Below are positions 1 to 40,632 of a DNA stretch of 40,632 nt, piece by piece (position 1 is the stretch's first letter; each line of letters begins with the position of its first letter). Origin of the DNA: Lachnospiraceae bacterium (lineage in GTDB: Bacteria; Bacillota; Clostridia; Lachnospirales; Lachnospiraceae); contig JAFQIE010000032.1 of the NCBI GenBank assembly GCA_017397645.1, positions 1 through 40,632 of the forward strand, given 5' to 3'. The notes under the pieces are model-generated. The model saw nothing but the letters and a program-made list of their open reading frames with translations, was not told the DNA's origin and searched no databases. Both the position numbers and the translations under genes were made by a program.

Positions 1-21
1 CCTTCCTCATTGGAAAATAGC

Positions 22-99
22 GTTTTGTTATTCTAACAATTTGAGCAGAAATCGTTGGAATTAAGCCACTTCAACGGTTTCTACTCGAATAACAAAACT
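22..99. repeat. Imperfect long inverted repeat at the left edge
   Basis: The arm at 22-57 (GTTTTGTTATTC, nine unpaired bases, then GAGCAGAAATCGTTG) is matched in reverse complement by 72-98. The outer 12 bp pair perfectly and the inner 15 bp pair with two mismatches. It lies just downstream of the broken ORF6N gene. It could be the end of a small non-autonomous element or a terminator-like structure; no poly-T tract or transposase gene is visible beside it. Confidence 0.5.
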
Positions 100-135
100 T
101 TTAGGATAACAGGGGTTATTCAAGTTCTTGGATAA

Positions 136-411
136 TCCTTGTTCAGTGAAAGCGTAGGGGAGCGTTCTTTTCCCACCTCAACTTGAAGTCGCAATTTGCG
201 ACTTCAAGTTCTCGTCTTCTTCTACCGTTAACTGAAACATAAAGTCTTCGGGAAATCTTTTGATATTCCGCTTTACCTGTTCATTCAGTCGCTTCACCTC
301 ATATCCATAAATCTCTGCCAGATCACAATCCAGCATCACCTGCTGTCCCCTAATGGTATAAACGCGACTACAAATGCTATCTGCAACCATAACATCCCTG
401 TTTCCTTCCAT
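136..411 (-). pseudogene. ORF6N/KilA-N domain DNA-binding protein, inactivated
   Basis: The reading frame starts at 411 behind a good GGAGG site. It encodes an ORF6N-type N-terminus (MLDCDLAEIYGYEVKRLNEQ, then RNIKRFPEDFMFQL and LKSQIATSS), a domain common in phage and mobile-element antirepressor-like proteins. Translation stops at a TGA at 178-180. The same frame continues past it with GGKRTLPYAFTEQG, which is what follows SSW in intact family members, so one Trp codon (TGG) has become TGA. After FTEQG (about 136) the similarity I recognise ends, so the gene also lacks its 3' part. The family normally runs to roughly 180-300 residues. A perfect 14-bp hairpin sequence lies in the coding region at 181-209. 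Residual expression of a 77-residue fragment is possible. Confidence 0.8.
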
Positions 412-493
412 AGTAATCCTCCATTCATATTAAATTTTCTTATCTACTTTTGGATTTTTACATCAGGAGACCCCTGATAAAGAATAAATGACC

Positions 494-552
494 AAAAAGA
501 CATTGCCCCAAAGGGCGACAGCGACAAAGAGATCGCTCTCCCTGCCGCTGTC
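494..552 (-). terminator. Probable terminator for the surface-protein operon
   Basis: Read on the minus strand, a GACAGCG/CGCTGTC stem (546-552 with 517-523) is followed by a small GCCC/GGGC hairpin (505-516) and a T-rich run (TCTTTTT, 500-494). It follows the stop of the 47-residue peptide gene at 597 and would end the transcript that starts upstream of 6456. The rest of 412-596 shows no gene. Confidence 0.5.
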
Positions 553-596
553 AATGTTTTTCAGCATATTTGGATATTAGTGATAGCTGACGATTT

Positions 597-740
597 TTAG
601 TCCCATGGTAACATGGGTTGACTCGGTTCTGCGGTAGCTTCGGGTTCTTCTGCGTCCCCGCTACCGCTTTCGCTTATCACATCTTCTGTGATAAACTCTA
701 TGATTTCCAATTCGGGAGCGATGTATAATGCTTTTTTCAT
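597..740 (-). CDS. 47-residue acidic peptide of unknown function
   Basis: A short ORF begins at ATG 738-740 behind a very strong site (AAGGAAGGAG, about 7 bases before the start), which argues that it is translated. It lies 16 bases after the stop of the large surface protein, so it is probably cotranscribed. The product begins MKKALYIAPELEIIEF, continues with ITEDVISESGSG, then an acidic Ala/Pro/Glu stretch, and ends QPMLPWD. There is no hydrophobic signal peptide. A Pro-Glu-(Leu/Met)-Glu ... Glu-Asp-Val-Ile N-terminus followed by a low-complexity tail resembles small peptides I associate with Firmicutes surface-protein or peptide-modification loci, where a leader-like N-terminus precedes a variable core. 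No modifying enzyme is encoded nearby, so calling it a RiPP precursor would be speculation. Confidence 0.7.
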   Translation of the reverse strand: MKKALYIAPELEIIEFITEDVISESGSGDAEEPEATAEPSQPMLPWD

Positions 741-756
741 AAATCTCACTCCTTCC

Positions 757-3700
757 TTAGTTGGTTGATGTACTTTCCACATAAGCCTCTGCTGCTTCAT
801 TGTAACGGTACATAGCAGTCGCAACCTGCTGCAGTTTCAGCAATTCGTCATCTTTACCTGCTTCTGCAGTTGCATGTAATTTGCTGCTGAGATAGGTGAA
901 CGGGCTGTATTCCACAGTCAAAATCACACTCTGATTCTCTTTATCGGTCACCTCTATCTTATACATCTCATCCAGCTTATCCGGTCTGATGCCTCGTATA
1001 TCGAAATAACTTACCTTATCGTAGATTCCGGTTGGCGTATTTTGAGCGTCAATGGAAGTGTAGGATTCTGCGCCCTCATTCTTTATATACGCCTGATAGG
1101 TAAAGTCGTTTAGACTATACGCTTCTGTAGAATCTGTTTTTGTACCAAACTCAAAACCGGCACGCAGTGCTGTCTCTGCGAAAAGAACCAATGTCATACC
1201 CTTAAGTTGAATCTTGTCTGTTGTGGCATTTACTGTGTCCTTATTCCACGAATATTCATCCTTAAGTTTACCCAACTCTTCCACAGACAAAGATTCAGGT
1301 TTTGACGTGGTAACCAAATCGCTCTCCGTCGCATTCTCATCGAAGAACAGCTGTGACATTGCACCATACTCCATAGTAGAATTAATCATATTGATTAGAA
1401 CCTGGTTCTGTGCTGCTTGCTCCTTGTTCTCTTCGCTTGCCAGTTTATTGTCACAGTAATCTTTTACAGAATACCGGAACTCACCCAAACAAGTCTCACC
1501 ATCATAGAACTGCGCTGTAATTGTGTCATTCATTTCCGTTGCAAACAACTCACAACTATATGAGTATGGATAAATTTTACCTTCTACTGTTTTAGAAACA
1601 GCATTTGCAGAAGCTGTTTTGTTGTTATAGGTGAACTTTGCAACTACATCCTGAGGATTAGACACTTCATCCGTGAAATCCATATAGAAATTCACAATGA
1701 TGCCGTCACTCAAGGTGATGTTTCGTGCTTCTACCGCACATTTGCCATTTCTGATAGCACCACAACCTTCTACTACACAGTAACCCTTGTCATCTTCACC
1801 CTCAGCGGGAGCAGTATGTGTCTCGGTCCAGGTCTTTACAATGGTGCCTGTATAACCACCAATACCTGTAATGGTTACCTTGGGAAGTTCCTCGTCCCAT
1901 GTCAATGTGTAATCTGTGGTTTCAGTTAATGCCTTGCCATCAACAGTTACTGTTACTGTAGGTTTCTCATCACATGCCACTTCGGTTGCACTGAGTTTTA
2001 CGTTAGAGTCAACAATGGCAATGGGTTCAGGGGTGGGTACAGGGCTCTCGTCTAACAAGCTTACTTTCACGTTATCTACATAGAATTTACCCGTACCTTC
2101 TGCGTCTGCGGGAAAACTAAATCTAATGTTACCAAAGTCTGTACCAAGCCATTTACTCCAATTTCTTACAATAACCTGATCATCTACCATAACCGAGAAT
2201 GTTTCCATCGCTCTATCAATTACAAATTTGATCTTATAGAAGGTATTGTCTTCAAATGTGAACGTTCCTGACGCCTGAGAAAATGTCATGGTTCTTCCGT
2301 TAAAATATAACCTCTGTATAGACTGATTGTTAGTACTCCACTGGTTCAACTGTATTTCGACCTGCGAGCTAAATTCTCCACTAAGTGCCAAATCCATTTC
2401 TGCTACGATAATACCCTCGGTACCCTCACCATAAGCAAGTTTATCCTCTGGATCCAGGTACATAAAGATGTCTGTTGTCGCAGCATATCCATTAGGTAAT
2501 TCAAGAACATAATCGTCTACATCTGCGTTGGCAGCAATGGTGTTTTTAGCAACATACTTAACAGTTTCAGATGCCGTAGTTGCCACAGTCCAATAGTGAT
2601 TTGTTGCTTCATTAAATTTATTGTCCTTCAACAACATGCTATCAGGAACATCATTCATATCATCGCTTGTAATAACATCTGTAGGTGCAACTACAGGCTC
2701 TGTATATACCTGAATATTATCAACATAAAGGCTGGAGTCTACTGAAGAAGCCTCTGCCTCGCTGTTAAACCTTATCTTATTGATAGATGTAGGTGATTGA
2801 GGATTTGTCATTGGTTTCAAAATTGGAGTTCCATCTACATACCATCTGGTATTTACACCATTGTTTGGAATCACAAACTTTATATGGAAGAATTCTCCTT
2901 TAGTTGTAGTATAAGAACTTTGAATATTATAATCCGCACGTCCTGTACTCTTGTGATTAGCTACTAAGCTATCCTTAATTACAAACTGACCTATTCTTGT
3001 AATCGCTCCATTACCAACATACATATGATAGAAGTTGGCCTTTTCTCCTCTACCCTTAACCGCAACATCCATCTCTACCACAATATTTTGGGTTGGTGCG
3101 GTCAAGTCATAATCAATTGCATATTCCGTACCGAGAGACAAGTCAAATCCACCTTCTGCTCCCTCCAGAAGATTACCATCTATCTTCAGACAGTAATCGT
3201 CTGCTGTTGCACCACTAAATCCTTCTGTTAATTTAGACACGATTTTTCCAGCCTTATCTCCACTAGTCAATTTAGACCATGTAGCTCCGTTTCCGGATGT
3301 ACCATTCACAAACTGCCCTTCCGCATATCCCTCAAAATTCAAGGGATTATAAGTGGGAGCAGGGGTCGCTGTGGGCTCGGGGGTTGCTGTAGGAGCAGGG
3401 GTCGCTAAAGGTGCAGGTGCCTGACTTAAGGTGTAAATCTTAATATTATCCACATATACCTTACCGGTTGTTCCTGCCCCAGTATTAAACATAACACTTT
3501 GGAACTTTGCAAGTTCACTGAACCAGTCCTCGACATCGCGCCGAACCATTTCATCATTGATTATGACAGAATGGATATAATTACCTCTTGCATTTTTGGC
3601 TGCTCTATCATAAATAAATTTGAAGTTGATGAATTCTCCCTCGGTAAGGCTACGGCTACTCATACCACTGTAGGATGTCATCGTTGTGCCGTTTATAAAG

Positions 3701-6456
3701 AAACGGTCGATGGGATTATTATATACATCTTCACACATCTGGAGCATGAACTGTGCATCCATAGATCCTACGGTTGCCAAATCCATCTCTATAACCCCGA
3801 ATCCGGTGGCTTCTCCGCCCTCAGTAATTGCACTGTATTCATCTAATGCAAGATACATCTTTGCACTCACTGTATTGGGGATTTCCAAACAATAATCTCC
3901 AGCCACCTCTTTGCCGGTTACGGTACTCTTTTCCACATACTTAACCAAATTTTGAAGCGCAGTGGGAATGGCCCAGTAGTAGTGGGCATCCTCTGCTATC
4001 TCCACATCCTTAAGTAACATACTTTCAGGGGGAGTATTCATGTCGTCGTCTACCAAGGAAACATCTGCAGGAACAGCCGTAGGAGTCGCTGTGGGTTCAG
4101 GAGTCGCTGTGGGCTCGGGGGTCGCTGTAGGTTCGGGTGTTGCTGTAGGTTCGGGCGTTGCTGTAGGTTTAGGCGTTGCTGTAGGTTTAGGCGTCGCCGT
4201 AGGTTTAGGCGTCGCCGTAGGAGTTGCTGTGGGTTCCGGAGTTGCAACCGGTACAGGTGCTTCGTTAATTGTGTAAATCCTCACATCATCCACATACACA
4301 ACTCCGGTGTCAGAACTCGTGCCGGTAAACATAAATTTAATACTCTGTACATTGCTTCCAAGCCAGTTGCCTTCATCACGAATAATTATTTCATCATTAA
4401 TTACAACGCAATGTGTTCCATATCTCTGTAATTCTCCTGCGGAATTATATACAGGAACATCCCGATCAATATAAAACTTAAAGTTGTAGAATTCGTTTGC
4501 GTTCAACGTTTTGGATAAACCATGATACTTCGATGTCAAAGTTGTTCCATTAATATAAAATCTTTCCTGTGATTGATTCGCTGTTCCTTCATTAATTTGA
4601 ATCTCCACTTGGCTTTCACAATTTCCAGACACCGCTACATTCATCTCTACCACGGCAAATCCTGTCTCAGCTTCGCCAAATGTGATTGCTTCGTCCAACT
4701 TCAACATAAATGCGTTTGTCGCTGTATTCGGCATTGCCAAACAATAATCATCTTCCGAATACTTCTGTGAGTCCACAGTACTCTTAGACACTACTTCTCC
4801 TGTTTCGGTGTTTGTACTCGACCATGTGTACCCATTTCCGGATGTACCATTTACCGTCTGCTCCATACTATATCCTTCGAATGTGGAAGGATTATATGTA
4901 GGTGCGGGCGTAGGTGTAGCCAAAGGTGCCGGAGCTTCATTCAGCGTATAAATCTTAATATTATCTACGTATAGTTTACCTGTTGTGCCTGTTCCAGGTG
5001 AAAATCTAACACTTTGAAATTGTTTTAAGGTGGCAAACCAATCTCCATTATCACGAACAACCATAGTATCATTTATGACTACAGAATGCATATAATTACC
5101 TTTTGCATTTGTATTTACTCTGTCATAAATAAACTTGAAATTAACAAACTCGCCCTCATTGAATACTCTATTGATTCCACCGGAGTAGGATGTCATGGTT
5201 GTTCCATTCAGCCAAAATCTATTGATAGGATTGTTGGATACATCTTCACACATCTGAATTAAAAATTGAGAGGCAAAAGATCCTGTCACTGCCAAATCCA
5301 TTTCAACCACACCATATCCAACGGCATCTCCGCCCTCGGAAATAGCATTTTCAGGTTTTAACGCGAGGAAAACATTTCCGCTGGTGCCCTCTGGAATTTC
5401 CAAGCAATAACCCGTTGCATTAGCGTCTACTGAAGACTTCTCCACAAATTTAACCGATGACTGCAATCCAGAGGGAACTACCCAGTAATAGTCTGCATCT
5501 TCCGTATCCACGTCCTTCAGCAATAAACTTGCCGGAGGGGTGTCCATATCCTCGTCCATAAAAACCACGTTCCCCGGAACTGTTGTAGGTGCCGGTGTGG
5601 CTGTTGGATCCGGAGTAGGGTCCGCGGTAGGTGCCGGAGTTGCCAGAGGTGCAGGTGCCTCACTTAAGGTATACACCTTGAAGTTGTCAAAATATAACGT
5701 TCCCGTTCCTTCACTGGCTCCAGCCACAGCCAATCTGATACTTCTAAATCTTAAGTTCGTCTCAATCCAGTTTACATAATCACGAACTACCATCTCATTA
5801 TTTATAATCAAAGAGTGCAAATGTTTTCCGTTTGAGTTTACAGTCTCTCTGTCATAAATAAATTTTACATTATAAAACTTGTTCTCTTCAAAGGTATACT
5901 TAGCCCCATCATACTTGGCTGTCAATGAGGTTCCATTGATAAAATATCTCTCTACTGACTGGTTGTTTACATCCTCATTAAACTGTAACTCGAATTGAGG
6001 ACTGATGGAGTCAGTCATTGCAATATCCATCTCAACAACGATAAATCCCTCTGAATCACCGCCAAAAGATACATACTTATCACTATCCATTGCAAGGAAC
6101 AGATTACCACTCACGGTATTAGGCATCTGCAAACAGTAATCTCCTGTAGCCGCACTATTATCAACCGTATTCTTCTCTACCAAGGTTAGACTTGACTCTA
6201 GTGCTGAACCAATTGACCAATAATAGTTTGCATCCTCTCCAAGTTCCATATCCTTAAGTAGCATACTTTCAGGTGGATTATTCAAATCTTCATCTACCAG
6301 CGTCACATCTGCCGCAATTGGCGCATCTGTTACTGTCTCTGACTCTGTTGTTGTCTCTGTCGCATTTACTACAGTGGCGTTTCCTGGGAACGGAATTCCC
6401 GTTAGCACCAGACTGATTGCAAGCAAGAGTGCCAGTTTCCTTTTCTTAAAAATCAT
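757..6456 (-). CDS. Giant secreted repeat protein with jelly-roll-like modules
   Basis: A 1899-residue protein starts at ATG 6456 behind GAGGAGGTAGC. Residues 1-32 form a signal peptide (KKRK, then a hydrophobic stretch). Six modules of about 210 residues follow, beginning near residues 53, 299, 525, 799, 1042 and 1259. Modules 1, 2, 4 and 6 start with a PPxSxLLKD-type motif; modules 3 and 5 start FEGY with NGTSGNG. All end near YVDNxKIYTL, typical of concanavalin/LamG-like jelly rolls. Most are separated by Pro/Thr linkers, the longest (about 735-792) being (TATPEP/KP)n. An Ig-like domain (about 1484-1550) and a C-terminal domain of about 330 residues follow. I see no LPXTG, SLH or choline-binding anchor, so surface attachment is unproven. 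Modules 1, 2, 4 and 6 look like recent intragenic duplications. Glycan or host-surface binding is inferred; no catalytic motif is visible. Confidence 0.85.
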   Translation of the reverse strand: MIFKKRKLALLLAISLVLTGIPFPGNATVVNATETTTESETVTDAPIAADVTLVDEDLNNPPESMLLKDMELGEDANYYWSIGSALESSLTLVEKNTVDNSAATGDYCLQMPNTVSGNLFLAMDSDKYVSFGGDSEGFIVVEMDIAMTDSISPQFELQFNEDVNNQSVERYFINGTSLTAKYDGAKYTFEENKFYNVKFIYDRETVNSNGKHLHSLIINNEMVVRDYVNWIETNLRFRSIRLAVAGASEGTGTLYFDNFKVYTLSEAPAPLATPAPTADPTPDPTATPAPTTVPGNVVFMDEDMDTPPASLLLKDVDTEDADYYWVVPSGLQSSVKFVEKSSVDANATGYCLEIPEGTSGNVFLALKPENAISEGGDAVGYGVVEMDLAVTGSFASQFLIQMCEDVSNNPINRFWLNGTTMTSYSGGINRVFNEGEFVNFKFIYDRVNTNAKGNYMHSVVINDTMVVRDNGDWFATLKQFQSVRFSPGTGTTGKLYVDNIKIYTLNEAPAPLATPTPAPTYNPSTFEGYSMEQTVNGTSGNGYTWSSTNTETGEVVSKSTVDSQKYSEDDYCLAMPNTATNAFMLKLDEAITFGEAETGFAVVEMNVAVSGNCESQVEIQINEGTANQSQERFYINGTTLTSKYHGLSKTLNANEFYNFKFYIDRDVPVYNSAGELQRYGTHCVVINDEIIIRDEGNWLGSNVQSIKFMFTGTSSDTGVVYVDDVRIYTINEAPVPVATPEPTATPTATPKPTATPKPTATPKPTATPEPTATPEPTATPEPTATPEPTATPTAVPADVSLVDDDMNTPPESMLLKDVEIAEDAHYYWAIPTALQNLVKYVEKSTVTGKEVAGDYCLEIPNTVSAKMYLALDEYSAITEGGEATGFGVIEMDLATVGSMDAQFMLQMCEDVYNNPIDRFFINGTTMTSYSGMSSRSLTEGEFINFKFIYDRAAKNARGNYIHSVIINDEMVRRDVEDWFSELAKFQSVMFNTGAGTTGKVYVDNIKIYTLSQAPAPLATPAPTATPEPTATPAPTYNPLNFEGYAEGQFVNGTSGNGATWSKLTSGDKAGKIVSKLTEGFSGATADDYCLKIDGNLLEGAEGGFDLSLGTEYAIDYDLTAPTQNIVVEMDVAVKGRGEKANFYHMYVGNGAITRIGQFVIKDSLVANHKSTGRADYNIQSSYTTTKGEFFHIKFVIPNNGVNTRWYVDGTPILKPMTNPQSPTSINKIRFNSEAEASSVDSSLYVDNIQVYTEPVVAPTDVITSDDMNDVPDSMLLKDNKFNEATNHYWTVATTASETVKYVAKNTIAANADVDDYVLELPNGYAATTDIFMYLDPEDKLAYGEGTEGIIVAEMDLALSGEFSSQVEIQLNQWSTNNQSIQRLYFNGRTMTFSQASGTFTFEDNTFYKIKFVIDRAMETFSVMVDDQVIVRNWSKWLGTDFGNIRFSFPADAEGTGKFYVDNVKVSLLDESPVPTPEPIAIVDSNVKLSATEVACDEKPTVTVTVDGKALTETTDYTLTWDEELPKVTITGIGGYTGTIVKTWTETHTAPAEGEDDKGYCVVEGCGAIRNGKCAVEARNITLSDGIIVNFYMDFTDEVSNPQDVVAKFTYNNKTASANAVSKTVEGKIYPYSYSCELFATEMNDTITAQFYDGETCLGEFRYSVKDYCDNKLASEENKEQAAQNQVLINMINSTMEYGAMSQLFFDENATESDLVTTSKPESLSVEELGKLKDEYSWNKDTVNATTDKIQLKGMTLVLFAETALRAGFEFGTKTDSTEAYSLNDFTYQAYIKNEGAESYTSIDAQNTPTGIYDKVSYFDIRGIRPDKLDEMYKIEVTDKENQSVILTVEYSPFTYLSSKLHATAEAGKDDELLKLQQVATAMYRYNEAAEAYVESTSTN
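4075..4250 (-). repeat. 18-bp minisatellite coding the Pro/Thr linker
   Basis: About nine to ten tandem 18-bp units (on the minus strand, variants of ACGGCGACGCCTAAACCT) encode repeated TATPKP/TATPEP. Groups of adjacent units are identical or differ by one or two bases, so slippage can change copy number in steps of six residues without breaking the frame. It forms the longest spacer in the surface protein. Confidence 0.85.
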
Positions 6457-6574
6457 CTTTGCTACCTCCTCTTTGCCGTTTTTTTACGGCTTGCATACTG
6501 TTTTTTGCACATTTCTTTAGGCAATTTACCTAATTTACATCATTTTATCGCAAATCTATGAACTGAATTATGTT

Positions 6575-6593
6575 TTAACGGAAATTCCGTTAA
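6575..6593. promoter_or_regulatory. Perfect palindrome between divergent genes, putative operator
   Basis: TTAACGGAA-A-TTCCGTTAA is a perfect 9-bp inverted repeat around one central base. It sits between the start of the surface protein (6456) and the XRE regulator (6644). A further half-site-like TTCTGTTA lies at 6615-6622. XRE-family regulators usually bind such palindromes near their own gene, so control of both divergent genes is plausible. A separate small hairpin (GCCGT/ACGGC, 6475-6490) precedes the ribosome site of the surface protein gene. Confidence 0.5.
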
Positions 6594-6643
6594 ATGCACT
6601 TGCTTTTTTCCATATTCTGTTAGATTATTTGCGAGGTGAATGT

Positions 6644-6868
6644 ATGAAGTGTACAGATCGGATAAAAGCATTAAGAGAAGACAATGATTTTAAGCAAACT
6701 TATGTAGCCAACGCCATTCATGTGGCACAGACTACTTATTCGGATTACGAGAAGGGAAAGGTCCGGATTCCGGTGGAATGTGTCATAGAGCTGGCGAAGT
6801 TTTATAATGTGGATTTGAACTACATTATAGGCGTCAGCAATGTGCGAAACGAATTCCCAAAGAAATGA
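6644..6868 (+). CDS. Small XRE-family transcriptional regulator
   Basis: A 74-residue protein made almost entirely of one Cro/C1-type helix-turn-helix. RIKALREDNDFKQTYVA and HVAQTTYSDYEKGK form the recognition region, followed by IPVECVIELAKFYNVDLNYI, typical of the family. I chose ATG 6644 because a GAGGTGA site lies just before it; an in-frame TTG at 6629 would put that ribosome site inside the gene. It is divergent from the surface-protein gene, with a perfect palindrome in between, and 61 bases ahead of the MBL-fold gene. Most likely a local repressor; its targets are unknown. Confidence 0.85.
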   Translation: MKCTDRIKALREDNDFKQTYVANAIHVAQTTYSDYEKGKVRIPVECVIELAKFYNVDLNYIIGVSNVRNEFPKK

Positions 6869-6929
6869 TGGATTTATTCTTCCGCTACCGCTATAATAAT
6901 AGGTAGATTCTTATCTGGAGGAATGCCCT

Positions 6930-7808
6930 ATGTATGAATTGGTTCAGGTGTCAGAGTGCTGCTATTATATTGACTGCCCTTCTAAAATCGGGATAATTAA
7001 AACCGCCGGGTCGGAAGTATGTTTGATAGATAGTGGCAACCATAGGGAAACCGGCAAAAAGATCAAAAGAATTCTGGACGAACAGGGTTGGTCCCTGCGC
7101 GCAATTTACAATACCCACGCGCATGGTGACCATATCGGAGGAAATCATTATCTGCAACAGCAAACCGGATGCAAGATTTATGTCCCGGCAGTAGAACATT
7201 ACTTTGCCGAAACACCTATTTTATCGCCATCTTTTCTATATGGAGGCAATCCGGTTACAGAGTTGCAAAGTAAATTTATTCTGGCGCAGGAATCCATGGT
7301 GGAACCATTGACTGAAAGGTGCCTGCCAGAGGGCGTTTCTATTCTGCCACTCCCCGGACACACCTGGAATATGGTTGGCTTCCAAGTGGATGAAACTATC
7401 ATATATTTGGCTGACTGCCTGTCTTCTGAAACAACTTTAGAGAAGTATCAGGTAAGCTTCCTAACAGATGTTCCTGCTTACCTTAAAACCTTACAGCAAA
7501 TATCAGAAATGAAGGGGAAACTCTTCATTCCTTCTCATGCACAGGCTACGGAAAACATTGCGCCTTTGGCACAATTAAACATAGACAAAGTGCACGAAAT
7601 CGCTGACAGGCTTCTGGCTATCTGCAGCGAACCCGTACCTTTTGAACAAATATTAAAGAAGATGTTTGATAGTTATGGTCTGACATTGACCTTTGAGCAG
7701 TACGCCCTGGTGGGTAGCACACTCCGCTCCTATCTCACTTGGTTAAAGAATGAAGGTAAAATCGAGGCTGTGTTTGAAGATAATATGATGTTGTGGGAAA
7801 GAGTATAG
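6930..7808 (+). CDS. MBL-fold metallo-hydrolase
   Basis: A 292-residue protein behind GGAGG (6917-6921). The metal-binding signature THAHGDHIGG is at about residues 64-73. Further conserved metallo-beta-lactamase positions are the histidine in LPGHTW (about 145), the aspartate in IYLADCLS (about 163) and the histidine in PSHAQ (about 208), as expected for a dinuclear zinc site. The C-terminal 75 or so residues look like a winged helix, ending WLKNEGKIEAVFEDNMMLWE, seen in glyoxalase-II-like and LACTB2-like members. The substrate cannot be read from sequence. A terminator follows directly. The downstream position relative to the XRE gene allows co-transcription, but a promoter in the 61-base gap is also possible. 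Confidence 0.85.
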   Translation: MYELVQVSECCYYIDCPSKIGIIKTAGSEVCLIDSGNHRETGKKIKRILDEQGWSLRAIYNTHAHGDHIGGNHYLQQQTGCKIYVPAVEHYFAETPILSPSFLYGGNPVTELQSKFILAQESMVEPLTERCLPEGVSILPLPGHTWNMVGFQVDETIIYLADCLSSETTLEKYQVSFLTDVPAYLKTLQQISEMKGKLFIPSHAQATENIAPLAQLNIDKVHEIADRLLAICSEPVPFEQILKKMFDSYGLTLTFEQYALVGSTLRSYLTWLKNEGKIEAVFEDNMMLWERV

Positions 7809-7820
7809 TTTGGATATCTG

Positions 7821-7847
7821 AAAAAGCAGCTTGGCCTGCTCTTTTTT
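7821..7847 (+). terminator. Terminator after the MBL-fold gene
   Basis: A short AGCAG/CTGCT stem with a CTTGGC loop is followed by C and six T residues, 12 bases after the stop codon. A typical intrinsic terminator, although the stem is short. Confidence 0.65.
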
Positions 7848-8229
7848 GCTTTTCTTTTTGAGTATAATAATTATATTTTCATTGACAATACGCATTGAGG
7901 GCGTAAAATATATGATACCTAGCCGACCTTGGACGTAATAAGTCGAAAGCTGCATACCCTGTATCTCTAAAGAACGAATGATGAAATATACAAAAATACT
8001 AAAGCTGTTATATTACTAATGCAATTCAAGTAGAAAGGAGGTAAACCAAAAAAGAATATAGCAGAAACTAATTTTATAAAATTTGTGGTTTACCACTTTA
8101 CAATTTAGCGTTTTTCATCTAATATGTCGATATAAGGTATACTTGACTTGTTGCTTTTAACAAACATTACCACTATGATTTATTTGTAATGTACGCATAA
8201 TATAGTGATAGGTTACTTTAGAAAGGATG
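7848..8229. other. Non-coding stretch, possible mobile-element remnant
   Basis: No convincing gene is seen. A TTGACA hexamer occurs at 7882-7887 without a well-placed -10 box. A strong ribosome site (AGAAAGGAGG, around 8031-8040) is followed by no start codon at a usable distance, which suggests a deleted gene. GGTAAACC at about 8040 pairs with GGTTTACC at about 8088. From about 8150 the sequence is a promoter-like region for the next two genes, with an imperfect inverted repeat (ACCACTAT ... ATAGTGAT) between about 8168 and 8210 that could be an autoregulatory operator. Confidence 0.4.
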
Positions 8230-8235
8230 ATGTAT

Positions 8236-8406
8236 ATGGCAACTAAAAGTATTCTCAAAAATGTGGACATAAAAGACAAGAAGTTAGGGAAATCATTGGT
8301 ACTTGCGTTAGAAAATGCCGCAAACAAACGTTGTAAAACCGTACAACTCTCTAGAACCTACGAAGATATTCGTGGCGAAAAACTGAGGAAGATACTTAGT
8401 CAATGA
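8236..8406 (+). CDS. 56-residue protein, putative antitoxin
   Basis: A short ORF starts at ATG 8236 behind GAAAGGA; an in-frame ATG at 8230 is too close to that site. The product begins MATKSILKNVDIKDKK and is basic, with a helical middle (KKLGKSLVLALENAANK) and a C-terminus resembling small partner proteins encoded ahead of GNAT toxins. Its stop overlaps the next start (ATGA at 8403-8406), so the two genes are translationally coupled. The order, small protein then toxin-like enzyme, is the usual antitoxin-toxin arrangement. I recognise no named antitoxin family (not clearly ribbon-helix-helix), so the role rests on context. Confidence 0.65.
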   Translation: MATKSILKNVDIKDKKLGKSLVLALENAANKRCKTVQLSRTYEDIRGEKLRKILSQ

Positions 8407-9014
8407 GCGGATACGTTGGCATTAATCTAAGAGATATATTGAATGATGAAACTTTAGGAGAGAACGCTGCAAAAAGCCTTCTCTCCTCTTTTTCTTGTCC
8501 ACTAAATCATGATGTAGAACATTTCTTACACCACACAGCAATTGAATTTTCAAAGCAAGGCATTTCAAGTACATACCTAATTATGGCATCCTACAAGGAA
8601 AAATATGTTTTGGTCGGCTATTTTACTCTTGCAAACAAAATCTTTTGTATTGACAAAAACAGTCTGCCGAGTAAACCATGGAAAAAACGAATGGCTAAAT
8701 TTGGACAATTTGATAAAACAATTCAGCGCTATACAATTTCAGCACCCCTAATAGGACAATTGGGCAAGAATTATACCAACAGCTATAATAACCTAATAAG
8801 CGGTGATGAAATTTTAAAACTCGCACTCGACAAAGTCCGCGAAATGCAAAATATCGTTGGCGGAAAAATTGTTTATTTGGAGTGCGAACAAAAAGAACCA
8901 CTCCTTGAGTTCTACTCCCGAAATGGATTTGTGAATTTTGGCACTAGAACCCTTGATAAAGATGAAACCAACTTAGCTGGTGAATCATTAGCTCAATTGT
9001 TAAAATACATGTGA
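8403..9014 (+). CDS. GNAT-fold acetyltransferase, putative toxin
   Basis: A 203-residue GNAT-family protein. The strand before the acetyl-CoA loop reads RYTISAPLIGQLGKNY (about residues 112-127), with an RxxGxG-like loop reduced to GQLGKN. The C-terminal part, GGKIVYLECEQKEPLLEFYSRNGF, is the standard GNAT strand-helix that ends in an NGF turn. GNAT toxins of this size acetylate charged tRNAs and are paired with a small upstream antitoxin. Here the partner is a 56-residue protein overlapping by four bases. The GC content is visibly lower than that of the metabolic genes to the right, which fits acquired DNA. An ordinary small-molecule acetyltransferase is the alternative. Confidence 0.7.
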   Translation: MSGYVGINLRDILNDETLGENAAKSLLSSFSCPLNHDVEHFLHHTAIEFSKQGISSTYLIMASYKEKYVLVGYFTLANKIFCIDKNSLPSKPWKKRMAKFGQFDKTIQRYTISAPLIGQLGKNYTNSYNNLISGDEILKLALDKVREMQNIVGGKIVYLECEQKEPLLEFYSRNGFVNFGTRTLDKDETNLAGESLAQLLKYM

Positions 9015-9061
9015 TTAAACGTAAATTCATACGGAAGATGGGGTGAGGCGGAGAACTTGGA

Positions 9062-9212
9062 CCGCATTAAATTGAGAAACTGCGGCACTCGGATTTTGAA
9101 AAAATCCTCGTTCTCGCAGCTTTCGCAGCATAAAGACAGGAGAATCCACGATGTTGCTTGCAAGCAATCATTCGTGAATTCTCCTGTCTTTACGTTTCTC
9201 AATTCAATGCGG
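9062..9212. repeat. Branched inverted-repeat element beside tRNA-Leu
   Basis: An outer stem (9062-9080, CCGCATTAAATTGAGAAAC, with 9194-9212; one mismatch) encloses two further hairpins. Hairpin 1 (9080-9119) pairs CTGCG...GGATTTT with AAAATCC...CGCAG imperfectly. Hairpin 2 (9132-9191) pairs AAAGACAGGAGAAT with ATTCTCCTGTCTTT over about 20 bp, with an almost palindromic TTGCTTGCAAGCAA tip. Together they would fold as a three-way junction in DNA or RNA. The right outer arm runs into the 3' end of the tRNA. A copy of CGGAAGATGGG from the tRNA 3' end also lies at 9033-9043, just outside the left arm. No coding sequence is credible here. Confidence 0.7.
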
Positions 9213-9291
9213 AAGATGGGACTTGAACCCACACGGTGTAACCACCACAAGATCCTTAGTCTTGCTCGTCTGCCAATTCCGACACTTCCGC
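9208..9291 (-). tRNA. tRNA-Leu (anticodon AAG)
   Basis: On the minus strand the acceptor stem is GCGGAAG (9291-9285) paired with CTTCCGC (9215-9209), with A as discriminator (9208). The D-arm contains AATTGGCAGAC, as usual for tRNA-Leu. The anticodon stem CAAGA/TCTTG encloses CTAAGGA, giving anticodon AAG. A long class II variable arm and the T-loop GGTTCAAGTCC follow. The 3' CCA is not encoded. A near-consensus promoter precedes it (9313-9341). Confidence 0.93.
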
Positions 9292-9312
9292 ATTACGCCA
9301 CGCGCAAGTGTT

Positions 9313-9341
9313 ATAATACCATTACTTACAACTAAAGTCAA
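9313..9341 (-). promoter_or_regulatory. Promoter of the tRNA-Leu gene
   Basis: On the minus strand, TTGACT (9341-9336), a 17-base spacer and TATTAT (9318-9313) precede the mature tRNA 5' end by about 21 bases. This is a strong housekeeping-type promoter and makes the tRNA independent of the kdgK operon upstream. Confidence 0.8.
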
Positions 9342-9371
9342 TCATTTTCTGAAATTTTTGACACGAATTAA

Positions 9372-9409
9372 GAAGAAAAAAGAAGGTCTCCCGCTCGGGA
9401 AGACCTTCT
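9372..9409 (-). terminator. Terminator of the uronate operon
   Basis: On the minus strand, AGAAGGTCTTCCCGAGCGGG pairs back through GAGACCTTCT in a strong GC-rich hairpin (9409-9381), followed by TTTTTTCTT. It lies 20 bases after the kdgK stop codon. Confidence 0.9.
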
Positions 9410-9429
9410 CGCCATTTCAACAATAAATC

Positions 9430-10461
9430 TTATCTCTGCACACGACCGGAAGCATCGCCACCTGCAAGTGTCTCAACTTCTTTTCTGGATACAAGGTTGA
9501 AGTCGCCGGGGATGGTGTGCTTCAATGCGGAAGCTGCTACACCGTACTCCAATGCTGCCTTGAAATCCTTACCGTCCAACATACCGCAGATAACGCCTGC
9601 TGCGAAGGAGTCACCGCCACCTACACGGTCAACGATAGGATGGATGCTGTACTCTTTGGAGTGATAGAACTCCTTGGTATCTCTGGAATAGATACATGCA
9701 GACCAACCATTGTCGGATGCGGAATGACTTACACGCAGGGAGGATACGCAGTACTCGAAGTTATAGTCTGCTACCATCTGCTCGAAAATGGACTTGTAAC
9801 CTGCCAGTTCCAAATCACCGCTGGTTACATCAGTGTTGCCGGGCTTGTAGCCAAGTACCAACTCAGCATCTTCTTCGTTACCGATACATACGTCTACGTA
9901 CTGCATCAGGTTCTTCATGATTCTCTGTGCCTTCTCGGAAGACCACAATTTCTTACGGAAGTTCAAGTCTACGGAAACCTTTACGCCATGCTTCTTTGCA
10001 GCTTTCAAAGCTTCCTCAGTAAGTGCTGCAGCTGCATCGGATACAGCGGGAGTGATTCCGGTAAAGTGGAACCAGTCAGCACCTGCAAAGATTGCATCAA
10101 AATCGAATTCATCAGCAGTTGCAGTAGAGATAGAGGAATGTGCTCTATCGTAAACCACCTTGGAAGGTCTCATGGAAGAACCGCTTTCCAAGAAGTAGAT
10201 ACCAAGTCTCTCACCACATTTCGCAATGTGCTTGGTGCCTACATTGTACTTTCTCAGTGCTGCCACTGCACACTCACCGATTTCGTTGTTGGGAACTGCA
10301 GTCACGAACTCAGTGTCATGACCATAGTTTGCCAAAGATACAGCTACATTTGCTTCACCGCCACCGTAGCATACATCGAACTCGTCAGCCTGAATAAACT
10401 TCTCAAAATTAGGGGTGGACAATCTCAACATGATTTCACCCATGGTAATTACTTTTGCCAT
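9430..10461 (-). CDS. kdgK: 2-dehydro-3-deoxygluconate (KDG) kinase
   Basis: A 343-residue cytoplasmic PfkB-family sugar kinase that phosphorylates KDG at C6 to KDPG with ATP. The N-terminus (ITMGEIMLRLS, then CYGGGEANVAVSLANYG) is the KDG-kinase version of the first PfkB signature. The second signature, VDRVGGGDSFAAGVICGML, is at about 280-298 and carries the catalytic Asp of GGGDSFAAG. A good ribosome site (AAGGAG) precedes ATG 10461. It is the last gene of a five-gene uronate operon, 77 bases after eda, whose product uses the KDPG made here. Length and motifs are normal for the family. Confidence 0.93.
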   Translation of the reverse strand: MAKVITMGEIMLRLSTPNFEKFIQADEFDVCYGGGEANVAVSLANYGHDTEFVTAVPNNEIGECAVAALRKYNVGTKHIAKCGERLGIYFLESGSSMRPSKVVYDRAHSSISTATADEFDFDAIFAGADWFHFTGITPAVSDAAAALTEEALKAAKKHGVKVSVDLNFRKKLWSSEKAQRIMKNLMQYVDVCIGNEEDAELVLGYKPGNTDVTSGDLELAGYKSIFEQMVADYNFEYCVSSLRVSHSASDNGWSACIYSRDTKEFYHSKEYSIHPIVDRVGGGDSFAAGVICGMLDGKDFKAALEYGVAASALKHTIPGDFNLVSRKEVETLAGGDASGRVQR

Positions 10462-10538
10462 TTTGTTTATCTCCTTATTTTAGATTACATATAGTACTTT
10501 GGGAAGGCTATATAGCCCAACCCTGTTTGTTGATCTAA

Positions 10539-11498
10539 CTATTTCTGCAAAAGATGAATTGCAAATCCACCCACTTCTTCTTTCATGTAAAGTGCTTTGT
10601 ATTTGCCCTTCTCGTCTCTCTTAGGATCTTCGAATTCTACACCCAAAACAGTGGTCATATAGTTCACTGCTCTCTCGATATAGTTGGTTCTAATCGCGAT
10701 ATGACCATTGGTACCCTTGAAAGGTGTCTTCATCACTTCCACGATGCCACCGGAGAAGATGGAGCTATTGCCAACCTTTACAGGAAGGCCGAACATAAAT
10801 CCATAACGGTTTGCAATCTTCAGCGCTTCTTCTTCATTTGCAGCATTGATACCAATATGAGCCAGTTCAAAACCAAGCATGGTCTGAACTGCTTCTCTGG
10901 TCAACTGCTCAATCTTGTCCCACTCGCCAGCGTTAATCAGGTCACTGGGAACCATCCAGGAACCGCCACATGCGATAATCTTATCAAAATCAAGATATGT
11001 GGTCAGGTTCTTCGCGCTGATACCACCGGTAGGCATGAACTTCATGTTGACATAAGGTGCTGCCATAGCTTTAATCTTAGCCAAACCGCCGGACTGCTCT
11101 GCGGGGAAGAATTTCACTACTTCCAAGCCCAGTTCAATGGCCTGCTCGATATCGGAAGGGCTTGAAGTACCGGGGGTAATGGGAATATTCTTCTCAATAC
11201 AGTATTTCACGGTGTTAGGATTTAAGCCGGGGCTAACGATGAACTTCGCGCCAGCTTCTACTGCTGCATCTACCTGTGCTGCGTTCAACACGGTACCTGC
11301 ACCTACGCACATCTCAGGGAAGTTTGTAGTCATAATCTTGATTGCTTCTGCTGCGGCACTTGTACGGAAAGTAACTTCTGCACAGGGAAGTCCGCCTGCA
11401 CACAAAGCCTTTGCCAAGGGAAGTGCATCCTCTGCCCGGTCAATCTTAACTACGGGCACAATACCGATTTTGCTAATCTGCTCTAATACGGGATACAT
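10539..11498 (-). CDS. eda: KDPG aldolase fused to a VOC-like domain
   Basis: Residues 1-205 are a class I KDPG/KHG aldolase that splits KDPG to pyruvate and glyceraldehyde-3-phosphate. Visible motifs are AEVTFRT (catalytic Glu), GAGTVL, the Schiff-base Lys region KFFPAE and FMPTGGI. From about residue 215 a second domain of roughly 105 residues (LAHIGINAANEEEALKIANR to FAIHLLQK) has the look of a vicinal-oxygen-chelate (glyoxalase-like) module. Typical aldolases of this family are about 205-215 residues, so this is a fusion. I chose ATG 11498, with AAAGAGG six bases before it, rather than the in-frame ATG at 11516 that overlaps that site. The extra domain's role is unknown; an accessory or regulatory function is guesswork. 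Confidence 0.9.
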   Translation of the reverse strand: MYPVLEQISKIGIVPVVKIDRAEDALPLAKALCAGGLPCAEVTFRTSAAAEAIKIMTTNFPEMCVGAGTVLNAAQVDAAVEAGAKFIVSPGLNPNTVKYCIEKNIPITPGTSSPSDIEQAIELGLEVVKFFPAEQSGGLAKIKAMAAPYVNMKFMPTGGISAKNLTTYLDFDKIIACGGSWMVPSDLINAGEWDKIEQLTREAVQTMLGFELAHIGINAANEEEALKIANRYGFMFGLPVKVGNSSIFSGGIVEVMKTPFKGTNGHIAIRTNYIERAVNYMTTVLGVEFEDPKRDEKGKYKALYMKEEVGGFAIHLLQK

Positions 11499-11570
11499 AA
11501 TTACCTCTTTCTGCATACTTGCATATTATTTTAATTTGTATTATTTACAATTCTTGTAATACCAATGCTT

Positions 11571-12209
11571 TTATGCCAGTACTTCTTTTACTGCCTCTGC
11601 AATTTTATCGCATTTGCAGTTTGCAAAGAAGTATTCTTGGAATCTCTCTCCGGAAAGCGCACCCTTGCAAAGTTCTCTGTCCAGATTCTTAAGGATGTTT
11701 ACCATGTCCACGTGGGTCACTTCCTTCACGCTGTCGAGAATCTTTTTGTTTCTCTGCTCAGGAACCACTCTCTCCTTAGGATATCCGCCGCCACCGGGCG
11801 CACAGAACAATTTCTCAAAGGTGTATTCCAAATTCAATTCACCACCCCAGCCGAAGCCTTGTGCAAAAGGCATAGCCACACAGTTACCATCATTTACCTG
11901 AGAGAACAGGTAGGCGTCAAGGGGAGATGTCACATGACCGCAAAGCACCTTAGGGAAGGAGTTGCAGGCAAGCATCGCGCCCTCGCCGGTACCACAACCG
12001 GTGATTACAAAATCTGCTGCACCGGAGTTCAGCAGCACTGCCGCCAAAATACCATTCTGTACATAAGTCAGGGCATTGGGATCCTCCGCACCATACATTC
12101 CATAGTTGAACACCTCATGTCCCATGGGCTCAACCACCTTTTTAAGTGTCGCGCAAATCAGTTCGTTCTTTGCTGCCTGACTGTTTTCATTGATTAATGC
12201 TATTTTCAT
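11571..12209 (-). CDS. RpiB/LacAB-family isomerase, DhuI-like
   Basis: A 212-residue protein of the RpiB/LacA/LacB sugar-isomerase family: it opens MKIALINENSQ, and TGCGTGEGAML (about 70-80) is the family's active-site loop. It is longer than ribose-5-phosphate isomerase B (about 150 residues). Its position between kduD and eda matches the streptococcal isomerase DhuI, an RpiB-family enzyme that interconverts 4-deoxy-L-threo-5-hexosulose uronate and 2,5-diketo-3-deoxygluconate during glycosaminoglycan use. The C-terminal half contains CAPGGGGYPKER and a cluster of charged helices. The same reaction is assigned to KduI, encoded two genes upstream, so the operon appears to hold both unrelated isomerase types. 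A different sugar-acid substrate is possible. Confidence 0.8.
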   Translation of the reverse strand: MKIALINENSQAAKNELICATLKKVVEPMGHEVFNYGMYGAEDPNALTYVQNGILAAVLLNSGAADFVITGCGTGEGAMLACNSFPKVLCGHVTSPLDAYLFSQVNDGNCVAMPFAQGFGWGGELNLEYTFEKLFCAPGGGGYPKERVVPEQRNKKILDSVKEVTHVDMVNILKNLDRELCKGALSGERFQEYFFANCKCDKIAEAVKEVLA

Positions 12210-12281
12210 TGTTTTGCCTCACTTGTTTCTTACACTCTGTCCCCGCCACGGTATACACCGCGCGGGGACGCTTTTACTAAA

Positions 12282-13085
12282 TTAGCCGGGCTGCTTGCCG
12301 ATATAAGCAAGGATACCGCCATCCACATAAAGGATGTGTCCGTTCACACCATTGGAAGCCTCGGAAGCCAGGAACACTGCAGGTCCTGTCAACTCTTCAG
12401 GCTGTAACCATCTGTTCGCAGGGGTCTTCGCACAGATGAACTGGTCGAAAGGATGTCTGCTGCCATCAGGCTGTACCTCACGCAGAGGAGCTGTCTGAGG
12501 GGTCTCGATGTAACCGGGGCCAAGGCCGTTACACTGAATATTATATTGGCCATATTCGGAACAAATATTTCTGGTCAACATCTTAAGGCCACCCTTTGCT
12601 GCAGCATATGCAGAAACGGTCTCACGTCCGAGCTCGGACATCATGGAACAAATGTTGATAATCTTACCTGCGCCCTTCTTCATCATGGAAGGAATCACTG
12701 CCTTTGCCATGATGAAAGGTGCATTCAAGTCTACATCGATAACCTGTCTGAACTGGGCTGCGGTCATCTCATGCATGGGGATTCTCTTGATGATACCTGC
12801 ATTGTTCACAAGGATGTCAATCACGCCAACTTCTGCCTCAATCTGAGCCACCAATGCGTTTACTGCGTCCTCATCGGTTACGTCGCATACATAACCATGT
12901 GCCTTAATGCCTTTTTCTGCGTATGCAGCAAGACCCTTGTCCACCAATTCCTGATTGATGTCGTTGAAACATACGGTAGCACCTGCCTCAGCATATGCGG
13001 AAGCAATTGCAAAACCGATACCGTAGGATGCACCTGTAACCAATGCTACTTTGCCTTCCAAAGAAAAGTTGATATACTTGTTCAT
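12282..13085 (-). CDS. kduD: SDR-family 2,5-diketo-3-deoxygluconate reductase (KduD/DhuD)
   Basis: A 267-residue short-chain dehydrogenase. The NAD(P)-binding TGASYGIG is at about 18-25, NNAGI at about 94-98, the catalytic Ser-Tyr-Lys is in ICSMMSELGRETVSAYAAAKG (Ser near 147, Tyr near 159, Lys near 163), and GPGYIETP follows. These enzymes are often annotated gluconate 5-dehydrogenase. Next to kduI, kdgK and eda, the fitting role is NADH-linked reduction of 2,5-diketo-3-deoxygluconate to KDG. A strong AAAAGGAGAG site precedes ATG 13085. Gap to kduI is 52 bases, to the RpiB-like gene 72 bases, with no terminator between. Confidence 0.88.
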   Translation of the reverse strand: MNKYINFSLEGKVALVTGASYGIGFAIASAYAEAGATVCFNDINQELVDKGLAAYAEKGIKAHGYVCDVTDEDAVNALVAQIEAEVGVIDILVNNAGIIKRIPMHEMTAAQFRQVIDVDLNAPFIMAKAVIPSMMKKGAGKIINICSMMSELGRETVSAYAAAKGGLKMLTRNICSEYGQYNIQCNGLGPGYIETPQTAPLREVQPDGSRHPFDQFICAKTPANRWLQPEELTGPAVFLASEASNGVNGHILYVDGGILAYIGKQPG

Positions 13086-13137
13086 TTTTAATACTCTCCT
13101 TTTATTTATATTTATCTACTCCCTAAGCAGATATAGA

Positions 13138-13998
13138 TTACATTAAATCCTTCATTGCCACGCCGTCCATGTCGTCGAAGTCCTGATTCTCTCCCACCAT
13201 ACCCCAGATAAAGGTATACGCTCTGGAACCGCATCCGGAATGGATGGACCAGCTGGGTGAGATCACTGCTTCTTCGTTTCTCATAATAATATGACGGGTT
13301 TCTGTGGGCTCGCCCATATAGTGCATTACGAATGCATCCTCAGGCATTTCAAAATACAGATACACTTCCATTCTTCTGTCATGGGTGTGGCAGGGCATGG
13401 TGTTCCATACGCTACCGGGCTCCAGTTTGGTCATTCCCATAACCAACTGGCAACTCTCCACCTGACCGGGAAGTATGTATTTGCAAATCACTCTGTGGTT
13501 TGCATCTTCCAAAGAGCCAAGCTCTACCTTGTTCTCATCTTTCACGATTACCACACCTTCTTCGGGTGTGCCGTTAGGTTTGATCACCACCGTGGGATAA
13601 GTCTTATGTGCAGGCGCGGAATTCAAATAGAACTTTGCAGGATTCTTCGCATCATCACTTGCAAAAACAATATCTTTGGATCCCATGCCGATATACATTG
13701 CTTCCTTGAAACCAATCTTGTATACCCTTCCATCAATGGTAATGGTACCTGCTCCGCCGATGTTAATAACTCCTAACTCTCTTCTCTGGCAGAAATACTC
13801 TGCACGAAGTTCGTCCCCTGCAGTCAATGCAATGGGCTCCACGGGTACTGCTGCACCTGTGATAATTCTGTCGATGTGGCTGTATACCAGTTTGATCTCA
13901 CCGGGCACGAAAAGGTTCTGAATCAGAAACTCCTCTCTCAGACGATCCGTGGTATAGTGCTTTACATCCCTAGGGGATACTGCTGTTCTAAGTTCCAC
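13138..13998 (-). CDS. kduI: 5-dehydro-4-deoxy-D-glucuronate isomerase
   Basis: A cupin-fold metal-dependent isomerase that converts 4-deoxy-L-threo-5-hexosulose uronate into 2,5-diketo-3-deoxygluconate. Very close to E. coli KduI: VYSHIDRIITG, RRELGVINIGGAGTITIDG, WNTMPCHTHDRRMEVYLYF (zinc-binding His/Glu) and SPSWSIHSGCG are all present. I prefer GTG 13998: it has an AGAGAGG site eight bases upstream and gives 286 residues, close to the family's about 278. The in-frame ATG at 14055 has no ribosome site and lies too near the predicted transcription start. First gene of the operon kduI-kduD-RpiB-like-eda-kdgK. Confidence 0.9.
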   Translation of the reverse strand: MELRTAVSPRDVKHYTTDRLREEFLIQNLFVPGEIKLVYSHIDRIITGAAVPVEPIALTAGDELRAEYFCQRRELGVINIGGAGTITIDGRVYKIGFKEAMYIGMGSKDIVFASDDAKNPAKFYLNSAPAHKTYPTVVIKPNGTPEEGVVIVKDENKVELGSLEDANHRVICKYILPGQVESCQLVMGMTKLEPGSVWNTMPCHTHDRRMEVYLYFEMPEDAFVMHYMGEPTETRHIIMRNEEAVISPSWSIHSGCGSRAYTFIWGMVGENQDFDDMDGVAMKDLM

Positions 13999-14072
13999 CT
14001 TGATAGCCTCTCTTTCCACGGGAAATTCACGTCCCAACAGACGAGCTTTCCCCATTGTTTATAAACGACTTT

Positions 14073-14101
14073 ATTATAACATATAATCCCAACAATTGCC
14101 A
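14073..14101 (-). promoter_or_regulatory. Probable promoter of the uronate operon
   Basis: On the minus strand there is a perfect TATAAT (14078-14073), about 75 bases before the GTG start of kduI. The -35 region at 17-base spacing is TGGCAA (14101-14096), a poor match, which suggests dependence on an activator or regulated firing. I see no clear palindromic operator. Confidence 0.5.
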
Positions 14102-14167
14102 TCCCATATTTTTATGTTTTTCTAACTAAAATTTAGCGTTTTGAAGTATTCGGGCAACTGTTTTGTG

Positions 14168-14209
14168 CAAAAAAAGAACCCCCTGTTTGCAAGTAGCAAA
14201 CCAGGGGTC
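14168..14209 (-). terminator. Terminator after the CorC/HlyC-type gene
   Basis: On the minus strand a 13-bp stem (ACCCCTGGTTTGC with GCAAACAGGGGGT) is followed by TTCTTTTTTT. It lies immediately after the stop codon at 14214. Confidence 0.9.
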
Positions 14210-14213
14210 TGTT

Positions 14214-15554
14214 TTATTGTTTTTCTTCTTCCTCTTCTTCGGGAAGTTCTTTTTTTATAACAATAGCTTCTTCTACCAAATGATCTTGGATTGTAACCAC
14301 ACGAATGGATAAAATATCTGTCTCCACCTGAGGGGTTTCGCCGTCACCGGGAATTGCTCCCAACGCATCAAAGACCAATCCATTGAAGGTTTCGTAATCC
14401 TCGGTGGGTTCTATCTTCACACCGATTGTCTCGGACAATTCCTCTAAGGGTAAACTTCCATGTACCTTCCAGGTATTCTCGTCCACCTGCTCTATCAAAG
14501 GTTTTTCTTCTTCCTGGGGCTCATCTACCTCGATGTCGCCCACCAATTTTTCCACCAAGTCATTGATGGTCACCATACCGCTGACACCGCTGTACTCATC
14601 TAATACAATGGCGATATTGCTGCGGTTGTGCTTCATATTCTTGAAAAGGACGTCCGCCTTCACGCTCTCAGGCACAAAGTATGCCGGTCGCACAGAAGTG
14701 GTTAATATATTTTCCCGACTCTTGTCCCGTTGACGGAAATAATCCTTGGAATTCAAGATTCCTACAACATTATCAACAGAATCCTCACACACGGGATAGA
14801 AGGTATGTCTGTTTTCGAAAATCACTTCCTCCCAGGCATCCATGGAATCTTCCATCCACAAAACCACCAGTTCCGTTCTGTGAGTAGCGATTTCGCCTGC
14901 TGTAAGATCGTCAAATTCAAACACATTCTGAATCAACTGTTTTTCTTCCGGGTCGATGGTTCCTTTTTCACTGCCCACGTCCACCATCATACGAATCTCT
15001 TCTTCACTGACATTTTCTTCTTCCGCATTGGGGTCAATTCTAAGAAGTCTGAGCACGCCATTGGTGGAAGCAGTCAAAAGCCATACGATGGGAGCAAATA
15101 AAACAGAAATTCCGTTAATCAGTCCGGAAATACCAAGGGCCAATTTCTCCGCATGTCGCATTGCCACCCGTTTGGGTACCAATTCGCCAAAAATCAGGGT
15201 TAAATAGGATAAAATCAAGGTGATTACTACGACCGCTATGGCATCCAACGTAGCTCTGGGAGCCTGCAGACCCAATCCAAGCAGCCAGTCCACTAAGCCG
15301 TCGGAAAAGTTCTCTGCCGCAAACGCACTGCCCATAAAACCGGACAGGGTAATTGCCACCTGAATGGTTGCCAAAAATCTGGCAGGCTGACTGGTCAGCT
15401 TCACAAGACGTTTTGCCCTCTTGTCACCTTCCTCTGCCATTTTATCCATCTTGTTGTCATTCATTGAGATAACAGCAATTTCCGCACACGCAAAAACCGC
15501 ATTCAATGCAATTAAGCCTAATTGCAATGCAATCATCGCTAAATAATTATTCAT
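14214..15554 (-). CDS. CNNM/CorC-HlyC family membrane protein
   Basis: A 446-residue protein with the standard architecture: an N-terminal DUF21/CNNM membrane domain with about four hydrophobic segments (residues 1-180, including AITLSGFMGSAFAAENFS and LIFGELVPKRVAM), then a CBS pair (about 205-335), then a CorC/HlyC C-terminal domain (about 350-435) ending in a Glu-rich tail. Members are implicated in divalent cation, mainly magnesium, transport or resistance; the hemolysin label is historical. ATG 15554 has GGAGGTGG upstream. A 19-codon ORF overlaps the start (15547-15606) and may couple translation. It has its own promoter at 15669-15698 and a terminator, so it is a separate unit from the neighbouring operons. 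Confidence 0.9.
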   Translation of the reverse strand: MNNYLAMIALQLGLIALNAVFACAEIAVISMNDNKMDKMAEEGDKRAKRLVKLTSQPARFLATIQVAITLSGFMGSAFAAENFSDGLVDWLLGLGLQAPRATLDAIAVVVITLILSYLTLIFGELVPKRVAMRHAEKLALGISGLINGISVLFAPIVWLLTASTNGVLRLLRIDPNAEEENVSEEEIRMMVDVGSEKGTIDPEEKQLIQNVFEFDDLTAGEIATHRTELVVLWMEDSMDAWEEVIFENRHTFYPVCEDSVDNVVGILNSKDYFRQRDKSRENILTTSVRPAYFVPESVKADVLFKNMKHNRSNIAIVLDEYSGVSGMVTINDLVEKLVGDIEVDEPQEEEKPLIEQVDENTWKVHGSLPLEELSETIGVKIEPTEDYETFNGLVFDALGAIPGDGETPQVETDILSIRVVTIQDHLVEEAIVIKKELPEEEEEEKQ

Positions 15555-15606
15555 TTGCTGCCACCTCCATCTGCTTTTCAGTATCGCTACTGTCCGCGTC
15601 GTCCAT
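15547..15606 (-). CDS. 19-residue leader ORF overlapping the CorC-type gene
   Basis: A tiny ORF (MDDADSSDTEKQMEVAANE) starts at ATG 15606 behind a very strong AAGGAGGAAATG site and ends at TAA inside the next start (AATGAATAA overlap). The ribosome site of the CorC-type gene lies within it. This layout suggests translational coupling or a leader peptide. It contains no run of a single regulatory amino acid and no obvious attenuator. It may have no function beyond coupling. Confidence 0.45.
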   Translation of the reverse strand: MDDADSSDTEKQMEVAANE

Positions 15607-15668
15607 TAATACATTTCCTCCTTCATAATTTGACACTATTCTATTCTGTAAAAAGATACAGATATTGT

Positions 15669-15698
15669 ATTATAGTACGATTACTCATCAATCGTCAA
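15669..15698 (-). promoter_or_regulatory. Promoter of the CorC-type gene
   Basis: On the minus strand, TTGACG (15698-15693), 18 bases, then TATAAT (15674-15669). It lies about 63 bases upstream of the leader ORF and reads toward the CorC-type gene. The transcript would begin with a leader of about 55-60 bases. Confidence 0.8.
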
Positions 15699-15762
15699 TT
15701 TCTTACATTGCTTCTTAGTCGTTTCTTAACCATTATAGCGCGTTTTGTGAAAATTTCAATAC

Positions 15763-16470
15763 TTATTCTGACTCTATCATACGATAACCAACACCGGGCA
15801 GGTTAATGATATATTTCGCTTTTGCAGGGTTTTCCCCAATTTTTTTACGGATATTTACCATATTCACTTGGAGTTTTTTTACACTCCCCACATCTGCTCC
15901 ACCCCAAATAGCGTGAAGAATTTCTTCATAAGTCATTACTTTATCTGCGTGTTTGGATAAAAGAGACAGTATATTGTATTCTGTTTGCGTCAGGCGAATC
16001 AAGTTGCCACCCACGGTGATTTGACGCTTGTCATAATCTATAACCAAATCTTTCAAAACAAACCTGCCGCCTACAGGAAGTTCAATCTCTGTCATCATAC
16101 TTTTCTCCCGTAGTGCCACCTTTACTCTGGCAACCAATTCGTTTTTACCATAGGGCTTACGAATATAATCATTCGCTCCCGCTTCCAGCATATCAACCAC
16201 ACTGGACTCCTGCACACGGTCAGAAAGCACTAATATGGGCGTGATATAGTTCTTACGCACTTCACCAATAAACGCAAAATATTTCTTTTCAGAAACGTTC
16301 AAATCTATCAATATCAAGTCCGGAATGTAGGAAGAAAACAGCATCAATCCCTGGGTGAAATCCGACGCACTGATGACATGATAGTTGTTCATCTCAGAAA
16401 ACAACCTTGCCAGCGCCCCGGGGTTGTTCTCATCCTCTAATATCAGAATCTTAAAGCGATTGTTATTCAT
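15763..16470 (-). CDS. OmpR/PhoB-type response regulator, orphan
   Basis: A 235-residue protein with a receiver domain (residues 5-120; acidic pair at EDEN, phospho-acceptor Asp in LILIDLN near 56, conserved Lys in RKPYGK near 106) and a C-terminal winged-helix domain (about 135-232: LTQTEYNILSLLSKH, VDKVM-like turn, HAIWG, VNMVNIRKKIG, YIINLPGVGYRM). The Thr/Ser switch position reads LVLSDR. No histidine kinase is encoded nearby. Instead the gene overlaps by eight bases the end of the YfhO-family gene upstream, so the two are coupled. Its kinase must be elsewhere, or its activity may be set another way. It resembles KdpE-like regulators, but that is only a family resemblance. Confidence 0.9.
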   Translation of the reverse strand: MNNNRFKILILEDENNPGALARLFSEMNNYHVISASDFTQGLMLFSSYIPDLILIDLNVSEKKYFAFIGEVRKNYITPILVLSDRVQESSVVDMLEAGANDYIRKPYGKNELVARVKVALREKSMMTEIELPVGGRFVLKDLVIDYDKRQITVGGNLIRLTQTEYNILSLLSKHADKVMTYEEILHAIWGGADVGSVKKLQVNMVNIRKKIGENPAKAKYIINLPGVGYRMIESE

Positions 16471-19111
16471 GGATCTCTTCCTCCGGTTCCGCCACTTCCC
16501 GTTCTTCGTTCATTGCTTCCATTGCTTCAATATCTAACGCTTCTTTGGGTTCTTGATCATTCACTTCTATTGGGTGCTTACGCCGATATATCATCAAAAG
16601 TACAAACAGCATAACACTTCCCAATGTCACAAATATGCCCGCCCATTTTCCAACAGGCACGTAGTGCATCTCAATATCGTATTCGCCGGCCTCTAAATCC
16701 AGTGCAATCAAAGCCCCTCCAAAAGTATCAGGCTCTGTTTGTTCGCCATTGACCTCGATGCTCCATCCCTTTTCGTATGGAATAGACAGAATCAAACGTC
16801 CCGCCGTGTTCATATGAACGGCCCCTGTCAGGGAATCACTATCAAAACTCACATCTTCCATATGTTGTGTGGAAAGCGCATCCAACGCCTCCTGAAGTAT
16901 CTCCATATCTAAACGGTACACATCCACTGTAATCTTGGGGGTTTCGTCTTTTTCATTTGCGTTGGTCAGTCGGATCTCCTGACTCTCCTCCAAATCTCCC
17001 AGATACAAAAGCGCACCGCTCTTGATGTCTTTATAGGTTTCTTCCCCTAACGGACCTCCGATGAGTTTAATTTGCTTAGAGTCCACGGAGGTCACAATTC
17101 CATAATATACACCATCTTCAGGTGCCGTAAACAGGATATCGTCGCCTTGCTCGGTTCTCTCCTTTTTATGGAATAGTTTTCCCTCTATTCCCAAAGCCTG
17201 TACCAATTCCGTCTGTATACGGATGCCATGGTTGGAAACATCCTCCGGCAAATCAAAACCCACGGGAGCCACATAGCCAAAGGGCAAAGCGGCTGTGCAC
17301 TCGTACAAGTACACTTCACCGCTGTTATCAAGCAGTGGGAACAATTCATTTTCATACTTATCCGAATCACCAAACATGTATTTCACGTTCAGCAATGCTG
17401 AAGTCAGCGGTGTGGCGCCATCAAAGGCATAGTACACTTTGCTGTTTCGCATACCGAACTTTTTATACATATCCATCACCTGTGAATTCAAGGTGGAGGA
17501 AAAAACACTGGCAGAAGGATACCCCGCCAATGTGGCGTCATTTTTCGTTTTGCGGACAAATTTTTCAAAGCGGAAAATCCCTTGTCCCTGCTCTTTTTCC
17601 GTCACTTCATCTGCAAGAGCACGATAATCCGGTAATTGTTGCAGATACGAGGTCCGGTTCACTGTTCCGGATCTGGTAAGAGCCGTATTCCCGGCACATT
17701 CCCCTATCACTAACGCCAAAGCCAGCACACCAAGAATCCATTTGAACTTTTGTGTGCGTTTATCGTCCGTACACTTTTGTTCTATTGTATCGCTGCTTTT
17801 TTCACCCTGCTTCGCAAGATTACTACGATACAGCCAAAGTAAAACAGCATACCCCGTCACCAACAGCAGTGTGAGCAGTTTTACACCCTTGCGGAAATCC
17901 TCATGGGTAATAAATAATACGCTTAGCACAAACGTTACCACTGCCACCAAATACCCGCATAGAATATGCCACCTGGGCGCGTCCTTCAGATGCACAAAAG
18001 CATCGTAGCACAGAGTAATCACCAAGAAAATATAGAGGAAGGACTGTCTTGCCGGAAAAGAATCCGGGTAGTTCATACCATGCCAAATGAAATCAAGGAT
18101 ATTGACGCTAAAGCTCACCAACATAAACCCGAGAACTGCCAATTTGGTAATCTTCTGCCGGAGAGAAATCTTGCGGTTCAATACATACATAGGGATTAGC
18201 AGAAGCACCGCACTGCCACAGAAAATATTGGGCCAATGATCGAGCCCGCGCTCCGTGCTAACGCAGGCAAAATGCCTGGGCAGCACCTCCAATATAGAAA
18301 AGTACGATTTGATTGTCTTCGGAAAGTTCATGTCTCCAAAATCCGTTTGGGACAACGCACAAACCTCCGGAATCAACAGGATGGATGCCATCCCCCCTGC
18401 CAGCAAGGAATATAGTGCAAAATTCAACAAAGTCTTATAATTGCATTTTTCATTGATAATTAAAACGATGAAATACATGACTAAAAAAACACACAGCATA
18501 ATGGAGATGTAGAAATTGCTGAAAATAGATAGAGCCAGCGTCACGCAATACAGACCGCATTTGCTCTCTTTTACTAATTTTTCCAAGCCTAACAACACCA
18601 ATGGCAAAAGCACCACAGGGTCTATCCACATAATGTTAAAATCATAGGCGGCCATATAACCTGACAGCGCATAGAACATAGAGAACAACAGCGCCTTCCA
18701 ATCACTGTTTTCAAAATGTCTGCGAAGGTACAGATAGGCTGTCAACCCCGCCAAGCCTATTTTCAAAACCACTATGTAACTTAAAAACTCAACAAATAAA
18801 GCCTCCGGCACCAATAAAGCCAGCAGGTATACAGGGCTTGCCAGATAATACACAAATAACGCCAAGAAATTCGACCCGATGCCCACATGATAGGAATAAG
18901 CCAAACTCTCTCCTGCCCTTATTTTGTGCATCATTTCACGAAAAAAAGGCATGTACTGATGGTACATGTCGGAAGCGAGAAAGCTTCTGTCACCAAAGGG
19001 GTATATTCTGTAAGCCACAAAGATACCCAGCATAATCACCATGGGAATGATCAATGCACCCAAAAGGGCAAAACGCTCTATTTTTTTGTGTAATTTTATA
19101 TCTTGTTCCAT
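16463..19111 (-). CDS. YfhO-family multi-spanning membrane protein
   Basis: An 882-residue inner-membrane protein. About a dozen hydrophobic segments lie in residues 15-470; a large soluble region (about 475-800) is followed by one more segment (GIFVTLGSVMLFVLLMIY) and an acidic, Glu-rich cytoplasmic tail. The first loop carries SDMYHQYMPFFREMMHKI, the Asp-bearing motif of the YfhO/GT-C group. YfhO proteins are linked to glycosylation of cell-wall polymers such as lipoteichoic acid, the lipid-linked sugar being used outside the membrane; the substrate here is unknown. The start at ATG 19111 has weak upstream signals. Overlap with the response-regulator gene indicates one transcript. Confidence 0.88.
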   Translation of the reverse strand: MEQDIKLHKKIERFALLGALIIPMVIMLGIFVAYRIYPFGDRSFLASDMYHQYMPFFREMMHKIRAGESLAYSYHVGIGSNFLALFVYYLASPVYLLALLVPEALFVEFLSYIVVLKIGLAGLTAYLYLRRHFENSDWKALLFSMFYALSGYMAAYDFNIMWIDPVVLLPLVLLGLEKLVKESKCGLYCVTLALSIFSNFYISIMLCVFLVMYFIVLIINEKCNYKTLLNFALYSLLAGGMASILLIPEVCALSQTDFGDMNFPKTIKSYFSILEVLPRHFACVSTERGLDHWPNIFCGSAVLLLIPMYVLNRKISLRQKITKLAVLGFMLVSFSVNILDFIWHGMNYPDSFPARQSFLYIFLVITLCYDAFVHLKDAPRWHILCGYLVAVVTFVLSVLFITHEDFRKGVKLLTLLLVTGYAVLLWLYRSNLAKQGEKSSDTIEQKCTDDKRTQKFKWILGVLALALVIGECAGNTALTRSGTVNRTSYLQQLPDYRALADEVTEKEQGQGIFRFEKFVRKTKNDATLAGYPSASVFSSTLNSQVMDMYKKFGMRNSKVYYAFDGATPLTSALLNVKYMFGDSDKYENELFPLLDNSGEVYLYECTAALPFGYVAPVGFDLPEDVSNHGIRIQTELVQALGIEGKLFHKKERTEQGDDILFTAPEDGVYYGIVTSVDSKQIKLIGGPLGEETYKDIKSGALLYLGDLEESQEIRLTNANEKDETPKITVDVYRLDMEILQEALDALSTQHMEDVSFDSDSLTGAVHMNTAGRLILSIPYEKGWSIEVNGEQTEPDTFGGALIALDLEAGEYDIEMHYVPVGKWAGIFVTLGSVMLFVLLMIYRRKHPIEVNDQEPKEALDIEAMEAMNEEREVAEPEEEIHE

Positions 19112-19220
19112 GATTCGTTCCTTATACTACTCTTTGTACTATCTTCTATGTATTGCTTCTACCATTTTAACAGATTCTTTTGTAAGTATAAAGTGCAATT
19201 TATATTTGCATTAGGCAAAA

Positions 19221-19253
19221 AGAAAAAAAGGGAGAATCCGCCGATTCTCCCTT
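19221..19253 (-). terminator. Terminator of the microcompartment operon
   Basis: On the minus strand an 11-bp stem (AAGGGAGAATC / GATTCTCCCTT, loop GGCG) is followed by a T-rich run (TTTTTCTTTTT). It lies 20 bases after the last gene and is the first clear terminator after the promoter at 30641-30669, so the full transcript may be about 11.4 kb. Confidence 0.9.
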
Positions 19254-19272
19254 ACATTCATACCTCTGCTCT

Positions 19273-19617
19273 TTACATTAAATACATAGGTAACTGCTCC
19301 CCAACACCATAAGCCACATAGTTTCCCTTGGGAGACTGGGGCTTCTTTGCCACAGGTGCTTTGGGCTGTGCGGGCTTCTTCGCCGCAGGTGCCTTGGGTT
19401 GTGCAGGTTTCTTTGCCGCAGCTGCCTTGGGCTGTGCAGGCTTCTTTGCCGCAGGTGCCTTCTCCTCTGCGGGTTTGGTTGCTACAGTTTCCACCTTCTT
19501 GACTTCTTTGGTTGCACTCGCAGTCTTTGCTGTGCTTGCAGTCTTGGTTGCACTTGTACTCTTTGTTGCGCTTGCAGTCTTCGCTGCTCTCTGGATACTA
19601 CCTGCTCCTACGGGCAT
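19273..19617 (-). CDS. Lys/Ala/Pro-rich small basic protein, putative ParA partner
   Basis: A 114-residue protein behind a strong AAAGGAGGT site; its start overlaps the end of parA by 20 bases. It has three parts: a short N-terminus (MPVGAGSIQRAAKTA), a long low-complexity basic middle of Ala/Thr/Lys then repeated AAKKPAQPKA units (histone-H1-like, certainly disordered), and a distinct C-terminus (GNYVAYGVGEQLPMYLM). Basic tails of this type bind DNA or other polyanions. ParA ATPases are stimulated by short basic N-terminal peptides of their partners, so the N-terminus could contact ParA and the hydrophobic C-terminus could dock to cargo; this is inference. No homology to ParB or McdB can be claimed. 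DNA compaction is the plain alternative. Confidence 0.75.
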   Translation of the reverse strand: MPVGAGSIQRAAKTASATKSTSATKTASTAKTASATKEVKKVETVATKPAEEKAPAAKKPAQPKAAAAKKPAQPKAPAAKKPAQPKAPVAKKPQSPKGNYVAYGVGEQLPMYLM

Positions 19618-20413
19618 TTTTGTCTACCTCCTTTGCCAACTCCATGTATTCTCCGGCGCTTCTTGCGCTCTTTTTGTGTACCATCACGGGCTTAGAATTG
19701 TCCTGGGCCCATTCAATTTCGCTATCTACTCTGATGACCGTATCAAATACATTGACTTCCTCAAACTGTCGCAAAACCTCCATGGTCTGCTTGCCATAAT
19801 TTTTACGGACATCCATCTTGGTTACTACTACGCCCATCAAGGACAAATTAGGAGAAAGCTTCTTAACATTCTCCAAGAATTCAAACATGTTTGCCACACC
19901 GAAAAGTCCCCAGGGAGACGCTTCCACCGGCAAAATCACATCATCTGCCGCCACCAGAATATTCATCACCCAACCACCTAAAGTGGGCGGTGCGTCTATC
20001 AATATATAGTCATATACACCGCTTTCTTTGATTTTTGCGAGGCTCCGGCTCAAAATCATCTCTCTCTGCCACTTGGTAAACAAGTCGAATTCAATACTGC
20101 TCATCAAAGTGGAGGAAGGAATCAAATCCAGATTCTCATAAGGAGTCGAAACGATATAATCGGTCAAGTCCTTTTCATCCTTCATCGCCTGATAGAGATT
20201 TTTTTCTCCCTGCGCAAATTCCAGCACTTCGTCCTCCGAAAAGAAGGACAAGGAAAGATTTAACTGCATATCCCCGTCAATCATTAGGACTTTTTTGCCT
20301 AATGCAGACAAGGAGTATCCCACATTGGCACAGGTTGTGGTTTTGCCGCTTCCGCCTTTATTATTCGCAAAGGCTATCGTCTTCGTCGTCTTCTTTCCCA
20401 TAAAGGCATTCAA
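19598..20413 (-). CDS. ParA/Soj-type partition ATPase (MinD/ParA family)
   Basis: A 271-residue ParA-family ATPase. The deviant Walker A motif NNKGGSGKTTT (about 17-27) includes the signature Lys, MIDGDMQLNLS is the Walker A' region, and YILIDAPPTLGG (about 137-148) is Walker B. There is no N-terminal helix-turn-helix, so it is the short chromosomal/McdA-like type. Such ATPases pattern cargo (DNA, carboxysomes, chemoreceptors) over the nucleoid. Its start (ATG 20413, behind AAAGGA) lies 53 bases inside the deoR gene, so it is coupled to the microcompartment operon. No ParB or parS-like site is seen; the next gene encodes a small basic protein. It may position microcompartments, or be a general ParA that happens to sit here. 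Confidence 0.9.
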   Translation of the reverse strand: MNAFMGKKTTKTIAFANNKGGSGKTTTCANVGYSLSALGKKVLMIDGDMQLNLSLSFFSEDEVLEFAQGEKNLYQAMKDEKDLTDYIVSTPYENLDLIPSSTLMSSIEFDLFTKWQREMILSRSLAKIKESGVYDYILIDAPPTLGGWVMNILVAADDVILPVEASPWGLFGVANMFEFLENVKKLSPNLSLMGVVVTKMDVRKNYGKQTMEVLRQFEEVNVFDTVIRVDSEIEWAQDNSKPVMVHKKSARSAGEYMELAKEVDKNARRSR

Positions 20414-21155
20414 TTCCTTTCTCTGAAAAATAGTTTAACCACTCATCGGAGGGACGGATGTCCGTCACCACCATATCAATGCTGGACCAGTCACTGATTA
20501 CCGAAAACGCCACCTTGCCGAACTTCGTATGATCCGCAATCAAAATTCTCTGAGAGGCGGATTTCAGCATTTCCTCCTTGACCTGACAAAACATCTCGTT
20601 GGCATCGGAAATGCCTTTTTGCATATCCAATCCCTTACAGGATACAATCGCTTTGTCTGCATAATAGGATTTCATGGCATCTATAGCTCTGGGACCTACC
20701 AGCGCCAAATAATTCTCTCTCATATTGCCGCCGGTGGAAATGATTTCCCAGCCGCTGACATCGGACAATTGCACCAAAACCTCAATGGAATTAGTGATGA
20801 CTGTCAATTTCTTTCTGTTCTTCAGCATTTTCACCGTAGCAACCGCAGTGGTACTGGGGTCCACAATGATATGCTCTCCATCTTGCACCAGGGTGCTGAC
20901 AATTTCTGCAATCACCTGTTTGCCCTGCATATTGCGTTTTTTCCGCACATTGAAGGGCATGTCCAAGCTGGTATTTTCGTTCAATACCGCACCACCGTAG
21001 CTTTTGGTAGCCAGGCCCTCACGCTCCAGCTTGTCCAAATCCCTACGAATGGTCTCTTCAGAAACACCAAAAAGGGTACTCAATTCGCTGACCACCACTT
21101 TTTTCTCGTCCTGCAATTTTTCTAAAATCTGATTTCTACGCTCTAACGCAAGCAT
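20361..21155 (-). CDS. DeoR-family regulator of the microcompartment operon
   Basis: A 264-residue DeoR-type regulator: N-terminal winged helix (ERRNQILEKLQDEKKVVVSE, then GVSEETIRRDLDKLEREGLA) and a C-terminal sugar-phosphate sensing domain (GEHIIVDPSTTAVA, ITNSIEVL, STGGNMRE, and DHTKFGKVAF). Phosphorylated intermediates usually act as inducers; rhamnulose- or fuculose-1-phosphate would fit, by inference. Start ATG 21155 is chosen for GGGGAGGGTCAC just before it. The protein ends in an unusual acidic tail (YGKEDDEDDSLCE) in the stretch that overlaps the parA start. It follows pduT by 78 bases with only a weak GCGG/CCGC hairpin between, so read-through is expected. Confidence 0.88.
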   Translation of the reverse strand: MLALERRNQILEKLQDEKKVVVSELSTLFGVSEETIRRDLDKLEREGLATKSYGGAVLNENTSLDMPFNVRKKRNMQGKQVIAEIVSTLVQDGEHIIVDPSTTAVATVKMLKNRKKLTVITNSIEVLVQLSDVSGWEIISTGGNMRENYLALVGPRAIDAMKSYYADKAIVSCKGLDMQKGISDANEMFCQVKEEMLKSASQRILIADHTKFGKVAFSVISDWSSIDMVVTDIRPSDEWLNYFSEKGIECLYGKEDDEDDSLCE

Positions 21156-21233
21156 GTGACCCTCCCCGGATAACACTCGCCAAATACACCATACAACCTC
21201 TTAAAACCCGCGGTTTCTCCCGCATTGCCTCAT

Positions 21234-21782
21234 TTACAAAATAGACTTGCAAAGCTGGGGATCGGGATGTGCAATCACGGAAGAATCCAAGTACATACCG
21301 CTTTCCGCCACCTTCGCTTTGGCTCTGGCAATGGCTGCATCCACCGCCGATACCTCTCCGCAGAGGAACACATAGGATTTTCCACACATACCCTTAGCAA
21401 TGCGAAGTTCAATCAATTCCACCTCCGCCGCTTTGGCTGCTTCATCTGCCGCCACAATAATGGACGATGCATCATAGGTCTCCAGAATACCTAAAGAACT
21501 GATATGCTCTACCTGCGTGGCACCATAGATGGCAGGAAAAATACCGGGATGAGGATTGCCCAGCACAAAGCTGTCAATAAATTCCTCTTCTCGTGTATGT
21601 TTCGCGGTAGCAACTGCAGCATCCACTGCGCTGATGTCCCCACTGATTAATGCGATATACTTTCCGGGACATACAGTTTGTGCCTCAATCAATTCCACTG
21701 CTGCCGTTTTTACCATGGTGTCGGTAGCTGTCACGCCGGCGGAAACTGTCTTAAATTCAATCATTCCCAGTGCTTTACCCAT
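21234..21782 (-). CDS. pduT: PduT-type trimeric shell protein (tandem BMC)
   Basis: A 182-residue protein with two BMC domains in tandem (about 4-85 and 93-178), forming pseudohexameric trimers in the shell. The first domain carries AQTVCPGKYIALISGD, matching the pore cysteine region of Salmonella PduT (Cys38), whose three copies hold a [4Fe-4S] cluster in the pore. A second Cys occurs in KGMCGKS. It is encoded right after PduS, its flavin/Fe-S redox partner, so the pair probably passes electrons across the shell or recycles cofactor inside. Length and architecture are normal. Confidence 0.92.
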   Translation of the reverse strand: MGKALGMIEFKTVSAGVTATDTMVKTAAVELIEAQTVCPGKYIALISGDISAVDAAVATAKHTREEEFIDSFVLGNPHPGIFPAIYGATQVEHISSLGILETYDASSIIVAADEAAKAAEVELIELRIAKGMCGKSYVFLCGEVSAVDAAIARAKAKVAESGMYLDSSVIAHPDPQLCKSIL

Positions 21783-21825
21783 AAAAAACTCCTATTTATG
21801 TAACTATTTTATCTTTATCTTAATC

Positions 21826-23172
21826 TTAACTTACTGCGATTTCCACATATCGGTCTGTTACTTTCTTTACCGTGCCATCGACGGATGCGTGGATACACAC
21901 GCTAAGTCCCTTGCCACAGGATGCAATGCATTGTCCCTTTTGCACAGCGTCTCCAACATTCACATTAGCCACTGCGGGTGCTCCGATGTGCTGGCTGAAA
22001 GGGATGCGCACCTTTGCATTCTTGGAACTGAATTTCCAGTCTTCTGTATCCTGCAAGGGGGCAGGAACAGTTCCGTACTTGGAAAGCCCTAATCTGGCTT
22101 CCAGACGTTTCTCCGGAACCTTGCGGTATTCTCTGCTGCGCTCGACGGGAGAAGCCTCTATGCCTTCCGGCACCTTCACGCCCGCCGCACGAAGGCCTGC
22201 TTTATACTCTGCTATCAGTGTCCTGGGGGACAATCCCTGAGGACATGCAAAATTTTCGCAAATACCGCAGGAGCTGCAGAATAAAGTATTCAAAAATACA
22301 TTGGTATTCTGAAAATCTCTGTTGGCCGCGCTTCTCATAAAGAGATGGGGCTCAATGGGGTGACCCAAAGCATGTCTGGGACACATTGCCGTGCAACATT
22401 CACACTGGCAACATGTGGATGCTGCTCTTTTTAACTCTATGGCTGAATTCTTATGCTTTCTTTGAATTAATGTATGGCTCTCATCCAATACAATAATGGC
22501 ATTTGTGGTCTTGGTCACCGGGTCCATCTCGTCTGCCAGGTTGCCCATCATGGGGCCACCTACCAGATAAGCAGGCTCCTTAGTTGTGACGCCGCCTGCG
22601 TGTGCCACCACCTCTTTGATGCTGGTACCGATGGGTACGCGCAGAGTCATGGGACGCTCCACTTCACCCACAACGCTCACCAGCTTATCTATCACCGGCG
22701 TCTGTGTCTGCAGGGCACGATATACATTGTACACCGTCTCCACGTTGAACACCGCGATGCCTGCTTCTATGGGCAGACCTCCGGGACGGACCACTTTTCC
22801 CGTAGCCTCATAAATCAGTACCACTTCATCTCCCATAGGGTACACGCCGTCCAACAGCTGCACTCTCATATTGGGATATGCATCTATATATCTGTGAATA
22901 GCTTTTACTGTGGCTTTGTACTCTTTTTTTACACCGATAATGGCCTCTTTGGCGCCCACGGTTTGGGCAATCAAATCAAAGGTCTCTAAAATCTCTTCTG
23001 CATTTTGCTCCAACAGCTGTCTGTGAAGCTGTAACAGAGGTTCACATTCGGCGCAATTCAGTAAAATAGTCTCAGCCCGTTCGTCCAATTTTGCATAGGT
23101 GGGGAATCCCGCACCACCGGCACCAACAATGCCGCTGTCCTGCAAAATCTGCTTCAAAGCTTTGATTTCCAT
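21826..23172 (-). CDS. pduS: PduS/RnfC-like cobalamin-reductase-type electron carrier
   Basis: A 448-residue RnfC-like protein: an N-terminal NQO1/SLBB-type flavin-binding part (GAGGAGFPTYAKL, then NCAECEPLL) and a ferredoxin-type domain with two Cys clusters (CCQCECCTAMCP at about 260-271, FCSSCGICENFACP at about 304-317), followed by an RnfC barrel-sandwich end. In Salmonella PduS reduces cobalamin, but B12-free microcompartments also keep it, presumably for NADH recycling with PduT. I chose ATG 23172, with GAAGGTG six bases ahead; the in-frame GTG at 23181 falls in that site. No B12 enzyme or adenosyltransferase is encoded in the window, so a cobalamin role is unlikely. Confidence 0.92.
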   Translation of the reverse strand: MEIKALKQILQDSGIVGAGGAGFPTYAKLDERAETILLNCAECEPLLQLHRQLLEQNAEEILETFDLIAQTVGAKEAIIGVKKEYKATVKAIHRYIDAYPNMRVQLLDGVYPMGDEVVLIYEATGKVVRPGGLPIEAGIAVFNVETVYNVYRALQTQTPVIDKLVSVVGEVERPMTLRVPIGTSIKEVVAHAGGVTTKEPAYLVGGPMMGNLADEMDPVTKTTNAIIVLDESHTLIQRKHKNSAIELKRAASTCCQCECCTAMCPRHALGHPIEPHLFMRSAANRDFQNTNVFLNTLFCSSCGICENFACPQGLSPRTLIAEYKAGLRAAGVKVPEGIEASPVERSREYRKVPEKRLEARLGLSKYGTVPAPLQDTEDWKFSSKNAKVRIPFSQHIGAPAVANVNVGDAVQKGQCIASCGKGLSVCIHASVDGTVKKVTDRYVEIAVS

Positions 23173-23219
23173 GTTATACACCTTCTATACTTATTGTTCT
23201 TATACAAAAATTAAAAAGG

Positions 23220-23471
23220 TTATTGTCCTTCGTCTACAATACCTACGATGGCAGCATCCACAGGCGCACCTTCGTTACCCACTCTTGCTGCACTTCCTGT
23301 AGCTACAAGTACGGTTTCACCCACACCTGCACCGATATTGTCGATTGCCACAAAGCGGGATGCACATGCCTGCATCTCCTCCAAGGGCTCGATAATCATA
23401 AACTTATTTCCGATTAAGTTATCGCATTTGCGTGTAGAAACAATGCTTCCTACCACTTTACCTATAACCAT
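23220..23471 (-). CDS. pduN: Pentameric vertex shell protein (BMC-P, EutN/CcmL type)
   Basis: An 83-residue BMC-P protein that caps the vertices of the icosahedral shell. It starts MVIGKVVGSIVSTRKCDN, contains KFMIIEPL and GAGVGETVLVATGSAAR, and ends DAAIVGIVDEG, the standard family pattern. The long upstream in-frame extension is ignored because a good ribosome site (AAGGACAAGG) precedes ATG 23471. Only one BMC-P gene is present, which is usual for loci of this type. Located between pduL and pduS. Confidence 0.93.
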   Translation of the reverse strand: MVIGKVVGSIVSTRKCDNLIGNKFMIIEPLEEMQACASRFVAIDNIGAGVGETVLVATGSAARVGNEGAPVDAAIVGIVDEGQ

Positions 23472-23555
23472 AACAAACCTTGTCCTTTCCAAATAAAACA
23501 AGTGCTTTCTTTTGATAAACGGGCAGATAGAACTCATATCCACTGCCCGCATATC

Positions 23556-24200
23556 CTACTTCATAATTGTCACTTTATCACCGGTCTTGATCAGACTGGC
23601 ATTTGCCTCATCCGTATCAATATGCATTTCCAGCGTAAAGCTGTCATGAACACGTATTTTTACATGTTCAAACACGGTGCCTCTCTCGTTGTCTGCCTTC
23701 ACAGACACGATATCACCGTCGTGCACTCCGGCAGCCATAGCATCCGCAGGAGACATATGAATGTGACGCATTGCCACGATACATCCTTCCTTCAAATACA
23801 CTGCTCCCTTAGGGCCTACTACGGCGATGGGGGCGCTACCGGCCACATTTCCTGATTCTCTGATGGGTGCCTTGATTCCTAATTTCATCGCATCTGTGGA
23901 GGAAATCTCCAACTGTGACGCGCTTCTTACCGGTCCAAGTACACGCACATTTTCAATTGCACGAAGTTTCAGTCCCACAACGGTAACTGTTTCATTACAT
24001 GCGTATTGACCACCCATAAGTTCTTTCTTTTTGGTGAGGTTATATCCCTCACCAAAAAGAATTTCCACATGTTCCTGGGTCAAATGAATATGTCTCGCAG
24101 ACACTCCTACCGGAACCTGAAACCCATTGGATTTACTTTCCATCTGGTTCAGGGTCTGAAGCACCATCTGAGTGATTTTTTCGATTGTCTGCTGTTCCAT
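23556..24200 (-). CDS. pduL: PduL-type phosphate acyltransferase with encapsulation peptide
   Basis: A 214-residue zinc enzyme that swaps CoA for phosphate on acyl-CoA (propanoyl- or lactoyl-CoA here) and so returns CoA inside the shell. The first 20 or so residues (MEQQTIEKITQMVLQTLNQ) form an amphipathic encapsulation helix. Two PduL domains follow, with zinc-binding histidines in SARHIHL (about 34-40) and AMRHIHM (about 141-147). The acyl-phosphate product would feed an acetate/propionate kinase that is not encoded in the window. Position between BMC-H and BMC-P genes is as in related loci. Confidence 0.94.
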   Translation of the reverse strand: MEQQTIEKITQMVLQTLNQMESKSNGFQVPVGVSARHIHLTQEHVEILFGEGYNLTKKKELMGGQYACNETVTVVGLKLRAIENVRVLGPVRSASQLEISSTDAMKLGIKAPIRESGNVAGSAPIAVVGPKGAVYLKEGCIVAMRHIHMSPADAMAAGVHDGDIVSVKADNERGTVFEHVKIRVHDSFTLEMHIDTDEANASLIKTGDKVTIMK

Positions 24201-24226
24201 TGATTATGTTCCTTTCCCAAAAAGAA

Positions 24227-24505
24227 TTATTTTACCTTGGGAAGAATCATTTCAACGTCATTGTGAGGACGAGGAATTACATGGGTAGCTACCAATTCGC
24301 CCAACTTAGCTGCGCTGTTTGCACCGGCTTCTACAGAAGACTTAACAGCTCCTACATCACCACGAACCATGATGGTCACCAAACCGGAACCGATCTTCTC
24401 GGTACCAACCAAAGTAACGTTAGCTGCTTTACACATAGCATCTGCTGCCTCGATTGCTGCTACCAAACCTCTTGTTTCTACCATTCCTAATGCTTCCATT
24501 GCCAT
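24227..24505 (-). CDS. Hexameric shell protein (BMC-H, PduA/PduJ type), copy 2
   Basis: A 92-residue single BMC-domain protein, [20 protein letters not shown] at the N-terminus and [19 protein letters not shown] in the middle, with the small-pore loop EKIGSG. It is nearly identical to the product of 24922-25197 (same length within one residue, same C-terminal [11 protein letters not shown]), so the two arose by recent duplication around the divergent BMC-H gene between them. It forms facet hexamers. A good ribosome site (CAGGAGGAAAAAG) precedes ATG 24505. Confidence 0.94.
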
Positions 24506-24561
24506 AACTTTTTCCTCCTGTTATAGTTTGTTGTTTTGCTTGTTTTTATTTTTTTAGCCTG

Positions 24562-24897
24562 TTAGATTTCCTGAATTGTTTTTTGATCCAGGGTTTCTAT
24601 CGGCTGTTCGCTCATAAATCTGCTTGCACTTAAGTTGACAAGTCTGATGATTTCTTCGTGGGGATTGGCAATCACACCATGTGCCACAGGCTTTTTAACG
24701 GTCTTTTTCAGTGCGGTTTCCACTGCTTCCGTCACCGCCGCCACGTCGCCTTTGACAATAATGGTTACCAAACGACCACCCATTTTTCTCTCCCAGGTAG
24801 CCAACTGCACTCCGGCTGTTTTACACATAATATCCAGAGCGTCTATCGCGGGGACTACACCGGAAACTTCAATTAAGCCTAATGAAATATTGCTCAT
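24562..24897 (-). CDS. Divergent BMC-H shell protein with C-terminal tail
   Basis: A 111-residue single BMC-domain protein (SNISLGLIEVSGVVPAIDAL, GRLVTIIVKGDVAAV) with a pore loop RKMGGR that differs from the two PduA-like neighbours, and about 20 extra residues at the C-terminus (SASRFMSEQPIETLDQKTIQ). The tail resembles the short extensions that some minor BMC-H proteins use to bind partners, and it is predicted partly helical. It may be a minor facet component with a different pore. It sits between the two near-identical BMC-H genes. Confidence 0.9.
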   Translation of the reverse strand: MSNISLGLIEVSGVVPAIDALDIMCKTAGVQLATWERKMGGRLVTIIVKGDVAAVTEAVETALKKTVKKPVAHGVIANPHEEIIRLVNLSASRFMSEQPIETLDQKTIQEI

Positions 24898-24921
24898 TTT
24901 CCGGCTCCTTTTCTGATTTAA

Positions 24922-25197
24922 TTAGATGCGGGGAAGAATCTTCTCAACATCATTATGAGGACGGGGAATTACATGAGCTGCTACCAACTCACCCAATCTG
25001 CTTGCAGCTGCGGAACCGCTCTCAACAGAAGCCTTTACTGCTCCCACATCGCCGCGAACCATAACGGTTACCAGACCGGAACCGATCTTTTCTGTTCCTA
25101 CCAATACAACTTCTGCAGACTTGGTCATTGCATCAGCTGCCTCGATAGCTGCTGTCAAACCTCTTGTTTCTACCATTCCTAATGCTTCCTGTGCCAT
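24922..25197 (-). CDS. Hexameric shell protein (BMC-H, PduA/PduJ type), copy 1
   Basis: A 91-residue canonical BMC-H protein ([52 protein letters not shown]) expected to form the bulk facet hexamers with small polar pores that admit diol or aldehyde substrates. It differs from copy 2 (24227-24505) at a minority of positions. A strong ribosome site (AAAGGAGAAC) precedes ATG 25197. Confidence 0.94.
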
Positions 25198-25247
25198 AAT
25201 GTTCTCCTTTCATTCAGGCAAAATATAATTTTGATTAGCTTCATTTA

Positions 25248-25562
25248 TTATTTTTTGTCAAAAGCGTTCAGCTTCAACATTTTCTCTGTATCTTCGGTAG
25301 GCCTTGGGATGATGTGTTTCTGCACAACACCGGTGACTTCCTTTGCAACCGCCTCAGCGGCTTCCATAGCTGCCTCCACTGCTGCAACACTGCCTCGAAA
25401 CTTCACTGTCACCAAATTGGGAACTGCAAGTGTCTCGGCTTTTGCAGGCTTGTTTTTGTCGAAGGTTTCTATCGTCACATCTGCTGCTTTACAGCCGGCA
25501 TCTGCTGCCATAAAGGCACACACCAGACCATACACCTCTAACAGTCCTACTGCTTGTTCCAT
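25248..25562 (-). CDS. BMC-H shell protein with a pore-side insertion
   Basis: A 104-residue BMC-domain protein (EQAVGLLEVYGLVCAFMAAD, NLVTVKFRGSVAAVEAAM, HIIPRPTEDTEKM). Compared with the PduA-like copies it has about 12 extra residues (DKNKPAKAETLAVPN region, about 36-50) before the strand that lines the pore, as in PduK- or EutK-unlike minor variants and some CsoS1-like proteins. The insertion would alter the pore or the concave face. It is the first of the four BMC-H genes and follows the alcohol dehydrogenase gene by 26 bases. Confidence 0.9.
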   Translation of the reverse strand: MEQAVGLLEVYGLVCAFMAADAGCKAADVTIETFDKNKPAKAETLAVPNLVTVKFRGSVAAVEAAMEAAEAVAKEVTGVVQKHIIPRPTEDTEKMLKLNAFDKK

Positions 25563-25588
25563 AGATTCCTCTTTTCCGCACCTACAGA

Positions 25589-26788
25589 CTATTTATTGAT
25601 GATGGCAATCTTGAGTCCGCTCATCGCCAAATTGGTCTTCAATGCTTCGTTAATCTCTTCCAAAGGATAGGTATGGGTTACTAGCTTCTCCACGGGAATA
25701 CCCATTCTCTTTGCACTCTTCAAGAAATCAAAAGTGGTTACATAATCTCTCAAGGTGTATACCCAAGAACCAACGGTTGTGATTTCTTTGGAGCAGATAT
25801 CAAAGTGAGGATTGATGGTTGCATCTCCACCATTGATGAAGAAGCCCAATTCACATAAACCGCCGCCGTTACGGATGAACTTGTAAATATTTGCGTGTGC
25901 GATAGGGGAACCGGTACACTGGAATGCAAAATCTGCCAAATGTCCGCCAAGCTGGTCTGCAACCGCTCCTGCCAATGCTTCAATTCCTTTGTGGTCCTTG
26001 AAGTTTACAGAGCCGGAAGCGCCCATTTCCTTCGCAAAGTCAAGTCTCTTCTGCTCACCGTCTACAGCAATGATGTTGTTGATACCCATGGTTCTTAATA
26101 CTGCGATACAAATCAAACCGATGGGACCACATCCCTGTACTACCACTCTGCTGTTGAAACGCAGAATTCCGGTGGTCTTTGCTCTCTCCACTGCGTGAAT
26201 CAAAACCGCGCAGGGCTCGATCAAGATTCTGGAAGTCAAATCCAGGTCGCTTACATTAAATACGGAAGATCCTTTTCTGATTACCAGGTAATCTGCGAAC
26301 CAACCATTCAGGTGAATGTTGTCGTCGGGAAGCAGTCCGTAAATGTCTGCATGACCTACATTCTGTTTATTTAAGTCGAACATCGTGATTTCAGGATCAT
26401 CGCCAAAGATTACGGAAGTAACGATCTTGTCGCCCACCTTCAAATCCTTTCCGGTGCTGTCCTTCTTCACATTTTTACCCATCTTTACGATTTCACCGGT
26501 ACCCTCATGACCGAGAACTACGGGAATCATACCGAAGGGATCGCGCTTGAACTCGTGTGCGTCTGTACCACAGATACCACAGCCTTCTACTTTTACCAGG
26601 ATATCGTCATCGCCGATTTCGGGGATGGGGTATTCCTGAATTTCGAATTTTTCAAGCTCTGTCAGCATTGCAACACGTGCTGTCTTGGGAATACCTGCCG
26701 GTGATACGCTGGGAGCCGCCGGAGTCTTACCTTCCAAGTTTGCGAGCACTTGTTTCACAATTTCTTCAATTTGTGCTGTACTTGCCAT
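25589..26788 (-). CDS. Zinc-type MDR alcohol dehydrogenase with encapsulation peptide
   Basis: A 399-residue medium-chain dehydrogenase. Residues 1-20 (ASTAQIEEIVKQVLANLEG) are an amphipathic encapsulation helix, followed by a Pro/Ala linker. The catalytic zinc ligands are in GCGICGTDAHEF and GHEGTGE, and the NAD-binding GCGPIG is at about 224-229. The usual structural-zinc loop with four Cys is absent; that stretch reads FGDDPEITMFDLNKQNVGH. Inside the compartment it should reduce an aldehyde (propanal or L-lactaldehyde) with NADH made by the aldehyde dehydrogenase, keeping the cofactor pool balanced. It stands where other loci carry iron-type PduQ. The substrate is inferred from context. 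Confidence 0.88.
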   Translation of the reverse strand: MASTAQIEEIVKQVLANLEGKTPAAPSVSPAGIPKTARVAMLTELEKFEIQEYPIPEIGDDDILVKVEGCGICGTDAHEFKRDPFGMIPVVLGHEGTGEIVKMGKNVKKDSTGKDLKVGDKIVTSVIFGDDPEITMFDLNKQNVGHADIYGLLPDDNIHLNGWFADYLVIRKGSSVFNVSDLDLTSRILIEPCAVLIHAVERAKTTGILRFNSRVVVQGCGPIGLICIAVLRTMGINNIIAVDGEQKRLDFAKEMGASGSVNFKDHKGIEALAGAVADQLGGHLADFAFQCTGSPIAHANIYKFIRNGGGLCELGFFINGGDATINPHFDICSKEITTVGSWVYTLRDYVTTFDFLKSAKRMGIPVEKLVTHTYPLEEINEALKTNLAMSGLKIAIINK

Positions 26789-26818
26789 CTCTATTCTCCT
26801 TTCTTTATCTTCGTTGTT

Positions 26819-28207
26819 TTATCTGATGCAGAGGCTGTCGGACATGACACACCTTCTGCTCTTTGTAAAGGATTTGGTACTGGTCAGTCCCTCACCGGTA
26901 CGGCTGGCAATGGTAAAGGTACAATAGCCTTCGCCACCGAATCCCAATGCCGCATAGGAAGGGGCATTCTTTACGAGGATGGCAGTATCAATTTCCTTTG
27001 CATACTTGGTTATGTTATCTATGTTCTTGGAGTGGATGTGTGCGGAATGGCGGTTGCCATGCTCCAACCACACTGCCTTCTCAATGGCATCGTCGATATC
27101 CTTTGCTCTGACCATACCTAAAATGGGCATCATCAACTCTTCTGAAATCAACGGATGCTCTTTCTCGCCTTCAAATACGATACAGCGGATGTTATCAGGA
27201 ACCGTTACCCCAATCATACCTAGCAAGGTCTTGGCATCACGGCCAACGCACTTTCTATTCAGTCCTTTAGGCGTGATCACAGTTTCTGCCAGTTTATCCA
27301 ATTCCTCTTTGGAAGCCAGATAACAACCCTGCTCCTCCACCATATATTTCATCAACTGGTCAGCAATGCTGTCCACTGCAACGATCTCTTTTTCTGCAAT
27401 ACAGGGCAGGTTGTTGTCAAAGGTACATCCGTTGACAATGTCTTCAGCTGCCTTTCTGATGTCTGCAGTTTCGTCTACCAGTGCAGGAGGGTTACCTGCA
27501 CCTGCACCGATGCCTCTCTTTCCGGAGGAAAGCACTGCAGTTACTACTCCGGGGCCACCGGTTGCCGCAATCAGAGGGATATCAGGATGTTTCATCATAA
27601 TATTGCTGGAATCCAATGTAGGCTTTGCCACGGTACATGCCACATTGTCAGGGCCACCGGCTTCTATGGATGCCTCGTTGATTAAGTTCAACGCGTAGAT
27701 GGAAGTCTTAATCGCCTGAGGATGGGGGTTGAATACCACAGTGTTGCCCGCCGCGATCATACCGATGGAATTACAGATAACTGTTTCGCTGGGGTTCGTA
27801 CAAGGGGTGATGGCACCGATGACACCAAAGGGACCCATCTCTATCAAGGTCAATCCTCTGTCGCCGGACCATGCGGTGGTATGTAAATCCTCCGTACCGG
27901 GGGTTTTGTCTGCCACAAGGTGATGTTTTAAAATCTTGTGTCCCACATTTCCCATACCGGTTTCATTCACGCCCATTCTGGCAAGAACTTCTGCGTTCTC
28001 ACGGGTCTTTCTACGAATGTTTGTGATAATCTGTTCTCTTTGGTCCAAGGACATTCTGCGCACAATTGCCTGAGCTTTTTTAGCTGCTGCGATGGCTTCG
28101 TTCATATCGTTGAATACGCCATGACTTTTCTGCACATCGTCTTCTATCTGCATCTTGGCCATTACTTCCTGTACAATTTCTTGAACCAGATTTTCATTTA
28201 CAAGCAC
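26819..28207 (-). CDS. pduP: CoA-acylating aldehyde dehydrogenase (PduP/EutE type)
   Basis: A 462-residue enzyme that oxidises propanal or lactaldehyde to the acyl-CoA with NAD and CoA. The N-terminal helix LVNENLVQEIVQEVMAKMQI is the encapsulation peptide, followed by a linker and a second amphipathic helix. Catalytic motifs include GPFGVIGAITPCTNPSET, VFNPHP and the nucleophile in FDNNLPCIAEKE. The start is GTG 28207, two bases after the upstream stop, with GAGGAGG seven bases before it. It is the central enzyme of the compartment; its aldehyde comes from the aldolase directly (lactaldehyde) or from a dehydratase not encoded here. Confidence 0.93.
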   Translation of the reverse strand: MLVNENLVQEIVQEVMAKMQIEDDVQKSHGVFNDMNEAIAAAKKAQAIVRRMSLDQREQIITNIRRKTRENAEVLARMGVNETGMGNVGHKILKHHLVADKTPGTEDLHTTAWSGDRGLTLIEMGPFGVIGAITPCTNPSETVICNSIGMIAAGNTVVFNPHPQAIKTSIYALNLINEASIEAGGPDNVACTVAKPTLDSSNIMMKHPDIPLIAATGGPGVVTAVLSSGKRGIGAGAGNPPALVDETADIRKAAEDIVNGCTFDNNLPCIAEKEIVAVDSIADQLMKYMVEEQGCYLASKEELDKLAETVITPKGLNRKCVGRDAKTLLGMIGVTVPDNIRCIVFEGEKEHPLISEELMMPILGMVRAKDIDDAIEKAVWLEHGNRHSAHIHSKNIDNITKYAKEIDTAILVKNAPSYAALGFGGEGYCTFTIASRTGEGLTSTKSFTKSRRCVMSDSLCIR

Positions 28208-28209
28208 GT

Positions 28210-28737
28210 CTATACCTCCTCAAATATATTTTTTCCATACTGTGCCAACTCCAAATCCTGGGCTGCACTGCCTCCGCTGACGCCGATGGCTCCGAGGATC
28301 ACTCCGTTCTTCTTCAGAAGCTCTCCGCCTCCGAAAATCACTAGTTTCCCTCCGTTGGTAAACTGTATGCCGTACAGACTTTCACCCGGCTGGCTGAGTT
28401 TACCTAACTCCTCCGTGGACATCTTGAACGCTATGGATGTATATGTCTTATTTACTGCAATATCAAAACTTCCGATATAGGCTCCGTCCATGCAGTGCAC
28501 GGCAATGGGTCTGCCTGCCGCATCCGAAACTGCCGTCACTACGGCAAGTCCCATCTGAGATGCTTTTTGTTCCACTCTTTCGATGAGTTTCACCGCTTTT
28601 CCCAGCGGCAGTGCCACCTGCACGGGCTGCGGTGTTCCGCTTGCCTGCGAATTGCTCACATTTGCCGGAATTCCTTCGCGGTTTTCCACAGTTTCAAGCA
28701 CCTGACGGACGATTCTTTCTATTTCTGTTCTTTCCAT
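28210..28737 (-). CDS. GlcG/HbpS-like protein (PduO C-terminal type) with targeting helix
   Basis: A 175-residue protein. Residues 1-20 (MERTEIERIVRQVLETVEN) match the encapsulation helices of the neighbouring enzymes. A linker rich in Ser/Gln/Pro follows, then a GlcG/HbpS (DUF336) domain of about 135 residues (LAVVTAVSDAAGRPIAVHCM, FKMSTEELG, FTNGGKLVIFGGG, GAIGVSGGSAAQD). In PduO this domain binds heme; the ATP:cobalamin adenosyltransferase part of PduO is absent here, as expected for a B12-free system. The role inside the lumen is unknown. It is tightly coupled to the aldehyde dehydrogenase gene. Confidence 0.88.
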   Translation of the reverse strand: MERTEIERIVRQVLETVENREGIPANVSNSQASGTPQPVQVALPLGKAVKLIERVEQKASQMGLAVVTAVSDAAGRPIAVHCMDGAYIGSFDIAVNKTYTSIAFKMSTEELGKLSQPGESLYGIQFTNGGKLVIFGGGELLKKNGVILGAIGVSGGSAAQDLELAQYGKNIFEEV

Positions 28738-28786
28738 GTCAGTCTCCTGAATATGTATTCAGCCGCATGGCCACAGTTGCCGGTAA

Positions 28787-29644
28787 TTACTTATTCAACT
28801 GCTCCATGACTTTCTTGGTGATATCTGCTACCAATGCATCGATAGGTTCGCCGCCCTGACCGTGCCCTCCGCAACTTCCGTCGCCGTGGCATTCGCCCTT
28901 GCCGGATTCGTGGCCACAGGTGCAGTTTCCACCGCAGGAATGGCAGCTGGGCTTGCCTGCCTGCTCATTGGGACAAAGATTTGCAGGATGACGTCCTGTC
29001 ATACCGAACTGTCTTCTGATTTCATACAAATCTTCTACCTGCTGAGGAGTGAACTCCTTGGGACCGCCAAGCATCTTGGACTGATAGAGCAACTGTGCGT
29101 AGAACTCCACGGATTCCATCTTCAAATATGCACTGAGTAGGGAATCAGAGTAGGTCAATGCACCGTGATTTTCCAAAAGCACTGCGTCAAAATGCTGTAC
29201 ATACTCAGATACTGCATCCGGAATCTCCATAGTAGAAGGTCTGCCGTACTTTGCAATGGGCACACAGCCAAGTGCGATAACCGCTTCGGGCATGATGGGC
29301 TGTGTCAAGGGAATACCTGCAATGGCAAAGCTGGTAGCATATACGGGATGTGCATGTACCACTGCTCTAACGTCCGGTCTTTCCTCGTATACTCTCATAT
29401 GCATCTTGATTTCAGAGGAAGGCTTAAATTTGCCATTTGCGGAGATCACATTTCCCTTTGCATCTACTTTACATATGTATTCAGGGGTCATAAATCCTTT
29501 GGATACACCGGTGGGTGTGCAAAGGAATTCATTATCACTTATTTTTACCGAAATATTTCCGTCATTGGCAGCCACCATGTTTCTATTGTAGATTCTCTTA
29601 CCAATGTCACAGATTTGTTTTTTAATTTCAAATTCGTTTACCAT
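28787..29644 (-). CDS. fucA: Class II fuculose/rhamnulose-1-phosphate aldolase, BMC-targeted
   Basis: A 285-residue zinc aldolase that cleaves L-fuculose- or L-rhamnulose-1-phosphate to DHAP and L-lactaldehyde. Catalytic-domain motifs are NDGNISVKI, TPTGVSKG, PSSEIKMH, the zinc site VHAHPVYAT (about 98-106) with the third His in LENHGAL (about 159). From about residue 213 there is an unusual linker of about 50 residues holding seven Cys and four His (SCHSCGG, CTCGHE, ECHGDGSCGGHG), ending in an encapsulation helix (IDALVADITKKVMEQLNK). Ordinary FucA is about 215 residues. This is the only aldolase gene in the window and must serve rhaA/rhaB. Confidence 0.92.
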   Translation of the reverse strand: MVNEFEIKKQICDIGKRIYNRNMVAANDGNISVKISDNEFLCTPTGVSKGFMTPEYICKVDAKGNVISANGKFKPSSEIKMHMRVYEERPDVRAVVHAHPVYATSFAIAGIPLTQPIMPEAVIALGCVPIAKYGRPSTMEIPDAVSEYVQHFDAVLLENHGALTYSDSLLSAYLKMESVEFYAQLLYQSKMLGGPKEFTPQQVEDLYEIRRQFGMTGRHPANLCPNEQAGKPSCHSCGGNCTCGHESGKGECHGDGSCGGHGQGGEPIDALVADITKKVMEQLNK

Positions 29645-29721
29645 CTTTACTCTCCTCTTTCCATTTATCTCATACCGTTCTTGCGGTTGTTTTGCGTTTT
29701 TGCAGTGGCTTTTTTATCCGG

Positions 29722-30192
29722 TTAAGCTTTTGTATTCCGAAGTTCTTGTATTGAAGTTTTCACTTTCGGCACCTGTAAATAATCCAAGATACCATCCACG
29801 CCCTCTCCGGTGTGGGAGTCTACATAAAAGATTGTGTCGCAACCGGCGTTTTTCAACCACAATGTGGCCATGGGGATGTTTGCCTTTGGATCATTAATCT
29901 TTGTGACGATTCCGATGACCTCACGATTCACCATGCAAGTGATGTTCGGTGGAAACAATGTATAGGGTTCCGTGGCAGAAACCAACAGACCTACCACGTC
30001 CGCCTCATATGCATATAGTGCCAAAGCGTATCCCAAATGCTTTGTCTGCGCATATTCTCCAGGAGTGTCAATCAACACATCATTATAATGAATATATTGC
30101 GTTTTATAATATTCTACTTTCTGGCCGGACAGAGCCTGCTTCAATGTAGTCTTGCCCGCTTCGCTTCGGCCAACTAAAATGAGTTTCTTCAT
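29722..30192 (-). CDS. EutP/PduV-type small GTPase-like protein
   Basis: A 156-residue Ras-like P-loop protein: Walker A GRSEAGKTT (about 8-16), DTPGEY (G3, about 43-48), and VTKIND as the G4 element (usually NKxD, here TKxN-like). EutP/PduV proteins are associated with microcompartment placement on filaments or with acetate-kinase activity in some species; the role here is open. Tight coupling to the EutS-type shell gene (30 bases) is standard for Eut/Pdu loci. Confidence 0.9.
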   Translation of the reverse strand: MKKLILVGRSEAGKTTLKQALSGQKVEYYKTQYIHYNDVLIDTPGEYAQTKHLGYALALYAYEADVVGLLVSATEPYTLFPPNITCMVNREVIGIVTKINDPKANIPMATLWLKNAGCDTIFYVDSHTGEGVDGILDYLQVPKVKTSIQELRNTKA

Positions 30193-30222
30193 AATATATG
30201 TACCCGACGATTATGCACCGCG

Positions 30223-30591
30223 TTAGGTCCTGGTCATGGGGCAAACGGTATATTTCAGTTCTTCCTGCACATAATCCAAAATAGCCTGCTCGGAAGCTTC
30301 CACCTCGGACACCGTACCAGTGATAATCAGGGAACCACTGAATCTGTCCACAAAGCCTAAATCTATGGAAGCCGACTTCATCGCCACGTCCGCCATAATA
30401 ATGGCTGTCTCTGCAGGGGAAACGGTCATGATCCCAATCGCTGCCCTAGCGTAATCTATCGCCGGATTCAGTCCTAACTTCTCGTAGAGAATGGGCTCCG
30501 GACTCGCTATAATGTGGGCCAGGGTAATCTGTTTACCGGGCACCAACTCTTGTACAATTCTTGCTTTATTTTTGTCGTCGAGCCAGTCCAT
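30223..30591 (-). CDS. Permuted BMC-H shell protein (EutS/PduU type)
   Basis: A 122-residue circularly permuted BMC-domain protein: KQITLAHIIASP near the N-terminus forms the characteristic beta-barrel cap on the hexamer face, followed by IGIMTVSPAETAIIMAD and SGSLIITGTVSEVEAS. The start is ATG 30591 with GGAGG five bases before it; the in-frame TTG at 30603 overlaps this site. It is the first gene after the strong promoter and so leads the compartment operon. In PduU the capped face binds an encapsulation-like helix. Confidence 0.92.
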   Translation of the reverse strand: MDWLDDKNKARIVQELVPGKQITLAHIIASPEPILYEKLGLNPAIDYARAAIGIMTVSPAETAIIMADVAMKSASIDLGFVDRFSGSLIITGTVSEVEASEQAILDYVQEELKYTVCPMTRT

Positions 30592-30640
30592 TACTTCCTC
30601 CAAACTTGAATTTAAGCCCTTTTTTGCATTCTTGTCTATT

Positions 30641-30669
30641 AGTATAGACCTTTATGCTGTAATTGTCAA
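30641..30669 (-). promoter_or_regulatory. Promoter of the microcompartment operon
   Basis: On the minus strand, TTGACA (30669-30664), exactly 17 bases, then TATACT (30646-30641): almost perfect consensus. The start of the EutS-type gene is about 50 bases downstream. Just upstream lies a very A-rich stretch (about 30680-30780) with three TTGATT words on the plus strand at 30701, 30711 and 30745, candidates for DeoR-type operators or UP elements. Nothing else is visible in 30604-30906. Confidence 0.88.
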
Positions 30670-30906
30670 TCGGATATATGCGTTTTTTTGTGGATTTGTT
30701 TTGATTCTTTTTGATTTTATATTTGTATTGTATTTGGTTTTATGTTGATTTTTTTGCTCAAATTTATCCCTTTTTCATTGCATTCAGACAAGTGGTTGTG
30801 GTAAAATGTATTCAAGTATTGCCACGCGCACTAGATAATGTGGTTGGCAATTCCCACAAAACACAACAGCGGATTGTGGAATTCCACAGGAAGGAACAAC
30901 ACCCAT

Positions 30907-31617
30907 ATGATGCCATCTTCCACTCCCCCAATTTCATATTTGAGCGAAGACTGGCATGTACACAGCATTGCCAGCGGGCACGGCACTTTAGATAGCATCA
31001 CCGACATTGCCAGAGAGGCCGCAAAGCGCGGTATGAAGCTGATTGGTATCAGCGATCACGGTCCCGCCACCTTGGGTGGCACCGCACTCTCCTATTTCAG
31101 AAGCCTGCCCCTGTGCGAGCCCAGGCGCTTTGGCGTAGAACTGCGCTATGGTGCAGAAGCTAATATCTTGGATGGCAATGGTTCACTGGATATTCCTGAC
31201 GAGATTTTAGAGAAGTTGGATTATTGTATTGTGAGTATGCATCGCCCTATTTATAAAGGAAGTGAAAGCACAGTAAACACCCACGCCTACATTCAAGCCA
31301 TGTCCCACCCCAAGGTGAAGATTCTTGGGCACTGCGATGACGGACGGTTCTCCGTGGATTATGATGAATTGGTAAGGGCAGCCACGGCCATGGGCGTAAC
31401 TCCGGAATTAAATAATGTTTCCCTTTCTCCCGACAGTTACAGATTAAACTGCCGCGCTAACGCCACCCGCTTATTGGAAGCCTGCGCAAAATACAATTGC
31501 CCCATCCTGCTGTCCAGTGATAGCCACGGCAGAAAACATATTGGAGAAGTAGCATATGCAATGGAATTGGTTAAGGAAACCGGATTTCCCCTGACATTAA
31601 TAAAGAACCTCCCGTGA
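30907..31617 (+). CDS. PHP-domain phosphoesterase (YcdX/histidinol-phosphatase-like)
   Basis: A 236-residue protein with the PHP metal-binding motifs in order: DWHVHSIASGHGT (two His), ISDHGPA, EANIL, the His in VSMHRPIY, GHCDDGRF and SSDSHGRK near the end. This is the YcdX-type order expected for a trinuclear metal phosphoesterase. The substrate is unknown. I start at ATG 30907, which has AGGAAGGA about 12 bases ahead; an in-frame ATG at 30838 has no ribosome site. It is divergent from the compartment operon and followed by a hairpin terminator at its stop codon. Confidence 0.87.
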   Translation: MMPSSTPPISYLSEDWHVHSIASGHGTLDSITDIAREAAKRGMKLIGISDHGPATLGGTALSYFRSLPLCEPRRFGVELRYGAEANILDGNGSLDIPDEILEKLDYCIVSMHRPIYKGSESTVNTHAYIQAMSHPKVKILGHCDDGRFSVDYDELVRAATAMGVTPELNNVSLSPDSYRLNCRANATRLLEACAKYNCPILLSSDSHGRKHIGEVAYAMELVKETGFPLTLIKNLP

Positions 31618-31630
31618 TGGGAGGTTCTTT
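31602..31630. terminator. Hairpin at the end of the PHP gene
   Basis: AAAGAACCTCCC pairs perfectly with GGGAGGTTCTTT around a GTGA(T) loop that contains the TGA stop codon of the PHP gene. The T run after it is short, so it may act as a weak or bidirectional terminator. Confidence 0.75.
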
Positions 31631-31650
31631 ACTAGTTTCTGTTGGAGTTT

Positions 31651-31771
31651 TTTCGCGTTTTATTGGAATTCCTGCGTTTTGAGGGGAGTTTTCTGCATTT
31701 TGATGGGAATTTTCTGCACTTTGATGGAAGTTTTCTGCACTTTGGTGGGAGTTTTCTGCTTTCCCTTGGGA
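31651..31771. repeat. 21-bp tandem repeat
   Basis: Five to six degenerate 21-bp units of the form GGAGTTTTCTGCACTTTGATG; the core CTGC recurs exactly 21 bases apart at 31672, 31693, 31714, 31735 and 31756. It immediately precedes the 53-bp-period array. On the minus strand it would read as (AENSHQS)n within an ORF that has no ribosome site, so I treat it as non-coding. Confidence 0.85.
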
Positions 31772-31784
31772 ATATTCGTTGCTT

Positions 31785-32032
31785 TGCGGTTGAGTTGTTG
31801 CTATTTTTGATTTCAACCGCATAAAAGTCATGTCCCTTGCGGTGGAACCGTTCATTATCCCATTTTCAACCGTACATTCTGACACTTATGTGCGGTTATC
31901 TTCCTAACTTTTCAAAACACAACCGTAATACTCGCCATATGTTGCGGTTCAAATAATGAATTGTGATTTTATAACCGTATGGAATACAAGTTTTGTGCGG
32001 TTATTTTATCAACTTTTCCAATCATAACCGCA
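31785..32032 (+). repeat. Regular array of ten inverted half-sites, period 53 bp
   Basis: Five copies of TGCGGTT (starts 31785, 31838 as TGCGGTG, 31891, 31943, 31996) alternate with five of AACCGCA/AACCGTA (starts 31815, 31868, 31921, 31973, 32026). Distances between starts are 30, 23, 30, 23, 30, 22, 30, 23 and 30 bases, that is 23-base and 16-base spacers in strict alternation. The spacer sequences are all different. The variant AACCGTA still pairs with TGCGGTT through a G-U pair if the plus strand is RNA, but gives an A-C mismatch on the other strand. One additional AACCGTT lies at 31846. No coding function fits a 53-base period. Confidence 0.9.
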
Positions 32033-32113
32033 TTCTGCTCCAAACAGCAATCTCATACCAACTTTCATCTCCACTCAAACAATAAACTCGCGTCCCTTCC
32101 TCTATTCATACAC

Positions 32114-32395
32114 ATGTCTTTGGATAATCTCATTCTGGAACTGCTCCGACAAAGACACAAACTTGGCAGAGAATCCTGTGACACGGACAATCAGGTCCTG
32201 GAAACCTTCCGCCGCTACACCGGTAAAAGCATTCATAATTACCTGACCCAACGGCGATTAGAACATGCCAGACGCCTGCTACAGAATGGAGTTTCCGTCA
32301 CGGAAGCCTGCTACCAGAGCGGATTCTCGGACTGCTCCGGGTTTATCACGCTATTCAAAAAACATTTTGGTATAACACCGGGGAAATATCAATAA
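32114..32395 (+). pseudogene. AraC-type regulator fragment (DNA-binding half)
   Basis: The frame encodes the second helix-turn-helix of an AraC/XylS domain: YTGKSIHNYLTQRRLEHARR, LLQNGVSVTEACYQSGFSD and FITLFKKHFGITPGKYQ. The first helix-turn-helix is degraded (ESCDTDNQVLETFRR in place of the usual LSRLFKK context), and no ligand-binding half exists upstream. ATG 32114 lacks a ribosome site; the frame can be read open from 31979 through the repeat array. It is probably a remnant of a larger gene, perhaps once a rhamnose-type activator, although a functional short regulator cannot be excluded. It ends in a shared terminator at 32394-32426. Confidence 0.65.
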
Positions 32396-32426
32396 AGCAG
32401 TACGGACACTTCGTCCGCACTGCTTT
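32394..32426. terminator. Bidirectional terminator between convergent genes
   Basis: AAAGCAGT-(A)-CGGAC pairs with GTCCG-(C)-ACTGCTTT around ACTTC, only a single base mismatch in a 14-bp stem. It serves the AraC-type fragment (plus) and the DUF4125 protein gene (minus, stop at 32430). Confidence 0.85.
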
Positions 32427-32429
32427 AGT

Positions 32430-34883
32430 TTATATCTTACTCTCCGCATCTTCCACGGATTCATACCCGTAAAGTCTTGCGGTATTGTTCATAATCTCGT
32501 ATGCCAGATTGCGTCCTTCCTGGAGTAAGCCCACGATGAATCTGCCATACAGCATCAAGGTTTCCTCGGAATAGGTGCTCATCTCCCCCCGCAGATAGGT
32601 TTCGTAGGAGGTATCGTATGGGGTATCGTCCTTGGTATGGATAGTTCTTGCATGAATTGCCATCTTGGGATATTGCGCCGCAAAAGCTTCCATCCACTGT
32701 ACCTGAATCTTGATGATTTCCTCTTGAATTTGAATTCTCTCAGGGCTACGCACGGGCAGGGAATCCTGAAACTGTGTAAAACGCTCCGGTGCAGTGCTCT
32801 CCATCATGCGGGCATACTTTTCCGTAATCAGATTCCAGCCTCTCTCTTTTCCCTCCTGCAAATCCTTGTAGAAACTCTCCAAAAGTTCTTTGGGCCATGC
32901 CTGATACTGGCTCTTTCTCATAATTTGGAAAGTACTCCAATTATCCTGACAGGAAGCTCTTCCACCTTCGTTTTCTACTTTATCAAAGAGTTCCCACTCC
33001 AATGCTACAATTTTGTCTACCATGCTCTCTATCTTATCCATAATCTGCGAAATATACCCTTCCAAAAACAGGTCCTGTCCTTCCACCAATTGTTGTCTCT
33101 TCATTTCTTCTAGAAGCACGGCGGCCACTTGTTCAAAACTTGCCACCATCGCATCTTTCATATGCACCTTTGCGGAATCATAAGTCACGCCCAGCCATGC
33201 CTCTTTTTGTAAAGGCAGTTCCACTACACGCTCCAATATAGGAAGAAGTTTATCGCCCAAAGGCAATGCCTCCAATGCTTTTCTTTTCCACTTATAGTAG
33301 GGAGCATAAGTGCGGCTCAATAAAAACGCCAGGTTCATGGCTGCTTCCACCGCCTTTGCAATGCACAGGGACGCCGTCACATAATCCTCACGAGCCATCA
33401 TTCTGGGATAATTGCTCTGAGCATACTGGGAAAACTCGTGCAGTTCTGTGGCCAGTTTCTCCCGCCAAACTTGGTCAGGATAATATCCTTGCAACACATT
33501 TCGAATCCCTGTAAAGACGCCCAAATCATCGCGGAACACTGCGCCGTTTACGGCTGATGCCAGTTGCATTTCCTGCACCCGTTCACCCTTCACACCGGGC
33601 TGCTCAAACACTGCCTTTCGTAGTGCTTCTACAAAGGCTTCCTTAGATAAATCTACACTCTCAAAATCAATTTGGGTGCCTAACAATCCATTGTAAAAAT
33701 CATTGCAGGTGAACACGCCCCTACGGTTGGCTATCAAGCGGTCATTCTTTCCAATCTGATAGACCGATTCTATTAACTCTTCATAAGCCTTCTGTAAATC
33801 TGCACCGATTCTCTTCCAATCCTCCGCCATCAGCCACATGCAAAATCCGATGCCGTAATCATGATCCGTGGAGATAGCGTCATCATACCCATAGCAATCC
33901 GACCCCTCGCCCACCATACCCACGGCAATACGGCTCTCATACTCCGGAAACTTCTCTGCAATCATAGGGCGACCATAGGTCTCATAAAAGGCACGACACC
34001 TATCTATATTCCTGACGAACTCCCGCACCCCAGCACCTTCTGCCACATCGGTTTTGCAGGATGCTACATTATCTGTGCTCTTTTCTGCTTTCTTTTTTGC
34101 AAACGCACATTTTTCCTGTACACGCTTGTAATTGTCATTGATGCCGGTGTGCTTTTCCACTTCCAGCAATCCTTTTTCATAATAAGAAGACGCCCGTACA
34201 TAGTCTTCCTTCGCCATCATCAAATCGCCCATAGCTACCAGCGCGGCACCGTAATGAAAATCCCTGCCGCCATCGTTTTCATAGATTTGTAATGCTTCCT
34301 TTAAATACGCTTCTGCTTCTTCGTAAGATTCCTGTGTAGCGAGCACGATAAGAGATGCCGCCAAGTTTGCCATAGAAGTAGCCTTAGGTATCACTGCATC
34401 TTCATACAATGCCACGATGGCAAGTGCTTTCCTCAGCATCTCCACAGCATTTTTTTGATTTCCCATCTCCTGATACAACAAACTCCAGTTGTTATACAGG
34501 CTGGCATAACGGAAATCTCCCGGTTCTAAATGTTTTTGATAGTTTTCTTCCACCTGTTCAAAGAAGGCAAAGGCCTGCTCATGCAGGTCGAAGGCGCGAT
34601 AAGCGTTTGCAATGTTCAATAGGGAAGTGGCGTGTTCCACCCTTCCTTCCAGTTCCATCTCTTCCAAAAGAGACAACAACTGCGCGCAATAATCAAGCCC
34701 CTTCTCCCTCTGGGTAGTGTCTCTACAGAATCCTATCATTTCATTGAGGAGCGTAAACAGTACCCCCAACTCGCCCTGTTCACGGGCCTGTGTAATCTGC
34801 CCTGCCAAGTATTCTTCTATTTCTTCCAGCGTATTTTTGCCAAACATTTCATCATAGGTTTGCAAAATATCTGCAATATTCAT
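32430..34883 (-). CDS. TPR - DUF4037 - DUF4125 fusion protein
   Basis: An 817-residue cytoplasmic protein in three parts. Residues about 30-270 are tetratricopeptide-like repeats (ATSLLNIANAYRAFDLHEQA, ASLYNNWSLLYQEMGNQKNA). Residues about 290-600 match DUF4037, with a nucleotidyltransferase-type signature GEGSDCYGYDDAISTDHDYG; the GS and the DxD-like acidic residues are present. Residues about 620-810 match DUF4125 (SCQDNWSTFQIMRKSQYQAW, HARTIHTKDDTPYDTSYETYL). DUF4037 proteins in Firmicutes are usually about 300 residues. The GSx...DxD pattern resembles aminoglycoside-type or tRNA-type nucleotidyltransferases, but the substrate is unknown. The gene has its own GGGAGG site and ends in a terminator; nothing links it to rhamnose use except proximity. 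Confidence 0.85.
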   Translation of the reverse strand: MNIADILQTYDEMFGKNTLEEIEEYLAGQITQAREQGELGVLFTLLNEMIGFCRDTTQREKGLDYCAQLLSLLEEMELEGRVEHATSLLNIANAYRAFDLHEQAFAFFEQVEENYQKHLEPGDFRYASLYNNWSLLYQEMGNQKNAVEMLRKALAIVALYEDAVIPKATSMANLAASLIVLATQESYEEAEAYLKEALQIYENDGGRDFHYGAALVAMGDLMMAKEDYVRASSYYEKGLLEVEKHTGINDNYKRVQEKCAFAKKKAEKSTDNVASCKTDVAEGAGVREFVRNIDRCRAFYETYGRPMIAEKFPEYESRIAVGMVGEGSDCYGYDDAISTDHDYGIGFCMWLMAEDWKRIGADLQKAYEELIESVYQIGKNDRLIANRRGVFTCNDFYNGLLGTQIDFESVDLSKEAFVEALRKAVFEQPGVKGERVQEMQLASAVNGAVFRDDLGVFTGIRNVLQGYYPDQVWREKLATELHEFSQYAQSNYPRMMAREDYVTASLCIAKAVEAAMNLAFLLSRTYAPYYKWKRKALEALPLGDKLLPILERVVELPLQKEAWLGVTYDSAKVHMKDAMVASFEQVAAVLLEEMKRQQLVEGQDLFLEGYISQIMDKIESMVDKIVALEWELFDKVENEGGRASCQDNWSTFQIMRKSQYQAWPKELLESFYKDLQEGKERGWNLITEKYARMMESTAPERFTQFQDSLPVRSPERIQIQEEIIKIQVQWMEAFAAQYPKMAIHARTIHTKDDTPYDTSYETYLRGEMSTYSEETLMLYGRFIVGLLQEGRNLAYEIMNNTARLYGYESVEDAESKI

Positions 34884-34900
34884 AGAAACCTCCCACTATC

Positions 34901-34935
34901 AAAAACTCAATGCGCCCTCCTTAGAAGGCGCATTG
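34901..34935 (-). terminator. Terminator of the rhamnose operon
   Basis: A perfect 9-bp stem (CAATGCGCC with GGCGCATTG) with a 10-base loop is followed on the minus strand by AGTTTTTGA. It lies 57 bases after the rhaA stop codon. Confidence 0.85.
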
Positions 34936-34991
34936 TAACATTTGTGTTCAAAACAGGGTTCTTTATCCTAACAGAAATCCTATTCCGCACT

Positions 34992-36239
34992 CTAACGAAG
35001 ACTCAACACTTCATCCTCGTACTTTTGAATCTCAGCAAAGAATTCTTTGTCGGAAACCACACCCTGACGGACGCAGTACTCGTTCCAAATATCGCCCAGG
35101 GGCAGGGTCTTTACTGCTTCCTGCTCTACCATCAGTTGGGTCAAGCGATTCTCATCCTGCAGTTTTTTCAATTCTGCATTGGGGGTGAGAAGTGCCATCA
35201 ACAGTGCTTTCTGGAAGCTTCTGAAGCCCATGGCAAAAGCGGACACACGGTTGATGCTTGCATCGAAATAATCCAGCGCAATATAGACTCTGTCAAGTGC
35301 GTCGCAACGCACGATTTCCTTGGCAATCTCTTTTGTCTCATCGTCAAACAATACCACATGGTCGCTGTCCCAGCGGATGGGTCTGGTGACATGCAATGCA
35401 ATTTCATCAAAGAAGCAAAGCAGTGCCGGAATCTTGTCGGAAACCATCTCCGTGGGGTGATAATGTCCATTATCCATCAAGGGTAGGCAGCCTTCGTGAG
35501 TAGCCGCAAAACTCAGCGCAAACTCAGCACTTCCCGCGGTAAATGCCTCCACGCCGATACCAAACACCTTGGATTCCACACAAGGTTTCACCTTATCTCT
35601 ATCATAGGGCTCAGACAGAATCTGCTCGATGGAATCTTTGTATCTCATTCTGGGGCCCATACGGTCTGCGGGCACATCCTTGTATCCGTCGCCAATCCAA
35701 ATGTTCATGACACAGGGTACGCCCGTCTCCTCTGCGAAATACTGGGAAATACGGATACATGCTTTACCGTGCTCAATCCAGAATTTTCTGGTTTCCTCAT
35801 CAGGGCTGGTCAGTGTCAATCCATCCTTTACCATATTATGGGAAAAGAAGGTAGGATTAAAGTCGATGCCCATACCTCTTTCCTTGGCGAACTCCACCCA
35901 CTTAGCAAAGTGCTTGGGCTCAATTTTGTCACGGTTCACGTACTCGCCCTCTTCAAAAATGGCATAACATGCGTGAATATTCAATTTCTTCTTACCGGGC
36001 ATCAGGCTCATTGCCTTGTCCATGTCTGCCATCAACTGTTCCGGGGTTTTCGCCTTACCGGGATAGTTGCCGGTGGTCTGGATGCCTCCGGTCAGTGGAC
36101 CATCATGGTCAAATCCGATTACATCATCTCCCTGCCAGCAATGCAGTGCCACAGGCACCTCCATACATTTGGCAATGGCCGCTTCTACGTCTACGCCGTA
36201 GCTTGCGTAAATTTCTTTTGCTGATTCAAATCTTGTCAT
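34992..36239 (-). CDS. rhaA: L-rhamnose isomerase
   Basis: A 415-residue TIM-barrel, metal-dependent enzyme that converts L-rhamnose to L-rhamnulose in the cytoplasm; E. coli RhaA is 419 residues. Characteristic stretches are VALHCWQGDDVIGFDHDG, GIQTTGNYPG, NIHACYAI, DFNPTFFSH (metal ligands), VMNIWIGDGYKD, MDNGHYHPTE and HVTRPIRWDSDHVV. It follows rhaB by 66 bases in the same direction and its product is phosphorylated by RhaB. The aldolase step is encoded in the microcompartment operon 5 kb to the left, not here. Confidence 0.97.
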   Translation of the reverse strand: MTRFESAKEIYASYGVDVEAAIAKCMEVPVALHCWQGDDVIGFDHDGPLTGGIQTTGNYPGKAKTPEQLMADMDKAMSLMPGKKKLNIHACYAIFEEGEYVNRDKIEPKHFAKWVEFAKERGMGIDFNPTFFSHNMVKDGLTLTSPDEETRKFWIEHGKACIRISQYFAEETGVPCVMNIWIGDGYKDVPADRMGPRMRYKDSIEQILSEPYDRDKVKPCVESKVFGIGVEAFTAGSAEFALSFAATHEGCLPLMDNGHYHPTEMVSDKIPALLCFFDEIALHVTRPIRWDSDHVVLFDDETKEIAKEIVRCDALDRVYIALDYFDASINRVSAFAMGFRSFQKALLMALLTPNAELKKLQDENRLTQLMVEQEAVKTLPLGDIWNEYCVRQGVVSDKEFFAEIQKYEDEVLSLR

Positions 36240-36305
36240 ACTCCTCTTTTACACTCCTTTGATATCCATTTTTCCTTTGGTATGTTTCAAAGGCACAATC
36301 CGCCT

Positions 36306-37715
36306 TTATTGATACACCTGTATAGGGAAGGACGTAAACACACAAGCCCTTGCCGCTTTTAAGTCTTTCAATTCACCGGTTGTCATCATCTGGGCCGCGA
36401 TATTGCCAATGGCAGTGGCCTCACCGGGCCCTGCATACACAGGCAATCCTGTGGCTTCTTTTGTGAGACGGTTGAGATAATCTGCATTGGAGCCACCACC
36501 CACGATATGAATGCAATCGTATTCCTTGCCGGTGATTGCCGCAATTTCCTTTACGGTTGCTGCATAGCATCGGGCAAGACTATTGTACACCACTGCTGCC
36601 ACTTCCGCAATCCCCTCAGGGACTTGCTGTCCACTCTCCCTACATGCCGCCTGCACCTCTTCCGTCATATTGGCAGGGGCTAAAAAGCGGTCAGCATTGG
36701 CATCCACGATGGAAGAAATCCGACATTTTGAAGCCATCTCGCAAATCTCACCAAAACCAAGTGCGCCGCCAATTTCTGCTTTCACAGACTGAATCATCCA
36801 AAGTCCCATGATGTTTTTCAAATAACGGTAGCGGTAATCGTATCCTCCCTCATTGGTCAGGTTATTGGCTTCACTTTCTTTAGAACAATTTGCCTCAGGC
36901 AACTCCACTCCCATCAAAGACCAGGTACCGGAACTGATATACAGTGCGTTGTCGCTATCCGTAGGTACCGCAATCACAGCAGAGCCGGTGTCATGGGTAG
37001 CAGGTACAATCACCTGACAATTGTATCCCACTTCTTCCTGTACTTCCTTGGTTAGCTCACCTAACACCGTTCCGGGAGTAACAATGTTTTTGAAAATACG
37101 TCTGGGATATCCCAGTTTTTCAATCAAATCCATATCCCAATCCTTTGTGGCAGGACTGATCAACTGCCCCGTGGTGGCATTGGTGTACTCCGTCACAGCC
37201 ACGCCACTGAGCAAATAGTGGAAATAATCCGGTATCATCAACAGCGTCTCCGCCTTTTCCAAAAGTTCCGGCTTCTTCATCTTCAAAGCCATCAACTGAT
37301 AGATGGTGTTGAACATTTGCTTTTGAATGCCTGTACGGGCATACAAATCTGATTCCGGTATGTATTGATATACTTCCTTATCCATATCCTTGGTGCGTCC
37401 GTCACGATATCCCACGGCATTGCCTATGCGTTTCCCTTCTTTGTCCAAAAGTACAAAGTCCACGCCCCAAGTATCTACGCCGACACTTGTGGGAATCTTG
37501 CCCAGTTCCACGCATTTCTTCATACCAATTTTGATTTGGCGGAACAACTCATCCACATCCCAAACCTTTTCCACTCCGTCACCCTGTGGCACTTCCTTCA
37601 TACCATTGGGAAAACGGTGAATCTCTTCCAAAACCATTTTCCCGTTTTCCAGATGCCCTAAAATATGGCGGCCACTGGATGCACCAATGTCAATTCCCAG
37701 ATAATAGTTTGCCAT
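36306..37715 (-). CDS. rhaB: Rhamnulokinase (FGGY family)
   Basis: A 469-residue carbohydrate kinase that forms L-rhamnulose-1-phosphate. The N-terminal phosphate-binding loop is YYLGIDIGASSGRHILG, and GVDTWGVDFVLLD, TATHDTGSAVIAVP (catalytic region) and IHIVGGGSNADYLNRL (adenosine-binding, near 385-400) follow. I use ATG 37715, with GAGGAGTG seven bases ahead; the longer in-frame start at 37784 overlaps the space after the GNAT gene. Pairs with rhaA downstream. No rhaD or rhamnose transporter is encoded in the window. Confidence 0.95.
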   Translation of the reverse strand: MANYYLGIDIGASSGRHILGHLENGKMVLEEIHRFPNGMKEVPQGDGVEKVWDVDELFRQIKIGMKKCVELGKIPTSVGVDTWGVDFVLLDKEGKRIGNAVGYRDGRTKDMDKEVYQYIPESDLYARTGIQKQMFNTIYQLMALKMKKPELLEKAETLLMIPDYFHYLLSGVAVTEYTNATTGQLISPATKDWDMDLIEKLGYPRRIFKNIVTPGTVLGELTKEVQEEVGYNCQVIVPATHDTGSAVIAVPTDSDNALYISSGTWSLMGVELPEANCSKESEANNLTNEGGYDYRYRYLKNIMGLWMIQSVKAEIGGALGFGEICEMASKCRISSIVDANADRFLAPANMTEEVQAACRESGQQVPEGIAEVAAVVYNSLARCYAATVKEIAAITGKEYDCIHIVGGGSNADYLNRLTKEATGLPVYAGPGEATAIGNIAAQMMTTGELKDLKAARACVFTSFPIQVYQ

Positions 37716-37784
37716 CAAATCACTCCTCATTTCTCCTCTATTATTATGCCAAGCATTCCCGCTTTGCCATTTTAACCATTCCAC

Positions 37785-38294
37785 CTAACGTAGCACTTTC
37801 TCGCAGGCAATTCTCTCCGCACCATCTGACAGATATATAATACCGCAATAGATGAACCCGTTTTTCTTTTGCATATTCTGCATGGATATATTGTCCCTGT
37901 GGGTGTCATTTTTGATGCTGCGGACACCTCTGTCACGGCACATCTGTTCCACTTCTCGGATCATTTGTCCGGCAACGCCACGCCCTTTCTGTGCATTATC
38001 CACCGCAATACGATGGATAGCCGCATAGGGCTCGTCCGTGGTCAGCCAGGCACCTTCATAGATACAATCGTAGGTGGGCTCCCCGTCGAAAATCACGGCG
38101 ATGGTACCTATCACTTTCCCGCCTTCTTCACATACATAACCATATCCTTTTTCAATATCTTCCCGAAACACAGTTTCATTGGGATACCCGTTCTGCCACT
38201 GGTCAATGCCCTGTGATTTCATGTATTCCTGAGCCTGCCTTATGATGCCCATCATAGCAGGAATGTCTTCTGTTCTTGACTTTCTGAATATCAC
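37785..38294 (-). CDS. GNAT-family N-acetyltransferase
   Basis: A 169-residue GNAT protein: FRKSRTEDIPAMMGIIRQAQ at the N-terminus, the acetyl-CoA loop NAQKGRGVAGQMIREVE (about 99-115) and the final NMQKKNGFIYCGII strand. The substrate is unknown. It follows the sugar-kinase gene by 17 bases and precedes rhaB by 69, so it is probably carried on the same transcript. Unlike the GNAT protein at 8403-9014 it has no small partner gene. Confidence 0.88.
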   Translation of the reverse strand: MIFRKSRTEDIPAMMGIIRQAQEYMKSQGIDQWQNGYPNETVFREDIEKGYGYVCEEGGKVIGTIAVIFDGEPTYDCIYEGAWLTTDEPYAAIHRIAVDNAQKGRGVAGQMIREVEQMCRDRGVRSIKNDTHRDNISMQNMQKKNGFIYCGIIYLSDGAERIACEKVLR

Positions 38295-38311
38295 TATGAA
38301 TCTCTCTCCAA

Positions 38312-39247
38312 CTAAGTTCGATTTTCTGTCACTTGCGCCCGGGGCAGTAGTTCTTTCACTTGAGATATGTCTGCCGGCTGGGAACCGTCACACATCACAT
38401 TGGCCGCCGAAGTAGCCAGTGCCAATCCCATCGCCTCTGTGACCTCCATGCCTTGCTCCATCCCGTAGGCAAGCGCTGCCACCATGGAATCTCCGGCGCC
38501 TACAGTACTACCTACCGGCACAGGGATGCCCTGTCCTCTGTACACTTTCCCCTCATAGACAAAGAGGGCACCCTCTCCGCCTAAAGAAACTGTTACACAA
38601 GGAATTCCACCCTTGTGAATGTCCAGTGCCGCCTGCACCAATTGTGCTTCCGTCTCCACAGGATATCCCAATAACTCCTCGATTTCCTTTGCATTAGGCT
38701 TAATGAAAAAGGGACACGCTTGGATGCCGGCCTTCAGCCTCTCTCCGTCTGCATCCAAAAAGACTTTGGCGCCTTTTTTCTTACAGACTTCAATCCATTC
38801 TGCATATAAAGAAGGTTTCGCGCCCTTGGGCAAACTGCCCGCCAATACCACACTATCCCCTTCTTCCAGTTGGTCTGTCAAAAGGCTCAGCACGCGATTT
38901 AAATCTTCTTCGCCCACTTCCGTACCGGGCTCGTTGATATCTGTGTTCTGTCCGCAAGCTTCGTCTATAATTTTCAGATTGGTTCTTGTCTGTCCCGACA
39001 CATGATAAAGAAGCGTCTCTATGCCCTGAGTCCGAAGAGTTTCTTCTATCCACTTGCCCGTGTTACCGGCCACGATTCCCATAGCTACACTTTTTCCACC
39101 CAAGGAGGCAATCACCTTGGACACATTGATACCCTTACCGCCGGGATCCTGACGCATCCACTGCACACGATTCACTTCTCCTGTTTGAAAGTGGTTAATT
39201 TTTACTGTTTTATCCACGGCGGGATTCAATGTCACCGTATAGATCAT
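38312..39247 (-). CDS. 1-phosphofructokinase-type PfkB sugar kinase
   Basis: A 311-residue PfkB kinase closest in look to FruK/LacC: YTVTLNPAVDKTVKI at the start, RQDPGGKGINVSKVIASLGG (first signature, about 35-54), LAGSLPKGAKP and GSTVGAGDSMVAALAYG near the end (catalytic Asp in GAGDS). FruK phosphorylates fructose-1-phosphate; tagatose-6-phosphate kinases look similar. No fructose PTS genes are seen, so a role with ketose phosphates from the rhamnose/fucose route, such as the DHAP side, cannot be read from sequence. ATG 39247 is chosen for the AGGAGAG site; the in-frame start at 39340 lacks one. Confidence 0.88.
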   Translation of the reverse strand: MIYTVTLNPAVDKTVKINHFQTGEVNRVQWMRQDPGGKGINVSKVIASLGGKSVAMGIVAGNTGKWIEETLRTQGIETLLYHVSGQTRTNLKIIDEACGQNTDINEPGTEVGEEDLNRVLSLLTDQLEEGDSVVLAGSLPKGAKPSLYAEWIEVCKKKGAKVFLDADGERLKAGIQACPFFIKPNAKEIEELLGYPVETEAQLVQAALDIHKGGIPCVTVSLGGEGALFVYEGKVYRGQGIPVPVGSTVGAGDSMVAALAYGMEQGMEVTEAMGLALATSAANVMCDGSQPADISQVKELLPRAQVTENRT

Positions 39248-39351
39248 ATGCGTTCTCTCCTGGCTTAGGTATGATGATTGTGGTCTTTGACACTTGAATA
39301 TGAAGACTGCCGACTCGTCTGAGCCGGCATATCTATGCATTTATTTCCGGA

Positions 39352-40020
39352 TTAACACTTGATTTCCAAATACCCCAACAATTTGGACATATCGTACTCT
39401 TCCAGCAAACCTAAATTGGAATCGTAGAATTTACCATCGAAATGAATCAGATAATGGCAGAAACGTCCCATCTTTTCCATCATGACACAGCACTTAGGCA
39501 TAACAGCGTCCCGTCCCTCTGTGTACATGATGATATCACTGTGGTCGATGCCGTAATAATTCAATGCGGAAATCACGCGACCCATGGTAGCCTGCCATTC
39601 CCTGCAATCCATAACACTGATGACCTCGGCAATGGTCACACCCGCCAACATCGCCACGCAGGCCTGCCCGCACAGTCCGTCTTCCGGCTGGATAATCACA
39701 TTCATATCCGTAATTTTGCGAATGGGATTCTCAAAACTGTAGGGGCTGTTCTGGTCCATACGGATCAAAGAATCATTGATGCGCAACAATATCTTATGGG
39801 GCACATCCATTTCCACCTGCAGGGCATCCTCATCCCCGATATGAATCTCATAATTTCCCTTCTCCTTGGGCAACAGTTCGCAGTCGATGATACTGTTATC
39901 CAGTACAATTTCCCCTTTGATGACATCTCTCTGCTTACATACTTCCCAAATATTAAAAGGGATCTGAATCATATATCCCTTTTCTTTTTTCTCCACTTTT
40001 GACTCAAAAAAATACCTCAT
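39352..40020 (-). CDS. Protein with DUF1905-like start and C39-like cysteine peptidase fold
   Basis: A 222-residue protein. Residues about 15-90 (YMIQIPFNIWEVCKQRDVIK, VEMDVPHKILLRI) look like a small beta-barrel domain of the DUF1905 kind. From about 110 a cysteine-peptidase C39-like domain follows: EDGLCGQACVAML (candidate Cys), GRVISALNYYGI, and HYLIHFDGKFYDSN (candidate His and Asp). No signal peptide, so cytoplasmic. C39-type folds can be peptidases or non-catalytic adaptors; without a transporter partner this is not a bacteriocin exporter peptidase. The GGGAGGG site precedes ATG 40020. Confidence 0.6.
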   Translation of the reverse strand: MRYFFESKVEKKEKGYMIQIPFNIWEVCKQRDVIKGEIVLDNSIIDCELLPKEKGNYEIHIGDEDALQVEMDVPHKILLRINDSLIRMDQNSPYSFENPIRKITDMNVIIQPEDGLCGQACVAMLAGVTIAEVISVMDCREWQATMGRVISALNYYGIDHSDIIMYTEGRDAVMPKCCVMMEKMGRFCHYLIHFDGKFYDSNLGLLEEYDMSKLLGYLEIKC

Positions 40021-40124
40021 TTATTCTTACCCTCCCAATGGCAATCCGTTATGCCACGAATCATTTTATCAAATGCAAACACATTTGAAAACCCATTTTG
40101 CATAAGTTAAAAAACTAACAATCC

Positions 40125-40632
40125 CTATTCGTCTTTTGCCACATAAAAGAGTTCGTCCAACTTCTCTACACTTATTTTTCCATTGGTCAGCTCCACCAAT
40201 GCCTTTTCTACGCCCTCCCATTCCTCTATGGGAACAATCAGCTGCAACACGACCTTGTCTGTAAAATCCGTGGAAAGCGGTTCTATTCCTTTGTTTGCCA
40301 AATAGTATTGGATTTTGCCGATACCATTATAGTCGGTGGTTAATTCCAGCTTCACACCGTAACGCATTACACCCACCTGACAATTGGAAAGTGCTTCTTT
40401 CAGTGCCTGCGTATATGCCCGCACCAAGCCTCCGGTGCCCAGAAGCACGCCGCCAAAATAACGGATAACCACGGCAGCTACATTTTTAATACCACTTCCC
40501 GCAAGCACCTCTAACATGGGACGTCCGGCAGTGCCGCTGGGCTCCCCATCATCGCTGCATCTGGTCAGTTCACCCTTACTACCGATGATAAACGCAGAAC
40601 AATGATGTCTGGCATCCCAGTATTTCTTTTTC
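40125..40632 (-). CDS. YigZ/IMPACT-family protein, N-terminus outside the window
   Basis: The frame is open to the right edge (40632). The visible 168 residues include KYWDARHHCSAFIIG, RCSDDGEPSGTAGRPMLEVL (the family signature), VVIRYFGGVLLGTGGLVRAY and a C-terminal DUF1949-type domain (VKLELTTDYNGIGKIQYYL). These are translation- or stress-related regulators homologous to eukaryotic IMPACT. About 40 N-terminal residues lie beyond the window. It is separated from the C39-like gene by 104 bases with no clear terminator. Confidence 0.93.
   Translation of the reverse strand, partial: KKKYWDARHHCSAFIIGSKGELTRCSDDGEPSGTAGRPMLEVLAGSGIKNVAAVVIRYFGGVLLGTGGLVRAYTQALKEALSNCQVGVMRYGVKLELTTDYNGIGKIQYYLANKGIEPLSTDFTDKVVLQLIVPIEEWEGVEKALVELTNGKISVEKLDELFYVAKDE

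Follow-up and report, generated by a model that had tools for sequence, protein, structure and literature searches.

What keeps ten 7-bp half-sites in strict alternation and at nearly constant spacing in the genome of a Lachnospiraceae bacterium, and what reads them? The window analysed here, a stretch of 40,632 nucleotides, is the whole of one contig (C30) of a 1.81-Mb assembly that is 74% complete (genome label G000), and a scan for pattern and spacing places the array at 31785..32032, as five units with left-site steps of 53, 53, 52 and 53 bp. The left, plus-strand half-sites are TGCGGTT at 31785..31791 (L1), TGCGGTG at 31838..31844 (L2), and TGCGGTT at 31891..31897 (L3), 31943..31949 (L4) and 31996..32002 (L5), and the right half-sites, inverted and thus on the minus strand, are AACCGCA at 31815..31821 (R1) and 32026..32032 (R5) and AACCGTA at 31868..31874 (R2), 31921..31927 (R3) and 31973..31979 (R4). 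A preliminary description had reported this alternation with steps of 30/23/30/23/30/22/30/23/30 and a different sequence in every spacer; both hold (all nine inner spacers are distinct), as do the half-site identities that it gave, except for the left site at 31838, which is TGCGGTG and not TGCGGTT. Its dismissal of chance is also borne out: the unit pattern TGCGGTTN{22,24}AACCGYA has 6 matches in the window and 0 in 100 dinucleotide shuffles, and the chain score of the array is 133 against 30 for the best of 40 shuffled loci.

The array lies between a PHP-domain gene (30838-31617, plus strand; Pfam) and an AraC-type HTH reading frame (31979-32395, plus strand; Pfam) that starts on the final base of half-site R4. 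The Pfam domain of this overlapping frame starts only at residue 72; a 104-aa frame on the minus strand that also overlaps the array (31571-31885) has no Pfam match. The earlier view of the array as non-coding is supported. Directly left of the array (31648-31765), about five copies of a 21-bp direct tandem repeat, TTTGATGGGAGTTTTCTGCAC, were noticed, the unit of which is two helical turns long and has no second copy in the same genome by DNA search (E <= 1e-3). Farther out, the window encodes a DUF4125/DUF4037/TPR protein (32430-34883) and, at 26819-30603, frames that resemble aldehyde dehydrogenase and BMC shell proteins, with one BMC domain confirmed by Pfam, which we take to be a microcompartment-type locus. 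The 461-bp array region has no DNA match among 40 other genomes, and DNA similarity searches of plasmids with the array region gave no match.

The window array is one of a family, and a genome search for the repeated pattern, suggested in the preliminary description, finds more arrays both in the same genome and in others. The half-array pattern ACCGYA-N15..17-TRCGGT matches 18 distinct sites in the own genome (reversed control, 0), and a spacing-aware scan of the regions around pattern matches in this 74% complete assembly yields ten arrays of at least six half-sites with 30/23 steps, the window array included. An eleventh site (L044, contig C11) has two half-sites only and was counted as chance; the chain at L046, of 20 half-sites, runs on over weak sites, and about half of it is trusted. 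The half-site consensus is T-R-C-G-G-T-T followed by an A/T-rich stretch toward the 23-base side, that is, a conserved core of 7 bp plus weak A/T-rich positions, and some own-genome sites have a flipped or altered core (TACCGCT, AGCGGTA, TACAGTT) and are still in register.

Among GTDB representatives, a pattern of four half-sites matches at least 116 stretches, and an array of at least six half-sites is present in 107 of the 116 matches listed (75 of the 80 that entered the array statistics, and 32 of the other 36, which were examined for array length). Three loci with titles of Bacteroidales or Bacteroidaceae (L071, L101, L156) have 4-5 half-sites only, possibly by chance. Most of the remaining listed loci bear titles of Lachnospiraceae or of named genera, with five loci from one 'uncultured Firmicutes' assembly; we assume that Blautia, Eisenbergiella, Mediterraneibacter, Drancourtella, Roseburia and others belong to Lachnospiraceae. 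Among the array-bearing strains are the cultured commensals Blautia sp. An81 (L092) and Drancourtella massiliensis An770 (L061, L108 and L123). No IMG/VR viral contig matches the four-half-site pattern. Across 106 arrays (the own ten and those of the 80 listed loci), the left-to-right step is 30 in 426 of 509 cases and the right-to-left step is 22 or 23 in 431 of 448. A crude ORF call has 29 of the 92 arrays with five or more half-sites overlapping, at least partly, an open frame that spans roughly 100 or more codons.

One own-genome array (L027) carries the window motif and lies directly 5' of a gene, here called the partner gene, a 263-aa frame on contig C43 (32066-32848, plus strand) that opens 35 bp after the array; the gene on the other side is presumably that of a ribosomal protein, rpsI. 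Eight other fetched loci hold arrays with flanks that match the flanks here, and each of the eight has the partner gene; gene and same-motif array stand side by side in ten named loci (L060 and L135 included). The gap after rpsI (L027:6600-7064; also in L111, L069, L126 and L116) is a recurrent home of gene and array across several assemblies. The protein has no usable Pfam or NCBIfam family match, and a PDB sequence search gave no useful match. Pfam matches at 0.0001-0.05 (e.g. Rota_NSP4) occur in 1-2 of 39 members each and were taken as chance. The last ~125 residues of the protein are similar to PADLOC PDC-S68 (E 5e-30), with a weak match to a HEAT/PD-DEXK model as well, and PHROGs yields weak endonuclease and resolvase matches over the C-terminal part (E 0.003-0.01).

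The family carries a nuclease-like signature. All 39 members compared, whose identity goes down to 28%, share R-S-K-x-E, Y-E, P-D-F and E-H-x-G without change, as they do residues E159, D190 and E205. Where the textbook signature has the lysine of E-x-K, the sequence reads E-H-x, and a lysine stands 16-17 residues after E205 in all 17 C-terminal domains compared (eight of them from viral contigs) and in at least 90% of the 39 members. From this conservation pattern, we read these residues as a putative active site of PD-(D/E)XK type in which the lysine is displaced. The N-terminal part is more variable than the C-terminal domain and is perhaps the DNA reader. In the genus, 50 of 138 genomes have family matches at E <= 1e-8, a few of which consist of the common C-terminal domain alone, within large proteins. 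In the order, matches at E <= 1e-25 are present in 44 of 295 genomes, from two bacterial families. The distribution is patchy and multi-copy, with up to at least eight matches per genome in the order survey. Among viral contigs, 8 loci share the C-terminal domain only, and 7 plasmid records have partial matches to the partner protein. There are three matches in phage records; one of these records, a 4.2-kb faecal contig of unverified status, encodes a full-length relative, and no array was found in the 900 bp 5' of it.

Arrays lie 5' of family genes far beyond the partner gene itself. Alternating inverted arrays with periods of 40-100 bp were sought by a motif-free detector in 900 bp on either side of family genes; the detector had been relaxed after an over-strict first version, and its score cut-off of 4 was set after the genus set results and then applied unchanged to the second, order set. 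Twenty loci were hand-picked, not drawn at random, from the family matches of the 138-genome survey. Of the protein-selected genes, 51 of 73 have such an array 5' and 6 of 76 have one 3' (genus set, 34 of 47 vs 3 of 49; order set, later, 17 of 26 vs 3 of 27), and the detector calls no 5' array for 22 of the 73. Within the order set, a 5' array is found for 16 of 21 genes in the own bacterial family and for 1 of 5 in the second. Loci selected by array, counted apart, give 10 of 10 for 5' and 2 of 9 for 3'. Elsewhere, 518 control tiles gave 4 matches, three on two real own-genome arrays of other motifs and one like a coding repeat. When any periodicity above shuffles is counted and array-selected loci are included, an alternating or periodic stretch lies 5' in 65 of 81 genes, and a periodic stretch lies 3' in 16 of 78. 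Since related arrays share descent, array and gene counts are not fully independent.

The motifs beside family genes are diverse (TTACGTT, TATGAC, CCGACT, CCCATC, GGCGGTA, ATGAAT, GCAAGC, GCATCG, CGCTGT, CGGGGC). The own genome also holds two further array families. One, TTTAGG/CCTAAT with a period of 61 (L195:4427-4676 and L024:8-230), lies 3' of a second family gene on contig C13 and recurs on contig C18 at ~46.0 kb. The other, TTACCT/AGGTAA with a period of 62, is on contig C43 (L277:4530-4756), follows what we take to be a ribosomal-protein operon, and has no nuclease-like family gene within its 6-kb stretch.

The periods of these arrays are set by the DNA helix. The preliminary description had noted that 53 bp is about five helical turns and would suit an array of protein, a point that the relatives strengthen: 5' arrays of protein-selected genes have 53 measured periods, which cluster at 51-54 bp (29), 61-65 bp (15), 73-75 bp (6) and 82-84 bp (3), so that 53 of 53 are near five, six, seven or eight turns and none lies between. 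The 24 periods longer than 57 bp, taken alone, are best fitted by a modulus of 10.59 bp, and none of 20000 random sets is as well phased. These quantised periods argue that binding to double-stranded DNA explains the steps best. Separately, one family gene (L190:2268-2700) has 5' of it a stretch of 42-bp periodicity, or four turns, which the detector does not call as alternating.

The preliminary description had favoured a reading as RNA, namely a plus-strand transcript with five hairpins or with two alternative hairpin sets. The T variants in the window do keep G-U pairs, the plus strand folds better than its shuffles (z -5.7; minus strand, z -2.8), and in other genomes pairing across the 16-base spacer is marginally above shuffles (0.914 vs 0.909, with 13 of 1000 as good), but good folding of the plus strand is forced by inverted repeats and the stems do not covary in the own genome across either spacer, where 217 (23-base) and 780 (16-base) of 1000 shuffles are at least as good as the real pairing. 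Complementarity between half-sites that would pair does not exceed that between partners shuffled within the array, and adjacent half-sites resemble one another no more than non-adjacent ones do. The G-U asymmetry seen in the window fails in other own-genome arrays, where a left A faces a right C (e.g. L026), and the flipped cores TACCGCT and AGCGGTA keep the spacing and break the pairing. No Rfam family matches near the array at gathering score, and a lax threshold gives two matches only, at a chance-like E of 0.4. With periods quantised by the DNA helix as well, we regard hairpins in RNA as very unlikely to be what the array encodes.

Each branch of the protein family has its own site sequence, and the dispersed arrays switch motif with the protein. 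Across 62 arrays (array-selected ones included), a similar motif is shared by 94% of the 18 pairs whose proteins are more than 75% identical, by 52% of the 42 pairs at 60-75%, by 24% of the 121 pairs at 50-60%, and by 0-1% of the 1710 pairs below 50% (Mantel p 0.0005). As predictors of the motif, N-terminal and C-terminal identity perform about alike (partial r 0.155 and 0.105), so neither half is singled out as the motif reader.

Genome-wide counts of dispersed arrays follow the same rule for three motifs tested, with 0-7 matches of the reversed patterns that served as controls. Arrays of AGTCGG number 6, 12 and 19 in G061, G064 and G065 (4, 8 and 17 of them away from the gene), 3 in G055 and 0-2 in 22 others, with zero in 19 of 26 genomes. 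Arrays of GCATCG, a motif read from G058, number 31 in G004, 8 in G058, 5 in G125 and 0-3 in 23 others, and in G004 one lies directly 5' of a family gene that played no part in the choice of motif. The third motif, AACGTA, gives 13 arrays in G056, 10 in G107, 0-4 in 20 others and 0 in the own genome; the proteins of G056 and G107 are the closest to the own-genome partner, that of G056 being 66% identical, and the dispersed arrays of G056 carry TTACGTT, a pattern with no match in the own genome. Half-array counts of the own motif are highest in G081 (22), G000 (18) and G111 (10), and the proteins of G081 and G111 are 56 and 58% identical to the own partner. Three genomes of the 138-genome survey (G093, G131 and G128) have 7-8 own-motif half-array matches (reversed control, 2-3) and no family match.

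Another chromosomal protein, such as a nucleoid organiser or a regulator, might bind the arrays, with the nuclease-like genes merely adjoining them. The neighbours of the dispersed arrays are indeed varied (among the 62 arrays for which both flanking genes were seen, the two genes converge in 22 cases, point the same way in 34 and diverge in 6), which argues that the arrays are not operators of one pathway. However, motif changes track the family protein, also genome-wide, and the arrays stand 5' and seldom 3' of its gene, so that we hold this reading to be improbable.

How the arrays spread differs between genomes. In some, arrays are recent copies of each other, as array pairs that share sequence number 92 of 136, 28 of 36 and 23 of 28 in three genomes and 0-3 in five further ones, and a dispersed element of ~560 nt with terminal inverted repeats, GTTACTTTTCAYGGGGCRGG, encloses a 12-half-site array (L089, L104, L109, L113, L050) in two Eisenbergiella assemblies and one uncultured Lachnospiraceae. 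Because arrays sit inside this element, another transposase may spread them in Eisenbergiella-type genomes, and the arrays could be repeats inside a non-autonomous transposon (MITE) of no use to the host. In the own genome, though, none of the 45 array pairs shares a 50-bp alignment and a comparison that includes the flanks finds one match only, of 38 bp between two arrays, yet half-sites and spacing are alike. Half-sites and spacing that persist where sequence is no longer shared are unlike decaying copies, and the own-genome half-sites appear to have been kept long after the spacers diverged. Across species, seven comparisons of gene-adjacent arrays give identities of 0.90-1.00 for half-sites and 0.45-0.79 for spacers, with a motif-based mask that somewhat favours half-site identity. 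On the evidence of the own genome, we consider a mere MITE cargo an unlikely account of the arrays.

Taken with the absence of covariation in the own genome, the 5' linkage, the joint change of motif and protein and the helical phasing indicate, as judged from sequence comparison, that the family protein most likely binds double-stranded DNA at the arrays, which would offer it phased sites. We think it probable, with good confidence, that the window array and the other dispersed copies are helically phased half-site platforms for the ~263-aa protein. Copies of the protein would bind pairs of inverted half-sites, all facing one side of the DNA, and from an array 5' of its gene the protein would probably regulate its own expression. 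The dispersed intergenic arrays, that of the window among them, would stand to the protein as REPINs stand to RAYTs, as a set of copies preserved for it to bind, and the nuclease-like domain may nick or cut at arrays, with repair multiplying and spreading the units. The multi-copy, patchy and fast-changing pattern of the family would fit a putative role in defence.

Comparison with known systems bears out the earlier statement that no named element has this layout: none was found, and among the matches listed, open-licence PMC papers hold no description of such arrays. That arrays of one build adjoin genes of a nuclease-like family, each branch with a site sequence of its own, suggests a system of protein and repeats in gut Clostridia that has not been described before. 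CRISPR shares the regular repeat-spacer layout and differs in that the arrays here have alternating inverted 7-bp half-sites and no long direct repeat, so that its rejection in the preliminary description stands as far as layout goes. PADLOC PDC-S68, a set of candidate defence proteins, shares the C-terminal PD-(D/E)XK-like domain; its models have ~1200 residues, whereas the partner matches with its last ~125 only, and we know of no array with PDC-S68.

An array of guide RNAs, of TIGR or CRISPR type and with the spacers as guides, would account for alternating short repeats with differing spacers and for the nuclease-like gene that adjoins related arrays. TIGR-Tas loci, as described in excerpts of PMC12045711, likewise have repeats and spacers beside a protein gene, with repeats that vary between loci, as they do here. 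The same excerpts describe a Nop-domain protein, edge and loop repeats or stem-loops, and spacers of up to 12 nt, whereas the present half-sites are inverted, with spacers of 15-16 and 23, they do not covary in the own genome, and their spacing is set by the DNA helix. No Nop-domain match was found in any of ten array-bearing genomes (10 of 10 without), so the arrays are not TIGR-Tas. Spacers are, moreover, nearly identical inside several gene-adjacent arrays, and the viral contigs lack the four-site pattern; guide RNAs are accordingly a scarcely credible explanation.

The closest analogue, by our rating, is REPIN-RAYT. In REP/BIME-RAYT systems, according to excerpts of PMC2817692 and PMC8049555, regularly spaced alternating repeats have a cognate gene beside them, protein and repeat co-evolve, and repeat abundance is tied to the protein. 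The present arrays resemble them in regular spacing and alternating orientation, in the cognate protein gene beside arrays, in the joint change of protein and motif, and in an abundance that follows the cognate protein, with G093, G131 and G128 as exceptions for the own motif. They differ in the protein, which is PD-(D/E)XK-like where RAYT is a Y1 (HUH) transposase, in half-sites of 6-7 bp at whole helical turns in place of hairpin-forming REPs, the unit of which is a 20-40-bp palindrome (PMC3733652, in part), and in a position mostly 5' of the gene where REPs lie on both sides. Pfam finds no Y1 match among the 39 array-linked proteins scanned, and no Y1_Tnp match in 4 of 10 array-bearing genomes (G056, G064, G065 and G004, 77-92% complete); in the own genome the one match is a fragment that lies where contig C23 ends, ~65 kb away from that contig's array. 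As the array-linked protein is without Y1 and 4 of the 10 array genomes are without a Y1 match, we do not count arrays and protein as a member of REPIN-RAYT, although they would work in a like manner.

More tentatively, and at somewhat less than even chance, this may be a two-part system common in Lachnospiraceae, made of diversifying nuclease-like proteins, each with its own array, as a convergent counterpart of REPIN-RAYT. Such a system would combine fast-diversifying proteins, up to eight or more per genome and each with a phased array beside its gene, with dispersed chromosomal copies of the arrays, seen where tested; the protein would propagate the arrays and be held by them. In a bolder form, chromosomal arrays would restrain the nuclease, and DNA or cells without arrays would be cut. 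Motifs often differ already at 50-65% protein identity, a fast change of DNA specificity with which the arrays co-change, so that the role of repeat-protein pairs in the host is directly testable, and the family offers many natural pairs of protein and likely DNA target for working out rules of recognition. If this view is right, abundant gut species would hold a second population of intragenomic repeats tied to a cognate protein, invented independently of REPINs and RAYTs.
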